Made by a program: the position numbers and the translations under genes. The notes under the pieces were generated by a model. It had not been told where the DNA came from, ran no database searches, and saw only the letters and a list, made by a program, of their open reading frames with translations. From Akkermansia muciniphila (GTDB taxonomy: Bacteria > Verrucomicrobiota > Verrucomicrobiia > Verrucomicrobiales > Akkermansiaceae): 42,935 nucleotides of DNA. This document shows, piece by piece, positions 1 through 42,935 of this stretch; within the stretch, counting starts at the first letter, position 1; every line of letters begins with the position of its first letter. The stretch lies in NCBI RefSeq assembly GCF_018709685.1, contig NZ_JABDHQ010000020.1, positions 1 through 42,935 on the forward strand, read 5' to 3'.

Positions 1-164
1 TTGGTAGATACTTCATACATGATATTCAACATTTCCGGCGGGTTGAAGGCAGAAAAAACGGTGCAATACGACAATAATGAAATAAAACACCAACCCGCAA
101 AAACAACACGAGAGCAGGCTCAAGAGCCAAAAACATTTCCGACGCCTCTTTTTCCGGAAAAAAC

Positions 165-710
165 TTATCTTGCCACTACGTGGTTGTGGTGGAAATCCAC
201 AAAGCTCCGGTATGTTTCCTCATCCAGCAAGTCCTCATGCGTCATCAGCAGGAGTGGGAAAGGCGTGCCTTCATCCGTATAGGGGGGATGGATGTAATCA
301 AACTGGGGGTTGGGAACGAAGCCGTGGCGCTGGTAAAAGCCCAGGCGGCGGCGGGAGATTTCATCCTCCGGCGGGTCAATCTCCAGAATGACCTTGCGGG
401 GGAAAGCGTCCCTCAGCTCCTCCAGAATCCTCTGTCCGGCGCCCTGGCCGCGCAGGGAGGCATCCACGGCAAAATATTCCAGATACACGAACTTCTCCCG
501 CCGCCAGCTCACCAGCATGGCAACAACCCGTCCTTTCCCGTTTAAGAACACTTCATAACAAAAGCCCGGGTCTTGAAACGCCAGCGGAAAATCCTGAACG
601 CGCCGCTGTTCATGCACCGGAAAACTTGTCCGGTAAATATCCAGGGAGTCCAGGAACAGGGGATCATCCACCCCCGTTACGCAGTGCTTGGTCAACGCTT
701 CAGGCTTCAT
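165..710 (-). CDS. GNAT-family N-acetyltransferase
   Basis: A protein of about 181 residues with the acetyl-CoA-binding signature of the GNAT fold: a beta strand (VYLEYFAVDASL) followed by the pyrophosphate-binding loop RGQGAGQRIL, then a C-terminal strand-helix with GFYQRHGFVPN, which is typical of GNAT motif B. The family transfers acetyl groups from acetyl-CoA to amines; the substrate here is unknown. The frame is open further upstream to an ATG at 773, but I prefer the ATG at 710 (MKPEALTK) because the extra 21 residues look unconserved. The gene stands alone and runs towards the left edge. The fold is clear, the substrate cannot be inferred and the start is uncertain. Confidence 0.82.
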   Translation of the reverse strand: MKPEALTKHCVTGVDDPLFLDSLDIYRTSFPVHEQRRVQDFPLAFQDPGFCYEVFLNGKGRVVAMLVSWRREKFVYLEYFAVDASLRGQGAGQRILEELRDAFPRKVILEIDPPEDEISRRRLGFYQRHGFVPNPQFDYIHPPYTDEGTPFPLLLMTHEDLLDEETYRSFVDFHHNHVVAR

Positions 711-961
711 GCCCCGTATCCAACCACACCCGCACTCCTTCGGCAAGGCTCCCGGAAAGACTTCTCCAGTCATGCGGCAGGCTGTTCCGGTTTAACACGT
801 TCACTCCCAGAATGATGCACATTTTTCAACACATTATGCAAACCGTTGGCAATAAATAAAATAAGAAGATACGCCGATCAGCGTGCAGAAATAGTAGATT
901 CCCCTCCATATTCCATCCGTTTGAAGTTCCATTCCGGAAACATCAGGGTTAAATTCAACTC

Positions 962-1795
962 ATGATGCCGGGCATAAAATTTTTCCTGCCGCTGTTTTTT
1001 ACCTGGGCAGTTTTTCCCTGTTCCCTCCGGGCGCAGGAAGAGCCGCATGGAGAGGGCCCCTGGCCCCGCTGCGCCCCCGCACGGCCCGGAAGCCGCATTC
1101 TTTTTCTGGGAAACAGCTATACGTTTTTCAACTGCATGCCCGCCATGGTGAAGGCGATGGCAGATTCCCGGGGACTGAGGCCGGACGTGCACATGCACGC
1201 GGCTCCGGCAGCTTCCTTCCAGTCCCACTGGCATGACGGGGGCGCACGCAAGAAGCTGGAAGGGACGGCTTGGGACTTCGTCATTCTCCAGGACCAGAGC
1301 GCCACTCCCGTCGTGGCTCCGGAGCGGACCATGGAATTCGGCGGCAAATGGTGCTCCTGCATCCGGAGCGCCCACGGCACGCCCGTCCTGTTTCTGACGT
1401 GGGGGAGGAAGAGCGCTTCCGGCGTTCCGGAGCCGCAGGAGCAAAAAGCCCTCCTTGAGGCGTATTTGAAACTTGCGCGCCGGGAAAAAGCTGCCGTAGC
1501 CCCGGTAGGCATCGCCTGGGAGAATTGCCTCAAGCGCCATCCCGGCATCCCCCTGTACCAGGCGGACGGTCAGCACCCTACGGCAGAAGGCAGCTATCTG
1601 GCGGCCTGCGTGTTGTACTGTACCCTGTTCGGCAAGTCTCCCGCAGGCCTGCCGGGAAAACTGTCCCTGAAAGGAGTGACCCTGTGCAGCATTTCCGCAG
1701 ACAGGGCCAGGAAGCTGCAAACCGTCGCCATGGACACGTGCCGGCAGCTCTTCGTGCCGCCCGCAAAGAACCGTTCCGGAGCTGCCGGACAGTGA
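962..1795 (+). CDS. Secreted SGNH/GDSL-type hydrolase
   Basis: A 277-residue protein with an N-terminal signal peptide (hydrophobic core FFLPLFFTWAVFPCS, probable cleavage after LRA). The mature part begins with block I of SGNH hydrolases, ILFLGNSYTFFN, whose Ser is the expected nucleophile. It ends with block V, DGQHPTAEGSYL, which supplies the Asp-x-x-His pair. The block III Asn seems to be replaced in VILQDQS. The family includes esterases and carbohydrate deacetylases, so a periplasmic or extracellular role in deacylating glycans is plausible but is inference. Two tandem ATG codons (962 and 965) are possible starts. trxB follows 76 bases downstream on the same strand. Confidence 0.78.
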   Translation: MMPGIKFFLPLFFTWAVFPCSLRAQEEPHGEGPWPRCAPARPGSRILFLGNSYTFFNCMPAMVKAMADSRGLRPDVHMHAAPAASFQSHWHDGGARKKLEGTAWDFVILQDQSATPVVAPERTMEFGGKWCSCIRSAHGTPVLFLTWGRKSASGVPEPQEQKALLEAYLKLARREKAAVAPVGIAWENCLKRHPGIPLYQADGQHPTAEGSYLAACVLYCTLFGKSPAGLPGKLSLKGVTLCSISADRARKLQTVAMDTCRQLFVPPAKNRSGAAGQ

Positions 1796-1871
1796 CCCGC
1801 CGCATAGCGCAGAATCTACTGGCAAAACGGATGTTCCCCCTTTACCATTGCGGCGATCACTTACACGTATT

Positions 1872-2801
1872 ATGAGCGAACAAGTCATTATCATCGGCGC
1901 AGGATGCGCGGGCTACACGGCGGCCATTTACACCGCCCGGGCCAATCTCTCCCCCCTCCTTATTACGGGCTCCCAGATCGGCGGCCAATTAACCACCACC
2001 ACGGAAGTGGAAAACTTCCCCGGCTTTCCGGACGGCGTGATGGGCCCGGACCTGATGTTCCTGATGCAGCAGCAGGCGGAAAAGTTCGGCACCCGGTTTG
2101 CGTATGAGGACGTCAAGAGCGTGGTCAGGGATGAAGCCACCGGGCTGTTTACCGTGAAAACCAGCGGACAGGATTACGAAGCCCGCAGCATCATTGTGGC
2201 TACGGGCGCTTCCGCCCGCTATCTGGGCATTCCCGGAGAAGAAGGCCTCATCGGCCACGGCCTTACCGCCTGCGCCACCTGTGACGGAGCCTTTTACCGC
2301 GACGTGCCCGTGTGCGTGGTGGGCGGCGGAGACAGCGCCTGTGAAGAGGCCATGTTCCTGACCCGCTTTGCCTCCCGGGTTTACCTGATCCACCGCCGGG
2401 ACACGCTCCGCGCGTCCAGAATCATGGCGGAGCGCACACTGTCCAATGAAAAGATTTTCCCCATGTGGAATTCCACCATCGTGAGCTACAAGACGGACGA
2501 CAAGGGGGAACTGGAAGCCGTCATGCTGAAGGACCTGGTGGAAGGGGATGAAACGGAACTGCCCGTCAAGTGCGTCTTCATGGCGATCGGCCACACGCCG
2601 AACACCTCTTTCCTGGGAGACCTGGTGGACCGGGACGCCGCCGGCTACATCATCCGGGAAGCCGGGCTGATGGCAACCAGGACGCCGGGCCTGTTCGCCG
2701 CCGGAGACGTGGCGGACCCCCACTACCGCCAGGCCATTTCCTCCGCCGGCATGGGCTGCGGCGCCGCCATTGAGGCGGAACGCTACCTGCTGGGCCTGTA
2801 A
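1872..2801 (+). CDS. trxB: Thioredoxin reductase (NADPH)
   Basis: A 309-residue flavoprotein that reduces thioredoxin with NADPH in the cytoplasm. The FAD-binding GAGCAG motif is at residues 9-14, the redox-active CATC is at residues 134-137, as expected for bacterial TrxB, a second Rossmann motif (VVGGGDSACEEA) binds NADPH, and the C-terminal FAD motif reads FAAGDVADPHYRQA. Length matches the family. The ATG at 1872 was chosen because it lies five residues before the first beta strand; an upstream TTG at 1848 would add eight unlikely residues. The gene is followed by a 30-base near-perfect palindrome before sdaA. Confidence 0.96.
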   Translation: MSEQVIIIGAGCAGYTAAIYTARANLSPLLITGSQIGGQLTTTTEVENFPGFPDGVMGPDLMFLMQQQAEKFGTRFAYEDVKSVVRDEATGLFTVKTSGQDYEARSIIVATGASARYLGIPGEEGLIGHGLTACATCDGAFYRDVPVCVVGGGDSACEEAMFLTRFASRVYLIHRRDTLRASRIMAERTLSNEKIFPMWNSTIVSYKTDDKGELEAVMLKDLVEGDETELPVKCVFMAIGHTPNTSFLGDLVDRDAAGYIIREAGLMATRTPGLFAAGDVADPHYRQAISSAGMGCGAAIEAERYLLGL

Positions 2802-2817
2802 GCCCGTCTTTCGGAAC

Positions 2818-2847
2818 GGGCCGGAGTTCCCGCGGGAATTCCGGCCC
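2818..2847 (+). terminator. 30-base near-perfect palindrome between trxB and sdaA
   Basis: Position 2818 pairs with 2847 and so on inward, giving arms of GGGCCGGA and TCCGGCCC and an inner TTCCC/GGGAA, interrupted only by one G-T pair. The RNA form would be a very stable hairpin with a CGCG tip. There is no run of T after it on either strand, so it is at best a weak intrinsic terminator or a 3'-end stabiliser. Confidence 0.5.
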
Positions 2848-2870
2848 TGTTCCACCACAGGAAAACGGAC

Positions 2871-4250
2871 ATGCACCATTACAGCATTTTTGAGCTTTTC
2901 AGCATCGGGATAGGTCCTTCCTCCTCCCATACCGTAGGCCCCATGCGGGCGGCGCACCGTTTTCTGGAACAGATACGCCATTCCCCCCGGCTGCCGGAAA
3001 TTACGGGCATCCGTTGTGAATGCTACGGCTCCCTGGCAGCCACCGGGCACGGGCACGGCACGGACACGGCCATCATGCTGGGCCTGCTGGGGGAAGAACC
3101 CCATACGGTGGAGCCGCGCAGCATTCCCGGAAAAATCGGCCGCCTGCACCAGCAGGAGACGCTCCCCGTCACGGAAGAAAAGTCCGTCCGTTTCTCCCCC
3201 ACCCGGGACCTGGACCTTTCCCACTACCAGCCTCTGCGCCTGCATCCCAACGGGATGCTGTTCACCGCCGTCAACCAGGCCGGGGAACCGGTGGAGGACG
3301 CCGTGTTTTATTCCACCGGAGGCGGCTTTGTCGCTTCCGAGCAGGAACTCCTGCATCCGGAGGAACCGGACAGGGAACCGTTCCCCCTCCCCTATGAATC
3401 CGCGGAAGAACTGCTGCGCATGGCGGATGAACGGGATTGCCCCCTTTCCTCCATTGTCATGGCCAATGAATGCGCCCTGCTCCCGGAACGGGAAGTCCGT
3501 GAGAAGCTGGACCTGATCTGGGCCACCATGAAGCAGTCCATTTCCAACGGCATGAGCGCGCGCGGCAACCTGCCGGGCGTCCTGCAAGTGCCGCGCCGGG
3601 CCAAGACCTTGCGGAAATCCCTTCTGGTGCACGGGGAATCAGCCCTGAAGGACCCTCTTTCCATCATGGACTGGATCAACCTGTACGCCATTGCCGTGAG
3701 TGAGGAGAACGCCGCAGGCGGCCGCATCGTCACCGCTCCCACCAACGGAGCGGCGGGCATTGTTCCGGCCGTGCTCAATTACGCCACCAAATTCTGTTTT
3801 TCCCCGCACCCGGACGCCGTTCACCGTTTCCTGCTCACCGCGGGAGGAATCGCCATCCTGTACAAGAAGAACGCTTCCATTTCCGGCGCGGACGTAGGGT
3901 GCCAGGGGGAAGTGGGCGTAGCCTGCTCCATGGCTGCGGCGGCTCTTGCGGAGTACCTGGGCGGAACGCCCCATCAGGTGGAAAACGCCGCGGAAATAGG
4001 CATGGAACACAACCTGGGCCTCACCTGCGACCCGATCGCGGGGCTCGTCCAGATTCCCTGCATTGAACGCAACGCCATTGCCGCCATCAAGGCCATCAAC
4101 GCCGCCCGCATTGCCATGGGCGGCACGGGCGCCCACTTCGTTCCGCTGGACAAGGTCATCCGCACCATGCTGGATACCGGCAGGGACATGCAGTCCAAGT
4201 ACAAGGAGACCGCCCAGGGCGGACTGGCCGTGAATGTGGTGAATTGCTAA
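2871..4250 (+). CDS. sdaA: L-serine ammonia-lyase, iron-sulfur type, single chain
   Basis: A 459-residue cytoplasmic enzyme that deaminates L-serine to pyruvate and ammonia using a 4Fe-4S cluster. The N-terminal beta domain opens with GIGPSSSHTVGPMRAAH, the family signature. The C-terminal catalytic alpha domain carries TAPTNGAAGIVPAVL, the cluster-associated GCQGEVGVACSMA, and the segment CDPIAGLVQIPCIERN with the remaining conserved Cys residues. Both domains are fused in one chain as in E. coli SdaA, and the length is nearly the same. An AGGAAA lies upstream of the ATG. The neighbour trxB is on the same strand but separated by a strong hairpin, so co-transcription is uncertain. Confidence 0.95.
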   Translation: MHHYSIFELFSIGIGPSSSHTVGPMRAAHRFLEQIRHSPRLPEITGIRCECYGSLAATGHGHGTDTAIMLGLLGEEPHTVEPRSIPGKIGRLHQQETLPVTEEKSVRFSPTRDLDLSHYQPLRLHPNGMLFTAVNQAGEPVEDAVFYSTGGGFVASEQELLHPEEPDREPFPLPYESAEELLRMADERDCPLSSIVMANECALLPEREVREKLDLIWATMKQSISNGMSARGNLPGVLQVPRRAKTLRKSLLVHGESALKDPLSIMDWINLYAIAVSEENAAGGRIVTAPTNGAAGIVPAVLNYATKFCFSPHPDAVHRFLLTAGGIAILYKKNASISGADVGCQGEVGVACSMAAAALAEYLGGTPHQVENAAEIGMEHNLGLTCDPIAGLVQIPCIERNAIAAIKAINAARIAMGGTGAHFVPLDKVIRTMLDTGRDMQSKYKETAQGGLAVNVVNC

Positions 4251-4351
4251 AGGGAAACGGAAATCATCCCACGGGATTCCATATGTGTCTGTTCCCTTAA
4301 AAAACGCTGCGGCGGGTTGACAGATACGGGGAGCAAAGGTAGGGTGCGGGC

Positions 4352-5041
4352 ATGTTTTCACGCCTTTTTCTCGCTCTGGCCCTGCTGCTGGGCGGCACGG
4401 GACTGTCCCAGGCCGTCCACGTCGTCATGTGCGGCGGCCCCGCCCTCAGACAATGGGAGGGGCTCAGAATCCAGCCTGACAGGCATGACAACTGGTGGGC
4501 CAACTTTGTAAGGGCTTCCACCATCCGCATCGCCCAGATCCAGCAGAAAGACCCCTCCGCCAGAATCACCTGGATCGTTTACCGTCCGGGTTACGCGACC
4601 CGCGGACGGGAGGACGGCAAGCCCTATACCCGCTGGATTGCGGACCTGGCTTCCAAGTACAGGATCAAGCTCGTCTGGGTGGACAGCGCGGACCAGGCCA
4701 TCCGCGCTCTGAACTCCTCTCCCCGCTTCCGGGGGGACACGGTGGAATCCTTTTACTACTTCGGCCATTCCAATTGCTTTGCGTGGATGCTGGACTACGG
4801 CAACAACATCATGGCCATCTCCACGGAATGGATTCATGAAACGGACCTGAACCGGATACGCCGGGATATTTTCACCCCGCGGTCCGACTGCTGGAGCTTC
4901 GGATGCTATACCGGAGCCAGCATGTCCCGCTGGTGGAGGCGCATCGTGGGCGTGCCCCTCTGGGGCAATATGGAATCCACCCGCTACGGCCCCGTCTCCG
5001 ACGGCAGGCTGCCGGAAGGCGTGGGGAAGTGGGTTAAATAA
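4352..5041 (+). CDS. Secreted protein of unknown function with a possible caspase-like His/Cys pair
   Basis: A 229-residue protein with a clear signal peptide (MFSRLFLALALLLGGTGLSQA). I do not recognise the family. The mature part alternates strands and helices: VHVVMCGG, ARITWIVYR, IKLVWVD, VESFYYFGHSN, DCWSFGCYTG and VPLWGNME. His139 follows a hydrophobic strand (FYYFGHSN) and Cys185 follows another (CWSFGCYTGAS), 46 residues later. In clan CD cysteine peptidases (caspases, gingipains, CHAT proteins) the catalytic His and Cys sit at the ends of two successive strands in just this way. A hydrolase role is therefore a hypothesis only. The N-terminal half is rich in Trp, Arg and Tyr. No functional partner is visible next to it. 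Confidence 0.75.
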   Translation: MFSRLFLALALLLGGTGLSQAVHVVMCGGPALRQWEGLRIQPDRHDNWWANFVRASTIRIAQIQQKDPSARITWIVYRPGYATRGREDGKPYTRWIADLASKYRIKLVWVDSADQAIRALNSSPRFRGDTVESFYYFGHSNCFAWMLDYGNNIMAISTEWIHETDLNRIRRDIFTPRSDCWSFGCYTGASMSRWWRRIVGVPLWGNMESTRYGPVSDGRLPEGVGKWVK

Positions 5042-5125
5042 GCATGTAACAGTTAACAGTGAATAGTTAATACTGCTTATAGCTTTCATATTAACCTGCG
5101 CTGTTCATCTGCTGCCGATCCCGTA

Positions 5126-5154
5126 TTGCTTTTCTTGGAAAAAACCTTTATCAT
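5126..5154 (+). promoter_or_regulatory. Sigma-70-like promoter for asd
   Basis: A -35 element TTGCTT (5126-5131), a 17-base spacer and a -10 element TATCAT (5149-5154) lie 43 bases before the asd start codon, in the gap after the preceding gene. Four or five of six positions match the consensus in each box. Confidence 0.5.
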
Positions 5155-5196
5155 CATGCCCATGCGGACTGAATTCCGCCATTTTCTGACACAATC

Positions 5197-6207
5197 ATGA
5201 ACCAAGCACCCCATGTTGCCATCGTCGGCGCCACCGGAGCGGTGGGCGTTGAGATCCTGTCCTGCCTGGAAACCCGCAACTTTCCCGTAGGCTCCCTGAA
5301 GCTTCTGGCCTCCGCACGGTCCGCCGGAAAACAGGTCGCCTTCCGGGGAGAAATGCTGACTGTGGAAGAATTGACGGAGAAATCCTTTGAAGGCGTGGAC
5401 ATTGCCCTGTTCAGCGCAGGCGGCGGCATTTCCCTGAAGTTCGCCCCCATTGCCGCAGCCGCGGGCTGCGTGGTGATTGATAATTCCTCCGCCTTCCGCC
5501 AGGACCCGGACGTGCCCCTGGTGGTGCCGGAAATCAATCCGGAGGCGGCGTTCAACCACCCCCGCAACATCATCGCGAACCCGAACTGCACCACCATCAT
5601 TACGCTGATGGCGCTCTTCCCCCTGCACCAGCGCTTCGGCCTGAAAACCGTCATTGCCTCCAGCTACCAGGCGGTTTCCGGCAGCGGGCAGCACGGTATT
5701 ACGGAACTGGAATCACAGGTGCGCGCCGTGGTGGACGGCCATCCCGTAGTGAAAAACGTTTATCCGCACCAGATCGCCTTTAACCTTCTTCCCCAGATAG
5801 ACTCCTTCACGGAAAGCGGCTATACGAAGGAAGAGCTTAAAATGCTTAACGAAGGCCGCAAAATCCTTTCCCTGCCGGAGCTCAAGGTAACGTGCACTTG
5901 CGTGCGCGTGCCCGTGTACCGCTCCCACTCCATCTCCGTGACCGCCCAGTTTGAGCAGCCCGTGGACGTGGAAGCGGCCCGCGGCGCCTACGAAGGAAAG
6001 CCCGGCGTAGCCCTGATGGACAACCCTGCGGAAGGCGTTTGGCCCACCCCGCTGGACAGCACCAACGGGGACACCTGCTATGTGGGGCGCATCCGCCCGG
6101 ACATGGCCATTGACAATGCCCTGGCCCTCTGGGTCGTGGGAGACCAGGTGCGCAAGGGAGCAGCCCTGAACGCCGTACAGATCGCGGAACTTCTGGTCAG
6201 CCGCTGA
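5197..6207 (+). CDS. asd: Aspartate-semialdehyde dehydrogenase
   Basis: A 336-residue cytoplasmic enzyme that reduces aspartyl phosphate to aspartate semialdehyde with NADPH, at the branch to lysine, diaminopimelate, threonine and methionine. The N-terminal NADP motif is GATGAVGVEIL (from residue 11), the catalytic Cys is residue 131 in NPNCTTI, the substrate loop reads SYQAVSGSGQ, and the catalytic His lies in YRSHSISV. Length is normal for the family. It begins a plus-strand run of biosynthetic genes (ispA, nadC, pdxH) with small gaps, which suggests an operon, and has its own plausible promoter at 5126-5154. Confidence 0.96.
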   Translation: MNQAPHVAIVGATGAVGVEILSCLETRNFPVGSLKLLASARSAGKQVAFRGEMLTVEELTEKSFEGVDIALFSAGGGISLKFAPIAAAAGCVVIDNSSAFRQDPDVPLVVPEINPEAAFNHPRNIIANPNCTTIITLMALFPLHQRFGLKTVIASSYQAVSGSGQHGITELESQVRAVVDGHPVVKNVYPHQIAFNLLPQIDSFTESGYTKEELKMLNEGRKILSLPELKVTCTCVRVPVYRSHSISVTAQFEQPVDVEAARGAYEGKPGVALMDNPAEGVWPTPLDSTNGDTCYVGRIRPDMAIDNALALWVVGDQVRKGAALNAVQIAELLVSR

Positions 6208-6247
6208 ACCATATCATCCACTATCCCCGCACCCATTCCTTAACGTC

Positions 6248-7144
<897 letters not shown>

Positions 7145-7160
7145 GCCGCATTTTTCATTC

Positions 7161-8024
7161 ATGCCCGCAGAAACCGTATCCGACAACGTGGAAACCCTGA
7201 TCAACCTGGCGTTGGCCGAAGACTTCGGCTCCGGGGACGTCACCTCCACCTACTTCGTCCCGGAACACCTGACCGCCAGAGCCATCCTGACGCCCCGCAA
7301 GAAAGGCGTTCTTTCCGGCGTCAACGTGGCGGCGGAGGTCTTCCGCAAGGTGGACCCCACCCTGAAGGTGGAAGTGTACCTGCACGACGGGGAAGCCGTG
7401 GCGCCCGGCGCCGTGGTGATGCTCATTGAAGGCTCCGCCCGCTCCATCCTGGGAGCGGAACGCACCGCGCTCAATTTCATCCAGCGCCTTTCCGGCGTAG
7501 CCACGCTTACCCGGAAATACGTGAAGGCCGTCTCCCACACCAGCGCCCGCATCCTGGACACCCGCAAGACCACGCCCGGCTACCGCCTGCTGGAGAAAGC
7601 GGCCGTGGCCCACGGCGGGGGCACCAACCACCGCATGGGCCTGTATGACCGCGCCATGGTGAAGGACAACCACCTGATGACGGACGGCAATACGGAACAC
7701 CTCCAACAGTGCATCAACACCCTCCGCGCGGAGAAGCCCGGCGTGGAAATCCAGTTGGAGGCGGACACCTTGGAACAGGTGGAGTCCTTCCTCAAGCTGG
7801 AAGGGGTGGACCACATCCTGCTGGACAACATGACGCCGGAAATGCTGAAGCAGGCCGTCGCCATGCGCGGCGACCGCGCCACGCCCCTGATGGAAGCGAG
7901 CGGCGGCGTCAATCTGGATACGGTGGCCGCCATTGCGGAATCCGGCGTGGACTTCGTCTCCGTGGGCTACGTCACCCACTCCGCCCCTTCCCTGGACCTG
8001 GGGCTGGACTTCAGCGTGGAATAA
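7161..8024 (+). CDS. nadC: Nicotinate-nucleotide diphosphorylase (carboxylating)
   Basis: A 287-residue quinolinate phosphoribosyltransferase that converts quinolinate and PRPP into nicotinate mononucleotide in de novo NAD synthesis. Recognisable family segments are EDFGSGDVTS near the N terminus, ALNFIQRLSGVAT, the active-site DTRKTTPGYR, and AVAHGGGTNHRMGLYD. Later come VKDNHL, IQLEADTLEQ, ILLDNMTPEM and MEASGGVNLDTV, which line the alpha/beta barrel. All expected Arg, Lys, His and acidic residues are present. The short gaps to ispA and pdxH indicate co-transcription. Confidence 0.96.
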   Translation: MPAETVSDNVETLINLALAEDFGSGDVTSTYFVPEHLTARAILTPRKKGVLSGVNVAAEVFRKVDPTLKVEVYLHDGEAVAPGAVVMLIEGSARSILGAERTALNFIQRLSGVATLTRKYVKAVSHTSARILDTRKTTPGYRLLEKAAVAHGGGTNHRMGLYDRAMVKDNHLMTDGNTEHLQQCINTLRAEKPGVEIQLEADTLEQVESFLKLEGVDHILLDNMTPEMLKQAVAMRGDRATPLMEASGGVNLDTVAAIAESGVDFVSVGYVTHSAPSLDLGLDFSVE

Positions 8025-8044
8025 CATTTATCCTTCAACCCATC

Positions 8045-8683
8045 ATGGACCTGTCCAATTTCAGAGAAGAATACCTCAAGGGCCAGCTGCACAGAAAAGA
8101 CCTGGCGGAGAACCCCTTTGAACAATTTCAAACCTGGTTTGAGCAGGCCCTGAAGGCGGGCATTCCGGAACCGAACGCCTTCTCCCTGGCTACGGTGAAC
8201 GCGCAGGGAAGGCCGTCCCTGCGCACGGTGCTGCTCAAGTACTTTGACCAGACGGGCTTTGTCTTTTTCACGAACTACGGCAGCCACAAGGCCCATGACA
8301 TTGCGGAAAACCCGCAGGTCTGCATGATGCTGCCCTGGGTGATGCTGGAACGCCAGGTCATCATTTACGGAAAAGCCGTCAAGGTTTCCCGCGCGGAATC
8401 CCTGAAATACTTCCTCACCCGTCCCAAGGAATCCCAGCTCGGCGCGTGGGTCTCCCAGCAAAGCTCCGTCATTTCCGGAAGAAAACTGCTGGAAATGAAG
8501 CTCATGGAGCTGAAAAACAAATTCTCCAAGGGAGAAATCCCCCTGCCCTCCTTCTGGGGCGGCTACCGGATCATTCCGGACACCTTTGAATTCTGGCAGG
8601 GCGGCCCCGGCCGCGTTCACGACCGCTTCATGTACAAGCTCCAGGAAGACGGCTCCTGGACGATCGAACGCCTCCAGCCATGA
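8045..8683 (+). CDS. pdxH: Pyridoxamine 5'-phosphate oxidase
   Basis: A 212-residue FMN enzyme that oxidises pyridoxine or pyridoxamine 5'-phosphate to pyridoxal 5'-phosphate. Family signatures are AFSLATVNAQGRPSLRTVLLK, FFTNYGSHKAHDI and LERQVIIYGKA, all in the FMN-binding barrel, then QLGAWVSQQSS and the C-terminal PSFWGGYRIIP with FEFWQGGPGRVHDRF, which binds substrate and cofactor. The ATG at 8045 gives the usual family start (MDLSNFREEYLKG) and length. Its stop overlaps the start of the next gene by four bases (ATGA), so the two are translationally linked. Confidence 0.96.
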   Translation: MDLSNFREEYLKGQLHRKDLAENPFEQFQTWFEQALKAGIPEPNAFSLATVNAQGRPSLRTVLLKYFDQTGFVFFTNYGSHKAHDIAENPQVCMMLPWVMLERQVIIYGKAVKVSRAESLKYFLTRPKESQLGAWVSQQSSVISGRKLLEMKLMELKNKFSKGEIPLPSFWGGYRIIPDTFEFWQGGPGRVHDRFMYKLQEDGSWTIERLQP

Positions 8684-9516
8684 TTACCCCGCGCGCAACA
8701 GACCAGGGAATCACTTTCCTGGACGTGGAAACACCGCTCTGTACCGCCACGCTGTGCCTTCAGGGCGCGCACCTCACCTCATGGAAGCCGGAAGGACAGG
8801 AGGAATGCCTCTTCCTTTCCCCCCATGCGGTCTTTGCTCCCGGCAAGGCCATCCGCGGCGGTATTCCCATCTGCTGGCCGTGGTTCGGACCGCGGAAAGA
8901 CGCCCCGTCCCACGGCGTGGCGCGCATCTCCGAATGGCGCCTCCACCACCAGGAGACGGACAAGGAGGGGAACGTCCTGCTTTCCCTGGCCTTCTATCCG
9001 GAAGACGAGGCTTTCCCCGCCGCCATCCTGCGCCTGGCCCTGGGCCGCACGCTGGCCATGAAGCTGGAAACCACCGCGCGCACGCAACCCTGCAAGCTCA
9101 CGGAAGCCTTCCACAACTACTTTGCCGTGGGCAACCTGACCAAATGCCGCGTTCACGGACTGGACGGCATCCCGTTCCGGGAAGAAGCGGCCCGGCCCAT
9201 GAAGCACGGAGAACGCCCGCTGGCGCCCCTGGGGTGCCTGGACCGCGTTTACGACTGCCCCGCCTGCTCGGGAAAAACAGTGCTGGAGGACCTCGTGCTG
9301 AACCGCGCCATCACGGTGGAACGGAGCCACGCCTCTTCCGTCATCGTCTGGAACCCGGGACAGCAGGGTGCCAAAAACATGGCGGACCTGGGCGCGGCAT
9401 CCTGGAACAAATTCCTGTGCGTGGAAGTGGGGAATGCCGGGTCGCGCTGTATTCCCCTCGCCTCCGGACAGACTCATACCATGTGCCAGAAAATCACGGT
9501 AGGGCCGTTGAAATAG
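8680..9516 (+). CDS. D-hexose-6-phosphate mutarotase (YeaD-like aldose 1-epimerase family)
   Basis: A 278-residue protein of the galactose mutarotase-like beta-sandwich fold, most similar in motif layout to the YeaD/hexose-6-phosphate 1-epimerase group. Supporting segments are LQGAHLTSWKP, a conserved IRGGIPICWPWFGP, the catalytic-His region SHGVARISEW, FHNYFAVGNL, and VVWNP-like VIVWNPG near the C terminus. The family interconverts alpha and beta anomers of hexose 6-phosphates. The ATG overlaps the pdxH stop, so it is the last gene of the asd-ispA-nadC-pdxH run. The family is certain, the exact sugar specificity is not. Confidence 0.87.
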   Translation: MITPRATDQGITFLDVETPLCTATLCLQGAHLTSWKPEGQEECLFLSPHAVFAPGKAIRGGIPICWPWFGPRKDAPSHGVARISEWRLHHQETDKEGNVLLSLAFYPEDEAFPAAILRLALGRTLAMKLETTARTQPCKLTEAFHNYFAVGNLTKCRVHGLDGIPFREEAARPMKHGERPLAPLGCLDRVYDCPACSGKTVLEDLVLNRAITVERSHASSVIVWNPGQQGAKNMADLGAASWNKFLCVEVGNAGSRCIPLASGQTHTMCQKITVGPLK

Positions 9517-9790
9517 CGGGTATTCCCCTCCCTTTCATCTGCGGATCAAGGCAATCCCGGACGGGAGCCCCTTCCGGGAGAAAAGGCCGCCGGAACAATT
9601 CCGCGCCATTTCTCCGTACAGGGGGGAGCGTGAAAGGCAGCCTCCCCCCACAAGGCGGAAATTGGGCGCACCCGGAACTTTTGTTCCCTGAAACGCCGCT
9701 ACTCCAGCCTCTGCGGCAGGATTCGGCTTGCAAAAAACCCCCTTTTAAGGTTTGGTAGATTCCGAGCCTTTTGGCGCGTTCCCTACCAAG
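9517..9790 (+). promoter_or_regulatory. Hairpin-rich leader upstream of glnN
   Basis: This 274-base gap contains no convincing gene. It holds several perfect inverted repeats: TCCCGGA/TCCGGGA (9555-9561 with 9573-9579), CGGAA/TTCCG near 9594-9605, an eight-base GGGGGGAG/CTCCCCCC stem with a 13-base loop (9621-9628 with 9642-9649), and GGAAC/GTTCC around a TTTT loop (9674-9687). None is followed by a T run. It may be a structured 5' leader of the glutamine synthetase gene or the 3' end of the upstream transcript. I recognise no known riboswitch. Confidence 0.4.
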
Positions 9791-11902
9791 ATGCATACAA
9801 ACCCACCTTCCGATGTTGGCGACGCCGCAACTTTTATTGCGGAAATTTACGGTCAGGATGTCTTCAATATGGAGACCATGCGCGATTACCTGCCGCGTCC
9901 CGTTTACAAGAAACTGCTGGCAACCATCCGCAAGGACGAGAAGCTGGACCCGGACATTGCCAATGAAGTGGCCCAGGCCATGATGACGTGGGCCCTGGAA
10001 AAGGGCGCCAGCCACTACACCCACTGGTTCCAGCCCCTGAACGGAAGCACGGCGGAAAAGCATGACTCCTTCGTGGACGTGGACCCGGAAGGAAACCTGG
10101 AGCTCAAGTTCTCCGGAAAGAGCCTGGTGCAGGGAGAGCCGGACGCCTCCAGCTTCCCCTCCGGCGGCCTGCGCGCCACCTTTGAAGCGCGCGGCTACAC
10201 CGCGTGGGACCCAACCAGCCCCGCCTTCATCAAGCGCACGGAAAACGGCGCCACCCTTTGCATCCCCACCGCCTTCTGCTCCTACAAGGGACAGGCGCTG
10301 GATAAAAAGACCCCCCTCCTGCGGTCCATGACCGCCGTCACCCGCCAGGCCAAACGGCTGCTCGCCTGCTTCGGAGGGCCGGAAAACATCCACGTCAGCG
10401 CGGATCTGGGCGCGGAACAGGAATACTTCCTGGTGGACAAGCAGCTTTACGCCCTGCGCCCAGACCTGATGATGTGCGGCCGCACCCTCTTCGGCAATGT
10501 TCCCCCCAAGCACCAGCAGATGGAAGACCACTACTTCGGCTCCATCAAGGACCGCGTGCTGGAATTCATGGTGGACGTGGACGAAGCCCTCTGGAAGCTC
10601 GGCATTCCGGCCAAAACACGCCACAATGAAGTGGCGCCGGGCCAGTTTGAAATCGCGCCCATTTTTGAAAGCCAGAACCTGGCCGTGGACCACAACATGC
10701 TGGTCATGGAAGTGCTCCGGAAAACCGCCAACAAACATGACATGGTCTGCCTGCTGCATGAAAAGCCCTTCTCCGGCATGAACGGCTCCGGCAAGCATAA
10801 CAACTGGTCCCTTTCCGCGCCCGGTTACGGCAGCCTGCTGAATCCCGGTTCCAGCCCGCAGGAAAACGCCATCTTCCTCACCCTGCTCTGCGCCACCATC
10901 AAGGCCGTGGACGAACACGCCGACCTGCTGCGCGCCTCCGTAGCCAAATCCGGCAACGAGCACCGCCTGGGCGCCCACGAAGCGCCTCCCGCCATCATCT
11001 CCATTTTCCTGGGGGACCTGCTGGATGAAATCATTGAGCAGATTGAAAAGGGCGGCACCAAAAAGGCGCGCACGCTGAAGACCATCAACATCGGCGTGGA
11101 CACCCTGCCCATGTTCCCGCTGGACGCCTCCGACCGCAACCGCACGAGCCCCTTCGCCTTCACGGGCAACAAATTCGAGTTCCGCGCCGTAGGTTCCTCC
11201 CAGACCTGCGCATGGCCCATGACGGTGCTCAACACCATCGTGGCGGAAAGCCTGGATGAAATCTGCACCCTTCTGGAACCCGTCAAGGACAATCCGGAGG
11301 AATTCCACGCCACGCTGAACAAGCACCTCCAGGGCATCATCAAGAAGCACAAGCGCATCCTCTTCAGCGGAGACGGCTACGGCGAGGCCTGGATTGAAGA
11401 GGCGGAACGCCGCAAGCTTCCCAACGTCCCCGGCACCATTGAAGCCCTGGCCGCCCTGGAAACGCCCAAGGCCAAGGCCCTCTTTGAAAAATACAAGGTG
11501 GTCAGCCCCGTGGAGCTCCACGCCCGCCATGAAATCCAGACGGAAATATTCTACAAGGAAATCAGCATTGAAGCGGAAACTGCCCTGCTGATGGTGGAAA
11601 CCCTGTACATTCCCGCCGTGACGGAGCAGCTCACGCAGCTCACCACCGCCATCGCCCAGATGAAAGCCGCCGGAATCAAGGCAGGCATGAAATCCACCGT
11701 GGACCGCGCCAACCAGATCGGCACGCTGCTGGACCTCCTCCCCACCCAGGTGAAGGAACTCCGCCAGGCCGTGGACCGCGCCAGCACAAAGGACATTCAG
11801 TCCGGCATGGACAATCTGAGAAGCACGATCGACATGCTGGAAGGCCTGACGGACGCAGACCTGTGGCCCGTTCCCACGTATGCGGAACTGCTCTTTCTGT
11901 AA
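9791..11902 (+). CDS. glnN: Glutamine synthetase type III
   Basis: A 703-residue cytoplasmic enzyme making glutamine from glutamate, ammonia and ATP. Its length and layout are those of the large GSIII class: an N-terminal class-specific region with ASHYTHWFQPLNGSTAEKHDSF, the metal-binding GAEQEYFLVD, the ATP and glutamate loop MNGSGKHNNWSL, and RLGAHEAPPAIISI. Then come the conserved NRTSPFAFTGNKFEFRAVGS and a helical C-terminal extension. The ATG at 9791 is preferred over a TTG at 9752, which would add 13 unlikely residues. The leader is rich in hairpins. The gene is monocistronic in appearance, with a 210-base gap before rpmH. Confidence 0.95.
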   Translation: MHTNPPSDVGDAATFIAEIYGQDVFNMETMRDYLPRPVYKKLLATIRKDEKLDPDIANEVAQAMMTWALEKGASHYTHWFQPLNGSTAEKHDSFVDVDPEGNLELKFSGKSLVQGEPDASSFPSGGLRATFEARGYTAWDPTSPAFIKRTENGATLCIPTAFCSYKGQALDKKTPLLRSMTAVTRQAKRLLACFGGPENIHVSADLGAEQEYFLVDKQLYALRPDLMMCGRTLFGNVPPKHQQMEDHYFGSIKDRVLEFMVDVDEALWKLGIPAKTRHNEVAPGQFEIAPIFESQNLAVDHNMLVMEVLRKTANKHDMVCLLHEKPFSGMNGSGKHNNWSLSAPGYGSLLNPGSSPQENAIFLTLLCATIKAVDEHADLLRASVAKSGNEHRLGAHEAPPAIISIFLGDLLDEIIEQIEKGGTKKARTLKTINIGVDTLPMFPLDASDRNRTSPFAFTGNKFEFRAVGSSQTCAWPMTVLNTIVAESLDEICTLLEPVKDNPEEFHATLNKHLQGIIKKHKRILFSGDGYGEAWIEEAERRKLPNVPGTIEALAALETPKAKALFEKYKVVSPVELHARHEIQTEIFYKEISIEAETALLMVETLYIPAVTEQLTQLTTAIAQMKAAGIKAGMKSTVDRANQIGTLLDLLPTQVKELRQAVDRASTKDIQSGMDNLRSTIDMLEGLTDADLWPVPTYAELLFL

Positions 11903-12007
11903 AACAACAGCCTTTCCTCAAAAGAGAAAATTATTGACTATCAATCATAAATATCACTAAATCCAGTTCCACCAACAAGAAAAACGGCAAATTAATCGCC
12001 TGACGGA

Positions 12008-12035
12008 TTGACAAAACAGCCAAAATAGTTATCCT
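12008..12035 (+). promoter_or_regulatory. Promoter for rpmH-rnpA-yidD
   Basis: A perfect -35 box TTGACA (12008-12013) with a 16-base spacer and a -10 box TATCCT (12030-12035) lies in the AT-rich gap after glnN, about 78 bases before the rpmH start. The surrounding region 11920-12030 is clearly more AT-rich than its neighbours. Confidence 0.6.
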
Positions 12036-12112
12036 TTCCGTCCGGTTGTGCATAGGCCGCTTAGACGGACGGCACTGAATCTAGTAATTCACAAGAAGCA
12101 TCTTTCAACATC

Positions 12113-12298
12113 ATGAGCAAGAGGACTTATCAACCATCCAAGCGTTGCCGCAAGCGTCAGTTCGGATTCCGTGCACGCATGGCTACCAAGAACGGAGCAG
12201 ACATCATCCGCCGCCGCCGCGCCAAAGGCCGCAAGCGCCTGCTTCCCAAGGGAGCCGAAATCCAGTACAAGCGCCACACCATCCAGCACGGCCGTTAA
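12113..12298 (+). CDS. rpmH: 50S ribosomal protein L34
   Basis: A 61-residue, very basic protein of the large ribosomal subunit. The start [19 protein letters not shown] and the segment [25 protein letters not shown] are the L34 signature. It is longer than the usual 44-50 residues, with about 15 extra C-terminal residues ([17 protein letters not shown]). It is the first gene of the widely conserved rpmH-rnpA-yidD-yidC block. dnaA, which often lies next to rpmH, is not present in the window. A consensus-like promoter lies upstream. Confidence 0.95.
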
Positions 12299-12362
12299 TT
12301 CAGCCGCCAGGACTCGGTTAACGCCTCCTTGGAACTTCTTTTCACGGGCCGACCCGCGGGAG

Positions 12363-12734
12363 ATGCGTCTTACTCGTCAACAAAGCATGACCAGGGCATT
12401 TCAATTTGCCCGGGTACGCAACGAGGGACCATCCGTAGCAGGTCGGCTTATTGTTTTAAGTGCCGCCCCGCTGGAACATCCGGAAGACCCTTCCAAATTC
12501 GGCATCATCTGCACCAAGAAAATCGGCTGCGCCGTCGTCCGCAACAAACTGCGGCGGCGCGTGCGGGAAATCCTGAGGGAGCACGGCGCCCCCTTTGAAA
12601 ACGGCGTGCACCTGGTGTGCGTCCTCCGCTGGCGGGCCGTGGAAGCCAGCTATGCCGATCTGGAGCGGGACTGGCAGAAAGCCGCCCGCAAGCTCAAACT
12701 GCAACTTCTTTCCCGGGAAAAAGACAACGCATGA
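12363..12734 (+). CDS. rnpA: Ribonuclease P protein component
   Basis: A 123-residue basic protein that binds the RNase P RNA and helps remove tRNA 5' leaders. The diagnostic motif is [21 protein letters not shown] (the RNR motif), preceded by FGIICTKK. The frame is open upstream, but the ATG at 12363 gives the normal start ([18 protein letters not shown]) and length. It follows rpmH by 64 bases and overlaps yidD by four bases (ATGA at 12731-12734), the usual arrangement. Confidence 0.94.
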
Positions 12735-12979
12735 TGAAATGGCTGCTCATTGCCCTGGTACGGGGCTATCAAACCTTCATCAGCGCTCCCCTGCATGCAC
12801 TGGGGGGCCCCGGCAGCGGCTGCCGCTACACTCCCACCTGCTCCCAATACTTCATTCAGGCTGTCCGGCTTCACGGGGCATGGCGCGGCCTTCTTCTTGG
12901 AACATGGCGCATTTTAAGATGCAACCCGTGGGGCGGCTCAGGGTATGATCCCGTGCCTCCGGCCCGCACGCCGCGTTAA
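12731..12979 (+). CDS. yidD: Membrane protein insertion efficiency factor YidD
   Basis: An 82-residue protein with the strongly conserved YidD pattern: [37 protein letters not shown], then [31 protein letters not shown] (given here in two pieces of one continuous family motif with its three conserved Cys). It is thought to act with YidC at the inner membrane through an N-terminal amphipathic helix. The ATG at 12731 overlaps the rnpA stop, which fixes the start. yidC begins 54 bases downstream. Confidence 0.95.
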
Positions 12980-13033
12980 ATTACCTTTCTCTCCCCTCCC
13001 TACCTGCCAACTTCAATCAAGCTATATCACATT

Positions 13034-14932
13034 ATGGATCGCACAGCATGGATCATCATAGGCGTTTGCGCCGCCCTTCTGGGCCTGAACATTTACATGG
13101 GCAACAATAAAAAGGAAGAGCCCGTTCCCGCAGCCCCCGTCCCCGCCCAGCAAACCGCCGCCGCTCCCGCCGGCGCCCCGGCTCCCGGCGCTGAAACGCC
13201 CGCCTCCCCCGCCGCGCCGGAACAGACTTCCGCCGCCAAGGCCCTGGAAGAAGACAAAACCAGCCCGATTACGCTGACGGCCACGCAGGAAGCGGACGGC
13301 AGGCAGGAGCCCTTCATCACCTACACCTTCAACCGCATCGGCGGCTCCATCGGCGCCGTCACCCTCCACAACGACATTGTGGACTCCCAGAAGGTCGCGG
13401 ACCATAACATCACGATCAACGAAGCCCAGCAGAGGGGAATCGGCGAGCTCGTCTTCAACATGGACGCCACGCAGGACCCTTCCTATGACAACACGGTATA
13501 CCGGGAAGTCAAGCGCACGGCGGACTCCGTCACTCTGGAAGGCTATGACGCCGCCCGGCAACTTTTCATCTCCAAGACCTATACCCTGCACCCCGTCAAG
13601 AATCTGGAAGGAAACGTACTGCCCGGCAGCAAGTACCTTATCCGCCTGACCGTCTCCCTGCTCAACAAATCCCCCAATGTCCAGGACCTGCGCTACATGG
13701 GCATCTTCGGCGGCAGCGCCTATCCCATCGCCAAAAGCGAACCCAAGGACACCTACACCCACTTCTTCTACCATGCGGACGGCTCCCTGGAGCAGGAAGT
13801 TCCCTCCTACTTCACGGGCGGCATTTTCAGCACAGCGAAGGCCCGCGTTCTGGAAGGCCCCCTTCAGGACCTGACCTATGCCGGCGTAATGAGCCAGTAT
13901 TACGCCACCATCCTTCTTCCCCAGGACAAGTCCAACGGTTCCACCGTGTACGCCACCCGCCAGGAATTCCCGCTGGCCCATGAAAACAACACGCTGGTGC
14001 CCGGCGTTACCGTAGCCATGGGAATTCCCAACCTGACGATGGCGCCCAACGAGATCAAGACGCTCACGTACGACATTTACACGGGACCCAAGTTCAACGC
14101 CTACCTGCGCGACCTGAACCTCACCTACCCCGCCATCAGCGACATCATGGCCTACGGCTGGCTCGTCTTCCTGAGCGTGCCGATGAACTGGCTGCTCAAC
14201 CTCTTCCACGGCTGGTTCGGCAACTGGGGCGTGGCCATCATCTGCATGACCATCGTCGTCCGCGCCCTCATCTGGCCGCTGCACAAAAAGTCCTACATGG
14301 CCATGAAGCGCATGTCCCTGATTCAGCCGGAAATGGCCAAGCTCAAGGAAAAATATCCGGACGAGCCCCAGAAGGTGAACATGGAAATGATGAAGCTGTA
14401 CCAGAAATACGGCATCAACCCGGCCAGCGGCTGCGTGCCCATGCTCATCCAGATCCCCATCTTCTTCGCCTTCTACCGCGTTCTCCAGTACTCCGCGGAA
14501 CTGAGGGGCCAGCCCTTCTGCCTGTGGATGACGGACCTGTCCCTGCCTGACACCGTGGGCCACCTGTTCGGCATTCCGATCAACATCCTGCCGCTCATCA
14601 TGGCGGTGACCATGATCATCCAGATGCGGATGACCCCGCAGGCGGGGGAACGCTCCCAGCGCATCATCATGAACCTGATGCCCGTCATGTTCTTCCTGTT
14701 CTGTTATAACTTCGCTTCCGCCCTGGCCCTGTACTGGACCACGCAGAACCTTATTTCCATCGGCCAGACGGCTTTGATCCGCCGCCTTCCCATGCCCGTG
14801 CTCACCGCCGCCAAAAAGAAGAAGCCCGGCTTCTTCCAGCGGATGATGGACCAGCAGCGCGTGGCCCTGGAGGAACAGCAGCGCAAGGGCAAAGGCCACA
14901 ACATGCGCAACATTACGCCTAAAAAGAAATAA
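13034..14932 (+). CDS. yidC: Membrane protein insertase YidC
   Basis: A 632-residue inner-membrane insertase that inserts and folds membrane proteins alone or with Sec. There is one N-terminal transmembrane helix (AWIIIGVCAALLGLNIYMG), then a Pro/Ala-rich linker and a large periplasmic P1 domain typical of Gram-negative YidC. The C-terminal core follows with FGNWGVAIICMTIVVRALIWPL, its conserved Arg in the hydrophilic groove, and QIPIFFAFYRVLQ and SALALYWTTQNLISIGQ. The basic tail (TPKKK) can contact the ribosome. It closes the rpmH block and is followed by a strong terminator. Confidence 0.96.
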   Translation: MDRTAWIIIGVCAALLGLNIYMGNNKKEEPVPAAPVPAQQTAAAPAGAPAPGAETPASPAAPEQTSAAKALEEDKTSPITLTATQEADGRQEPFITYTFNRIGGSIGAVTLHNDIVDSQKVADHNITINEAQQRGIGELVFNMDATQDPSYDNTVYREVKRTADSVTLEGYDAARQLFISKTYTLHPVKNLEGNVLPGSKYLIRLTVSLLNKSPNVQDLRYMGIFGGSAYPIAKSEPKDTYTHFFYHADGSLEQEVPSYFTGGIFSTAKARVLEGPLQDLTYAGVMSQYYATILLPQDKSNGSTVYATRQEFPLAHENNTLVPGVTVAMGIPNLTMAPNEIKTLTYDIYTGPKFNAYLRDLNLTYPAISDIMAYGWLVFLSVPMNWLLNLFHGWFGNWGVAIICMTIVVRALIWPLHKKSYMAMKRMSLIQPEMAKLKEKYPDEPQKVNMEMMKLYQKYGINPASGCVPMLIQIPIFFAFYRVLQYSAELRGQPFCLWMTDLSLPDTVGHLFGIPINILPLIMAVTMIIQMRMTPQAGERSQRIIMNLMPVMFFLFCYNFASALALYWTTQNLISIGQTALIRRLPMPVLTAAKKKKPGFFQRMMDQQRVALEEQQRKGKGHNMRNITPKKK

Positions 14933-14963
14933 GGGGCGCACCTTCAGCACTCTTTTTCCCTGC

Positions 14964-14994
14964 AAATGCGGCCGTTCACGCGGCCGCATTTTTT
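14964..14994 (+). terminator. Intrinsic terminator after yidC
   Basis: A perfect 11-base stem AAATGCGGCCG/CGGCCGCATTT (14964-14974 with 14981-14991), loop TTCACG, followed by more T residues. It lies 31 bases past the yidC stop and ends the rpmH-yidC transcript. Confidence 0.88.
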
Positions 14995-15074
14995 ATGGGG
15001 AAACGAGGGAAACCGCACCGTGCTACAGGAGCGCCGGAAGAAAAGCAGAGCCCGCGCCCCTCGCCCCCCTGATG

Positions 15075-15113
15075 AAAAAACCGGACTTCCCCACACGGAG
15101 AAGCCCGGTTTTT
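15075..15113. terminator. Second, bidirectional terminator-like hairpin
   Basis: Arms AAAAACCGGACTTC (ending at 15089) and GAAGCCCGGTTTTT (from 15099), one A-C mismatch, loop of nine bases. The outer A/T tracts would give a T run on both strands. It lies beyond the yidC terminator with no gene of its own next to it. Confidence 0.7.
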
Positions 15114-15189
15114 CTCGTCATATATCTTTGTGTAGCTAATTGGAGCGGCCTGGCAGAAAATGCCAAAACACCCACTGAAACTACCTTAG

Positions 15190-15204
15190 CGGATTATGAA
15201 TCCG
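15190..15204 (-). repeat. 15-base inverted repeat, copy 1 (tRNA anticodon-arm-like)
   Basis: Plus strand CGGATTATGAATCCG; its exact reverse complement occurs at 15598-15612. On the minus strand it reads like a tRNA anticodon arm with loop TTCATAA (anticodon CAT), preceded by GCAA and followed by CTAAGGT, which resembles positions 22-48 of a methionine tRNA. The rest of a tRNA is not present. Confidence 0.6.
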
Positions 15205-15597
15205 TTGCAGCAGGAGGCAAGGGAAATGCCCCTCCGCTTCGCTCTGGAAAAAATTTTAAGTGCGAAGGCCGGGAAACCGGGCACGCCCGGTTGGACGGAA
15301 TGCGAAGCTTGAAGCCCGCAGGGTGAGTGAATCTGAAAGATGAACGAATCAAACCTCCGCTACCAGTTGGCCGTGATCCGTTCAAACCGCTGGCATGATG
15401 CTGTCCTCTCACCGTGTTCTTGATGGCCGCGCTGCTGGGAACAAGGGCCTCCCGGCCCTTGCAGTTCTCGTCAAAAACTCCCCCGAAGTTGTTTCAGAAA
15501 AACTGTTTGAAATCCTGTATTCCAATGGATGCAACACCCGGAAATGCCGGGGTAAATTCGCATTAAGGGATTTTCAATCAAATTTGTGTGTTGACCC

Positions 15598-15612
15598 CGG
15601 ATTCATAATCCG
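15598..15612 (+). repeat. 15-base inverted repeat, copy 2
   Basis: CGGATTCATAATCCG, the exact reverse complement of 15190-15204. Its own arms (CGGATT/AATCCG) are palindromic around CAT. The flanks do not match those of copy 1 beyond the 15 bases. Confidence 0.6.
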
Positions 15613-15704
15613 TATGAAGTTCTACAGACTGACCCGCAGCCCATGGCACAAAAAGCCACGCTCCCCTTCTGCTTGAAGGGTTCCAAAAATATGGCGGTGA
15701 TGCC

Positions 15705-16214
15705 TTATGGCGTGGGTAAATCTTCCGGCATCAAGATGGCCGCCACGGCAAAGGCGGCTATGCCTTCCCGGCGGCCCAGGGCGCCGAGCTGCTCATTGGT
15801 GGTGGCTTTCACTCCCACGCGCGCCGGAGAAATGCCCAGGGCGCTTCCCAGGGCTTCCTTCATCTGTTCCAGATAGGGAGAGATGCGGGGAGCTTCCGCA
15901 ATCAGGGAGGAGTCCACATTCACCACGCGGCCGCCGCGCTCACGGATCAGGGAAACGGCCTTCGCCACGATTTCCAGAGAAGGGATGTCCTTGCAGGAGG
16001 GGTCTCCCGGCGGGAACCAGTACCCGATGTCCGGCAGTCCGGCCGCGCCGAGCAATGCGTCCGCAACGGCATGGCACAGGACGTCCGCATCGGAATGGCC
16101 GTCCAGCCCGCGGGCGGAAGGAATGTGCACGCCCCCCAGCATCAGGGGCCGCGGGGCTTCCACAAAGCGGTGGATATCATATCCCAGCCCGGTCAGGGCA
16201 ATCATGTCTTTCAT
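15705..16214 (-). CDS. ispF: 2-C-methyl-D-erythritol 2,4-cyclodiphosphate synthase
   Basis: A 169-residue zinc enzyme of the non-mevalonate pathway that cyclises the CDP-methylerythritol phosphate intermediate with release of CMP. Signatures are GYDIHRF with metal-binding Asp and His, LGGVHIPSARGLDGHSDADV, CHAVADALLGAAGLPDIG and FPPGDP, then the C-terminal KATTNEQLGALGRREGIAA. Length is normal. It is the last gene of the minus-strand run that begins at exbB and follows suhB by 21 bases. Its linkage to suhB rather than to ispD is a little unusual. Confidence 0.95.
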   Translation of the reverse strand: MKDMIALTGLGYDIHRFVEAPRPLMLGGVHIPSARGLDGHSDADVLCHAVADALLGAAGLPDIGYWFPPGDPSCKDIPSLEIVAKAVSLIRERGGRVVNVDSSLIAEAPRISPYLEQMKEALGSALGISPARVGVKATTNEQLGALGRREGIAAFAVAAILMPEDLPTP

Positions 16215-16235
16215 ATTGCGGCAGGGTTGTTCAGG

Positions 16236-17000
16236 TTATTCGTTCAGCGCCTCCACAATCGGGATGCGGCCGTTCCAGGCGATGATGGCAAATTGTTCCG
16301 GATTATCCTCCCGGGGTTCCAGAATTACTTTCCCTCCGGCGGCCTCCACCAGCAGAACGCCGGCGGCGATGTCCCAGATGGAAATAACGCTCTCCACATA
16401 GGCGTCAAACCTGCCGCAGGCAATGTAAGCCAGAGCCAGCGCGGCGGAGCCGTTGTTGCGCACCTTGCGCACCTGCCAGGCTATTTTGGCAAAACGTTCA
16501 ATCCCCTTTTCCTTGGAACCGTCCGTCTTGCCGTGCCCCACAAACACTACGGCCTCCGCCATGCGCTCCCGGCGGCTGCAATGCATGGGGTGGTCATTCA
16601 TGTACGGAATTCCTCCCTTTTCCACATGCCAGCATTCGTCCATCATGGGATCGTAAATCACGCCCAGCACCACTTCCCCGCGGCGGCGCAGGGCGATGGA
16701 GACGCAGAACCAGGGAATGGTGTAAAAGTAATTCACCGTCCCGTCAATGGGGTCCACAATCCATTCGTATTCACTGTCGCGGTTCCCGGTATACCCTTCC
16801 TCGCCCAGAACGGCATGAGTGGGGAACACGGAGAGGATTTCCTCCGTAATCAGTTTCTGGGAAAGCTTGTCCAGCTCCAGCTTGATATCATTCTGGCTGG
16901 CTTCATCCACCTTCTTGCTGTCATAAAAATGCTTTTTCAGGAAGGCTCCGGCGGATTTGGCGGCCAGAATGGCCGTGGTCATTTCAGGTGAGTGGTTCAT
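16236..17000 (-). CDS. suhB: Inositol monophosphatase family protein
   Basis: A 254-residue member of the Mg-dependent lithium-sensitive phosphatase fold. Motif A is WIVDPIDGTVNYFYTIP, preceded by the metal ligand Glu pair in AVLGEEGYTG, and motif B is SIWDIAAGVLLVEAAGG, with the conserved WD.A.G. The start ATG at 17000 is chosen; the frame is open to 17111, but that would overlap the upstream gene. Members hydrolyse inositol monophosphate, related sugar phosphates or 3'-phosphoadenosine phosphate, and SuhB of E. coli also acts in rRNA antitermination. The substrate here is unknown. It lies 31 bases after the glycosyltransferase gene and 21 before ispF. Confidence 0.85.
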   Translation of the reverse strand: MNHSPEMTTAILAAKSAGAFLKKHFYDSKKVDEASQNDIKLELDKLSQKLITEEILSVFPTHAVLGEEGYTGNRDSEYEWIVDPIDGTVNYFYTIPWFCVSIALRRRGEVVLGVIYDPMMDECWHVEKGGIPYMNDHPMHCSRRERMAEAVVFVGHGKTDGSKEKGIERFAKIAWQVRKVRNNGSAALALAYIACGRFDAYVESVISIWDIAAGVLLVEAAGGKVILEPREDNPEQFAIIAWNGRIPIVEALNE

Positions 17001-17031
17001 GATATGGTCTATTGTAGAAAATTTGCTTCCG

Positions 17032-18822
17032 TCAGGAATCCTGCTCCGCGGGGGCTTCCTTCTCCTTCCGTTCCTGAACGGCTTTCCTCCGGTTTTCTTC
17101 CGCCCGGTCATATACTTCCCCGGCCAGCGCGGCAGTGGTTTTTGCCAGCGCGGCGGCTACCCCCTTCTTTTTATAAACGGCCTCCTCCGGGGAGTCAAAG
17201 CCCACCCAGACGAACACCGTGAAATAACGCCCCATGACGGCGGAGAAATTCCCTGTGTTCTCCGGCAGCCTGACATTGACGAATGTCTTCCTGGAGCGCT
17301 CGTCATAACGGAAGGGAGGCAGCGCAGCCACCAGATGGGCTGATTCACGCGGCAGGATTTCACGGCGGCTTTCCTCCGGAGAGGGCGCATTCACCATCAC
17401 CAGGTTCTTCTTGGTGGTGCCTACCTGCCGGACGGAGGATATCTGCACGTTGCGCCCGTCGCTGCCGATCAGGTACAGCGCATTGACGGCTTGCGCCAGA
17501 GGGGCGCGGAACCTCCCGGCATACAGGTCAGGGGAACGGGGAAGGTCCCCCTTGTATCCGGCTTTTTGCGCCGTTTCTATCACCGTATTGAACCCTACCC
17601 CGCGCCCGGTGACTTCCGGACTGCTGCGGATGACGGTTCTGCGCTGGTCCACAGCGCATACGTTGACAATGGGAGTGAAGAGATCCCCGGGCATCACCAT
17701 GGCCTGCCACCGGTCCACGCCGTCCAGGGCGGAGCGTCCGCCCGTCACGGCCAGCAGGTCCCCCTTGCGGGTATCCACGCACAGCACGGCCGCCTGCACG
17801 CAGTTCTTGAGCTGGTTGTCCACCCTCCTGGGCAGTCCGGCCCACACGGGGGAATGTTCCAGCTCCGCCAGCAGGGGTTCGCTTATTTCCTCCACCATGC
17901 GCTGGACTTCCAGATCCAGCGTGGTCATTACAAAAATGCTGGACGTCCCCTCCTGCTCGTCGCAGCAGTCCATGTCCCTCAATTCACGGGAAATGACCAG
18001 GATGGGGTAGGAGCCGGGCCGGGCCTCCTTCTCTCCCGCTACCGTCATCGGCTCACGGGATGCCTGCCATAATTGCTCCTGGGTGATGAAATTGCATTCC
18101 AGCATCCTTTCCAGCGTAGCGTTGCGCACCTTCACGGCCGCGTCCGGGCTGTAAACGGGGTTGTAAATGGACGGCCCGCGCACCAGCCCGGCCAGCGTGG
18201 CGCACTCCGCCAGCGTGAGATCCGCCACTTTTTTGCCGAAGTACAGGTCAGCCGCCTGGGCGATGCCATAGCACTGCTGGCCAAAGTAAATGCGGTTCAG
18301 GTAGGCCGTCAGAATTTCATCCTTGGAATACTTGCCCTCAATGCGGCGCGCCACGGCCATTTCCAGAATCTTGCGGTCCAGGGTCTTTCCACCCAGTTCA
18401 TAACAGTTCCGCGCCAGTTGCATCGTGATGGTGGACGCTCCCTGCGCATAGGACAGCGTGGTGAGGTTCCGGCAGATGGAGCGGATGATGGAGGAGTACA
18501 CGATGCCGCCGTGATCGAAAAAGGCTTCATCCTCCCGGGCAATGAAGGCATTCACCAGATTGTCCGGCAATTCATTGCGGGCCACGTACACCCGGTCGTG
18601 GTCCGTCAGGGTGCCTATCCACTGGCCGTTGCGGTCATAAGCGGCGCAATTTTCCAGCGGGGCCAGCACTTCGTCCAGTTCATACTGGTCCGCCCTCCAG
18701 GCGTACACGAGCAGGACGATGACGAACGCAATGGGAATGAGCCCCAGCCACAGCAGCATGCGTCCCAGATTGCGCGGGAGCAATCCGAACAGATCATACC
18801 ATCTTTTGCGCCTGTTTTCCAT
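17032..18822 (-). CDS. Class A PBP-like peptidoglycan glycosyltransferase with degenerate transpeptidase domain
   Basis: A 596-residue membrane protein. After a cytoplasmic start and one transmembrane helix (LLWLGLIPIAFVIVLLVYAW, residues 23-42) comes an intact GT51 domain: catalytic Glu97 in AREDEAFFDHGG, GASTITMQLARN (128-139), RKILEMAVARRIEGKYSKDEI, and NRIYFGQQCYGI. The second half is recognisably a penicillin-binding transpeptidase fold (AAVLCVDTRKGDLLAVTGG; SPDLYAGRFRAPLAQAVNALY), but the nucleophile motif SxxK reads DLFT (380-383), no SxN motif is found, and KTG reads NTG (522-524). It should polymerise glycan strands but not crosslink them. It follows the TPR gene by 23 bases in the exbB operon. 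The family is certain and the loss of activity is inferred. Confidence 0.9.
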   Translation of the reverse strand: MENRRKRWYDLFGLLPRNLGRMLLWLGLIPIAFVIVLLVYAWRADQYELDEVLAPLENCAAYDRNGQWIGTLTDHDRVYVARNELPDNLVNAFIAREDEAFFDHGGIVYSSIIRSICRNLTTLSYAQGASTITMQLARNCYELGGKTLDRKILEMAVARRIEGKYSKDEILTAYLNRIYFGQQCYGIAQAADLYFGKKVADLTLAECATLAGLVRGPSIYNPVYSPDAAVKVRNATLERMLECNFITQEQLWQASREPMTVAGEKEARPGSYPILVISRELRDMDCCDEQEGTSSIFVMTTLDLEVQRMVEEISEPLLAELEHSPVWAGLPRRVDNQLKNCVQAAVLCVDTRKGDLLAVTGGRSALDGVDRWQAMVMPGDLFTPIVNVCAVDQRRTVIRSSPEVTGRGVGFNTVIETAQKAGYKGDLPRSPDLYAGRFRAPLAQAVNALYLIGSDGRNVQISSVRQVGTTKKNLVMVNAPSPEESRREILPRESAHLVAALPPFRYDERSRKTFVNVRLPENTGNFSAVMGRYFTVFVWVGFDSPEEAVYKKKGVAAALAKTTAALAGEVYDRAEENRRKAVQERKEKEAPAEQDS

Positions 18823-18845
18823 TCCGGTTCCAATGATCCGGACGC

Positions 18846-21278
18846 CTAGCGGGCGTCCGGCGGCAGTGAATCTTCATCCTGCTTCCAATCCGGGAACTCC
18901 TTTTGCAGGCGCGCCCGGTACTGGGAAGCCTCCGACTTGCGGCCGGCCTTGTCCAGCGCTTCCGCCGCCTTGAACAGGGCCTTGGGCTTCAGTTCGGCGT
19001 CATTGACAAACAATTCAGCCGTGACGCCATAATACTTGGCCGCTTCATCAAACTTTTTCTCCGCATAGGATATGTCTCCCAGAACGATTTTCAGGGAGGC
19101 CATCAGGGGGCCTTCCACTCCCAGCGCCAGCGCCTCCTCCGCCGTCTTCCGGGCGTCCGCATACCTGCCAAGCCCCAGTTGGATGGAAGCCTTGTCCAGC
19201 AAGCCGTCCGCCCGGCGGTAGGGCTGGTCTTCATCTTTCAGGAAGTTGTTGGAGGCCACCAGGGCGCGGTCATACTTCTTGAGCGCCAGGCGCACCTTCG
19301 CCAGATTACGCCAGATCACCTTCTTCACATTCTGGAGCTGGTCGTTCTGGGTGGCCCAGGTCATGTACTTGTCCGCCGTTTCCAGATCCTTCATGCCATA
19401 GGCCTGAAGGCCCAGCCACGCGGGAATGACGTCCGGCACGCGGGCTACGGCTGAGGGGTTCTCCTTCTGGAGGGTTTCCAGGGCTTCCTTCAATTTTTTC
19501 ACGTCCTGGAGCTTGTGGTAGGACAGGACGGAAAGCACGTTCACCTGTTCTCCGTATTTCTGGGGGTCCAGCGTCTTGGCTTCCGCCATGTGGCTGATGG
19601 AGGATTTGAAATCCCCCTGGTCAAACGCCGCGCGGCCCAGCAGGAAGTGGGCTTCCGCCAGCGCGGCGGGGGACGCCTTCGGGAAGTTCTGGATCAGGCC
19701 TTCATAGTACTTCGCCATGTTCACCATGTCCTGGCGTCCCGCGTAAATCTGGGCCGCACGCTGCCATGCGGCGGCGGCAGATTCCTCCTTGGGCCAGCGC
19801 GCGATCACCCGGTCAAAGTCCATCAGGGCTTCCGCCTCCTTCCTGGTCTTGGCATACATGTCTCCGCGCAGAGTCAACGCCTCGCAAATGCGGGGGTCCT
19901 GCGGGTACTTGCTGATGAAATCCGTCAACAGCGTGGCGGCCGCTTCCCGGTTCCCGGCCTGGGCGATGGCCCAGGCGCTCTTGTACAGGATGTCCGCACG
20001 CATCTTGGGGGGCAGCTTGTCAAAATCAATGCTGGCGTAAAACCGGGCGGCATCCGCCGGACTGCTGTTAAACAGGTTCTCCGCGGCCATCAGGCGCACG
20101 AGGTCATGCAGCTCACTGGTCGGAAAAGCCTTGGCATAATGGTTCAGGAAACTCTGCGCGCGCTGCGGAAGGTCTTTCTGCTTGAGTTCATTATAGCACA
20201 TCAGGCGGTAAAAGGAGGCCTGCATGGCTTCCTGCGTGTAGGGAACGGCCTTTTCCGCTTCCAGGAAGAAATCCGCCGCCTTCTGGTACTCCTTCAGCTT
20301 GTAGGCCGACTGGCCCAGCAGCATCAGGAGGCGTACTTCTCCTTCCTTGGTCGGCATCTTCATGTCCTTCTGCTGCGCGTACTGGGACAGGATCTCCTTG
20401 TACTTGCCCATGTCGTACAGTCCCAGGAGCAGCCCCATGCGGGCCTCCGGAGCCATTTCCTTCAGGGACTCGTCCTTCAAAAGCCGTTCGTATAGGCCCT
20501 GGGCTTCCGCGGTCTTCTTCAGCTTGGTAGCCAGCATGGCGGCCTGCAGGGTGGCAATGCCCCGGTTACGGTCATCCACGCCGGGCGTCTCCAGCACCTT
20601 GCGGTATTCGGAATAGGCCTCGCCCAGGCGGCCCGTATCCGCGCACAGGGCGGCATACCCCATCCGGGACACCAGCACGAATTTTCCGTCAGCCTGCGGG
20701 TTGCCCATCACCGCGCAGAACATGGTGGCGGCGGCCTCCGGATTCCCGCTGGAGAGGAAGAGGCGCCCCAGGCGGTACTGCGCGTCCACCTTCAAATCAT
20801 TCTGTTCCGCATTGCGGACCACGAGCTGGTAATACTGGATGGCCTTTTCCGTTTCCCCGGCAGCGGAAGCGTCCGTAGCCAGCCGGTAAGCGGAAGCGGC
20901 GACCAAAGCCGGGGTGCCCGTCTGAGTAAGCCTGCGGAACAGGGCGTGCGCGTCCGCCTTCCTTCCAAGCTCCGTGAGGCACATGGCGGCGCGGTACTCC
21001 GCCAGGGGGGCCTGGGCGGACTGTGGGAAACGCTGGGCAAATTCCAGATACTTGCGCAGGCTCAGATCAAGCAGGCGGGCGTGTTCCTGGGGATTCCCCT
21101 TCATGGCAGGCTCCTGGGCCTGCTTGTACAGCATGTCCGCCATGTCCAGGGTATCCTGCTCCGGATTGGCGACCAGCGGGCCGTCCGGTACGGGAGCGGC
21201 ATCCGGGATGTTCTCCTGTGCGGCGGCAAACGCGGCCAGGGCCATTAAACCTGCATTGACGAAAAGGAACGCTTTCAT
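18846..21278 (-). CDS. Periplasmic tetratricopeptide repeat protein
   Basis: An 810-residue protein with a signal peptide (MKAFLFVNAGLMALAAFAAAQ) and then almost only helical tetratricopeptide-type repeats. Examples are TEKAIQYYQLVVRNAEQNDL, GEAYSEYRKVLETPG, YQKAADFFLEAEKAVPYTQEA and DEAAKYYGVTAELFVND, with typical Ala/Gly/Tyr spacing over most of the length. Such proteins are protein-protein scaffolds. The ATG overlaps the exbD stop by four bases, so its production is coupled to the motor genes. In the E. coli Tol system the periplasmic TPR protein CpoB links the motor complex to PBP1B; this protein is much longer but has an analogous position. No enzyme domain is visible. Confidence 0.88.
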   Translation of the reverse strand: MKAFLFVNAGLMALAAFAAAQENIPDAAPVPDGPLVANPEQDTLDMADMLYKQAQEPAMKGNPQEHARLLDLSLRKYLEFAQRFPQSAQAPLAEYRAAMCLTELGRKADAHALFRRLTQTGTPALVAASAYRLATDASAAGETEKAIQYYQLVVRNAEQNDLKVDAQYRLGRLFLSSGNPEAAATMFCAVMGNPQADGKFVLVSRMGYAALCADTGRLGEAYSEYRKVLETPGVDDRNRGIATLQAAMLATKLKKTAEAQGLYERLLKDESLKEMAPEARMGLLLGLYDMGKYKEILSQYAQQKDMKMPTKEGEVRLLMLLGQSAYKLKEYQKAADFFLEAEKAVPYTQEAMQASFYRLMCYNELKQKDLPQRAQSFLNHYAKAFPTSELHDLVRLMAAENLFNSSPADAARFYASIDFDKLPPKMRADILYKSAWAIAQAGNREAAATLLTDFISKYPQDPRICEALTLRGDMYAKTRKEAEALMDFDRVIARWPKEESAAAAWQRAAQIYAGRQDMVNMAKYYEGLIQNFPKASPAALAEAHFLLGRAAFDQGDFKSSISHMAEAKTLDPQKYGEQVNVLSVLSYHKLQDVKKLKEALETLQKENPSAVARVPDVIPAWLGLQAYGMKDLETADKYMTWATQNDQLQNVKKVIWRNLAKVRLALKKYDRALVASNNFLKDEDQPYRRADGLLDKASIQLGLGRYADARKTAEEALALGVEGPLMASLKIVLGDISYAEKKFDEAAKYYGVTAELFVNDAELKPKALFKAAEALDKAGRKSEASQYRARLQKEFPDWKQDEDSLPPDAR

Positions 21279-21721
21279 GAAGCTTGGGGGTTGGAAACAT
21301 TGACGGAAGACGGAGCCGGGGGCCGCGTGGAGAAGGAAACGTTGTTCAGGCCGGCCTTCAGGCAGGCGTCCATCACATGCACCACCACGCCGGATTCCGC
21401 CTTTTCATCCACGCGGATGCGGACGAGCATGGTTTTATCCAGCCGGGCGACGGAAAGAAGCTTGTCTTCCAGCTGCGGCATGGTGTACGGCTGGCGGTTG
21501 ATGACCACCGTGCCATCCTTCCGGATATTCACGGTGATTTCATTGGAAACGCTTTCACCGGGCTTGGGAGTCTCCGCGGAGGGGAGGTTGATGGAAAGGT
21601 CCGGCTCGTCGTCCTCAAACGTCTGGGTCACGATGAAAAACACCAGCAGCAGAAAAACAATATCCAGCATGGGAGCCAGCTGGAACCCGATGGGATTGGG
21701 CATTTTATAATGGAATTTCAT
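21275..21721 (-). CDS. exbD: ExbD/TolR family biopolymer transport protein
   Basis: A 148-residue inner-membrane protein with a short cytoplasmic N terminus, one transmembrane helix containing the proton-path Asp (FQLAPMLDIVFLLLVFFIV) and a periplasmic domain with the family pattern VRIRVDEKAESGVVVHVMDACLKAG. With ExbB it forms a proton-driven motor that powers TonB or TolA-like partners. The stop overlaps the TPR start (ATGA). The C terminus (PPAPSSVNVSNPQAS) is a short low-complexity tail. Whether it serves TonB, encoded at about 37 kb, or a dedicated envelope function cannot be decided from sequence alone. Confidence 0.92.
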   Translation of the reverse strand: MKFHYKMPNPIGFQLAPMLDIVFLLLVFFIVTQTFEDDEPDLSINLPSAETPKPGESVSNEITVNIRKDGTVVINRQPYTMPQLEDKLLSVARLDKTMLVRIRVDEKAESGVVVHVMDACLKAGLNNVSFSTRPPAPSSVNVSNPQAS

Positions 21722-21757
21722 ACGTTGTTCCGGTGTTGGGAGCGGAGCCGCTTCCTG

Positions 21758-22540
21758 TTAAAGCCCGCGCACGTCGCGCAGGGAGGTGGGGTCCACGGGC
21801 ACCCTGGGGAGCTCCTCCTCATGGAACGCCCCGGCACGCGGCTTCTGGAGCTGGGTGGCGACTACGGAAACGCTGTGCGTTACCGCGGCTTCCAGGTCCC
21901 CCACGCGCTTGTGCACCCGGCTGCGGAAGTATACATACGCCAGGATGGCTGGAATGCCCAGCATCAGGCCGCCCGCCGTGGTGATCAGGGCTTCCGCCAC
22001 GCCGCCCGCCATGTCAATGCGCTGCTTTCCGCCGGAGAAATCACCGTTGGCGATCTCAAAGAAGGTTTTCATCATCCCGACCACGGTCCCCAGCAGCCCG
22101 AGCATGGGGGCCAGCGCGCCGATGTCCGAGAGCCAGGATATCTGGCGGCTCAGGAAGCCCGCCTGCCGCCCGCCTTCCGCAGCGGCTATTTCCCTCACCT
22201 CTTCAAACTGGGCGGAAGGGTTGCGCAGCATGAAACTGGCCACCGTCAGCATCACGCGCGCGTAGCAGGAGTCTCCATCCTTGCAGAGGATGGACAGCCC
22301 CGTGTAATCCCTCTTGCGGATGAAGGATTCCGCCTGCTCCACCAGCTTGGTGGGCAGAACGGCGGAGGCGCGGGTGGAAAAACAGCACATGACCAGCACC
22401 ACCACTCCGGCGATGGACAACAGGAGCAGCGGCCACATGATGAAGCCGCCCTTCATAAACAGCTCGGAGAGGGGATAGTTTCTATCTCCCACCACAAAGT
22501 CCATGGCGGCAGCCAGCGTGGTAAACGGTACAGGATTCAT
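21758..22540 (-). CDS. exbB: ExbB/TolQ/MotA family proton channel protein
   Basis: A 260-residue inner-membrane protein with three predicted transmembrane helices: the first near residues 33-53 (IMWPLLLLSIAGVVVLVMCC), then IGALAPMLGLLGTVVGMMKTF, and GVAEALITTAGGLMLGIPAIL. The Pro-Met-Leu-Gly-Leu-Leu-Gly-Thr-Val segment and the Thr of ALITTAGG are hallmarks of the family and line the proton path with the ExbD Asp. A cytoplasmic loop with KRDYTGLSILCKDGDSCYARV separates helices one and two. It is the first gene of the minus-strand operon, 36 bases before exbD, and has a consensus-like promoter directly upstream. Confidence 0.93.
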   Translation of the reverse strand: MNPVPFTTLAAAMDFVVGDRNYPLSELFMKGGFIMWPLLLLSIAGVVVLVMCCFSTRASAVLPTKLVEQAESFIRKRDYTGLSILCKDGDSCYARVMLTVASFMLRNPSAQFEEVREIAAAEGGRQAGFLSRQISWLSDIGALAPMLGLLGTVVGMMKTFFEIANGDFSGGKQRIDMAGGVAEALITTAGGLMLGIPAILAYVYFRSRVHKRVGDLEAAVTHSVSVVATQLQKPRAGAFHEEELPRVPVDPTSLRDVRGL

Positions 22541-22556
22541 ACAAAAGACGTAGGGG

Positions 22557-22584
22557 ATTATACAGAAGATGTCTTCCTAGGCAA
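22557..22584 (-). promoter_or_regulatory. Promoter of the exbB operon
   Basis: On the minus strand, TTGCCT (22584-22579), a 16-base spacer and a perfect TATAAT (22562-22557), ending 16 bases before the exbB start codon. The upstream gene uvrC diverges from the same short region. Confidence 0.7.
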
Positions 22585-22598
22585 GCCAAGTAGCCGTA

Positions 22599-24221
22599 AT
22601 GCAGTACGTTTCCGCAGTTTCATTTCTTGCCGCATATGGCATAATAACGCCCGTGGCAGATCGTGAAAAACCATCCCTGAAGGAACTCTGGAGGGAAACC
22701 CCGCATAAACCCGGCGTTTACATCATGAAAGACGCCCTGGGGAATACCATTTACGTAGGCAAGGCGAAGGATCTCCACCGCCGCCTGGGCAACTACTTTT
22801 CCCCTACGGGAGCCACCCTCTCCAACCACAAGACACGGGCGCTCATCAATGCTATTGCGTCATTCGACTACTTTGAAACCAGGAACGACCAGGAGGCTTT
22901 TCTGCTGGAAAGCAAGCTCATCAAGCAGTACCGCCCGCATTACAACATCCAGATGAAGGATGACAAGCGCTACCCCCTGCTGAAGATACCCAAGGGGGAG
23001 AAACTGCCGCGCTTCCAGCTGGCGAGGGTGAGGAAGGATGACGGCGCGCGCTACTTCGGCCCCTTTGTCCATTCCCAGGCGCTGTACGCCACGCAGGAAT
23101 GGCTTAACAGGCACTTCCGGCTGCGTACCTGCAAGGTCAAGAATCCCGGCCTCAACGATTTCAGGCACTGCCATGCGGACGTAATACGCAACTGCTCCGC
23201 TCCGTGTGTAGGCCGCATTTCCCTCAGCGACTACAACCGGAACTTCGACCAGGCGGTGCGCCTGCTGGAAGGAACGGGCAAAAAAAGCACCCTGGACGAA
23301 TTGACCCGGGAGATGATGCAGGCCTCCGACGAGCTGGATTTTGAACGCGCCGCCTACCTGCGGGACATCCGGGACAACCTGGTCAAGGTTCTGGAGCCCG
23401 CGCGGAGGTTCCAGAAGGGGACGCCCAACCTGCCCGGCACCGTGCGCCCGGTGGAGGACATGAAGGAACTGGGCCTGGCCCTGGGACTGGAAGACCCCCC
23501 CGCCATTATGGAATGCTTTGACATTTCCAACGTCTCCTCCAACCACATCGTAGCCTCCATGGTGCGGTTCACCAACGGCAGGCCGGACAACAAGGCCTAC
23601 CGCCGCTACCGCATCCGCACCGTAGACGGCCAGAACGACTTTGCCTCCATGTCGGAAGTCATCCGGCGGCGCTATTCCCGCATTCTGGCGGAAAGCGACG
23701 CCGTAGCGTCACGGCCCGCAGGCATGAGCCTGTACCGGTGGCTCAAGAAACTCAGCGCGGAAGGGAAAGCCCCCATCAAGGTTCCGGACCTGGTGGTGGT
23801 GGACGGCGGCAAGGGCCAGCTTTCCTCCGCCCTGGCGGACCTGGAGGCCATCGGCCTGGGGGACATGCCCATCGTGGGCCTGGCCAAGCAGCGGGAGGAA
23901 ATCTTCTTCCCCCACCAGTCACAGCCCCTGTGCCTGCCGCACAGTACCGGAGCCCTCAAGCTCATGCAGCGCATCCGCGACGAAGCCCACCGGTTTGCCA
24001 ACGGGTACAACGAGCTGCTTTACCGGAAACGCATGAGGGAAAGCGCCCTGGACGACGCCCCGGGCATGAGCGCGTCCAAAAAAAGCCTGCTGCTGGAAAA
24101 ATTCAAATCCGTGGCCGCCATCAGAAAGGCGGACCCCGCCTCCATTGCCGCCATCCGCGGCATCTCGGAAACCTGGGCCCGCAATTTGCTGGACTATCTC
24201 AACTCATCACCCAACGCCTGA
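22599..24221 (+). CDS. uvrC: Excinuclease ABC subunit C
   Basis: A nucleotide-excision-repair nuclease of up to 540 residues that makes the 3' and 5' incisions at UvrAB-marked lesions. It has an N-terminal GIY-YIG nuclease (PGVYIM, then GNTIYVGKAKDLHRRL, about residues 38-63), a Cys cluster C-x12-C-x7-C-x3-C in the next region matching the iron-sulfur Cys of E. coli UvrC, and a UVR motif (LTREMMQASDELDFERAAYLR). A RNase H-like nuclease with ECFDISN and VVVDGGKGQL follows, and C-terminal helix-hairpin-helix elements (IAAIRGISETWARNLL). The start is uncertain: ATG 22599, or GTG 22653 which begins VADREKPSLKEL and may fit the family better. It diverges from exbB. Confidence 0.94.
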   Translation: MQYVSAVSFLAAYGIITPVADREKPSLKELWRETPHKPGVYIMKDALGNTIYVGKAKDLHRRLGNYFSPTGATLSNHKTRALINAIASFDYFETRNDQEAFLLESKLIKQYRPHYNIQMKDDKRYPLLKIPKGEKLPRFQLARVRKDDGARYFGPFVHSQALYATQEWLNRHFRLRTCKVKNPGLNDFRHCHADVIRNCSAPCVGRISLSDYNRNFDQAVRLLEGTGKKSTLDELTREMMQASDELDFERAAYLRDIRDNLVKVLEPARRFQKGTPNLPGTVRPVEDMKELGLALGLEDPPAIMECFDISNVSSNHIVASMVRFTNGRPDNKAYRRYRIRTVDGQNDFASMSEVIRRRYSRILAESDAVASRPAGMSLYRWLKKLSAEGKAPIKVPDLVVVDGGKGQLSSALADLEAIGLGDMPIVGLAKQREEIFFPHQSQPLCLPHSTGALKLMQRIRDEAHRFANGYNELLYRKRMRESALDDAPGMSASKKSLLLEKFKSVAAIRKADPASIAAIRGISETWARNLLDYLNSSPNA

Positions 24222-24227
24222 CCTCAT

Positions 24228-24665
24228 ATGCAATTCCTGATTCTGGCCGCAGGCAAGCCGGCCCTGAACTACGCCCGGGAAGGCGTGGAACTTTATCTCA
24301 ACCGCCTCAAGCCGTTCGGCAAGGCGGAACTCAAACTCGTCAGGGACGGAAGCTCCAGGGACGTTTCCGAACGCCTGCTGGCCGCCAGCGAGGGGTGCCT
24401 GCGCATTGCCATGGACGAACGCGGAGAGCTCTGGACCACGGAAAAGCTGGTCAAGCTGGCGAGGGACTGGCAGATGCGTTCCGTGCGCCGCATCGCGTTC
24501 CTCATCGGCGCGTCGGACGGCCACACGGAGGAACTGCGCTCACGGTGTGACCATATCCTGGCGTTGAGCAAATTCACCCTCCAGCATGAGCTGGCGCTTG
24601 TCGTGCTGCTGGAGCAGCTCTACCGCTGCCACACCATCCTAGCGGGGACGCCTTACCACCGGTAA
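24228..24665 (+). CDS. rlmH: 23S rRNA (pseudouridine(1915)-N3)-methyltransferase
   Basis: A 145-residue SPOUT methyltransferase that methylates pseudouridine 1915 in helix 69 of 23S rRNA. The C-terminal trefoil-knot motifs are clear: [32 protein letters not shown] and [15 protein letters not shown]. The last is the family signature (usually EQLYRAHTI..G.PYHR), with Cys in place of the usual Ala. It begins six bases after uvrC and is probably co-transcribed. Confidence 0.94.
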
Positions 24666-24679
24666 GATTCAATATTCCG

Positions 24680-25090
24680 TCACTCCCGGTCAATCAAGGC
24701 CTTCACCATGACGATGATGGCCACGACTACAGCCAGCCCCCATGCCGTAGAGTCACCCACGATTCCCGTGGAAAACGCGGGGAAAGGATTGAACGCCACT
24801 GCCAGGGAGCCAAACACCCAGCCCCAGCCGGAAAGGCCTTTTTTAAAAGCTGCGTAAGCAAGGTAGAAATACAGGGCCACACCTGCAAACTGAAAAAAAG
24901 CAAAACCCGGTCCGTATTTGACCACCTTGGGAGCGTTAAAACCGGCGTAATGGGAATGCCTCAAAAGGGAGCCCAGCAACAGCAGGAGCGGCGCCCCCAG
25001 CAAGGGGACAAGCGGGAAAAGAAACCTTGTTGTTTTTCCTTCTTCCGGGGAAGGTTCCGTAACAGCGTCTTCCTGAGGCTCTGGCGTCAT
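24680..25090 (-). CDS. Small membrane protein of unknown function
   Basis: A 136-residue protein with an acidic, Pro-rich cytoplasmic-looking start (TPEPQEDAVTEPSPEEG) and about four hydrophobic segments: FLFPLVPLLGAPLLLLLGSLL, FAFFQFAGVALYFYLAYAAF, WGWVFGSLAVAFNPFPAF and TAWGLAVVVAIIVMVKAL. The WxFGxLAxxFNPF pattern recalls small four-helix membrane proteins of unknown function (DUF6804-like), but I am not sure of that assignment. It is convergent with rlmH, with only 14 bases between the stop codons, and lies downstream of the rplM-rpsI terminator. Confidence 0.7.
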   Translation of the reverse strand: MTPEPQEDAVTEPSPEEGKTTRFLFPLVPLLGAPLLLLLGSLLRHSHYAGFNAPKVVKYGPGFAFFQFAGVALYFYLAYAAFKKGLSGWGWVFGSLAVAFNPFPAFSTGIVGDSTAWGLAVVVAIIVMVKALIDRE

Positions 25091-25130
25091 GATGCTCCTT
25101 CATAACAGCAAGCAGCCTCCCCTGCAACGA

Positions 25131-25162
25131 AAAAGGAGTACTCCGCAGGGAGCACTCCTTTT
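25131..25162 (-). terminator. Terminator after rpsI
   Basis: Arms AAAAGGAGTACTCC (25131-25144) and GGAGCACTCCTTTT (25149-25162), loop GCAG, one mismatch. On the minus strand it is followed by a T run, so it ends the rplM-rpsI transcript; it is nearly symmetric and may also work on the plus strand. Confidence 0.85.
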
Positions 25163-25207
25163 CCGAGAAAGAAATGGTAAAGCCAGTTCCTTCGCAGCCA
25201 GCCAAGC

Positions 25208-25603
25208 TTAGCGCTTGGAGAACTGGTAACGCTTGCGGGCGCCGGGGCGGCCGGGCTTTTTACGTTCCTTCATGCGGGAATCACGGGTCAGGAGACCGAA
25301 TTCACGCAGCTGGGCGCGGGAGGCTTCATCAACCTGGACCAAGGCGCGGGCGATCGCCATGCGGATGGCGCCCACCTGGCCGTGAATGCCGCCGCCCTTG
25401 GTGACGACGTTCACGTCAAATTTGTTCATGGTGTTGGTCACCTGGAAGGGTTGGAGAACGGCGTTCTGCAACTGGACGGTGGGAAGGTATTCTTCAAAAC
25501 CGCGACGGTTGATCGTGATGCGGCCGGTACCTTCAGTAAGCCAAGCGTGTGCAATGGCGGTCTTGCGGCGGCCGGTGGCGTTGAATGGGGTTGTCTGACT
25601 CAT
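25208..25603 (-). CDS. rpsI: 30S ribosomal protein S9
   Basis: A 131-residue protein of the small subunit with the S9 signatures GRRKTAIAHAWLTEGTG, GGGIHGQVGAIRMAIARALV and the basic C-terminal tail ending KRYQFSKR, which reaches the P-site tRNA. The length is typical. It follows rplM by 15 bases in the standard rplM-rpsI pair, and a strong terminator follows. Confidence 0.97.
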   Translation of the reverse strand: MSQTTPFNATGRRKTAIAHAWLTEGTGRITINRRGFEEYLPTVQLQNAVLQPFQVTNTMNKFDVNVVTKGGGIHGQVGAIRMAIARALVQVDEASRAQLREFGLLTRDSRMKERKKPGRPGARKRYQFSKR

Positions 25604-25618
25604 GTCTGGAAAAATCGG

Positions 25619-26047
25619 TTAGAGAGTGATGGCGGTGGGCTGCTGGGCTTCATGCGGATGGCCGGCGCCGGCGTAAACCTTCAGCTTGGACATTTGCTGA
25701 CGGCCCAGGCGGGTGTGGGGCACCATGCCCTTGACGGCCAGTTCCAGAAGAAGTTCGGGGCGGCGGGCGCGGATTTTCCGGGGGGTATCCACCTGCTTGC
25801 CGCCGACGTAGCCGGAGAAACGGGTGTAAATCTTGGCGTTTTCCTTGTTGCCGGTCAGCACCACCTTGTCCGCGTTTACGATAATGACAAAGTCGCCACA
25901 ATCAACGTGGGGGGTGAAAATTGTCTTGTTCTTGCCACGCAAAATGTTAGCCGCTTCAACGGCAACACGGCCGAGCACCTTGTCGGCAGCGTCAATAACA
26001 TACCATTTGCGCTCTACTTCTTGCGGTTTGGCTGAGAAGGTCTTCAT
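25619..26047 (-). CDS. rplM: 50S ribosomal protein L13
   Basis: A 142-residue large-subunit protein. L13 motifs include [66 protein letters not shown] and [31 protein letters not shown] (the family motif, in overlapping pieces). Length and order are normal, and it is the first gene of the rplM-rpsI pair with a good promoter on the minus strand. Confidence 0.97.
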
Positions 26048-26108
26048 GGTTCAATTCTTCGTTCTCGGTTTTCGGCATCCTGCCGTAATCTTCCAATTCG
26101 GGGGCGCA

Positions 26109-26137
26109 TTCCTAATGATTATTCACGTAAATGTCAA
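26109..26137 (-). promoter_or_regulatory. Promoter for rplM-rpsI
   Basis: On the minus strand, a perfect TTGACA (26137-26132), a 17-base spacer and TAGGAA (26114-26109), about 60 bases before the rplM start. The -10 match is weak (three of six), but the -35 box, spacing and AT-rich surroundings support it. Confidence 0.5.
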
Positions 26138-26228
26138 ATACTTTTTCTCTATTACTCCCCTTTTAAAGGCTTTTTTCCCCTCTCCCCGGGGAATCGCGGC
26201 TTAATTGCGGCGTTTTCACATTCGGGGC

Positions 26229-26256
26229 TTGCCCTCGTGAAAATATGGCCTATTAT
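26229..26256 (+). promoter_or_regulatory. Promoter for infA
   Basis: TTGCCC (26229-26234), a 16-base spacer and TATTAT (26251-26256). Transcription would start near 26263, leaving a 5' leader of about 50 bases before the AAGGAG at 26302-26307. Confidence 0.55.
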
Positions 26257-26301
26257 TCGCCTGCGCGAAAATTCGTACACGCGCGTTCATTTTAACCTTA
26301 C

Positions 26302-26316
26302 AAGGAGAATCCTATC
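26302..26316 (+). promoter_or_regulatory. Ribosome-binding site and AUC codon of infA
   Basis: AAGGAG at 26302-26307, spacer AATCCT, then ATC at 26314-26316. The spacing is optimal for initiation, and no ATG, GTG or TTG in this frame occurs for the next 106 codons. Confidence 0.6.
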
Positions 26317-26826
26317 AGCCCGAATCCAAGACCCAGCAACCGCCCCAGCGGCGGCCAGAATTCCCGCCCCGGCCCCAGGCCGGCAGGCAGCAGCACAAGA
26401 CCGGCCGGCAACGGCAGCCGTCCCGGACAGCCCCGGCCCGCAGGGAGCGGCACCGGCCCGGCACGCCCGGCCGGACAGTCCGCAGGTCCGGGAGGAGCCA
26501 GAACAGGCGGGGGACCGCGCCCCGGAGGCGGACCGAACCGCCCGCGCCCGCAGGGAGGCGGACGCCACAAGGGCAGAAGGCACTTCAGCAAATCAGCGCC
26601 CAAGGAGGAAAACTCCGAAAGTGAAATTGAAGTGGAAGGCACCATCTGCGCCGTGCTGGCAGGCACCATGTTCAAGGTGCGCCTGCCCAACGGGCACGAA
26701 GTGCTGGCCCATATCTCCGGCAAGATGCGCAAGCGTTTCATCAAAATCGTGGTAGGCGACAAGGTCCGCATGGAAATGTCTCCCTATGACATGACCAAGG
26801 CGCGCATCACCTTCCGCATCGGTTAA
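26314..26826 (+). CDS. infA: Translation initiation factor IF-1 with Gly/Pro/Arg-rich N-terminal extension, probable AUC start
   Basis: The last 64 residues are an IF-1 OB-fold: [62 protein letters not shown]-1 binds the ribosomal A site during initiation. The frame is open upstream to a stop at 26293. An exact AAGGAG (26302-26307) stands six bases before an ATC at 26314. The next usual start codon in frame is GTG 26632, which would give a bare IF-1 but has no well-placed ribosome-binding site. From ATC the product has 170 residues, the first 106 being low complexity (for example [20 protein letters not shown]) and then a short acidic linker. The family is certain; the start and extension are inferred and need proof. 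Confidence 0.8.
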
Positions 26827-26851
26827 CCGTTCCGGATTCACTCCTTTTGCG

Positions 26852-26886
26852 AAAAACCTTCTCCGGCTTGCCGGAGAAGGTTTTTT
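26852..26886 (+). terminator. Intrinsic terminator after infA
   Basis: A perfect 15-base stem AAAAACCTTCTCCGG/CCGGAGAAGGTTTTT (26852-26866 with 26871-26885), loop CTTG, with a further T. It separates infA from nnr. Confidence 0.92.
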
Positions 26887-26920
26887 AGCGTAAAGTGCGG
26901 ACTGACTCCACCAACGCGCC

Positions 26921-28411
26921 ATGAAAGTTTGCTCCACGGAAAATATGCAGATTGCGGAACGCGAGCTGATTGTCAGCGGAACGCCGGCCAGAACCCTCAT
27001 GAAACAGGCCTCCGCCGGCATTGCGGAAGCCGTGATGCAGTTCTTTCCCATTCCCGGTCTTTGCGTAGCCTATGTAGGAAAAGGCAACAATGCCGGGGAC
27101 GCCCTCACCGTCCTCAATATCCTGAAACAGCACGGCTGGGAAATTGGACTCCGGGCAGCCTATCCGCGTTCCGAATGGGGGGAACTGCCCGTCCGCCAAC
27201 TGGCGGAAATCTCCCCTCCGCCCCCGGAGTACCAGGAAGCCCCCCTTCCCCGCACGGGAAAGCCCATGATCCTGCTGGACGGGCTGCTGGGTATTGGCGC
27301 CAGGGGACTACTCCGCCAGGAAATCTCCGCCCTCTGTGCGGAAATGAATTACCTGCGGAACCGCTGCGGAGCCGTGCGCACCGTGGCAATCGACATCCCC
27401 ACGGGAATTGACCCGGATACGGGAATGCCCCAGGAAAATGCCGTGGAGGCGGATTTCACCATGTGCATAGGAGCCGTCAAGCAAGGGTTGCTGGATGATG
27501 ACGCCACCCTGCACGCGGGGCGCCTGGCCTGCATTGACCTTCCCGGACTCCATGTGCAGGCTCTGCCCGCCACGGAGCTCATCACCTCTTCCCGGCTTAC
27601 CAAATTCCTCTCTGCAAGGCCTTATACGGACTATAAGAACAAACGCGGGCACATTGGCGTCATTGCCGGCTCGGAAGGGATGCTGGGAGCCGCCAGGCTG
27701 TGCTGTGAAGCCGCCCTCCGTGCCGGAGCCGGGCTGGTGACGCTGCACGTCCACCGTAATGCCTATCCCCTCATTGCGCCGTCCATGCCGCCGGAAATCA
27801 TGGTCAGGCCCGTGGACAGCTATGCGGACGTCTCCCTCCGGACATTCAGCGCCTTTCTCATCGGTCCCGGCATCGGCTCCGTATCGGAGGAAGACGCGGA
27901 AGCCATCCGCCTCATTCTGGAAACCGGCACTCCCGCCGTTCTGGATGCGGACGGCCTGAACCTGGCGGCGGCCATGCAATGGAAACTGGGAGAACACATT
28001 CTGGCTACGCCGCACCATGGAGAGATACGCCGCCTTCTGCCGGACGCGGACAGCTGCGCCATCCGGGCGGACATTGCGGACTGCTTCCTGGAGGAGCATG
28101 AAGCGGCCCTGATCTACAAGGGAGCGCGCACCATCGTCACCCAGCGGGGAAAACCCCACTTTTACAACATCACCGGAGGCCCCGGCATGGCTACCGCCGG
28201 CCAGGGAGACGTGCTGGCGGGCGTCTGCGGCGGCTTTCTGGCCCAGGGAGAATCCCTGCTGGTCTCTGCCGTCCTGGGAACGTACCTGTGCGGCCGTGCT
28301 TCCGAGATAGCCATCTCCTCCGGGAACTCCACCCAGCAAACCCTGACGGCAGGAGATACGCTGCACCATCTGGCCGCCGCCATCCTATCCACCGCACGCC
28401 TCTGCTACTGA
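26921..28411 (+). CDS. nnr: Bifunctional NAD(P)H-hydrate epimerase / ADP-dependent NAD(P)H-hydrate dehydratase
   Basis: A 496-residue two-domain metabolite-repair enzyme. The N-terminal YjeF_N epimerase domain (about 1-215) has VAYVGKGNNAGDALTVLNIL and IDIPTGIDPDTG. The C-terminal ribokinase-like dehydratase domain (about 225-496) has GHIGVIAGSEGMLGAARLCC, FLIGPGIGSVSEED, AVLDADGLNLAA, ATPHHGEIRRLL, LIYKGARTIVTQ and GGPGMATAGQGDVLAGVCGG, the last with the catalytic Asp in GQGD (usually GSGD). Together they epimerise and dehydrate damaged NAD(P)H hydrates. radC starts two bases after the stop. Confidence 0.93.
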   Translation: MKVCSTENMQIAERELIVSGTPARTLMKQASAGIAEAVMQFFPIPGLCVAYVGKGNNAGDALTVLNILKQHGWEIGLRAAYPRSEWGELPVRQLAEISPPPPEYQEAPLPRTGKPMILLDGLLGIGARGLLRQEISALCAEMNYLRNRCGAVRTVAIDIPTGIDPDTGMPQENAVEADFTMCIGAVKQGLLDDDATLHAGRLACIDLPGLHVQALPATELITSSRLTKFLSARPYTDYKNKRGHIGVIAGSEGMLGAARLCCEAALRAGAGLVTLHVHRNAYPLIAPSMPPEIMVRPVDSYADVSLRTFSAFLIGPGIGSVSEEDAEAIRLILETGTPAVLDADGLNLAAAMQWKLGEHILATPHHGEIRRLLPDADSCAIRADIADCFLEEHEAALIYKGARTIVTQRGKPHFYNITGGPGMATAGQGDVLAGVCGGFLAQGESLLVSAVLGTYLCGRASEIAISSGNSTQQTLTAGDTLHHLAAAILSTARLCY

Positions 28412-28412
28412 C

Positions 28413-29153
28413 ATGGCCTACCGCAAACTCCAGGACCTCCCTTCCCAATCCCTGCCGAGGGAGAAACTGCTGCGCCAGGGAAGGCACAGCCTCAGCAATG
28501 CGGAACTGCTGGCGATCTTCCTGCGGATGGGCATCAAGGGGAAAAACGTGCTGGACATGTCCTCGGACCTGATCCAGTCCGCAGGTTCCCTGGATGCCCT
28601 GGCCCACATGGACGCCGCGGAAATAGCGGACATCTGCAAGGGAATAGGCATGGCGAAAGCGGCCACGCTGAGCGCCGCCTTTGAACTGGGCGCGCGGGCC
28701 CTTCGGGAAACGATGATGCGGCGCCCCATCCAAACGCCTGAAGATGTTTATGACTATCTGACCACCGCGATGCGCTGGAGGGACAGGGAAACCGTGCTCG
28801 TTCTGCTGCTGGATACTAAATGCAGCCTCATCAAGCCTGTGGAAATCTCCAGCGGCACCCTGAACGAATCCATTGCCCACCCGCGCGACATCCTGCGCCC
28901 CTCCGTCATCCATAACGCCTACGGCTTCATCCTGGCGCACAACCACCCCAGCGGGAATCCCGCTCCCAGCCGCACGGACGACCTCCTGACAGAACGCGTC
29001 CGGGAATGCTCCAAGCTTCTCGGCGTCCGTTTCCTGGACCATATCATCATCGGGAAACCCACTGAGATGGCATCCAGGAACTACTACAGCTACAATCATC
29101 CCAACGGGGAACGGCTCAAGGAAGCCGTCAAAGGACGCCCCCTCTATCATTGA
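28413..29153 (+). CDS. radC: RadC-like JAMM/MPN+ domain protein
   Basis: A 246-residue protein with the RadC layout: an N-terminal helix-hairpin-helix-like region (LPREKLLRQGRHSLSNAELLAIF, ICKGIGMAKAATLSAAFELG) and a C-terminal MPN+/JAMM domain with the metal motif AHNHPSGNPAPSRTDD. The usual LDTK and AHPRDIL-like segments are present (LLLDTKCSLIKPVEISSGTL, shortened here; HPRDILRPSVIHNAYGF). The cellular role of RadC proteins remains unclear; a DNA repair role once proposed is not established. It is tightly coupled to nnr (one untranslated base). Confidence 0.93.
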   Translation: MAYRKLQDLPSQSLPREKLLRQGRHSLSNAELLAIFLRMGIKGKNVLDMSSDLIQSAGSLDALAHMDAAEIADICKGIGMAKAATLSAAFELGARALRETMMRRPIQTPEDVYDYLTTAMRWRDRETVLVLLLDTKCSLIKPVEISSGTLNESIAHPRDILRPSVIHNAYGFILAHNHPSGNPAPSRTDDLLTERVRECSKLLGVRFLDHIIIGKPTEMASRNYYSYNHPNGERLKEAVKGRPLYH

Positions 29154-29200
29154 ATAACCTTCCTCCGTATTTCCCGGGTGGATGCTCCCGCACCGAGGAA

Positions 29201-29228
29201 CAAAAAAGCCCGTCTCAAGGACGGGCTT
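29201..29228 (-). terminator. Terminator of the tRNA-Ser gene
   Basis: Perfect nine-base stem AAGCCCGTC/GACGGGCTT (29206-29214 with 29220-29228), loop of five. On the minus strand the hairpin runs into TTTTTT, 12 bases after the tRNA 3' end. Confidence 0.85.
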
Positions 29229-29240
29229 CCGTTAAAAAAG

Positions 29241-29329
29241 TGGCGGAGAGAGTGGGATTCGAACCCACGGTAGGTTGCCCTACGTTCGATTTCGAGTCGA
29301 GTGCCTTAGACCAGCTCAGCCATCTCTCC
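29241..29329 (-). tRNA. tRNA-Ser (anticodon CGA)
   Basis: On the minus strand the gene reads GGAGAGA at the 5' end and TCTCTCC-G-CCA at the 3' end, so the seven-pair acceptor stem and encoded CCA are complete. The D arm has GCTGAGCTGGTCTAAGGC, the anticodon loop is CTCGAAA (CGA), a long variable arm CGTAGGGCAACCTACG-like marks class II, and the T arm has GTGGGTTCGAATCCCAC. It reads UCG serine codons. A promoter lies 12 bases upstream of the 5' end and a terminator directly downstream. Confidence 0.96.
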
Positions 29330-29347
29330 GCTTGGAAACCGGGGAGC

Positions 29348-29376
29348 GTTGTATCCGGTTTGCCGGACGCTGTAAA
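29348..29376 (-). promoter_or_regulatory. Promoter for tRNA-Ser
   Basis: On the minus strand, TTTACA (29376-29371), a 17-base spacer and TACAAC (29353-29348). Transcription would start about 12 bases before the mature tRNA 5' end. Confidence 0.55.
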
Positions 29377-29411
29377 GAACAGAATCCCAGCCAACCGTCA
29401 TTTGAACGCTT

Positions 29412-29618
29412 TTAGCGTCGTGGAGAAGCCAGCGGTCCGAGGGTGGCTTCCGCCTCGAATTTCTGAGTCTTGTTGTGGGGGAGAGCGCTCTTTGTCTCTC
29501 CGGGGGGCGGCTGCGGAATGCGTTCGTGTTCCTTCGGCTCCATCAGCCAGGAGCAGGAAGAGACAAGAAGAAGGGAGAAGGACGCAAGCAAAAGAGAACC
29601 TGTGAATCGTTTCATCAT
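29412..29618 (-). CDS. Small lipoprotein of unknown function
   Basis: A protein of 67-68 residues with a lipoprotein signal peptide, MKRFTGSLLLASFSLLLVSSC, in which VSSC fits a lipobox. The mature part is short, Pro- and Lys-rich (PPPGETKSALPHNKTQKFE) and probably disordered. Two adjacent ATG codons are possible; the second (29615) has the better spacing from AAGG. It lies directly after a terminator hairpin downstream of the coiled-coil genes, with no room for a separate promoter, so it is probably made by read-through. No function can be given. Confidence 0.7.
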   Translation of the reverse strand: MMKRFTGSLLLASFSLLLVSSCSWLMEPKEHERIPQPPPGETKSALPHNKTQKFEAEATLGPLASPRR

Positions 29619-29626
29619 TTCCTTTT

Positions 29627-29670
29627 AAAAAGTTGAACCCCACTATGCCGGAAGGCACAGCGGGGTTCAA
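29627..29670 (-). terminator. Terminator or attenuator between coiled-coil gene and lipoprotein gene
   Basis: On the minus strand the outer arms TTGAACCCC/GGGGTTCAA (29670-29662 with 29641-29633) enclose an inner TGCC/GGCA stem and run into CTTTTT. The T run ends only eight bases before the lipoprotein start codon. Confidence 0.8.
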
Positions 29671-29690
29671 GGAAAATACGCGGCAGAACC

Positions 29691-30506
29691 TTATTTGGCG
29701 GACTGTACGGGGCGCAGGAGCTGCACCATGTCGCCGGGCTGGATGCTCATGCCGGCAGGCACGGTATCCTTGACGATGTCAGCCACCGTCTGGTTCTTTT
29801 CCAGGGAAGTCACCTTCAATTTGCCGATGCTGCGGCCGTCACGGGTGACAAGCAGGATCGTGTTCGGGTCAATGTTGCTGCCCTGTCCGGCGCCAATCAC
29901 TACAAAGCCCCACTGCGGGTCCACGGACAGAACGGGATATTCATCCCCATTCTTGGCGAGGGCGGCGCGGTATTCAGCCTGTTCCTTCTGGCGTCCGGCC
30001 AGTTCGGTAGCCTGTTCGGCGCGCTTCTTGGCGGCCACTTCCGTGGCGCTCTTGATCTGGTCAATGTCTTCCTGAAGCTTTTTGTTGGAGGCTTCCATGG
30101 ATTCCATCTTCGCCTGGATTTCCTGCACGCTGGAAACGCCAAAGTCGTTCAGCTTGGCCTTAAGTTCATCCATCTGCTTGTTGATCTTGGACAGGTCCGC
30201 ATTCAGCTGGACTTCCTCTTCCTTCAGTTCCGTTTCCTTGGAGAGCTGTTCGTCACGCTGCTGCGTCACGGAAGCCTTGGTGGAGGTCAGGCTCAGGTTT
30301 TCTTCCGCAGCCAGACCGCGGTTCTTGATCATGTCATTGCGCAATCCCGTCCAATTCCGGATTTCCTTGTCCAGAACCTTGCGGTACGTGATCATTTCCT
30401 TGAAGTCCTGGTACTGGCCATTGATGCCGAAGAGGCCGCTGAGACCGGAGAACCAGGCGCCCGCACCTGCTGCAAGAATCAATAAAACTACTAAGACAGT
30501 TTTCAT
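29691..30506 (-). CDS. Membrane-anchored coiled-coil protein, paralogue of next gene
   Basis: A 271-residue protein with an N-terminal hydrophobic segment (VLVVLLILAAGAGAWFSGLSG), then a long heptad-rich coiled coil of about 150 residues (for example ADLSKINKQMDELKAKLND). It ends in a small beta-rich domain, YPVLSVDPQWGFVVIGAGQG followed by TILLVTRDGRSIGKLKVTSL and PAGMSIQPGDMVQLL. The end domain resembles the C-terminal SH3-like domain of FlgT-type proteins, which is a weak inference. The same layout occurs in the gene at 30554-31330 and the end domains align, so the two are paralogues. It is probably in one operon with that gene and exposes its coiled coil to the periplasm. Confidence 0.8.
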   Translation of the reverse strand: MKTVLVVLLILAAGAGAWFSGLSGLFGINGQYQDFKEMITYRKVLDKEIRNWTGLRNDMIKNRGLAAEENLSLTSTKASVTQQRDEQLSKETELKEEEVQLNADLSKINKQMDELKAKLNDFGVSSVQEIQAKMESMEASNKKLQEDIDQIKSATEVAAKKRAEQATELAGRQKEQAEYRAALAKNGDEYPVLSVDPQWGFVVIGAGQGSNIDPNTILLVTRDGRSIGKLKVTSLEKNQTVADIVKDTVPAGMSIQPGDMVQLLRPVQSAK

Positions 30507-30553
30507 TGTGTGTGTATGTGAGAGTGTATGGAGTGTATTGAACCGGGAAAGGA

Positions 30554-31330
30554 CTACGGGCGGACGGATACTACGATGTCTCCGGCTTCAACACGTTCGC
30601 CGGCGGTTACCGTGGTGGGGAGGATGGTAGCCGTGGAAACACGGGATTCAACAGCGTTCACGTCAAGCTCGGCAATTTTGTTGCCGTCCCTCATCACGGC
30701 CAGCTTGGAACCGGGCACCACGCCCAGGTCGGCAGCACCGCCGTCAATTACCACTACATTAAAGTCATCAATCACCTGGGAAACCCGCGTTTTCAGGTTG
30801 GGCGGGGAAAGGTGCGCATCCTGGTCAGCCTTGAGCTGGCGGAGGGCCGCATTGTTCACGACAAGCTGTTCCGTTTCCGCCACAATAGCGTCATGCTTGC
30901 CCTGTTCGGCCTGCTTGACCACTTCCAGCTGCTTGGATTCTTCTTCCAGTCCCTTGATTTTGTCGGCAATGGCCTGGATGCTTTCCATATCCTTGCTCTT
31001 GGACTGGAGTTCCGCCAGGGCGGTTTGCTGCGCCTGGAGGTCCGTCTTCTTGGCCTCATTGGCGGCGGCCAGCTCCTGGTTCTTGGCTTCCAGCTCGTCC
31101 TTCTGCTTGGTTAAGGCATTGATATCGTTCGTCAAACCTTCATTCTTCACCAGGAAGTCGACATATTTTGTCTTTTCTTCCGTAAACTCACCGCGAAGAC
31201 CGTTCAGGTTTTTATAGCGAGAGACGCATTCCTTACGCTCCTTGGTTAGAGCTTCCTCGTTATCAAGATAATACATGGCTCCGCCGAGAAGAGCTATGAC
31301 CAAGGCTGCAATTGATACTTTGACCCACAT
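30554..31330 (-). CDS. Membrane-anchored coiled-coil protein, paralogue of previous gene
   Basis: A protein of about 258 residues from the ATG at 31330 (MWVKVSIAALVIALLGGAMY, a transmembrane anchor), a coiled coil (LTKQKDELEAKNQELAAANE and following), and a small end domain FNVVVIDGGAADLGVVPGSK, LAVMRDGNKIAELDVNAVES, AGERVEAGDIVVSV. The pattern VVI..G....P...L.V.RDG..I..L.V and AG....GD.V is shared with the downstream paralogue. Starts at 31402 or 31405 would add about 24 residues before the anchor and cannot be excluded. The gene diverges from dnaX. No function is known to me. Confidence 0.78.
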   Translation of the reverse strand: MWVKVSIAALVIALLGGAMYYLDNEEALTKERKECVSRYKNLNGLRGEFTEEKTKYVDFLVKNEGLTNDINALTKQKDELEAKNQELAAANEAKKTDLQAQQTALAELQSKSKDMESIQAIADKIKGLEEESKQLEVVKQAEQGKHDAIVAETEQLVVNNAALRQLKADQDAHLSPPNLKTRVSQVIDDFNVVVIDGGAADLGVVPGSKLAVMRDGNKIAELDVNAVESRVSTATILPTTVTAGERVEAGDIVVSVRP

Positions 31331-31549
31331 AGGAAATAATAGAGATGAGAAGGTTCCTGTTACTTTTGTGAGATTGGCATGAACATTTTCACATTTCAAC
31401 ATCAAAATGACATCCTCATTGTTTTCTTGATATTTTTTTCAGGAAGGTTCCGTAACGGGATGCCGCAAAGTTTCTCTTATCAACATTTTAAAACAATTAC
31501 GCTCTATTTTCTTTTCAAACAGGGACTCATCTTCTAGTCTTTCTGAACC

Positions 31550-33739
31550 GTGAGTTACCAGGTCTTTGCCAGAAAATATCGTCCTCTGACATTCAATGAC
31601 GTCCTCGGACAGGATCATGTCGTCCAGACGTTGAAAAACGCCATTGAGCACAATCGCCTCGCGCATGCCTACCTTTTTGTAGGACCGCGCGGGACGGGAA
31701 AAACATCCACTGCCAGAATTTTCGCAAAAGCCCTGAATTGCAGCGGCGGCCCGAAAGTGGATTTTGACCCGCATGAAGACATCTGTGAAGAGATCGCGGA
31801 GGGACGGAGCCTGGATGTTCTGGAAATAGACGGCGCATCCAACCGCGGCATCGACCACATCCGCGACCTCCGGGACAATGTGCGCTTTGCTCCCAGCCGG
31901 GGGAATTTCCGCATTGTCTATATAGATGAAGTGCACATGCTCACCAAGGAGTCCTTCAACGCCCTGCTGAAAACGCTGGAGGAACCGCCCCCCCACGTCA
32001 AATTCATTTTCGCGACGACGGAACCCCACAAGATTCTGCCGACCATCCTGTCACGCTGCCAGCGTTTTGACCTGCGCCCCATTCCTTCCGAAATCATTGC
32101 GGAACACCTGCTCCACATCGCTTCTGCGGAAGGAGTGAATCTGAGCCGTGAAGCGGCCTTTGCCGTAGCCAAGGTGGCGGACGGCGGCATGCGGGATGCC
32201 CAGTCCATGCTGGACCAGCTGGTTTCCTTCTGCGGGAACCAGATTGAAGAGGAACAGGTGCTCCACATCTTTGGCATGACTTCCCGGGAAACCGTGGCGC
32301 ATGCCCTGGCACTCATTCTGAACAAGGAGCTCCCCTCCCTGCTTCACCTTCTGCATGAGCAGGCGGAGGCGGGAAGAGACATGGGCCAGTTCCTTTCTGA
32401 AATCATTTCCGCCGTGCGTGAAATCCTGGTTTCCAAGGTGGATCCGGAAGCCAGCTTTGATTCCCTCCCGGAAGCCTCCAAGGAGGAACTCGCCGGACTA
32501 GTCAAACGCACCCAGACGGACAAGATTCTGCGCCTGGTGGAAGTCCTGGCGGAAACGGAAGACAAGATGCGCTGGTCCACTAATAAAAGGCTGCATCTGG
32601 AAATGGGCCTGATCAAGGCCGTCCACGCCCTGGCGGAAGCCAGCATCAGCGATATTATCATGGCTCTGGAAGGCGCGCCGCTGGCCGCCTCCACACAGGC
32701 TCCCGCTGACCGCCAGGAACAGAAGGCGCCTGCGGCCGCCGCTACAGCCCCTGCCCCGGAACCTCCGGCAACTGTCCAGGCGCCCATTCCTGCGGAAAAG
32801 CCGGAACCCGCTCCGGAAGCGCACCTGATGGACCCGGTTCCGGATTTTTCTCCGGCCAAGCCGTCCCCCGCTGCCGCCATGCAGAAGAGTGAACCCGCCA
32901 GTGTTCCGGCGGCGCCCGTTCCAACGGAGGCCCCCGAACCGCAACCGCAGGTTCCGCCTGCCGCCGTGGAGGAAGAGCCTCCCCCCTCCCTTCCGGAGGA
33001 AGAGCCTCTTCACTCCGCGCCTGAACCTCAGCAAGAACCCGTTCCTGAAATCCCGGCTGAAACCCAGCGCCCCGCCTCCGTCATCTCGGATGCTCCGGTG
33101 TCTCCTCCGGATTCTCCGGAACCCACCTTCATGGACCCTGAGGAAAGCCTGCCTCCGGAAAGGAGAACCAGCAGTTTCTTTGACAATCTGTTTGACACGG
33201 CAAGCGCCTCTTCACGCACCTCTGCTCCCACGGTAAAAGAGGGGCCGCAGGCCCCCGTTCCTCAATCCGGAAGAACCATCACGGAGGAAGACTGGAAAGC
33301 GGCGCTGGAACAGGCCGCCGCCAAATTCCCCCTGCAGGCGGACTTTCTGGCAAACAGCGTCTTTTCCGGCCATGACGGAGCATTCGTAGCCGTTTCTTTC
33401 CATCCCTCCGACCATCAGGGAATGGACAGCCTGGGCTCCGGTCCCCTCCGCGCCGCCCTGGAAGCGGATCTCTCCAAACGCGGCGGAGTTCCCGTTACCA
33501 TCTCCATCCTTCAGGATGCTTCCATACCGGAGCCAGTCCAGGAAGAACTGGCCCCGCTGCCGGCACCCCCGCCCCCCGCGGCGGCCGCTCCAGCCCCCAA
33601 ACCCCAGGCTCCCCGGGAAAAAACCGCTGCGCCCGTCCGGGAACCCGCCAAAGAGGAAAATGAAGATAACTCCTACTATACGGACCCCCTGATTGACGCC
33701 GCCATGGAAATATTCCGCGCCCGTATCATTTCCCAATAA
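31550..33739 (+). CDS. dnaX: DNA polymerase III subunit gamma/tau
   Basis: A 729-residue clamp-loader ATPase starting at GTG. The AAA+ core has YLFVGPRGTGKTSTARIFAK (P loop at 45-52), Walker B FRIVYIDEVHML, sensor 1 KFIFATTEPHKIL and the SRC motif in ILSRCQRFDL. The zinc module after the P loop is reduced: Cys64 and Cys79 remain, but the usual C-G-x-C part reads PHED. After domain III there is a Pro/Ala/Glu-rich linker of about 200 residues (from about 385) and a tau-like folded tail (ITEEDWKAALEQAAAKFPLQ). No slippery A-run for frameshifting is visible. ybaB follows, but recR does not. Confidence 0.94.
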   Translation: MSYQVFARKYRPLTFNDVLGQDHVVQTLKNAIEHNRLAHAYLFVGPRGTGKTSTARIFAKALNCSGGPKVDFDPHEDICEEIAEGRSLDVLEIDGASNRGIDHIRDLRDNVRFAPSRGNFRIVYIDEVHMLTKESFNALLKTLEEPPPHVKFIFATTEPHKILPTILSRCQRFDLRPIPSEIIAEHLLHIASAEGVNLSREAAFAVAKVADGGMRDAQSMLDQLVSFCGNQIEEEQVLHIFGMTSRETVAHALALILNKELPSLLHLLHEQAEAGRDMGQFLSEIISAVREILVSKVDPEASFDSLPEASKEELAGLVKRTQTDKILRLVEVLAETEDKMRWSTNKRLHLEMGLIKAVHALAEASISDIIMALEGAPLAASTQAPADRQEQKAPAAAATAPAPEPPATVQAPIPAEKPEPAPEAHLMDPVPDFSPAKPSPAAAMQKSEPASVPAAPVPTEAPEPQPQVPPAAVEEEPPPSLPEEEPLHSAPEPQQEPVPEIPAETQRPASVISDAPVSPPDSPEPTFMDPEESLPPERRTSSFFDNLFDTASASSRTSAPTVKEGPQAPVPQSGRTITEEDWKAALEQAAAKFPLQADFLANSVFSGHDGAFVAVSFHPSDHQGMDSLGSGPLRAALEADLSKRGGVPVTISILQDASIPEPVQEELAPLPAPPPPAAAAPAPKPQAPREKTAAPVREPAKEENEDNSYYTDPLIDAAMEIFRARIISQ

Positions 33740-33771
33740 TACATCAACCCACATCTCCAAATACAACAGCC

Positions 33772-34086
33772 ATGAATATGATGAAAATGATGAAGCAGGT
33801 CCAGCAGATGCAGGCCGGACTTGCCGCCGCCCAGGAAAAACTGGCCTCCCAGACCGTTACTCTGGAAGGCGCGGGCGGCAAGCTGAAAGTCACCGCCACC
33901 TGTGACGGAAATCTCACGGAGCTGGTTATTGATCCCTCCATCATTGACCCGTCCGACTCCGAATTTCTCCAAGACCTCCTCTTGCAAACCATTAACGCCA
34001 CCATCGCCAAAGGCAAGGAAACCGCAGCCGCGGAAATGAAAAAGCTGACGGGCGGGCTGGACCTGCCCCCCGGCATGGGCTTTTAA
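33772..34086 (+). CDS. ybaB: YbaB/EbfC family nucleoid-associated protein
   Basis: A 104-residue DNA-binding protein with the family layout: a Met/Lys/Gln-rich N-terminal helix (MMKMMKQVQQMQAGLAAAQE), a central sheet KLKVTATCDGNLTELVIDPS and a C-terminal helix with FLQDLLLQTINATIAKGKE. It ends in GGLDLPPGMGF, close to the usual G..PG..F ending. Family members form dimers that bind DNA with little specificity. It lies 32 bases after dnaX as in most bacteria. Confidence 0.94.
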   Translation: MNMMKMMKQVQQMQAGLAAAQEKLASQTVTLEGAGGKLKVTATCDGNLTELVIDPSIIDPSDSEFLQDLLLQTINATIAKGKETAAAEMKKLTGGLDLPPGMGF

Positions 34087-34098
34087 CCTACCATTACC

Positions 34099-35139
34099 GT
34101 GCACAGGCTCAGAAGGCGCAAACATCTGGCAGAACCACTGCCTGCGTTATCCGGTGTCAACCACCTGGGGATAGCGCTGGGTTGCGTCTCTCTGTGCCTG
34201 TGGGTTATCGTCGTCACCATTTTCTGGACCGGATCGGACACGATGGCCTTCATGACTTCACTGCCCATCTGGGCGTGCTGTCTTATCTTCTCCTTCCCGG
34301 CGCTTCTGGCATGGCTGATTTTCGGTTCCCGGATCGGGCTGCTTGGCGTCATTGTCTGGTTTGCATACGGCATCGTCGTCACGGATTTCATCCCTCCCAT
34401 CGCCAGAACGGGAATGGAATATTACAAAATGCCCCCGGCGCCGGACTCCCGCCAAATCAGAGTCCTTACCCTGTACGGGGGCTGCGTGGAAAACCCGCCC
34501 ATTGAACAGATATCCAAACTCCGGGCGGACGTCATCTTCATCCAGGGATGCAGCAACCACAACCGAACGCTCAAATTTGCCTACAGCATCTTCGGACGCA
34601 CCTCCTACATCAAGCAAATTGGAAGCTGCGCCATCATTGTGCGCCACGGCCAGATAGGTCCGGCGCAAAGCATCACGGATACCTCAGGCCTGATCGTGGA
34701 CTGGATACCGGAAAACTCTTCTTTGGCAATACGGCTCATCAACATCAGCCTGGAGCCCTTTGAGCACCGCTTTGACCTTTATTCCCCCGCCTGCTGGAAA
34801 TACTTCCACACACTCCGGTTCATTCACCGCAAACAGCTCCAGTATCTGTTTGATACCCTGAAGGAGGTAGGAAGCCAGCACGGTGAACTGCCTATCATCC
34901 TGGCCGGGAACTTCAGCGCCGCTCCTCAATCCCCCATCTTCTCCAAACTCAGCAGCGACTTTCAGGATTGCTTCAAGCTTAAAGGCGCCGGATACGGGGC
35001 CACCTGTCCCGTCAACTTCCCGCTGCTACGCCTGGACCGGGTCTTCTGCACACCGCCGCTCAAACCTGAACGCGCCAGCACCGTGCTGGTACCGGATACC
35101 ATCCGCCGCTCCATCCTGGCGGACATTTCCATGCCCTGA
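34099..35139 (+). CDS. Membrane protein with degenerate endonuclease/exonuclease/phosphatase domain
   Basis: A 346-residue protein from GTG 34099. Three hydrophobic helices (about residues 25-43, 54-75 and 79-97) precede a domain with the strand order of EEP proteins (IRVLTLY, DVIFIQG, CAIIVRHGQ, LIVDWIPEN, LPIILAGNFSAAP, LRLDRVF). The layout matches membrane-anchored EEP proteins. The catalytic positions are mostly changed: the Glu after the second strand is Gly150 (IQG), the GDFN motif is GNFS (270-273) and the final SDH is absent (RRSIL). Only Asp313 of RLD remains. I infer a pseudoenzyme or binding protein. It lies 12 bases after ybaB. Confidence 0.75.
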   Translation: MHRLRRRKHLAEPLPALSGVNHLGIALGCVSLCLWVIVVTIFWTGSDTMAFMTSLPIWACCLIFSFPALLAWLIFGSRIGLLGVIVWFAYGIVVTDFIPPIARTGMEYYKMPPAPDSRQIRVLTLYGGCVENPPIEQISKLRADVIFIQGCSNHNRTLKFAYSIFGRTSYIKQIGSCAIIVRHGQIGPAQSITDTSGLIVDWIPENSSLAIRLINISLEPFEHRFDLYSPACWKYFHTLRFIHRKQLQYLFDTLKEVGSQHGELPIILAGNFSAAPQSPIFSKLSSDFQDCFKLKGAGYGATCPVNFPLLRLDRVFCTPPLKPERASTVLVPDTIRRSILADISMP

Positions 35140-35249
35140 TCCCCTCCTGCGCCACTGCTCCAGGCTATTTCCGTATAACAATTCCTCCGGACATCCCGGG
35201 AACGGAACAACCTTACGTAAAACGCGGAAAAGAATTTTCCCCGTCACAT

Positions 35250-36959
35250 CTACAGGGTTTTCAATGCACGGGAAATAGCCGGGAAAAGCTGCTTCTTGCG
35301 GCTGACCACATCAGCGGCGGAAAACAGATTGGGTCCCAGCCGTTCGTACTCAATGTGCTCCAGCACCTCTTCATCCCCCACGGCCAGAAGCATGGAATCA
35401 TGCGTGACAATGTCCGTAACCAGAAGGCACGCCAGTTTCAACCCTTCTTCCTCCACCAATTTCTGAAGCTCCTTCACCAGGTCGTCCTGAACTTCCTGAA
35501 GGCCGAAGATGCCGATCTCCTCAATCTGGGAGATGCTGATCTTGTGCCCGTACTCCGTAAAGGTTTTCCTGTCCGCCTGGATGATCGCGGAAGGCGCCGT
35601 TTTGGAGCGCAGCAGGGAACCGGTAGCGAAAAACTCCTCCGTAAACTTCTTGGCGTCTATCTTGGCAATGCCGGTCAGCCATTCCAGCATCTCCCTGTCC
35701 GCCCGCGCCGTGGTGGGGGACGTCAGGTTCAGCGTATCGGAAAGAATACCCGCGCACAGGCAAATCGCCACGGCCTGGGAAGGCTCCGCATCACGGTGGT
35801 AAAACCTGCGTGCCACCAGGGTGGAAGTGGAGCCCACAGGCTCATTCAAAAATCGGATCGGGTCCCGGGTGGAAATCTGGGTGCCCAGGCGGTGGTGGTC
35901 CATGACCTCCACGATCTCCGCTTCCTCCACCCCCTTGACGGCCTGTGAAAACTCATTATGGTCCACCAGGGCTACGCGCATGCGGGGCGGGTCCACCAGG
36001 TCCGTCTTGCTCAACACGCCAATCATCTTGTTGGTCCTGATGCTCATCACGGGAAACAGCGCCTGCTTGCTCTTCACAGCGGCCTGCCTCAATTCAGGCA
36101 GCGGCATATTCTCCGGAAAAACCGTATAATCCTTGTGCACCTGTTCCATCACCTTCCGGGAGCAACGGATCAACTGGCCCACACTGGCCGTATCCCACGG
36201 GGTGCTTAAAATGCATGTGCCTGTCGTCTGGGCCGTCTCAACAATATCCAGGGACGGGAACGCCCCGGAGGTGGTTACCAGGGCGCGCACTCCGTGCTCC
36301 ACGGCATAAAGCTGCACGTTCGGACGGTCCCCGCAAATAACGATCAGGTCCTGCACAATGCCCTTTCTTTTGTAATTGGCAAGCCTCGTCCGGACGCTTG
36401 GCTCGCTGGAAGCCCCCACCAGAATGATATTCTGCGTTTCTTCCTCGCTCAGGGTCTCCCCCGTCAGGCACTTGCCGTCAATGGTGGTGGCAATGTTGCT
36501 CAGGCTGGAAAAAACGGAGCGCACATTCATCTCCGTCATGTTCAGGGGCATCAGCAGGCTCAGCAAATCAAAATAACGCAGCAGCCCATGAAGATTGTGG
36601 TCCGCGTCAACCACTGGAATGGTCTGAAGGGAGTTCTCCGTCATCCTGCGGTACGCCGTCAGGAACGTATCGTCCGGACTTACGCTGATCACATCACGGC
36701 GGCAGATTGTTCCCGCAGTGGGTGTTACGTCATAAACGAGAAGCGGCTCCGGCAGTCCGGCCTTTTCCAGCACCCAGGACGTTCTCAGCGTCATCTCCCC
36801 GCATCTGGCGGCAATGGCGTCAGGTTCGCCATGGGCTCTTAAAAACTCCGCATTACCTATGGCGGAACAAATGGCATCCGTATCCGGATTCTGGTGGCCG
36901 ATCACGTATATGGGCCTTTTTTCTGTCTTCTCCGGAAGCATCTTTCTTATTTCCTGCAC
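35250..36959 (-). CDS. ppaC: Manganese-dependent inorganic pyrophosphatase with CBS domains (family II)
   Basis: A 569-residue DHH-family enzyme that hydrolyses pyrophosphate. The N-terminal DHH part has VIGHQNPDTDAICSAIG. Two CBS domains with a DRTGG-like insert between them are placed in the middle (VISVSPDDTFLTAYRRMTEN, TIPVVDADHNLHGLLRYFDL; later LFPVMSIRTNKMIGVLSKTD). Then come ALVDHNE, the VEVMDHHRLG signature and a C-terminal DHHA2 domain (GSTSTLVARRFY, ICLCAGILSDTLNLTSPTT). Family II enzymes with CBS domains are regulated by adenine nucleotides. Start may be 36959 or the ATG at 36941. It follows tonB by three bases. Confidence 0.9.
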   Translation of the reverse strand: MQEIRKMLPEKTEKRPIYVIGHQNPDTDAICSAIGNAEFLRAHGEPDAIAARCGEMTLRTSWVLEKAGLPEPLLVYDVTPTAGTICRRDVISVSPDDTFLTAYRRMTENSLQTIPVVDADHNLHGLLRYFDLLSLLMPLNMTEMNVRSVFSSLSNIATTIDGKCLTGETLSEEETQNIILVGASSEPSVRTRLANYKRKGIVQDLIVICGDRPNVQLYAVEHGVRALVTTSGAFPSLDIVETAQTTGTCILSTPWDTASVGQLIRCSRKVMEQVHKDYTVFPENMPLPELRQAAVKSKQALFPVMSIRTNKMIGVLSKTDLVDPPRMRVALVDHNEFSQAVKGVEEAEIVEVMDHHRLGTQISTRDPIRFLNEPVGSTSTLVARRFYHRDAEPSQAVAICLCAGILSDTLNLTSPTTARADREMLEWLTGIAKIDAKKFTEEFFATGSLLRSKTAPSAIIQADRKTFTEYGHKISISQIEEIGIFGLQEVQDDLVKELQKLVEEEGLKLACLLVTDIVTHDSMLLAVGDEEVLEHIEYERLGPNLFSAADVVSRKKQLFPAISRALKTL

Positions 36960-36962
36960 AGG

Positions 36963-37736
36963 TTAATCTATATTCAACCTGACGGGCACCACTACCTTGG
37001 AAGCAATGGGCACGCCGTCCTTTTCTGCCGGGTAGAAAGTCCAATTCTCTTTCACCCAGCGCATGAAAAGACGGTCCAGTTCCGCATTCCCCGTTGACTG
37101 AATAAGATTGACGGATGAAGGTTCGCCACGGGGATTTACCCCCACCGCAACTTTCACCACGGCATTCACCTTCCCGACTTTAGAAGAATTGACGGAATTG
37201 GGCAAGGATGGAGCATGTTTATAACGCACCTTTTTATCCGGAGTCACATTTTCATCCGGCGCCGGAGGTCCCGGCCGAGATACCGCAGGAGTTTTTGCGG
37301 GGCGCCTGGGTTTCACCTCTTTCATGGAAATCCGCATGCTGGCAAGCTCTTCCGGCAAAAACTCCGTCTGAGGCTCCTCCTGAAGAAAATCCTTCATCTC
37401 GGAACAATCCTCGTTTTCCGGCAGCTTCATCGCAAGCAGGTCCTCATCCGCGGTAATTTCCGGAATGGAGCTGACCGTAGGAGGAGCCGCCGCGGGGTCC
37501 GCCGGCACGGGCCGAACCTCCTCCAGCTCCTGGAGAATCTCCTCGGAAGGGGCCACAAACTCCATTTCTACCTCCCCGCTCTGGACGGAAGGGAGCCACA
37601 ACTCCTGAAAATGGATGGCTACGAGCACGGCGCATAAAGCCACCTGGACGCACAAAGCCACCCCCACCGCAATAAACATGGCGGACTTGGAGGTTGAACG
37701 GGGCGTGAATCTTACAATTCCGGGCTTTTCATCCAT
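36963..37736 (-). CDS. tonB: TonB-type energy transducer
   Basis: A 257-residue periplasm-spanning protein: a cytoplasmic N terminus, one transmembrane helix (AMFIAVGVALCVQVALCAVL, about 19-41), an acidic then Pro/Lys-rich spacer (VRPVPADPAAAPPTV; KEVKPRRPAKTPAVS) and a C-terminal TonB domain with VKVAVGVNPRGEPSSVNLIQ, TGNAELDRLFMRWVKENWTF and ASKVVVPVRLNI. The ATG at 37736 agrees with a promoter just upstream. It couples ExbB/ExbD to outer-membrane receptors. exbB and exbD are about 15 kb away on the same strand. Confidence 0.9.
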   Translation of the reverse strand: MDEKPGIVRFTPRSTSKSAMFIAVGVALCVQVALCAVLVAIHFQELWLPSVQSGEVEMEFVAPSEEILQELEEVRPVPADPAAAPPTVSSIPEITADEDLLAMKLPENEDCSEMKDFLQEEPQTEFLPEELASMRISMKEVKPRRPAKTPAVSRPGPPAPDENVTPDKKVRYKHAPSLPNSVNSSKVGKVNAVVKVAVGVNPRGEPSSVNLIQSTGNAELDRLFMRWVKENWTFYPAEKDGVPIASKVVVPVRLNID

Positions 37737-37771
37737 AAAAACGGGCGGGAAGAGGGGAGAAGTGCCCGTTC

Positions 37772-37799
37772 ACTATATCAGCGCCCTTCCCCTTGACAA
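37772..37799 (-). promoter_or_regulatory. Promoter for tonB-ppaC
   Basis: On the minus strand, TTGTCA (37799-37794), a 16-base spacer and TATAGT (37777-37772), about 35 bases before the tonB start. It lies in the 126-base gap after pyrF, whose 3' side holds a hairpin CCGCAC/GTGCGG that may end the pyrF transcript. Confidence 0.7.
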
Positions 37800-37862
37800 G
37801 CGCCCGCACTGCCATGTGCGGCCCGTTACCGTTTTGTTATCCTGCCGGAAACCGTATGAGGA

Positions 37863-38657
37863 TCAATAACCCAGCGCCTCCCGTATCCGCAGGGAAAACC
37901 TCTCCGCCTTCTCCGCAAAGCTTAATTCCGGATTCTGGTACATGATGCCGCGGGAAACGTTGATCAACGGGGGAGCCACGTGGCCGGACCCGCTCAGGCT
38001 GGAAAGGTCGCCTCCCTGGGCTCCCAAGCCGGGAACCAGCAGGGGAGCGTCCGGAATACGCGCCAGAATGCTGGAATCCGCATTGGTCAGCCCCACCACC
38101 ATGCCCACGGACGTCTTGCGCCCTTCCTGCACGGAGCGGCGCACCATATCCCCCACCAGTTCATACACCTTGCGGCCGTCGGCCAGCTCCTGGCGCTCCA
38201 CATCCGCGGAACCCGGATTGGAAGTGACCGCCAGCAGATAGATGCCCTTGCCTTCATAATCCAAAAAAGGTTCCAGCGTATCATAACCCATGAAAGGGCT
38301 TAATGTGACGGCATCCACTCCCAGACGTTCAAAATACGCCTGGGCATAATACTTCTGGGTTTCTCCGATGTCCCCGCGCTTGGCGTCCAGCACCACGGGC
38401 ACATCCCCCGGCATATCCGGAAGCAATTCTTCAAGCATCTCCAGGCCGCGCAGGCCCATGGCCTCAAAATACGCGATATTCGGCTTGAACGCCGCCGCAT
38501 ACGGAGCGGTTTCTTCCACGACCTTCCGCAACAGGGCGGGAACCGACTGCAAATCATCCATGACGGGGCGCGGGTCCAGCCCCACGCACAGGGCGGAACC
38601 GGTCTTTCTGATGCGGGCGGCAAGTTTATCCGTAAAAGATGGGCTCATGCCGTTCAT
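37863..38657 (-). CDS. pyrF: Orotidine 5'-phosphate decarboxylase (type 2)
   Basis: A 264-residue TIM-barrel enzyme that decarboxylates OMP to UMP in pyrimidine synthesis. The N-terminal CVGLDPRP, the catalytic VVLDAKRGDIGETQKYYAQA (Asp and Lys pairs), TLSPFMGYDTLEPFLDY and the C-terminal LLVPGLGAQGGDLS are those of the longer type 2 enzymes. The ATG at 38657 is used; 38648 is an equal alternative. The frame is open upstream to 39062, but this overlaps the divergent transporter and has no family match. Confidence 0.94.
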   Translation of the reverse strand: MNGMSPSFTDKLAARIRKTGSALCVGLDPRPVMDDLQSVPALLRKVVEETAPYAAAFKPNIAYFEAMGLRGLEMLEELLPDMPGDVPVVLDAKRGDIGETQKYYAQAYFERLGVDAVTLSPFMGYDTLEPFLDYEGKGIYLLAVTSNPGSADVERQELADGRKVYELVGDMVRRSVQEGRKTSVGMVVGLTNADSSILARIPDAPLLVPGLGAQGGDLSSLSGSGHVAPPLINVSRGIMYQNPELSFAEKAERFSLRIREALGY

Positions 38658-38768
38658 TAAACCACGGCCGCCACGGGCAGGCAAGCCCCAAGCAGGAGGC
38701 GTTCCGGAGGAAAGGAAAGACAGATACGGCTTTTCCACCGCTCCCGCACATGCTATGTTCCGGCCCGT

Positions 38769-40119
38769 ATGGCACCTACGGAATCCCAGTCCTCCCCCGC
38801 TCCTCTCTCCTGCCTGGAAAAGCCGCTTCCCCTGGACGGCTTCCAGGGGACGCCGGATGAAATCGAACAACAATGGTATGACCGGGTCTACCTGGGCTCC
38901 GGCGACAGAATGAAGCAGCTCACCTGGAGAGCCGTCATCGTAGGCATGCTCCTGGGCTCCATCCTCTCCCTCACCAACCTTTATGCCAACCTTAAAATGG
39001 GACCTCATGTTTGTGGGCGCAGGCGCGCTGGTGGGCATGAAAACCTCCCTCAGCCTCTTCATCGGGGGAACGGTCTGCTGGGCTCTCTACGTACCGTGGC
39101 TGGAAAACCAGGGGCTGCTTCCCGCGGGCGCCGGCTACCGGGATGCCGTGGGCTGGACCCTGTGGGGGGGAACCGCCTGCATGGTTGTCGCCAGCATTGT
39201 GGCCTTCCTGTTCCAGTGGAAAAGTATCGTCCGCTCCTTCTCCTCCCTGGGCGCCATGTTCTCCCTGACTAAAAGGCGGGAGCTGACGGATGTGGAAAAA
39301 ATAGAAACGCCCATGAGCTGGTTCCTGGCCGGGCAGCTCGTCTCCCTGGCAGCCCTCGGCTATCTGGCGCATGCCACCTTTGACGTTCCGTACTGGATGA
39401 GCTGCATTGCAGTAATCATCTCCTTCTTCCTGGCGCTGGTCGTCTGCCGGATCACCGGGGAGGCCAACATCACGCCCACCGGAGCCATGGGGAAAGTCAC
39501 GCAGCTCATCTTCGGCGGGATTGCGCCGGGACACGTGACGGCCAACCTGATGGCGGCCAACATCACCTCCGGAGCGTCCAGTTCCTCGGCAGACCTGCTC
39601 GTGGACCTCAAGGTGGGCTACCTGCTGGGAGCCAATCCCCGCAAGCAATTCATCGCCCAGTTCTCCGGAATCTTCCTGGGAACCCTCGTCTCCGTGCTCG
39701 CCTTCCGCTCCATGGTCCCGGACGTGGACTCCCTCCAGGCCTTCAACGCGCCGGGGGCCAGAACATGGGCGGCCACGGCGGAAGCGCTGGGCATGGGCTT
39801 CAGCCACCTGCACAGCATCAAGGTTCTCTCCATCATCGCGGGCGGCATCCTCGGCCTCATTCTAGTGCTTGTCCCCCGCTACCTTCCCGCCGCAGGAAAA
39901 TGGCTCCCCACTCCCATCGGCTTCGGGCTGGCGTGGGCCATCCAGTGGAATGACTCCTTCCTCTTCTTTGCCGGGGCCGTGCTCGGCTGGGCTGCGGACC
40001 GCTTCTTCCGCGCCAAATCCAGGGAATACAAAATCCCCACCGCTTCCGGCATCATTGCCGGCGCGGCCCTGACGGGCATGGCCATCCTGATGTTCAGCAT
40101 TTACCAGGCGGCACGCTAA
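38769..40119 (+). pseudogene. OPT family oligopeptide transporter, frameshifted by internal deletion
   Basis: The 5' part (from ATG 38769) reads MKQLTWRAVIVGMLLGSILS and LTNLYANLKMG, the typical first helix of OPT transporters. At 38998-39001 (TGGG) the coding frame switches, and from 39002 the sequence continues in another frame with WDLMFVGAGALVGMKTSLSL, IETPMSWFLAGQLVSLAALG, ANITPTGAMGKVTQLIFGGI and a hydrophobic C terminus. The segment that normally joins the first helix to the middle of the protein is missing: only about 450 codons remain against the 550-680 I would expect. This is an internal deletion whose size is not a multiple of three. The gene is probably inactive; an assembly error is the main alternative. 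Confidence 0.82.
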
Positions 40120-40133
40120 ATCCGTGACCGGGC

Positions 40134-40181
40134 GCCGGGCCTGCGGAAAAGGATATTCCGAAGGTCCGGACCTGGCCCGGC
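40134..40181. terminator. GC-rich inverted repeat between convergent genes
   Basis: GCCGGGCC (40134-40141) and GGCCCGGC (40174-40181) form an eight-base stem enclosing two smaller palindromes (CGGAA/TTCCG and GGTCCGGACC). It lies between the OPT pseudogene and the convergent GH89 gene. There is no T run, so termination is only possible. Confidence 0.35.
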
Positions 40182-40187
40182 GGCATG

Positions 40188-42746
40188 TCAACGGGCTTCC
40201 TTCTTCAACGTCATTTCCCCTTTGGAAGCTCCTTCGGAAACGCCGCTTACCTCCGCCTTCAAGGTATAGGAGTCAAGGTTGGTGCGGTACTTCTTTAAAT
40301 CGAGCCTGTAGGCATTATCCTTATTCTCCACGCCGGTCCAGCCTTCATGGGTATCCGCGGCCACCTCCCTGTTCCCCTCATACAACTTGACGGAATGAAT
40401 TTTCAGGGCGCTGGGGCCGTTCTTCCACTGGAAGGTGGCGGTATACGTGCCCGGCCCGGTCACCTGGTCCGTCACGTTAAATTGCAGCGGAGACCCCTGC
40501 TGGAGATCCCACGGCGTTCCCGCGGAATACCTTTCTTCCGCGCTCAGGGCATCCAGCATTTCCCGGTGGGCGCCCATCACGCGATTGGCGACGGTCAACG
40601 TATCCCCGGCCGGCCTGGTAGGATACACCTTTCCATTTCCCGCAAAAGCCAGCTCCTCACGAACCGTTTTATCCATGAAAGCGGCATGGGCGGCGGCACG
40701 GTCCTTCTTTCCGGTCAGCACATCCAGCTGGGATTCAAAAAAATTCTTCCAGCGGGGCAGATAAAAATCGGAAACAAGCCCGGCCCATTGGCGGTTGGAA
40801 TAATCATTCAGCGCCCGGGGAGCCTGGTCAATCCATGTGGTAATAAGCATTTTGGCGGACTTGTCCATCAAGGCCTTCTCCTGCCGGGTGCCTCCCCAAT
40901 CCAGCGCCTTCTTCTGCCAGGTACCCAGCAGGAACTGCCTGTCCGTCGCCAGAAGGGCGTCCATATCCGAAACCAGGGACAGGAACAATTTCACCTGCTT
41001 CCTGTATGCCGCGGCATCCCTGGAATCAAAAGCGCTCCTGACCCGCTGAAGCTGGTAAAAAGCGGCGTCTGCAAGCGCTTGGCGGACGACATCCACCAAA
41101 TCATAGCGGAAGGTCTCCTCCTTTACCAGGGACGGCTGGGCATTGGCCGCCTTCAAATAGCCGCGAGCCGCTTTAACGATGTCGCCCAGATGATAGTACC
41201 TTTCCCCGCTGGACCACGTGGAGGCCTTGCGGACATCCCAGGACGGGCGGGCGCAGATAATGGACTCCGTACACCCCTCCTGGGACCGGGCGGGATTGTA
41301 AATGGAGGAAGACAGGACTTCCAAAGCCTGCACAACCGCTTCCGGAGCAGCGCCGTAACGCTGGCGGGCATACTTCCTGAGCCAATCCCGGACAGGAATA
41401 TCCTCTTGCGTCCATAAACGGTCACAGAACAGGGCGTAATGAAGGGGATTCGTTTCCAGCCCTTCGGACAAGGTGCCCATTCCCGTCAGCCCTTTGTCCC
41501 TGTATCCGGCCAAATCACTCCCAAGCCGGGACAGAAGGGGAACTCCACCGTACAGCCCCGTATTGCCGCCGAAGTTGGCCAGCTCACACCAGACCCAGGG
41601 AATGCCGTCAAAGGTTCTTAAATTCTTTCCGCCGTCAGCCATATCCTTGGTAAGCTGCAATACGAGGGCATGCTTTGGGTCCGTTCCGGCCAGCAGCTCG
41701 CGGGAAGGATTGCCTCCCCACGCCTGAATCACCCAGGAAGAACCCGGAGAAGCCTTTTGCATGGCGCCCTGCACCGCCTGCGCCGCGCACGTTACATCAA
41801 TGTCTCCCTTGCTGCCGCCCTCATGGAACAAATCCCCCCCGAACATCTTTCCGGAAATACCGTATACCTTGCGGAGAGCCTTGTACCAGTCTGCTGCCAG
41901 CTTTGGAAAAGCCTCGCAAGTGGGGTCCACCACCCATGGCCTCTTGAAATTGACCCATTCCCCCTGCGGAATAAGTTTCAGGCCTTTCATGTACACGTTC
42001 TCCGCAAAATCCGCAGGAACAAACCCCACATACCCCTGAAGCACGGGCGTCATACCCAGCTGCTCCATGCGGGATACGATGCGCCGCCCCAACTGCGCCA
42101 TCCTGTCAATCTGCTGCTGGGTCAACGGTCCTCCGTGCCCTTCCAGGTTGCCCATGTTCCACCAGGCGGCAAAGGCTGGATTGGGGATGAAGCGGAGAGC
42201 CCTTTCCCGGGGATACCCCAGGCCGATGAGAAAATCCTCCCAGGTTTTCTCCAGGCCTGCCGTTACCAGCGCGTGCGTAAACCCGCTCAGGGCCAGGAAA
42301 TCAATCTCGCGCTGCCAGCGGTTCCAGTCCCAAAAAGCCGCCGTATAAGACAGGGTACAGTAGTTATACGCAAAAACGGTATTCCACGGAGATTCAATCG
42401 TGACGGGACTGGAAGGAGCGGGCAGCGGAGAGGGAAGAGTCAGACGGTCTCCGTTCCAGGAAAAATGCACCTTGGCGATATTCTTCAAATACCATCCATA
42501 CCCCGCTACGAGGCGGCGGACGTCAGATGCCTCCACGCGGATGCCTCCGGGAGCGCCCGAAATCGTAATCTTGTTGCCCAGAGCCGGATTCAAGCTGAAT
42601 GACACGGCGCCCTTCGCTGATGGGGTCACGCGCGCCACCACGCTTTCAGCGGCCGCTACGGGAGATACTTCCGCCGCAGAGACGCAAACAAGCGGGGACA
42701 TGACCGTTCCCAGAACCGAACCGACAGCAAAAGCATGTGAAAGCAT
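40188..42746 (-). CDS. Secreted alpha-N-acetylglucosaminidase (GH89)
   Basis: A protein of about 852 residues that releases terminal alpha-linked N-acetylglucosamine, for example from gastric-type mucin glycans. A signal peptide (hydrophobic to SPLVCVSA) is followed by a NAGLU N domain, then the catalytic barrel with FAYNYCTLSYTAAFWDWNRW, KMFGGDLFHEGG (acid/base Glu, about residue 309) and GMGTLSEGLETNP (nucleophile Glu, about 428), then the helical C domain. The last 120 or so residues (SPLQFNVTDQVTGPGTYTAT onward) form an extra beta-rich domain. ATG 42746 was preferred over the TTG at 42785 as a better secretion-signal start, although the charged N region is weak. Confidence 0.92.
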   Translation of the reverse strand: MLSHAFAVGSVLGTVMSPLVCVSAAEVSPVAAAESVVARVTPSAKGAVSFSLNPALGNKITISGAPGGIRVEASDVRRLVAGYGWYLKNIAKVHFSWNGDRLTLPSPLPAPSSPVTIESPWNTVFAYNYCTLSYTAAFWDWNRWQREIDFLALSGFTHALVTAGLEKTWEDFLIGLGYPRERALRFIPNPAFAAWWNMGNLEGHGGPLTQQQIDRMAQLGRRIVSRMEQLGMTPVLQGYVGFVPADFAENVYMKGLKLIPQGEWVNFKRPWVVDPTCEAFPKLAADWYKALRKVYGISGKMFGGDLFHEGGSKGDIDVTCAAQAVQGAMQKASPGSSWVIQAWGGNPSRELLAGTDPKHALVLQLTKDMADGGKNLRTFDGIPWVWCELANFGGNTGLYGGVPLLSRLGSDLAGYRDKGLTGMGTLSEGLETNPLHYALFCDRLWTQEDIPVRDWLRKYARQRYGAAPEAVVQALEVLSSSIYNPARSQEGCTESIICARPSWDVRKASTWSSGERYYHLGDIVKAARGYLKAANAQPSLVKEETFRYDLVDVVRQALADAAFYQLQRVRSAFDSRDAAAYRKQVKLFLSLVSDMDALLATDRQFLLGTWQKKALDWGGTRQEKALMDKSAKMLITTWIDQAPRALNDYSNRQWAGLVSDFYLPRWKNFFESQLDVLTGKKDRAAAHAAFMDKTVREELAFAGNGKVYPTRPAGDTLTVANRVMGAHREMLDALSAEERYSAGTPWDLQQGSPLQFNVTDQVTGPGTYTATFQWKNGPSALKIHSVKLYEGNREVAADTHEGWTGVENKDNAYRLDLKKYRTNLDSYTLKAEVSGVSEGASKGEMTLKKEAR

Positions 42747-42935
42747 AGCACCAACTATACATGCAAAATCTGCGGTGTCTTTCAAGGAGGATTGCCATTC
42801 TTCCCCAAGGAATGCATGATCTAACTATCCTGGTTGTCAGTTCTCCTATGCGTTCCAGTTCTGCAGTTCACCCCCGATTGGCAGCTATTGAATGATTGCG
42901 GTCAATGTGTGCTGGCTTGCTTGTGTTGTGGATTA

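Follow-up and report, generated by a model that had tools for sequence, protein, structure and literature searches.

Initiation factor IF3 represses initiation at non-canonical start codons and autoregulates its own gene infC, which starts with ATT in E. coli and with ATC in Streptomyces (PMC5472188), and with AUA in S. aureus (PMC13009471). The codons AUC, AUU, and AUA, collectively termed AUH in the following, are subject to IF3 discrimination, whereas AUG, GUG, and UUG are not (PMC4611024), and IF1 contributes to the quality control of initiation (PMC13345285). Fidelity-controlled autoregulation has likewise been described for yeast eIF1, and the basic, unstructured tail of yeast eIF1A promotes the use of suboptimal start codons (PMC5756025). 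In a literature search, which covered few subscription journals, an AUH start was not reported for infA, the gene of IF1; the nearest case was chloroplast infA with its UUG start (Hirose 1999, cited in PMC9845219).

The infA gene of Akkermansia muciniphila, whose start codon almost certainly belongs to the AUU/AUC/AUA class, can be compared with known systems. With E. coli infC, which is under translational autocontrol from its AUU codon, it shares two traits: the AUH codon from which an initiation factor is made is of the kind rejected by IF3, and this factor raises start-codon fidelity; the differences are that infA encodes IF1 instead of IF3, that the feedback is putative, and that GUG is the start codon of Akkermansia infC. 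The genes infC (AUA), cvfC1 (AUU), and ccpN (AUA) of S. aureus, which carry an extended Shine–Dalgarno (SD) sequence, resemble it in combining a conserved non-canonical start with a strong SD, but they are other genes and their starts were mapped by ribosome profiling (PMC13009471). Chloroplast infA is an infA with a non-AUG start (PMC9845219), but its UUG does not belong to AUH and escapes IF3 discrimination (PMC4611024). The GTC start of Streptomyces sigR, which is repressed by IF3, is also a codon through which IF3 limits synthesis, but sigR encodes a sigma factor and the codon is GUC (PMC5472188).

The window, that is, the whole stretch of 42,935 nucleotides that was analyzed, stems from an Akkermansia genome of 2.86 Mb in 48 contigs, in which a single infA match was found. 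The features of the locus are the following:

26293–26295, + strand: in-frame TAA stop codon that closes the infA frame six codons before the start (read from the sequence)
26302–26307, + strand: SD sequence AAGGAG, six bases 5′ of the start and complementary to CUCCUU in the 16S tail
26314–26316, + strand: ATC, almost certainly the start codon of infA; from the upstream stop to the domain there is no other AUN, GTG, TTG, or CTG codon in frame
26317–26607, + strand: N-terminal Gly/Pro/Arg-rich extension of about 98 residues including the start, predicted to be disordered (dN/dS, pLDDT)
26608–26823, + strand: IF1 OB-fold domain (TIGR00008, PF01176, pLDDT)
26632–26634, + strand: GTG, the first canonical start codon in the infA frame; an internal valine codon inside strand 1 and not the start, with leucine or isoleucine at this position in 7 of 16 aligned relatives
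26824–26826, + strand: TAA stop codon of infA (read from the sequence)
26855–26886, + strand: perfect inverted repeat (loop of four bases) with a T run, a probable terminator (read directly from the sequence)

The start region reads CCT TAC AAG GAG AAT CCT ATC in the infA frame, and neither ATG nor GTG nor TTG occurs between TAA 26293 and GTG 26632; every element of the layout in the original prediction, from the upstream stop through AAGGAG and its six-base spacing to ATC 26314, is thus present in the sequence. At its 3′ end, the 16S gene in the window genome reads CACCTCCTTTCT, with which AAGGAG can pair. The genes 5′ of infA in the list of open reading frames (ORFs) are rplM- and rpsI-like; we take them to be rplM and rpsI, names that were recognised by eye, and they are divergent relative to infA. 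An assembly error was rejected, as a second, one-contig assembly of the same species (G009) is identical over the region. At the infA start there was no RNA structure signal (z −0.61), and the search for known RNA families gave one sub-threshold match, which lies downstream on the other strand and was judged to be due to chance. The hairpin and T run 3′ of infA (26855–26886) was not among the results of a terminator pattern scan. The motif AAGGAG-N6-ATH by itself proves little because it occurs 73 times in the 2.86-Mb window genome, as compared to 31 times for the reversed-pattern control; 30 of these 73 sites, infA not being among them, were examined, and none of the 30 had the layout of infA. 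What goes beyond chance, as judged by comparison, is that the motif is kept at the same place in relatives. The corresponding pattern with ATG was found only 66 times in the window genome (control 28), and a strong SD at such a spacing hence seems to be rare there.

The encoded domain is an IF-1: It scores 97.2 bits against TIGR00008 (cut-off 61.15) and 83.5 bits against PF01176 (cut-off 30.2), in both cases above the curated cut-off. The length of the protein is atypical, as an IF-1 usually consists of a lone OB fold of about 72 residues and here some 98 residues precede the fold. Twelve solved IF1 sequences match over the domain only, and the predicted structure reaches a pLDDT of 93–96 in the IF1 fold, with values mostly below 50 for residues 11–102. 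The extension had been predicted with a length of 106 residues; its existence was borne out, but its length was not, as 106 is the count to GTG 26632 and the domain begins after about 98 residues by comparison with E. coli IF1, which sets this boundary. Measured to the first residue of the domain query, the extension comprises 100 residues in the window protein, and the medians of the individual genera lie between 27 and 45 residues.

That the basic extension is translated, as had been proposed, is strongly supported by comparison with relatives. In a codon alignment of eleven A. muciniphila-like genomes, from which the identical G009 and the diverged G011, G057, and G075 were left out, 17 synonymous changes face one non-synonymous change between G000 and G008, and 19 face one between G000 and G004, G008 and G004 being the two nearest among the relatives compared; dN/dS ranges from 0.02 to 0.41 over the ten pairs computed. 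A plain DNA alignment contains 34 gaps, six of which are not multiples of three and form three 2+10 pairs that restore the frame. Frame-breaking stops or indels were not seen in the close relatives, whose frames are open, and the stops within the matches of G024, G053, and G060 sit upstream of the ATG starts of those species. The alignments accordingly indicate that the extension evolves as a translated protein under purifying selection. Over 196 genomes of the family, the extensions contain 18% Arg, 17.5% Gly, 14% Pro, and 8% Lys. To our knowledge, no function has been assigned to a bacterial IF1 tail. The IF1-related OB-fold factor eIF1A also carries a basic, disordered tail before its fold, which in yeast favors poor start codons (PMC5756025); the R and K content together with the low pLDDT give the bacterial extension the same character, so that a bacterial IF1 can carry an eIF1A-like tail. 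This likeness is one of composition and disorder, and the eIF1A tail may serve as a lead for the role of the bacterial one. As a side observation, many Akkermansiaceae (G001, G005, and others) contain a further IF1-like match that is diverged and scores below the cut-off for IF-1; it was not found in the window genome.

Comparison of the 5′ part of infA, which the original prediction had suggested as a check, showed that the place of the start, the frame, and, in Akkermansia genes with AUH, AAGGAG are kept, with a substitution pattern rich in synonymous changes. We classified the infA start in 196 of 221 genomes of the family; the other 25 had no match, met a contig end, or were not retrieved. 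In Akkermansia the ATG nearest the domain was taken if present and otherwise the first AUN; in the other genera it was the AUN nearest the domain at a distance of at least 21 codons from it. Under this rule, which considered AUN codons only and not GUG or UUG, 67 genomes start with AUH (55 AUC, 7 AUU, 5 AUA) and 129 with AUG. A missed GUG/UUG class is unlikely because extension lengths are narrow within most genera. The AUH class is conserved in relatives in that it occurs in 11 of the 14 genera, yet 129 of 196 genomes have AUG. By genus, the starts are 11 ATC, 4 ATT, and 55 ATG in g1 (Akkermansia); 1 ATC in g2; 15 ATG in g3; 1 ATT in g4; 50 ATG in g5; 9 ATC in g6; 1 ATA in g7; 4 ATC in g8; 10 ATC in g9; 4 ATC and 4 ATA in g10; 14 ATC in g11; 2 ATT in g12; 9 ATG in g13; and 2 ATC in g14. 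Roseibacillus persicicus (L049), for example, has ATC and Persicirhabdus sediminis (L052) has ATA. An infA match was found in 72 of 76 Akkermansia genomes, and 55 of the 70 classified use AUG; all 15 classified non-AUG genomes of the genus have AAGGAG at six bases, including G057 and G075, for which the ATT that follows AAGGAG at this distance was chosen manually. In G075, where further in-frame GTG and ATG codons follow downstream, the plain rule had given ATG. Two observations stand beside this classification: The infA of L040 (CAJXVQ010000063.1) has 131 open codons with neither ATG nor GTG nor TTG and a lone AUN, an ATT 13 codons before the domain, and fits no rule. In addition, an in-frame ATA directly precedes the ATG in 34 of 55 ATG-started Akkermansia infA genes (e.g., L021, L024, L182), perhaps as a trace of an older AUH start.

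A bare AUH pattern could reflect an internal residue because ATC, ATT, and ATA are synonymous isoleucine codons. An in-frame NTG occurs elsewhere between stop and domain in 22 of the 67 AUH genomes; in the other 45, neither ATG nor GTG nor TTG is found from the stop to the domain, and for those 45 it is therefore ruled out that AUH is an internal isoleucine codon of a protein begun at a standard codon further upstream. Moreover, the stop lies at most six codons upstream of AUH in 35 of the 67 genomes and at most one codon upstream in 12, and in 32 the frame contains no AUH, NTG, or CTG ahead of the codon and no NTG after it. A conserved internal isoleucine with a start further upstream was rejected on these grounds. 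ATC 26314 aligns with the ATC, ATT, and ATA starts of relatives and also with the ATG of A. glycaniphila (L034, the same contig as L016), which reads ATG AGT CCA as compared to ATC AGC CCG in A. muciniphila. The proposal that ATC 26314 is the start of infA has thus been borne out by the relatives, and we are highly confident that translation begins at this AUC. It is hardly credible that translation starts elsewhere, either at GTG 26632 or upstream via read-through or frameshifting: GTG 26632 is indeed the first standard start in the frame, and a 64-residue ORF is the sole one that the ORF list holds for it, but the codon encodes residue 107 within the first strand of the IF1 domain and is not conserved, being replaced by leucine or isoleucine codons as listed above, and was rejected as a start in agreement with the original assignment. 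Against a start elsewhere stand the purifying selection on the extension, the divergent orientation of the upstream rplM-like ORF, and the 12 genomes in which a stop lies within one codon of AUH.

The sequence context of the codon also differs between the two classes. A U at −1 precedes 65 of 67 AUH starts but 56 of 129 AUG starts, and 46 of 48 AUH as compared to 51 of 112 AUG starts when distinct contexts are counted (p = 1e-10, not corrected for descent). A weak codon would benefit from a U at this position, since the base can form a pair with A37 of the initiator tRNA. An SD, defined as at least five matching bases at 3–10 bases from the start, was found in 37 of 67 AUH genes and in none of the 129 AUG genes, and 34 of these 37 have AAGGAG at 5–7 bases; as 30 of the 67 AUH genes are without SD, compensation by an SD is not general. 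Of 30 genomes chosen for a UvrC tree, 28 were included (there was no match in G076, and G207 gave fragments only); on this tree, two changes are needed between AUG and AUH, six among the four codons, and three for the SD. Because the changes are so few, the associations of AUH with the SD and with U at −1 cannot be separated from descent. The small number of AUG/AUH changes would fit a tolerated relic, in which AUG was lost by drift and has not been regained. We regard such a relic as very improbable, since changes within the third base of AUH (at least four) outnumber the two changes between AUG and AUH, U is kept at −1 in nearly all AUH genes, and AAGGAG stands at 5–7 bases in 34 of the 37 SD-bearing genes, in a setting in which AAGGAG-N6-ATG is as scarce as described for the window genome.

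Start codons of infC, which were read by eye (loci L112–L141 and L352–L371), follow another pattern. Outside Akkermansia, 20 genomes of the family were chosen, two of which gave no match, and all 18 that were read have AUA (13) or AUC (5). Within Akkermansia, 74 genomes matched, and GUG was found in 32 of 32 loci read. Because infC starts at GUG, Akkermansia is without the E. coli-type start on IF3; judging from these loci, it is IF1 and not IF3 that has the non-canonical AUH start in this genus. Within the family, infA (AUH or AUG) and infC (AUH or GUG) starts occur in all four combinations, which provides material for testing autoregulation. In control genes, ATG stood at the position closest to the homologous start in all distinct readable loci of rplM (44/44), rpsI (48/48), and nnr (14/14).

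With moderate confidence, we read these data as a weak, fidelity-sensitive infA start that limits the synthesis of the fidelity factor IF1, in analogy to the AUU start of IF3 in E. coli. An IF1 made from AUC 26314 would carry some 98 N-terminal residues as a basic, disordered tail. We infer that initiation at AUH is weak, as the third codon base would remain unpaired with the initiator anticodon, and that it would be helped by the U just before the codon and, in Akkermansia as well as four other genera, by the strong AAGGAG. Plentiful IF1 and IF3 would cause 30S complexes on AUH to fall apart, so that little IF1 is made, and their scarcity would improve infA translation: Because AUH is under IF3 discrimination with a contribution of IF1, an infA read from AUC should be made less at high and more at low IF1/IF3 activity. 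The supply of IF1 would thereby be tied to initiation accuracy, like that of IF3 in E. coli. Selection for a synthesis that is low or regulated has probably maintained the AUH start; for a true feedback of IF1 and IF3 on infA, in line with the self-limiting control suggested in the original prediction, which is consistent with the facts and with the infC precedent, the balance tips just slightly in favor.

The AUH start might instead merely fix a constant low output of IF1 with no feedback by IF1 or IF3, which we consider somewhat unlikely. In S. aureus, reporter output from non-canonical starts was about 10% of that from AUG in poor medium and, for one gene, up to 30% in rich medium (PMC13009471), and the relatives have either AUH, often with an SD, or AUG without SD, which looks like two routes to a similar output. 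However, GUG or UUG would lower the output without IF3 sensitivity, and neither was needed for any of the 196 genomes, whereas the third base varies among C, U, and A in the 67. Returning to the fidelity-sensitive start, a wider conjecture, which is speculative and unlikely, would be a two-gene accuracy thermostat in Akkermansiaceae: IF1 and, outside Akkermansia, IF3 would start at codons that both factors reject, the eIF1A-like tail would adjust the acceptance of such codons, and IF1 would sense and set how much is made of itself and of the products of other AUH-started genes, with the A. muciniphila group keeping the loop on IF1 alone. The AUH starts of infA in Akkermansia and many relatives suggest that start-codon accuracy controls the amount of the accuracy factor IF1, and their conservation would place IF1 under the fidelity-controlled autoregulation known for IF3 and yeast eIF1. 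In practical terms, such infA genes are likely missed or shortened by gene callers restricted to ATG, GTG, and TTG.

Sixteen of 18 more distant loci (L094–L111) have ATG, GTG, or TTG two to four codons before the aligned domain, like an ordinary short IF1, and the remaining L100 and L103 have longer frames. In the GTDB families f2, f3, and f4, 26 genomes matched and 20 were read; ATG was found in 16, and four (L405, L409, L411, L414) have long open frames to which no start was assigned. In the GTDB family f5, all three genomes examined have an AUH start, namely AAGGAG-N6-AUC, AUC, and AUU, each after U, and in two of them (L419, L426) in-frame NTG codons also lie upstream of AUH. Immediately ahead of the domain (MS.DGK), all three f5 loci (L408, L419, L426) contain another in-frame start candidate, a second ATG, and this family may produce long and short forms of IF1, the short one from that ATG.
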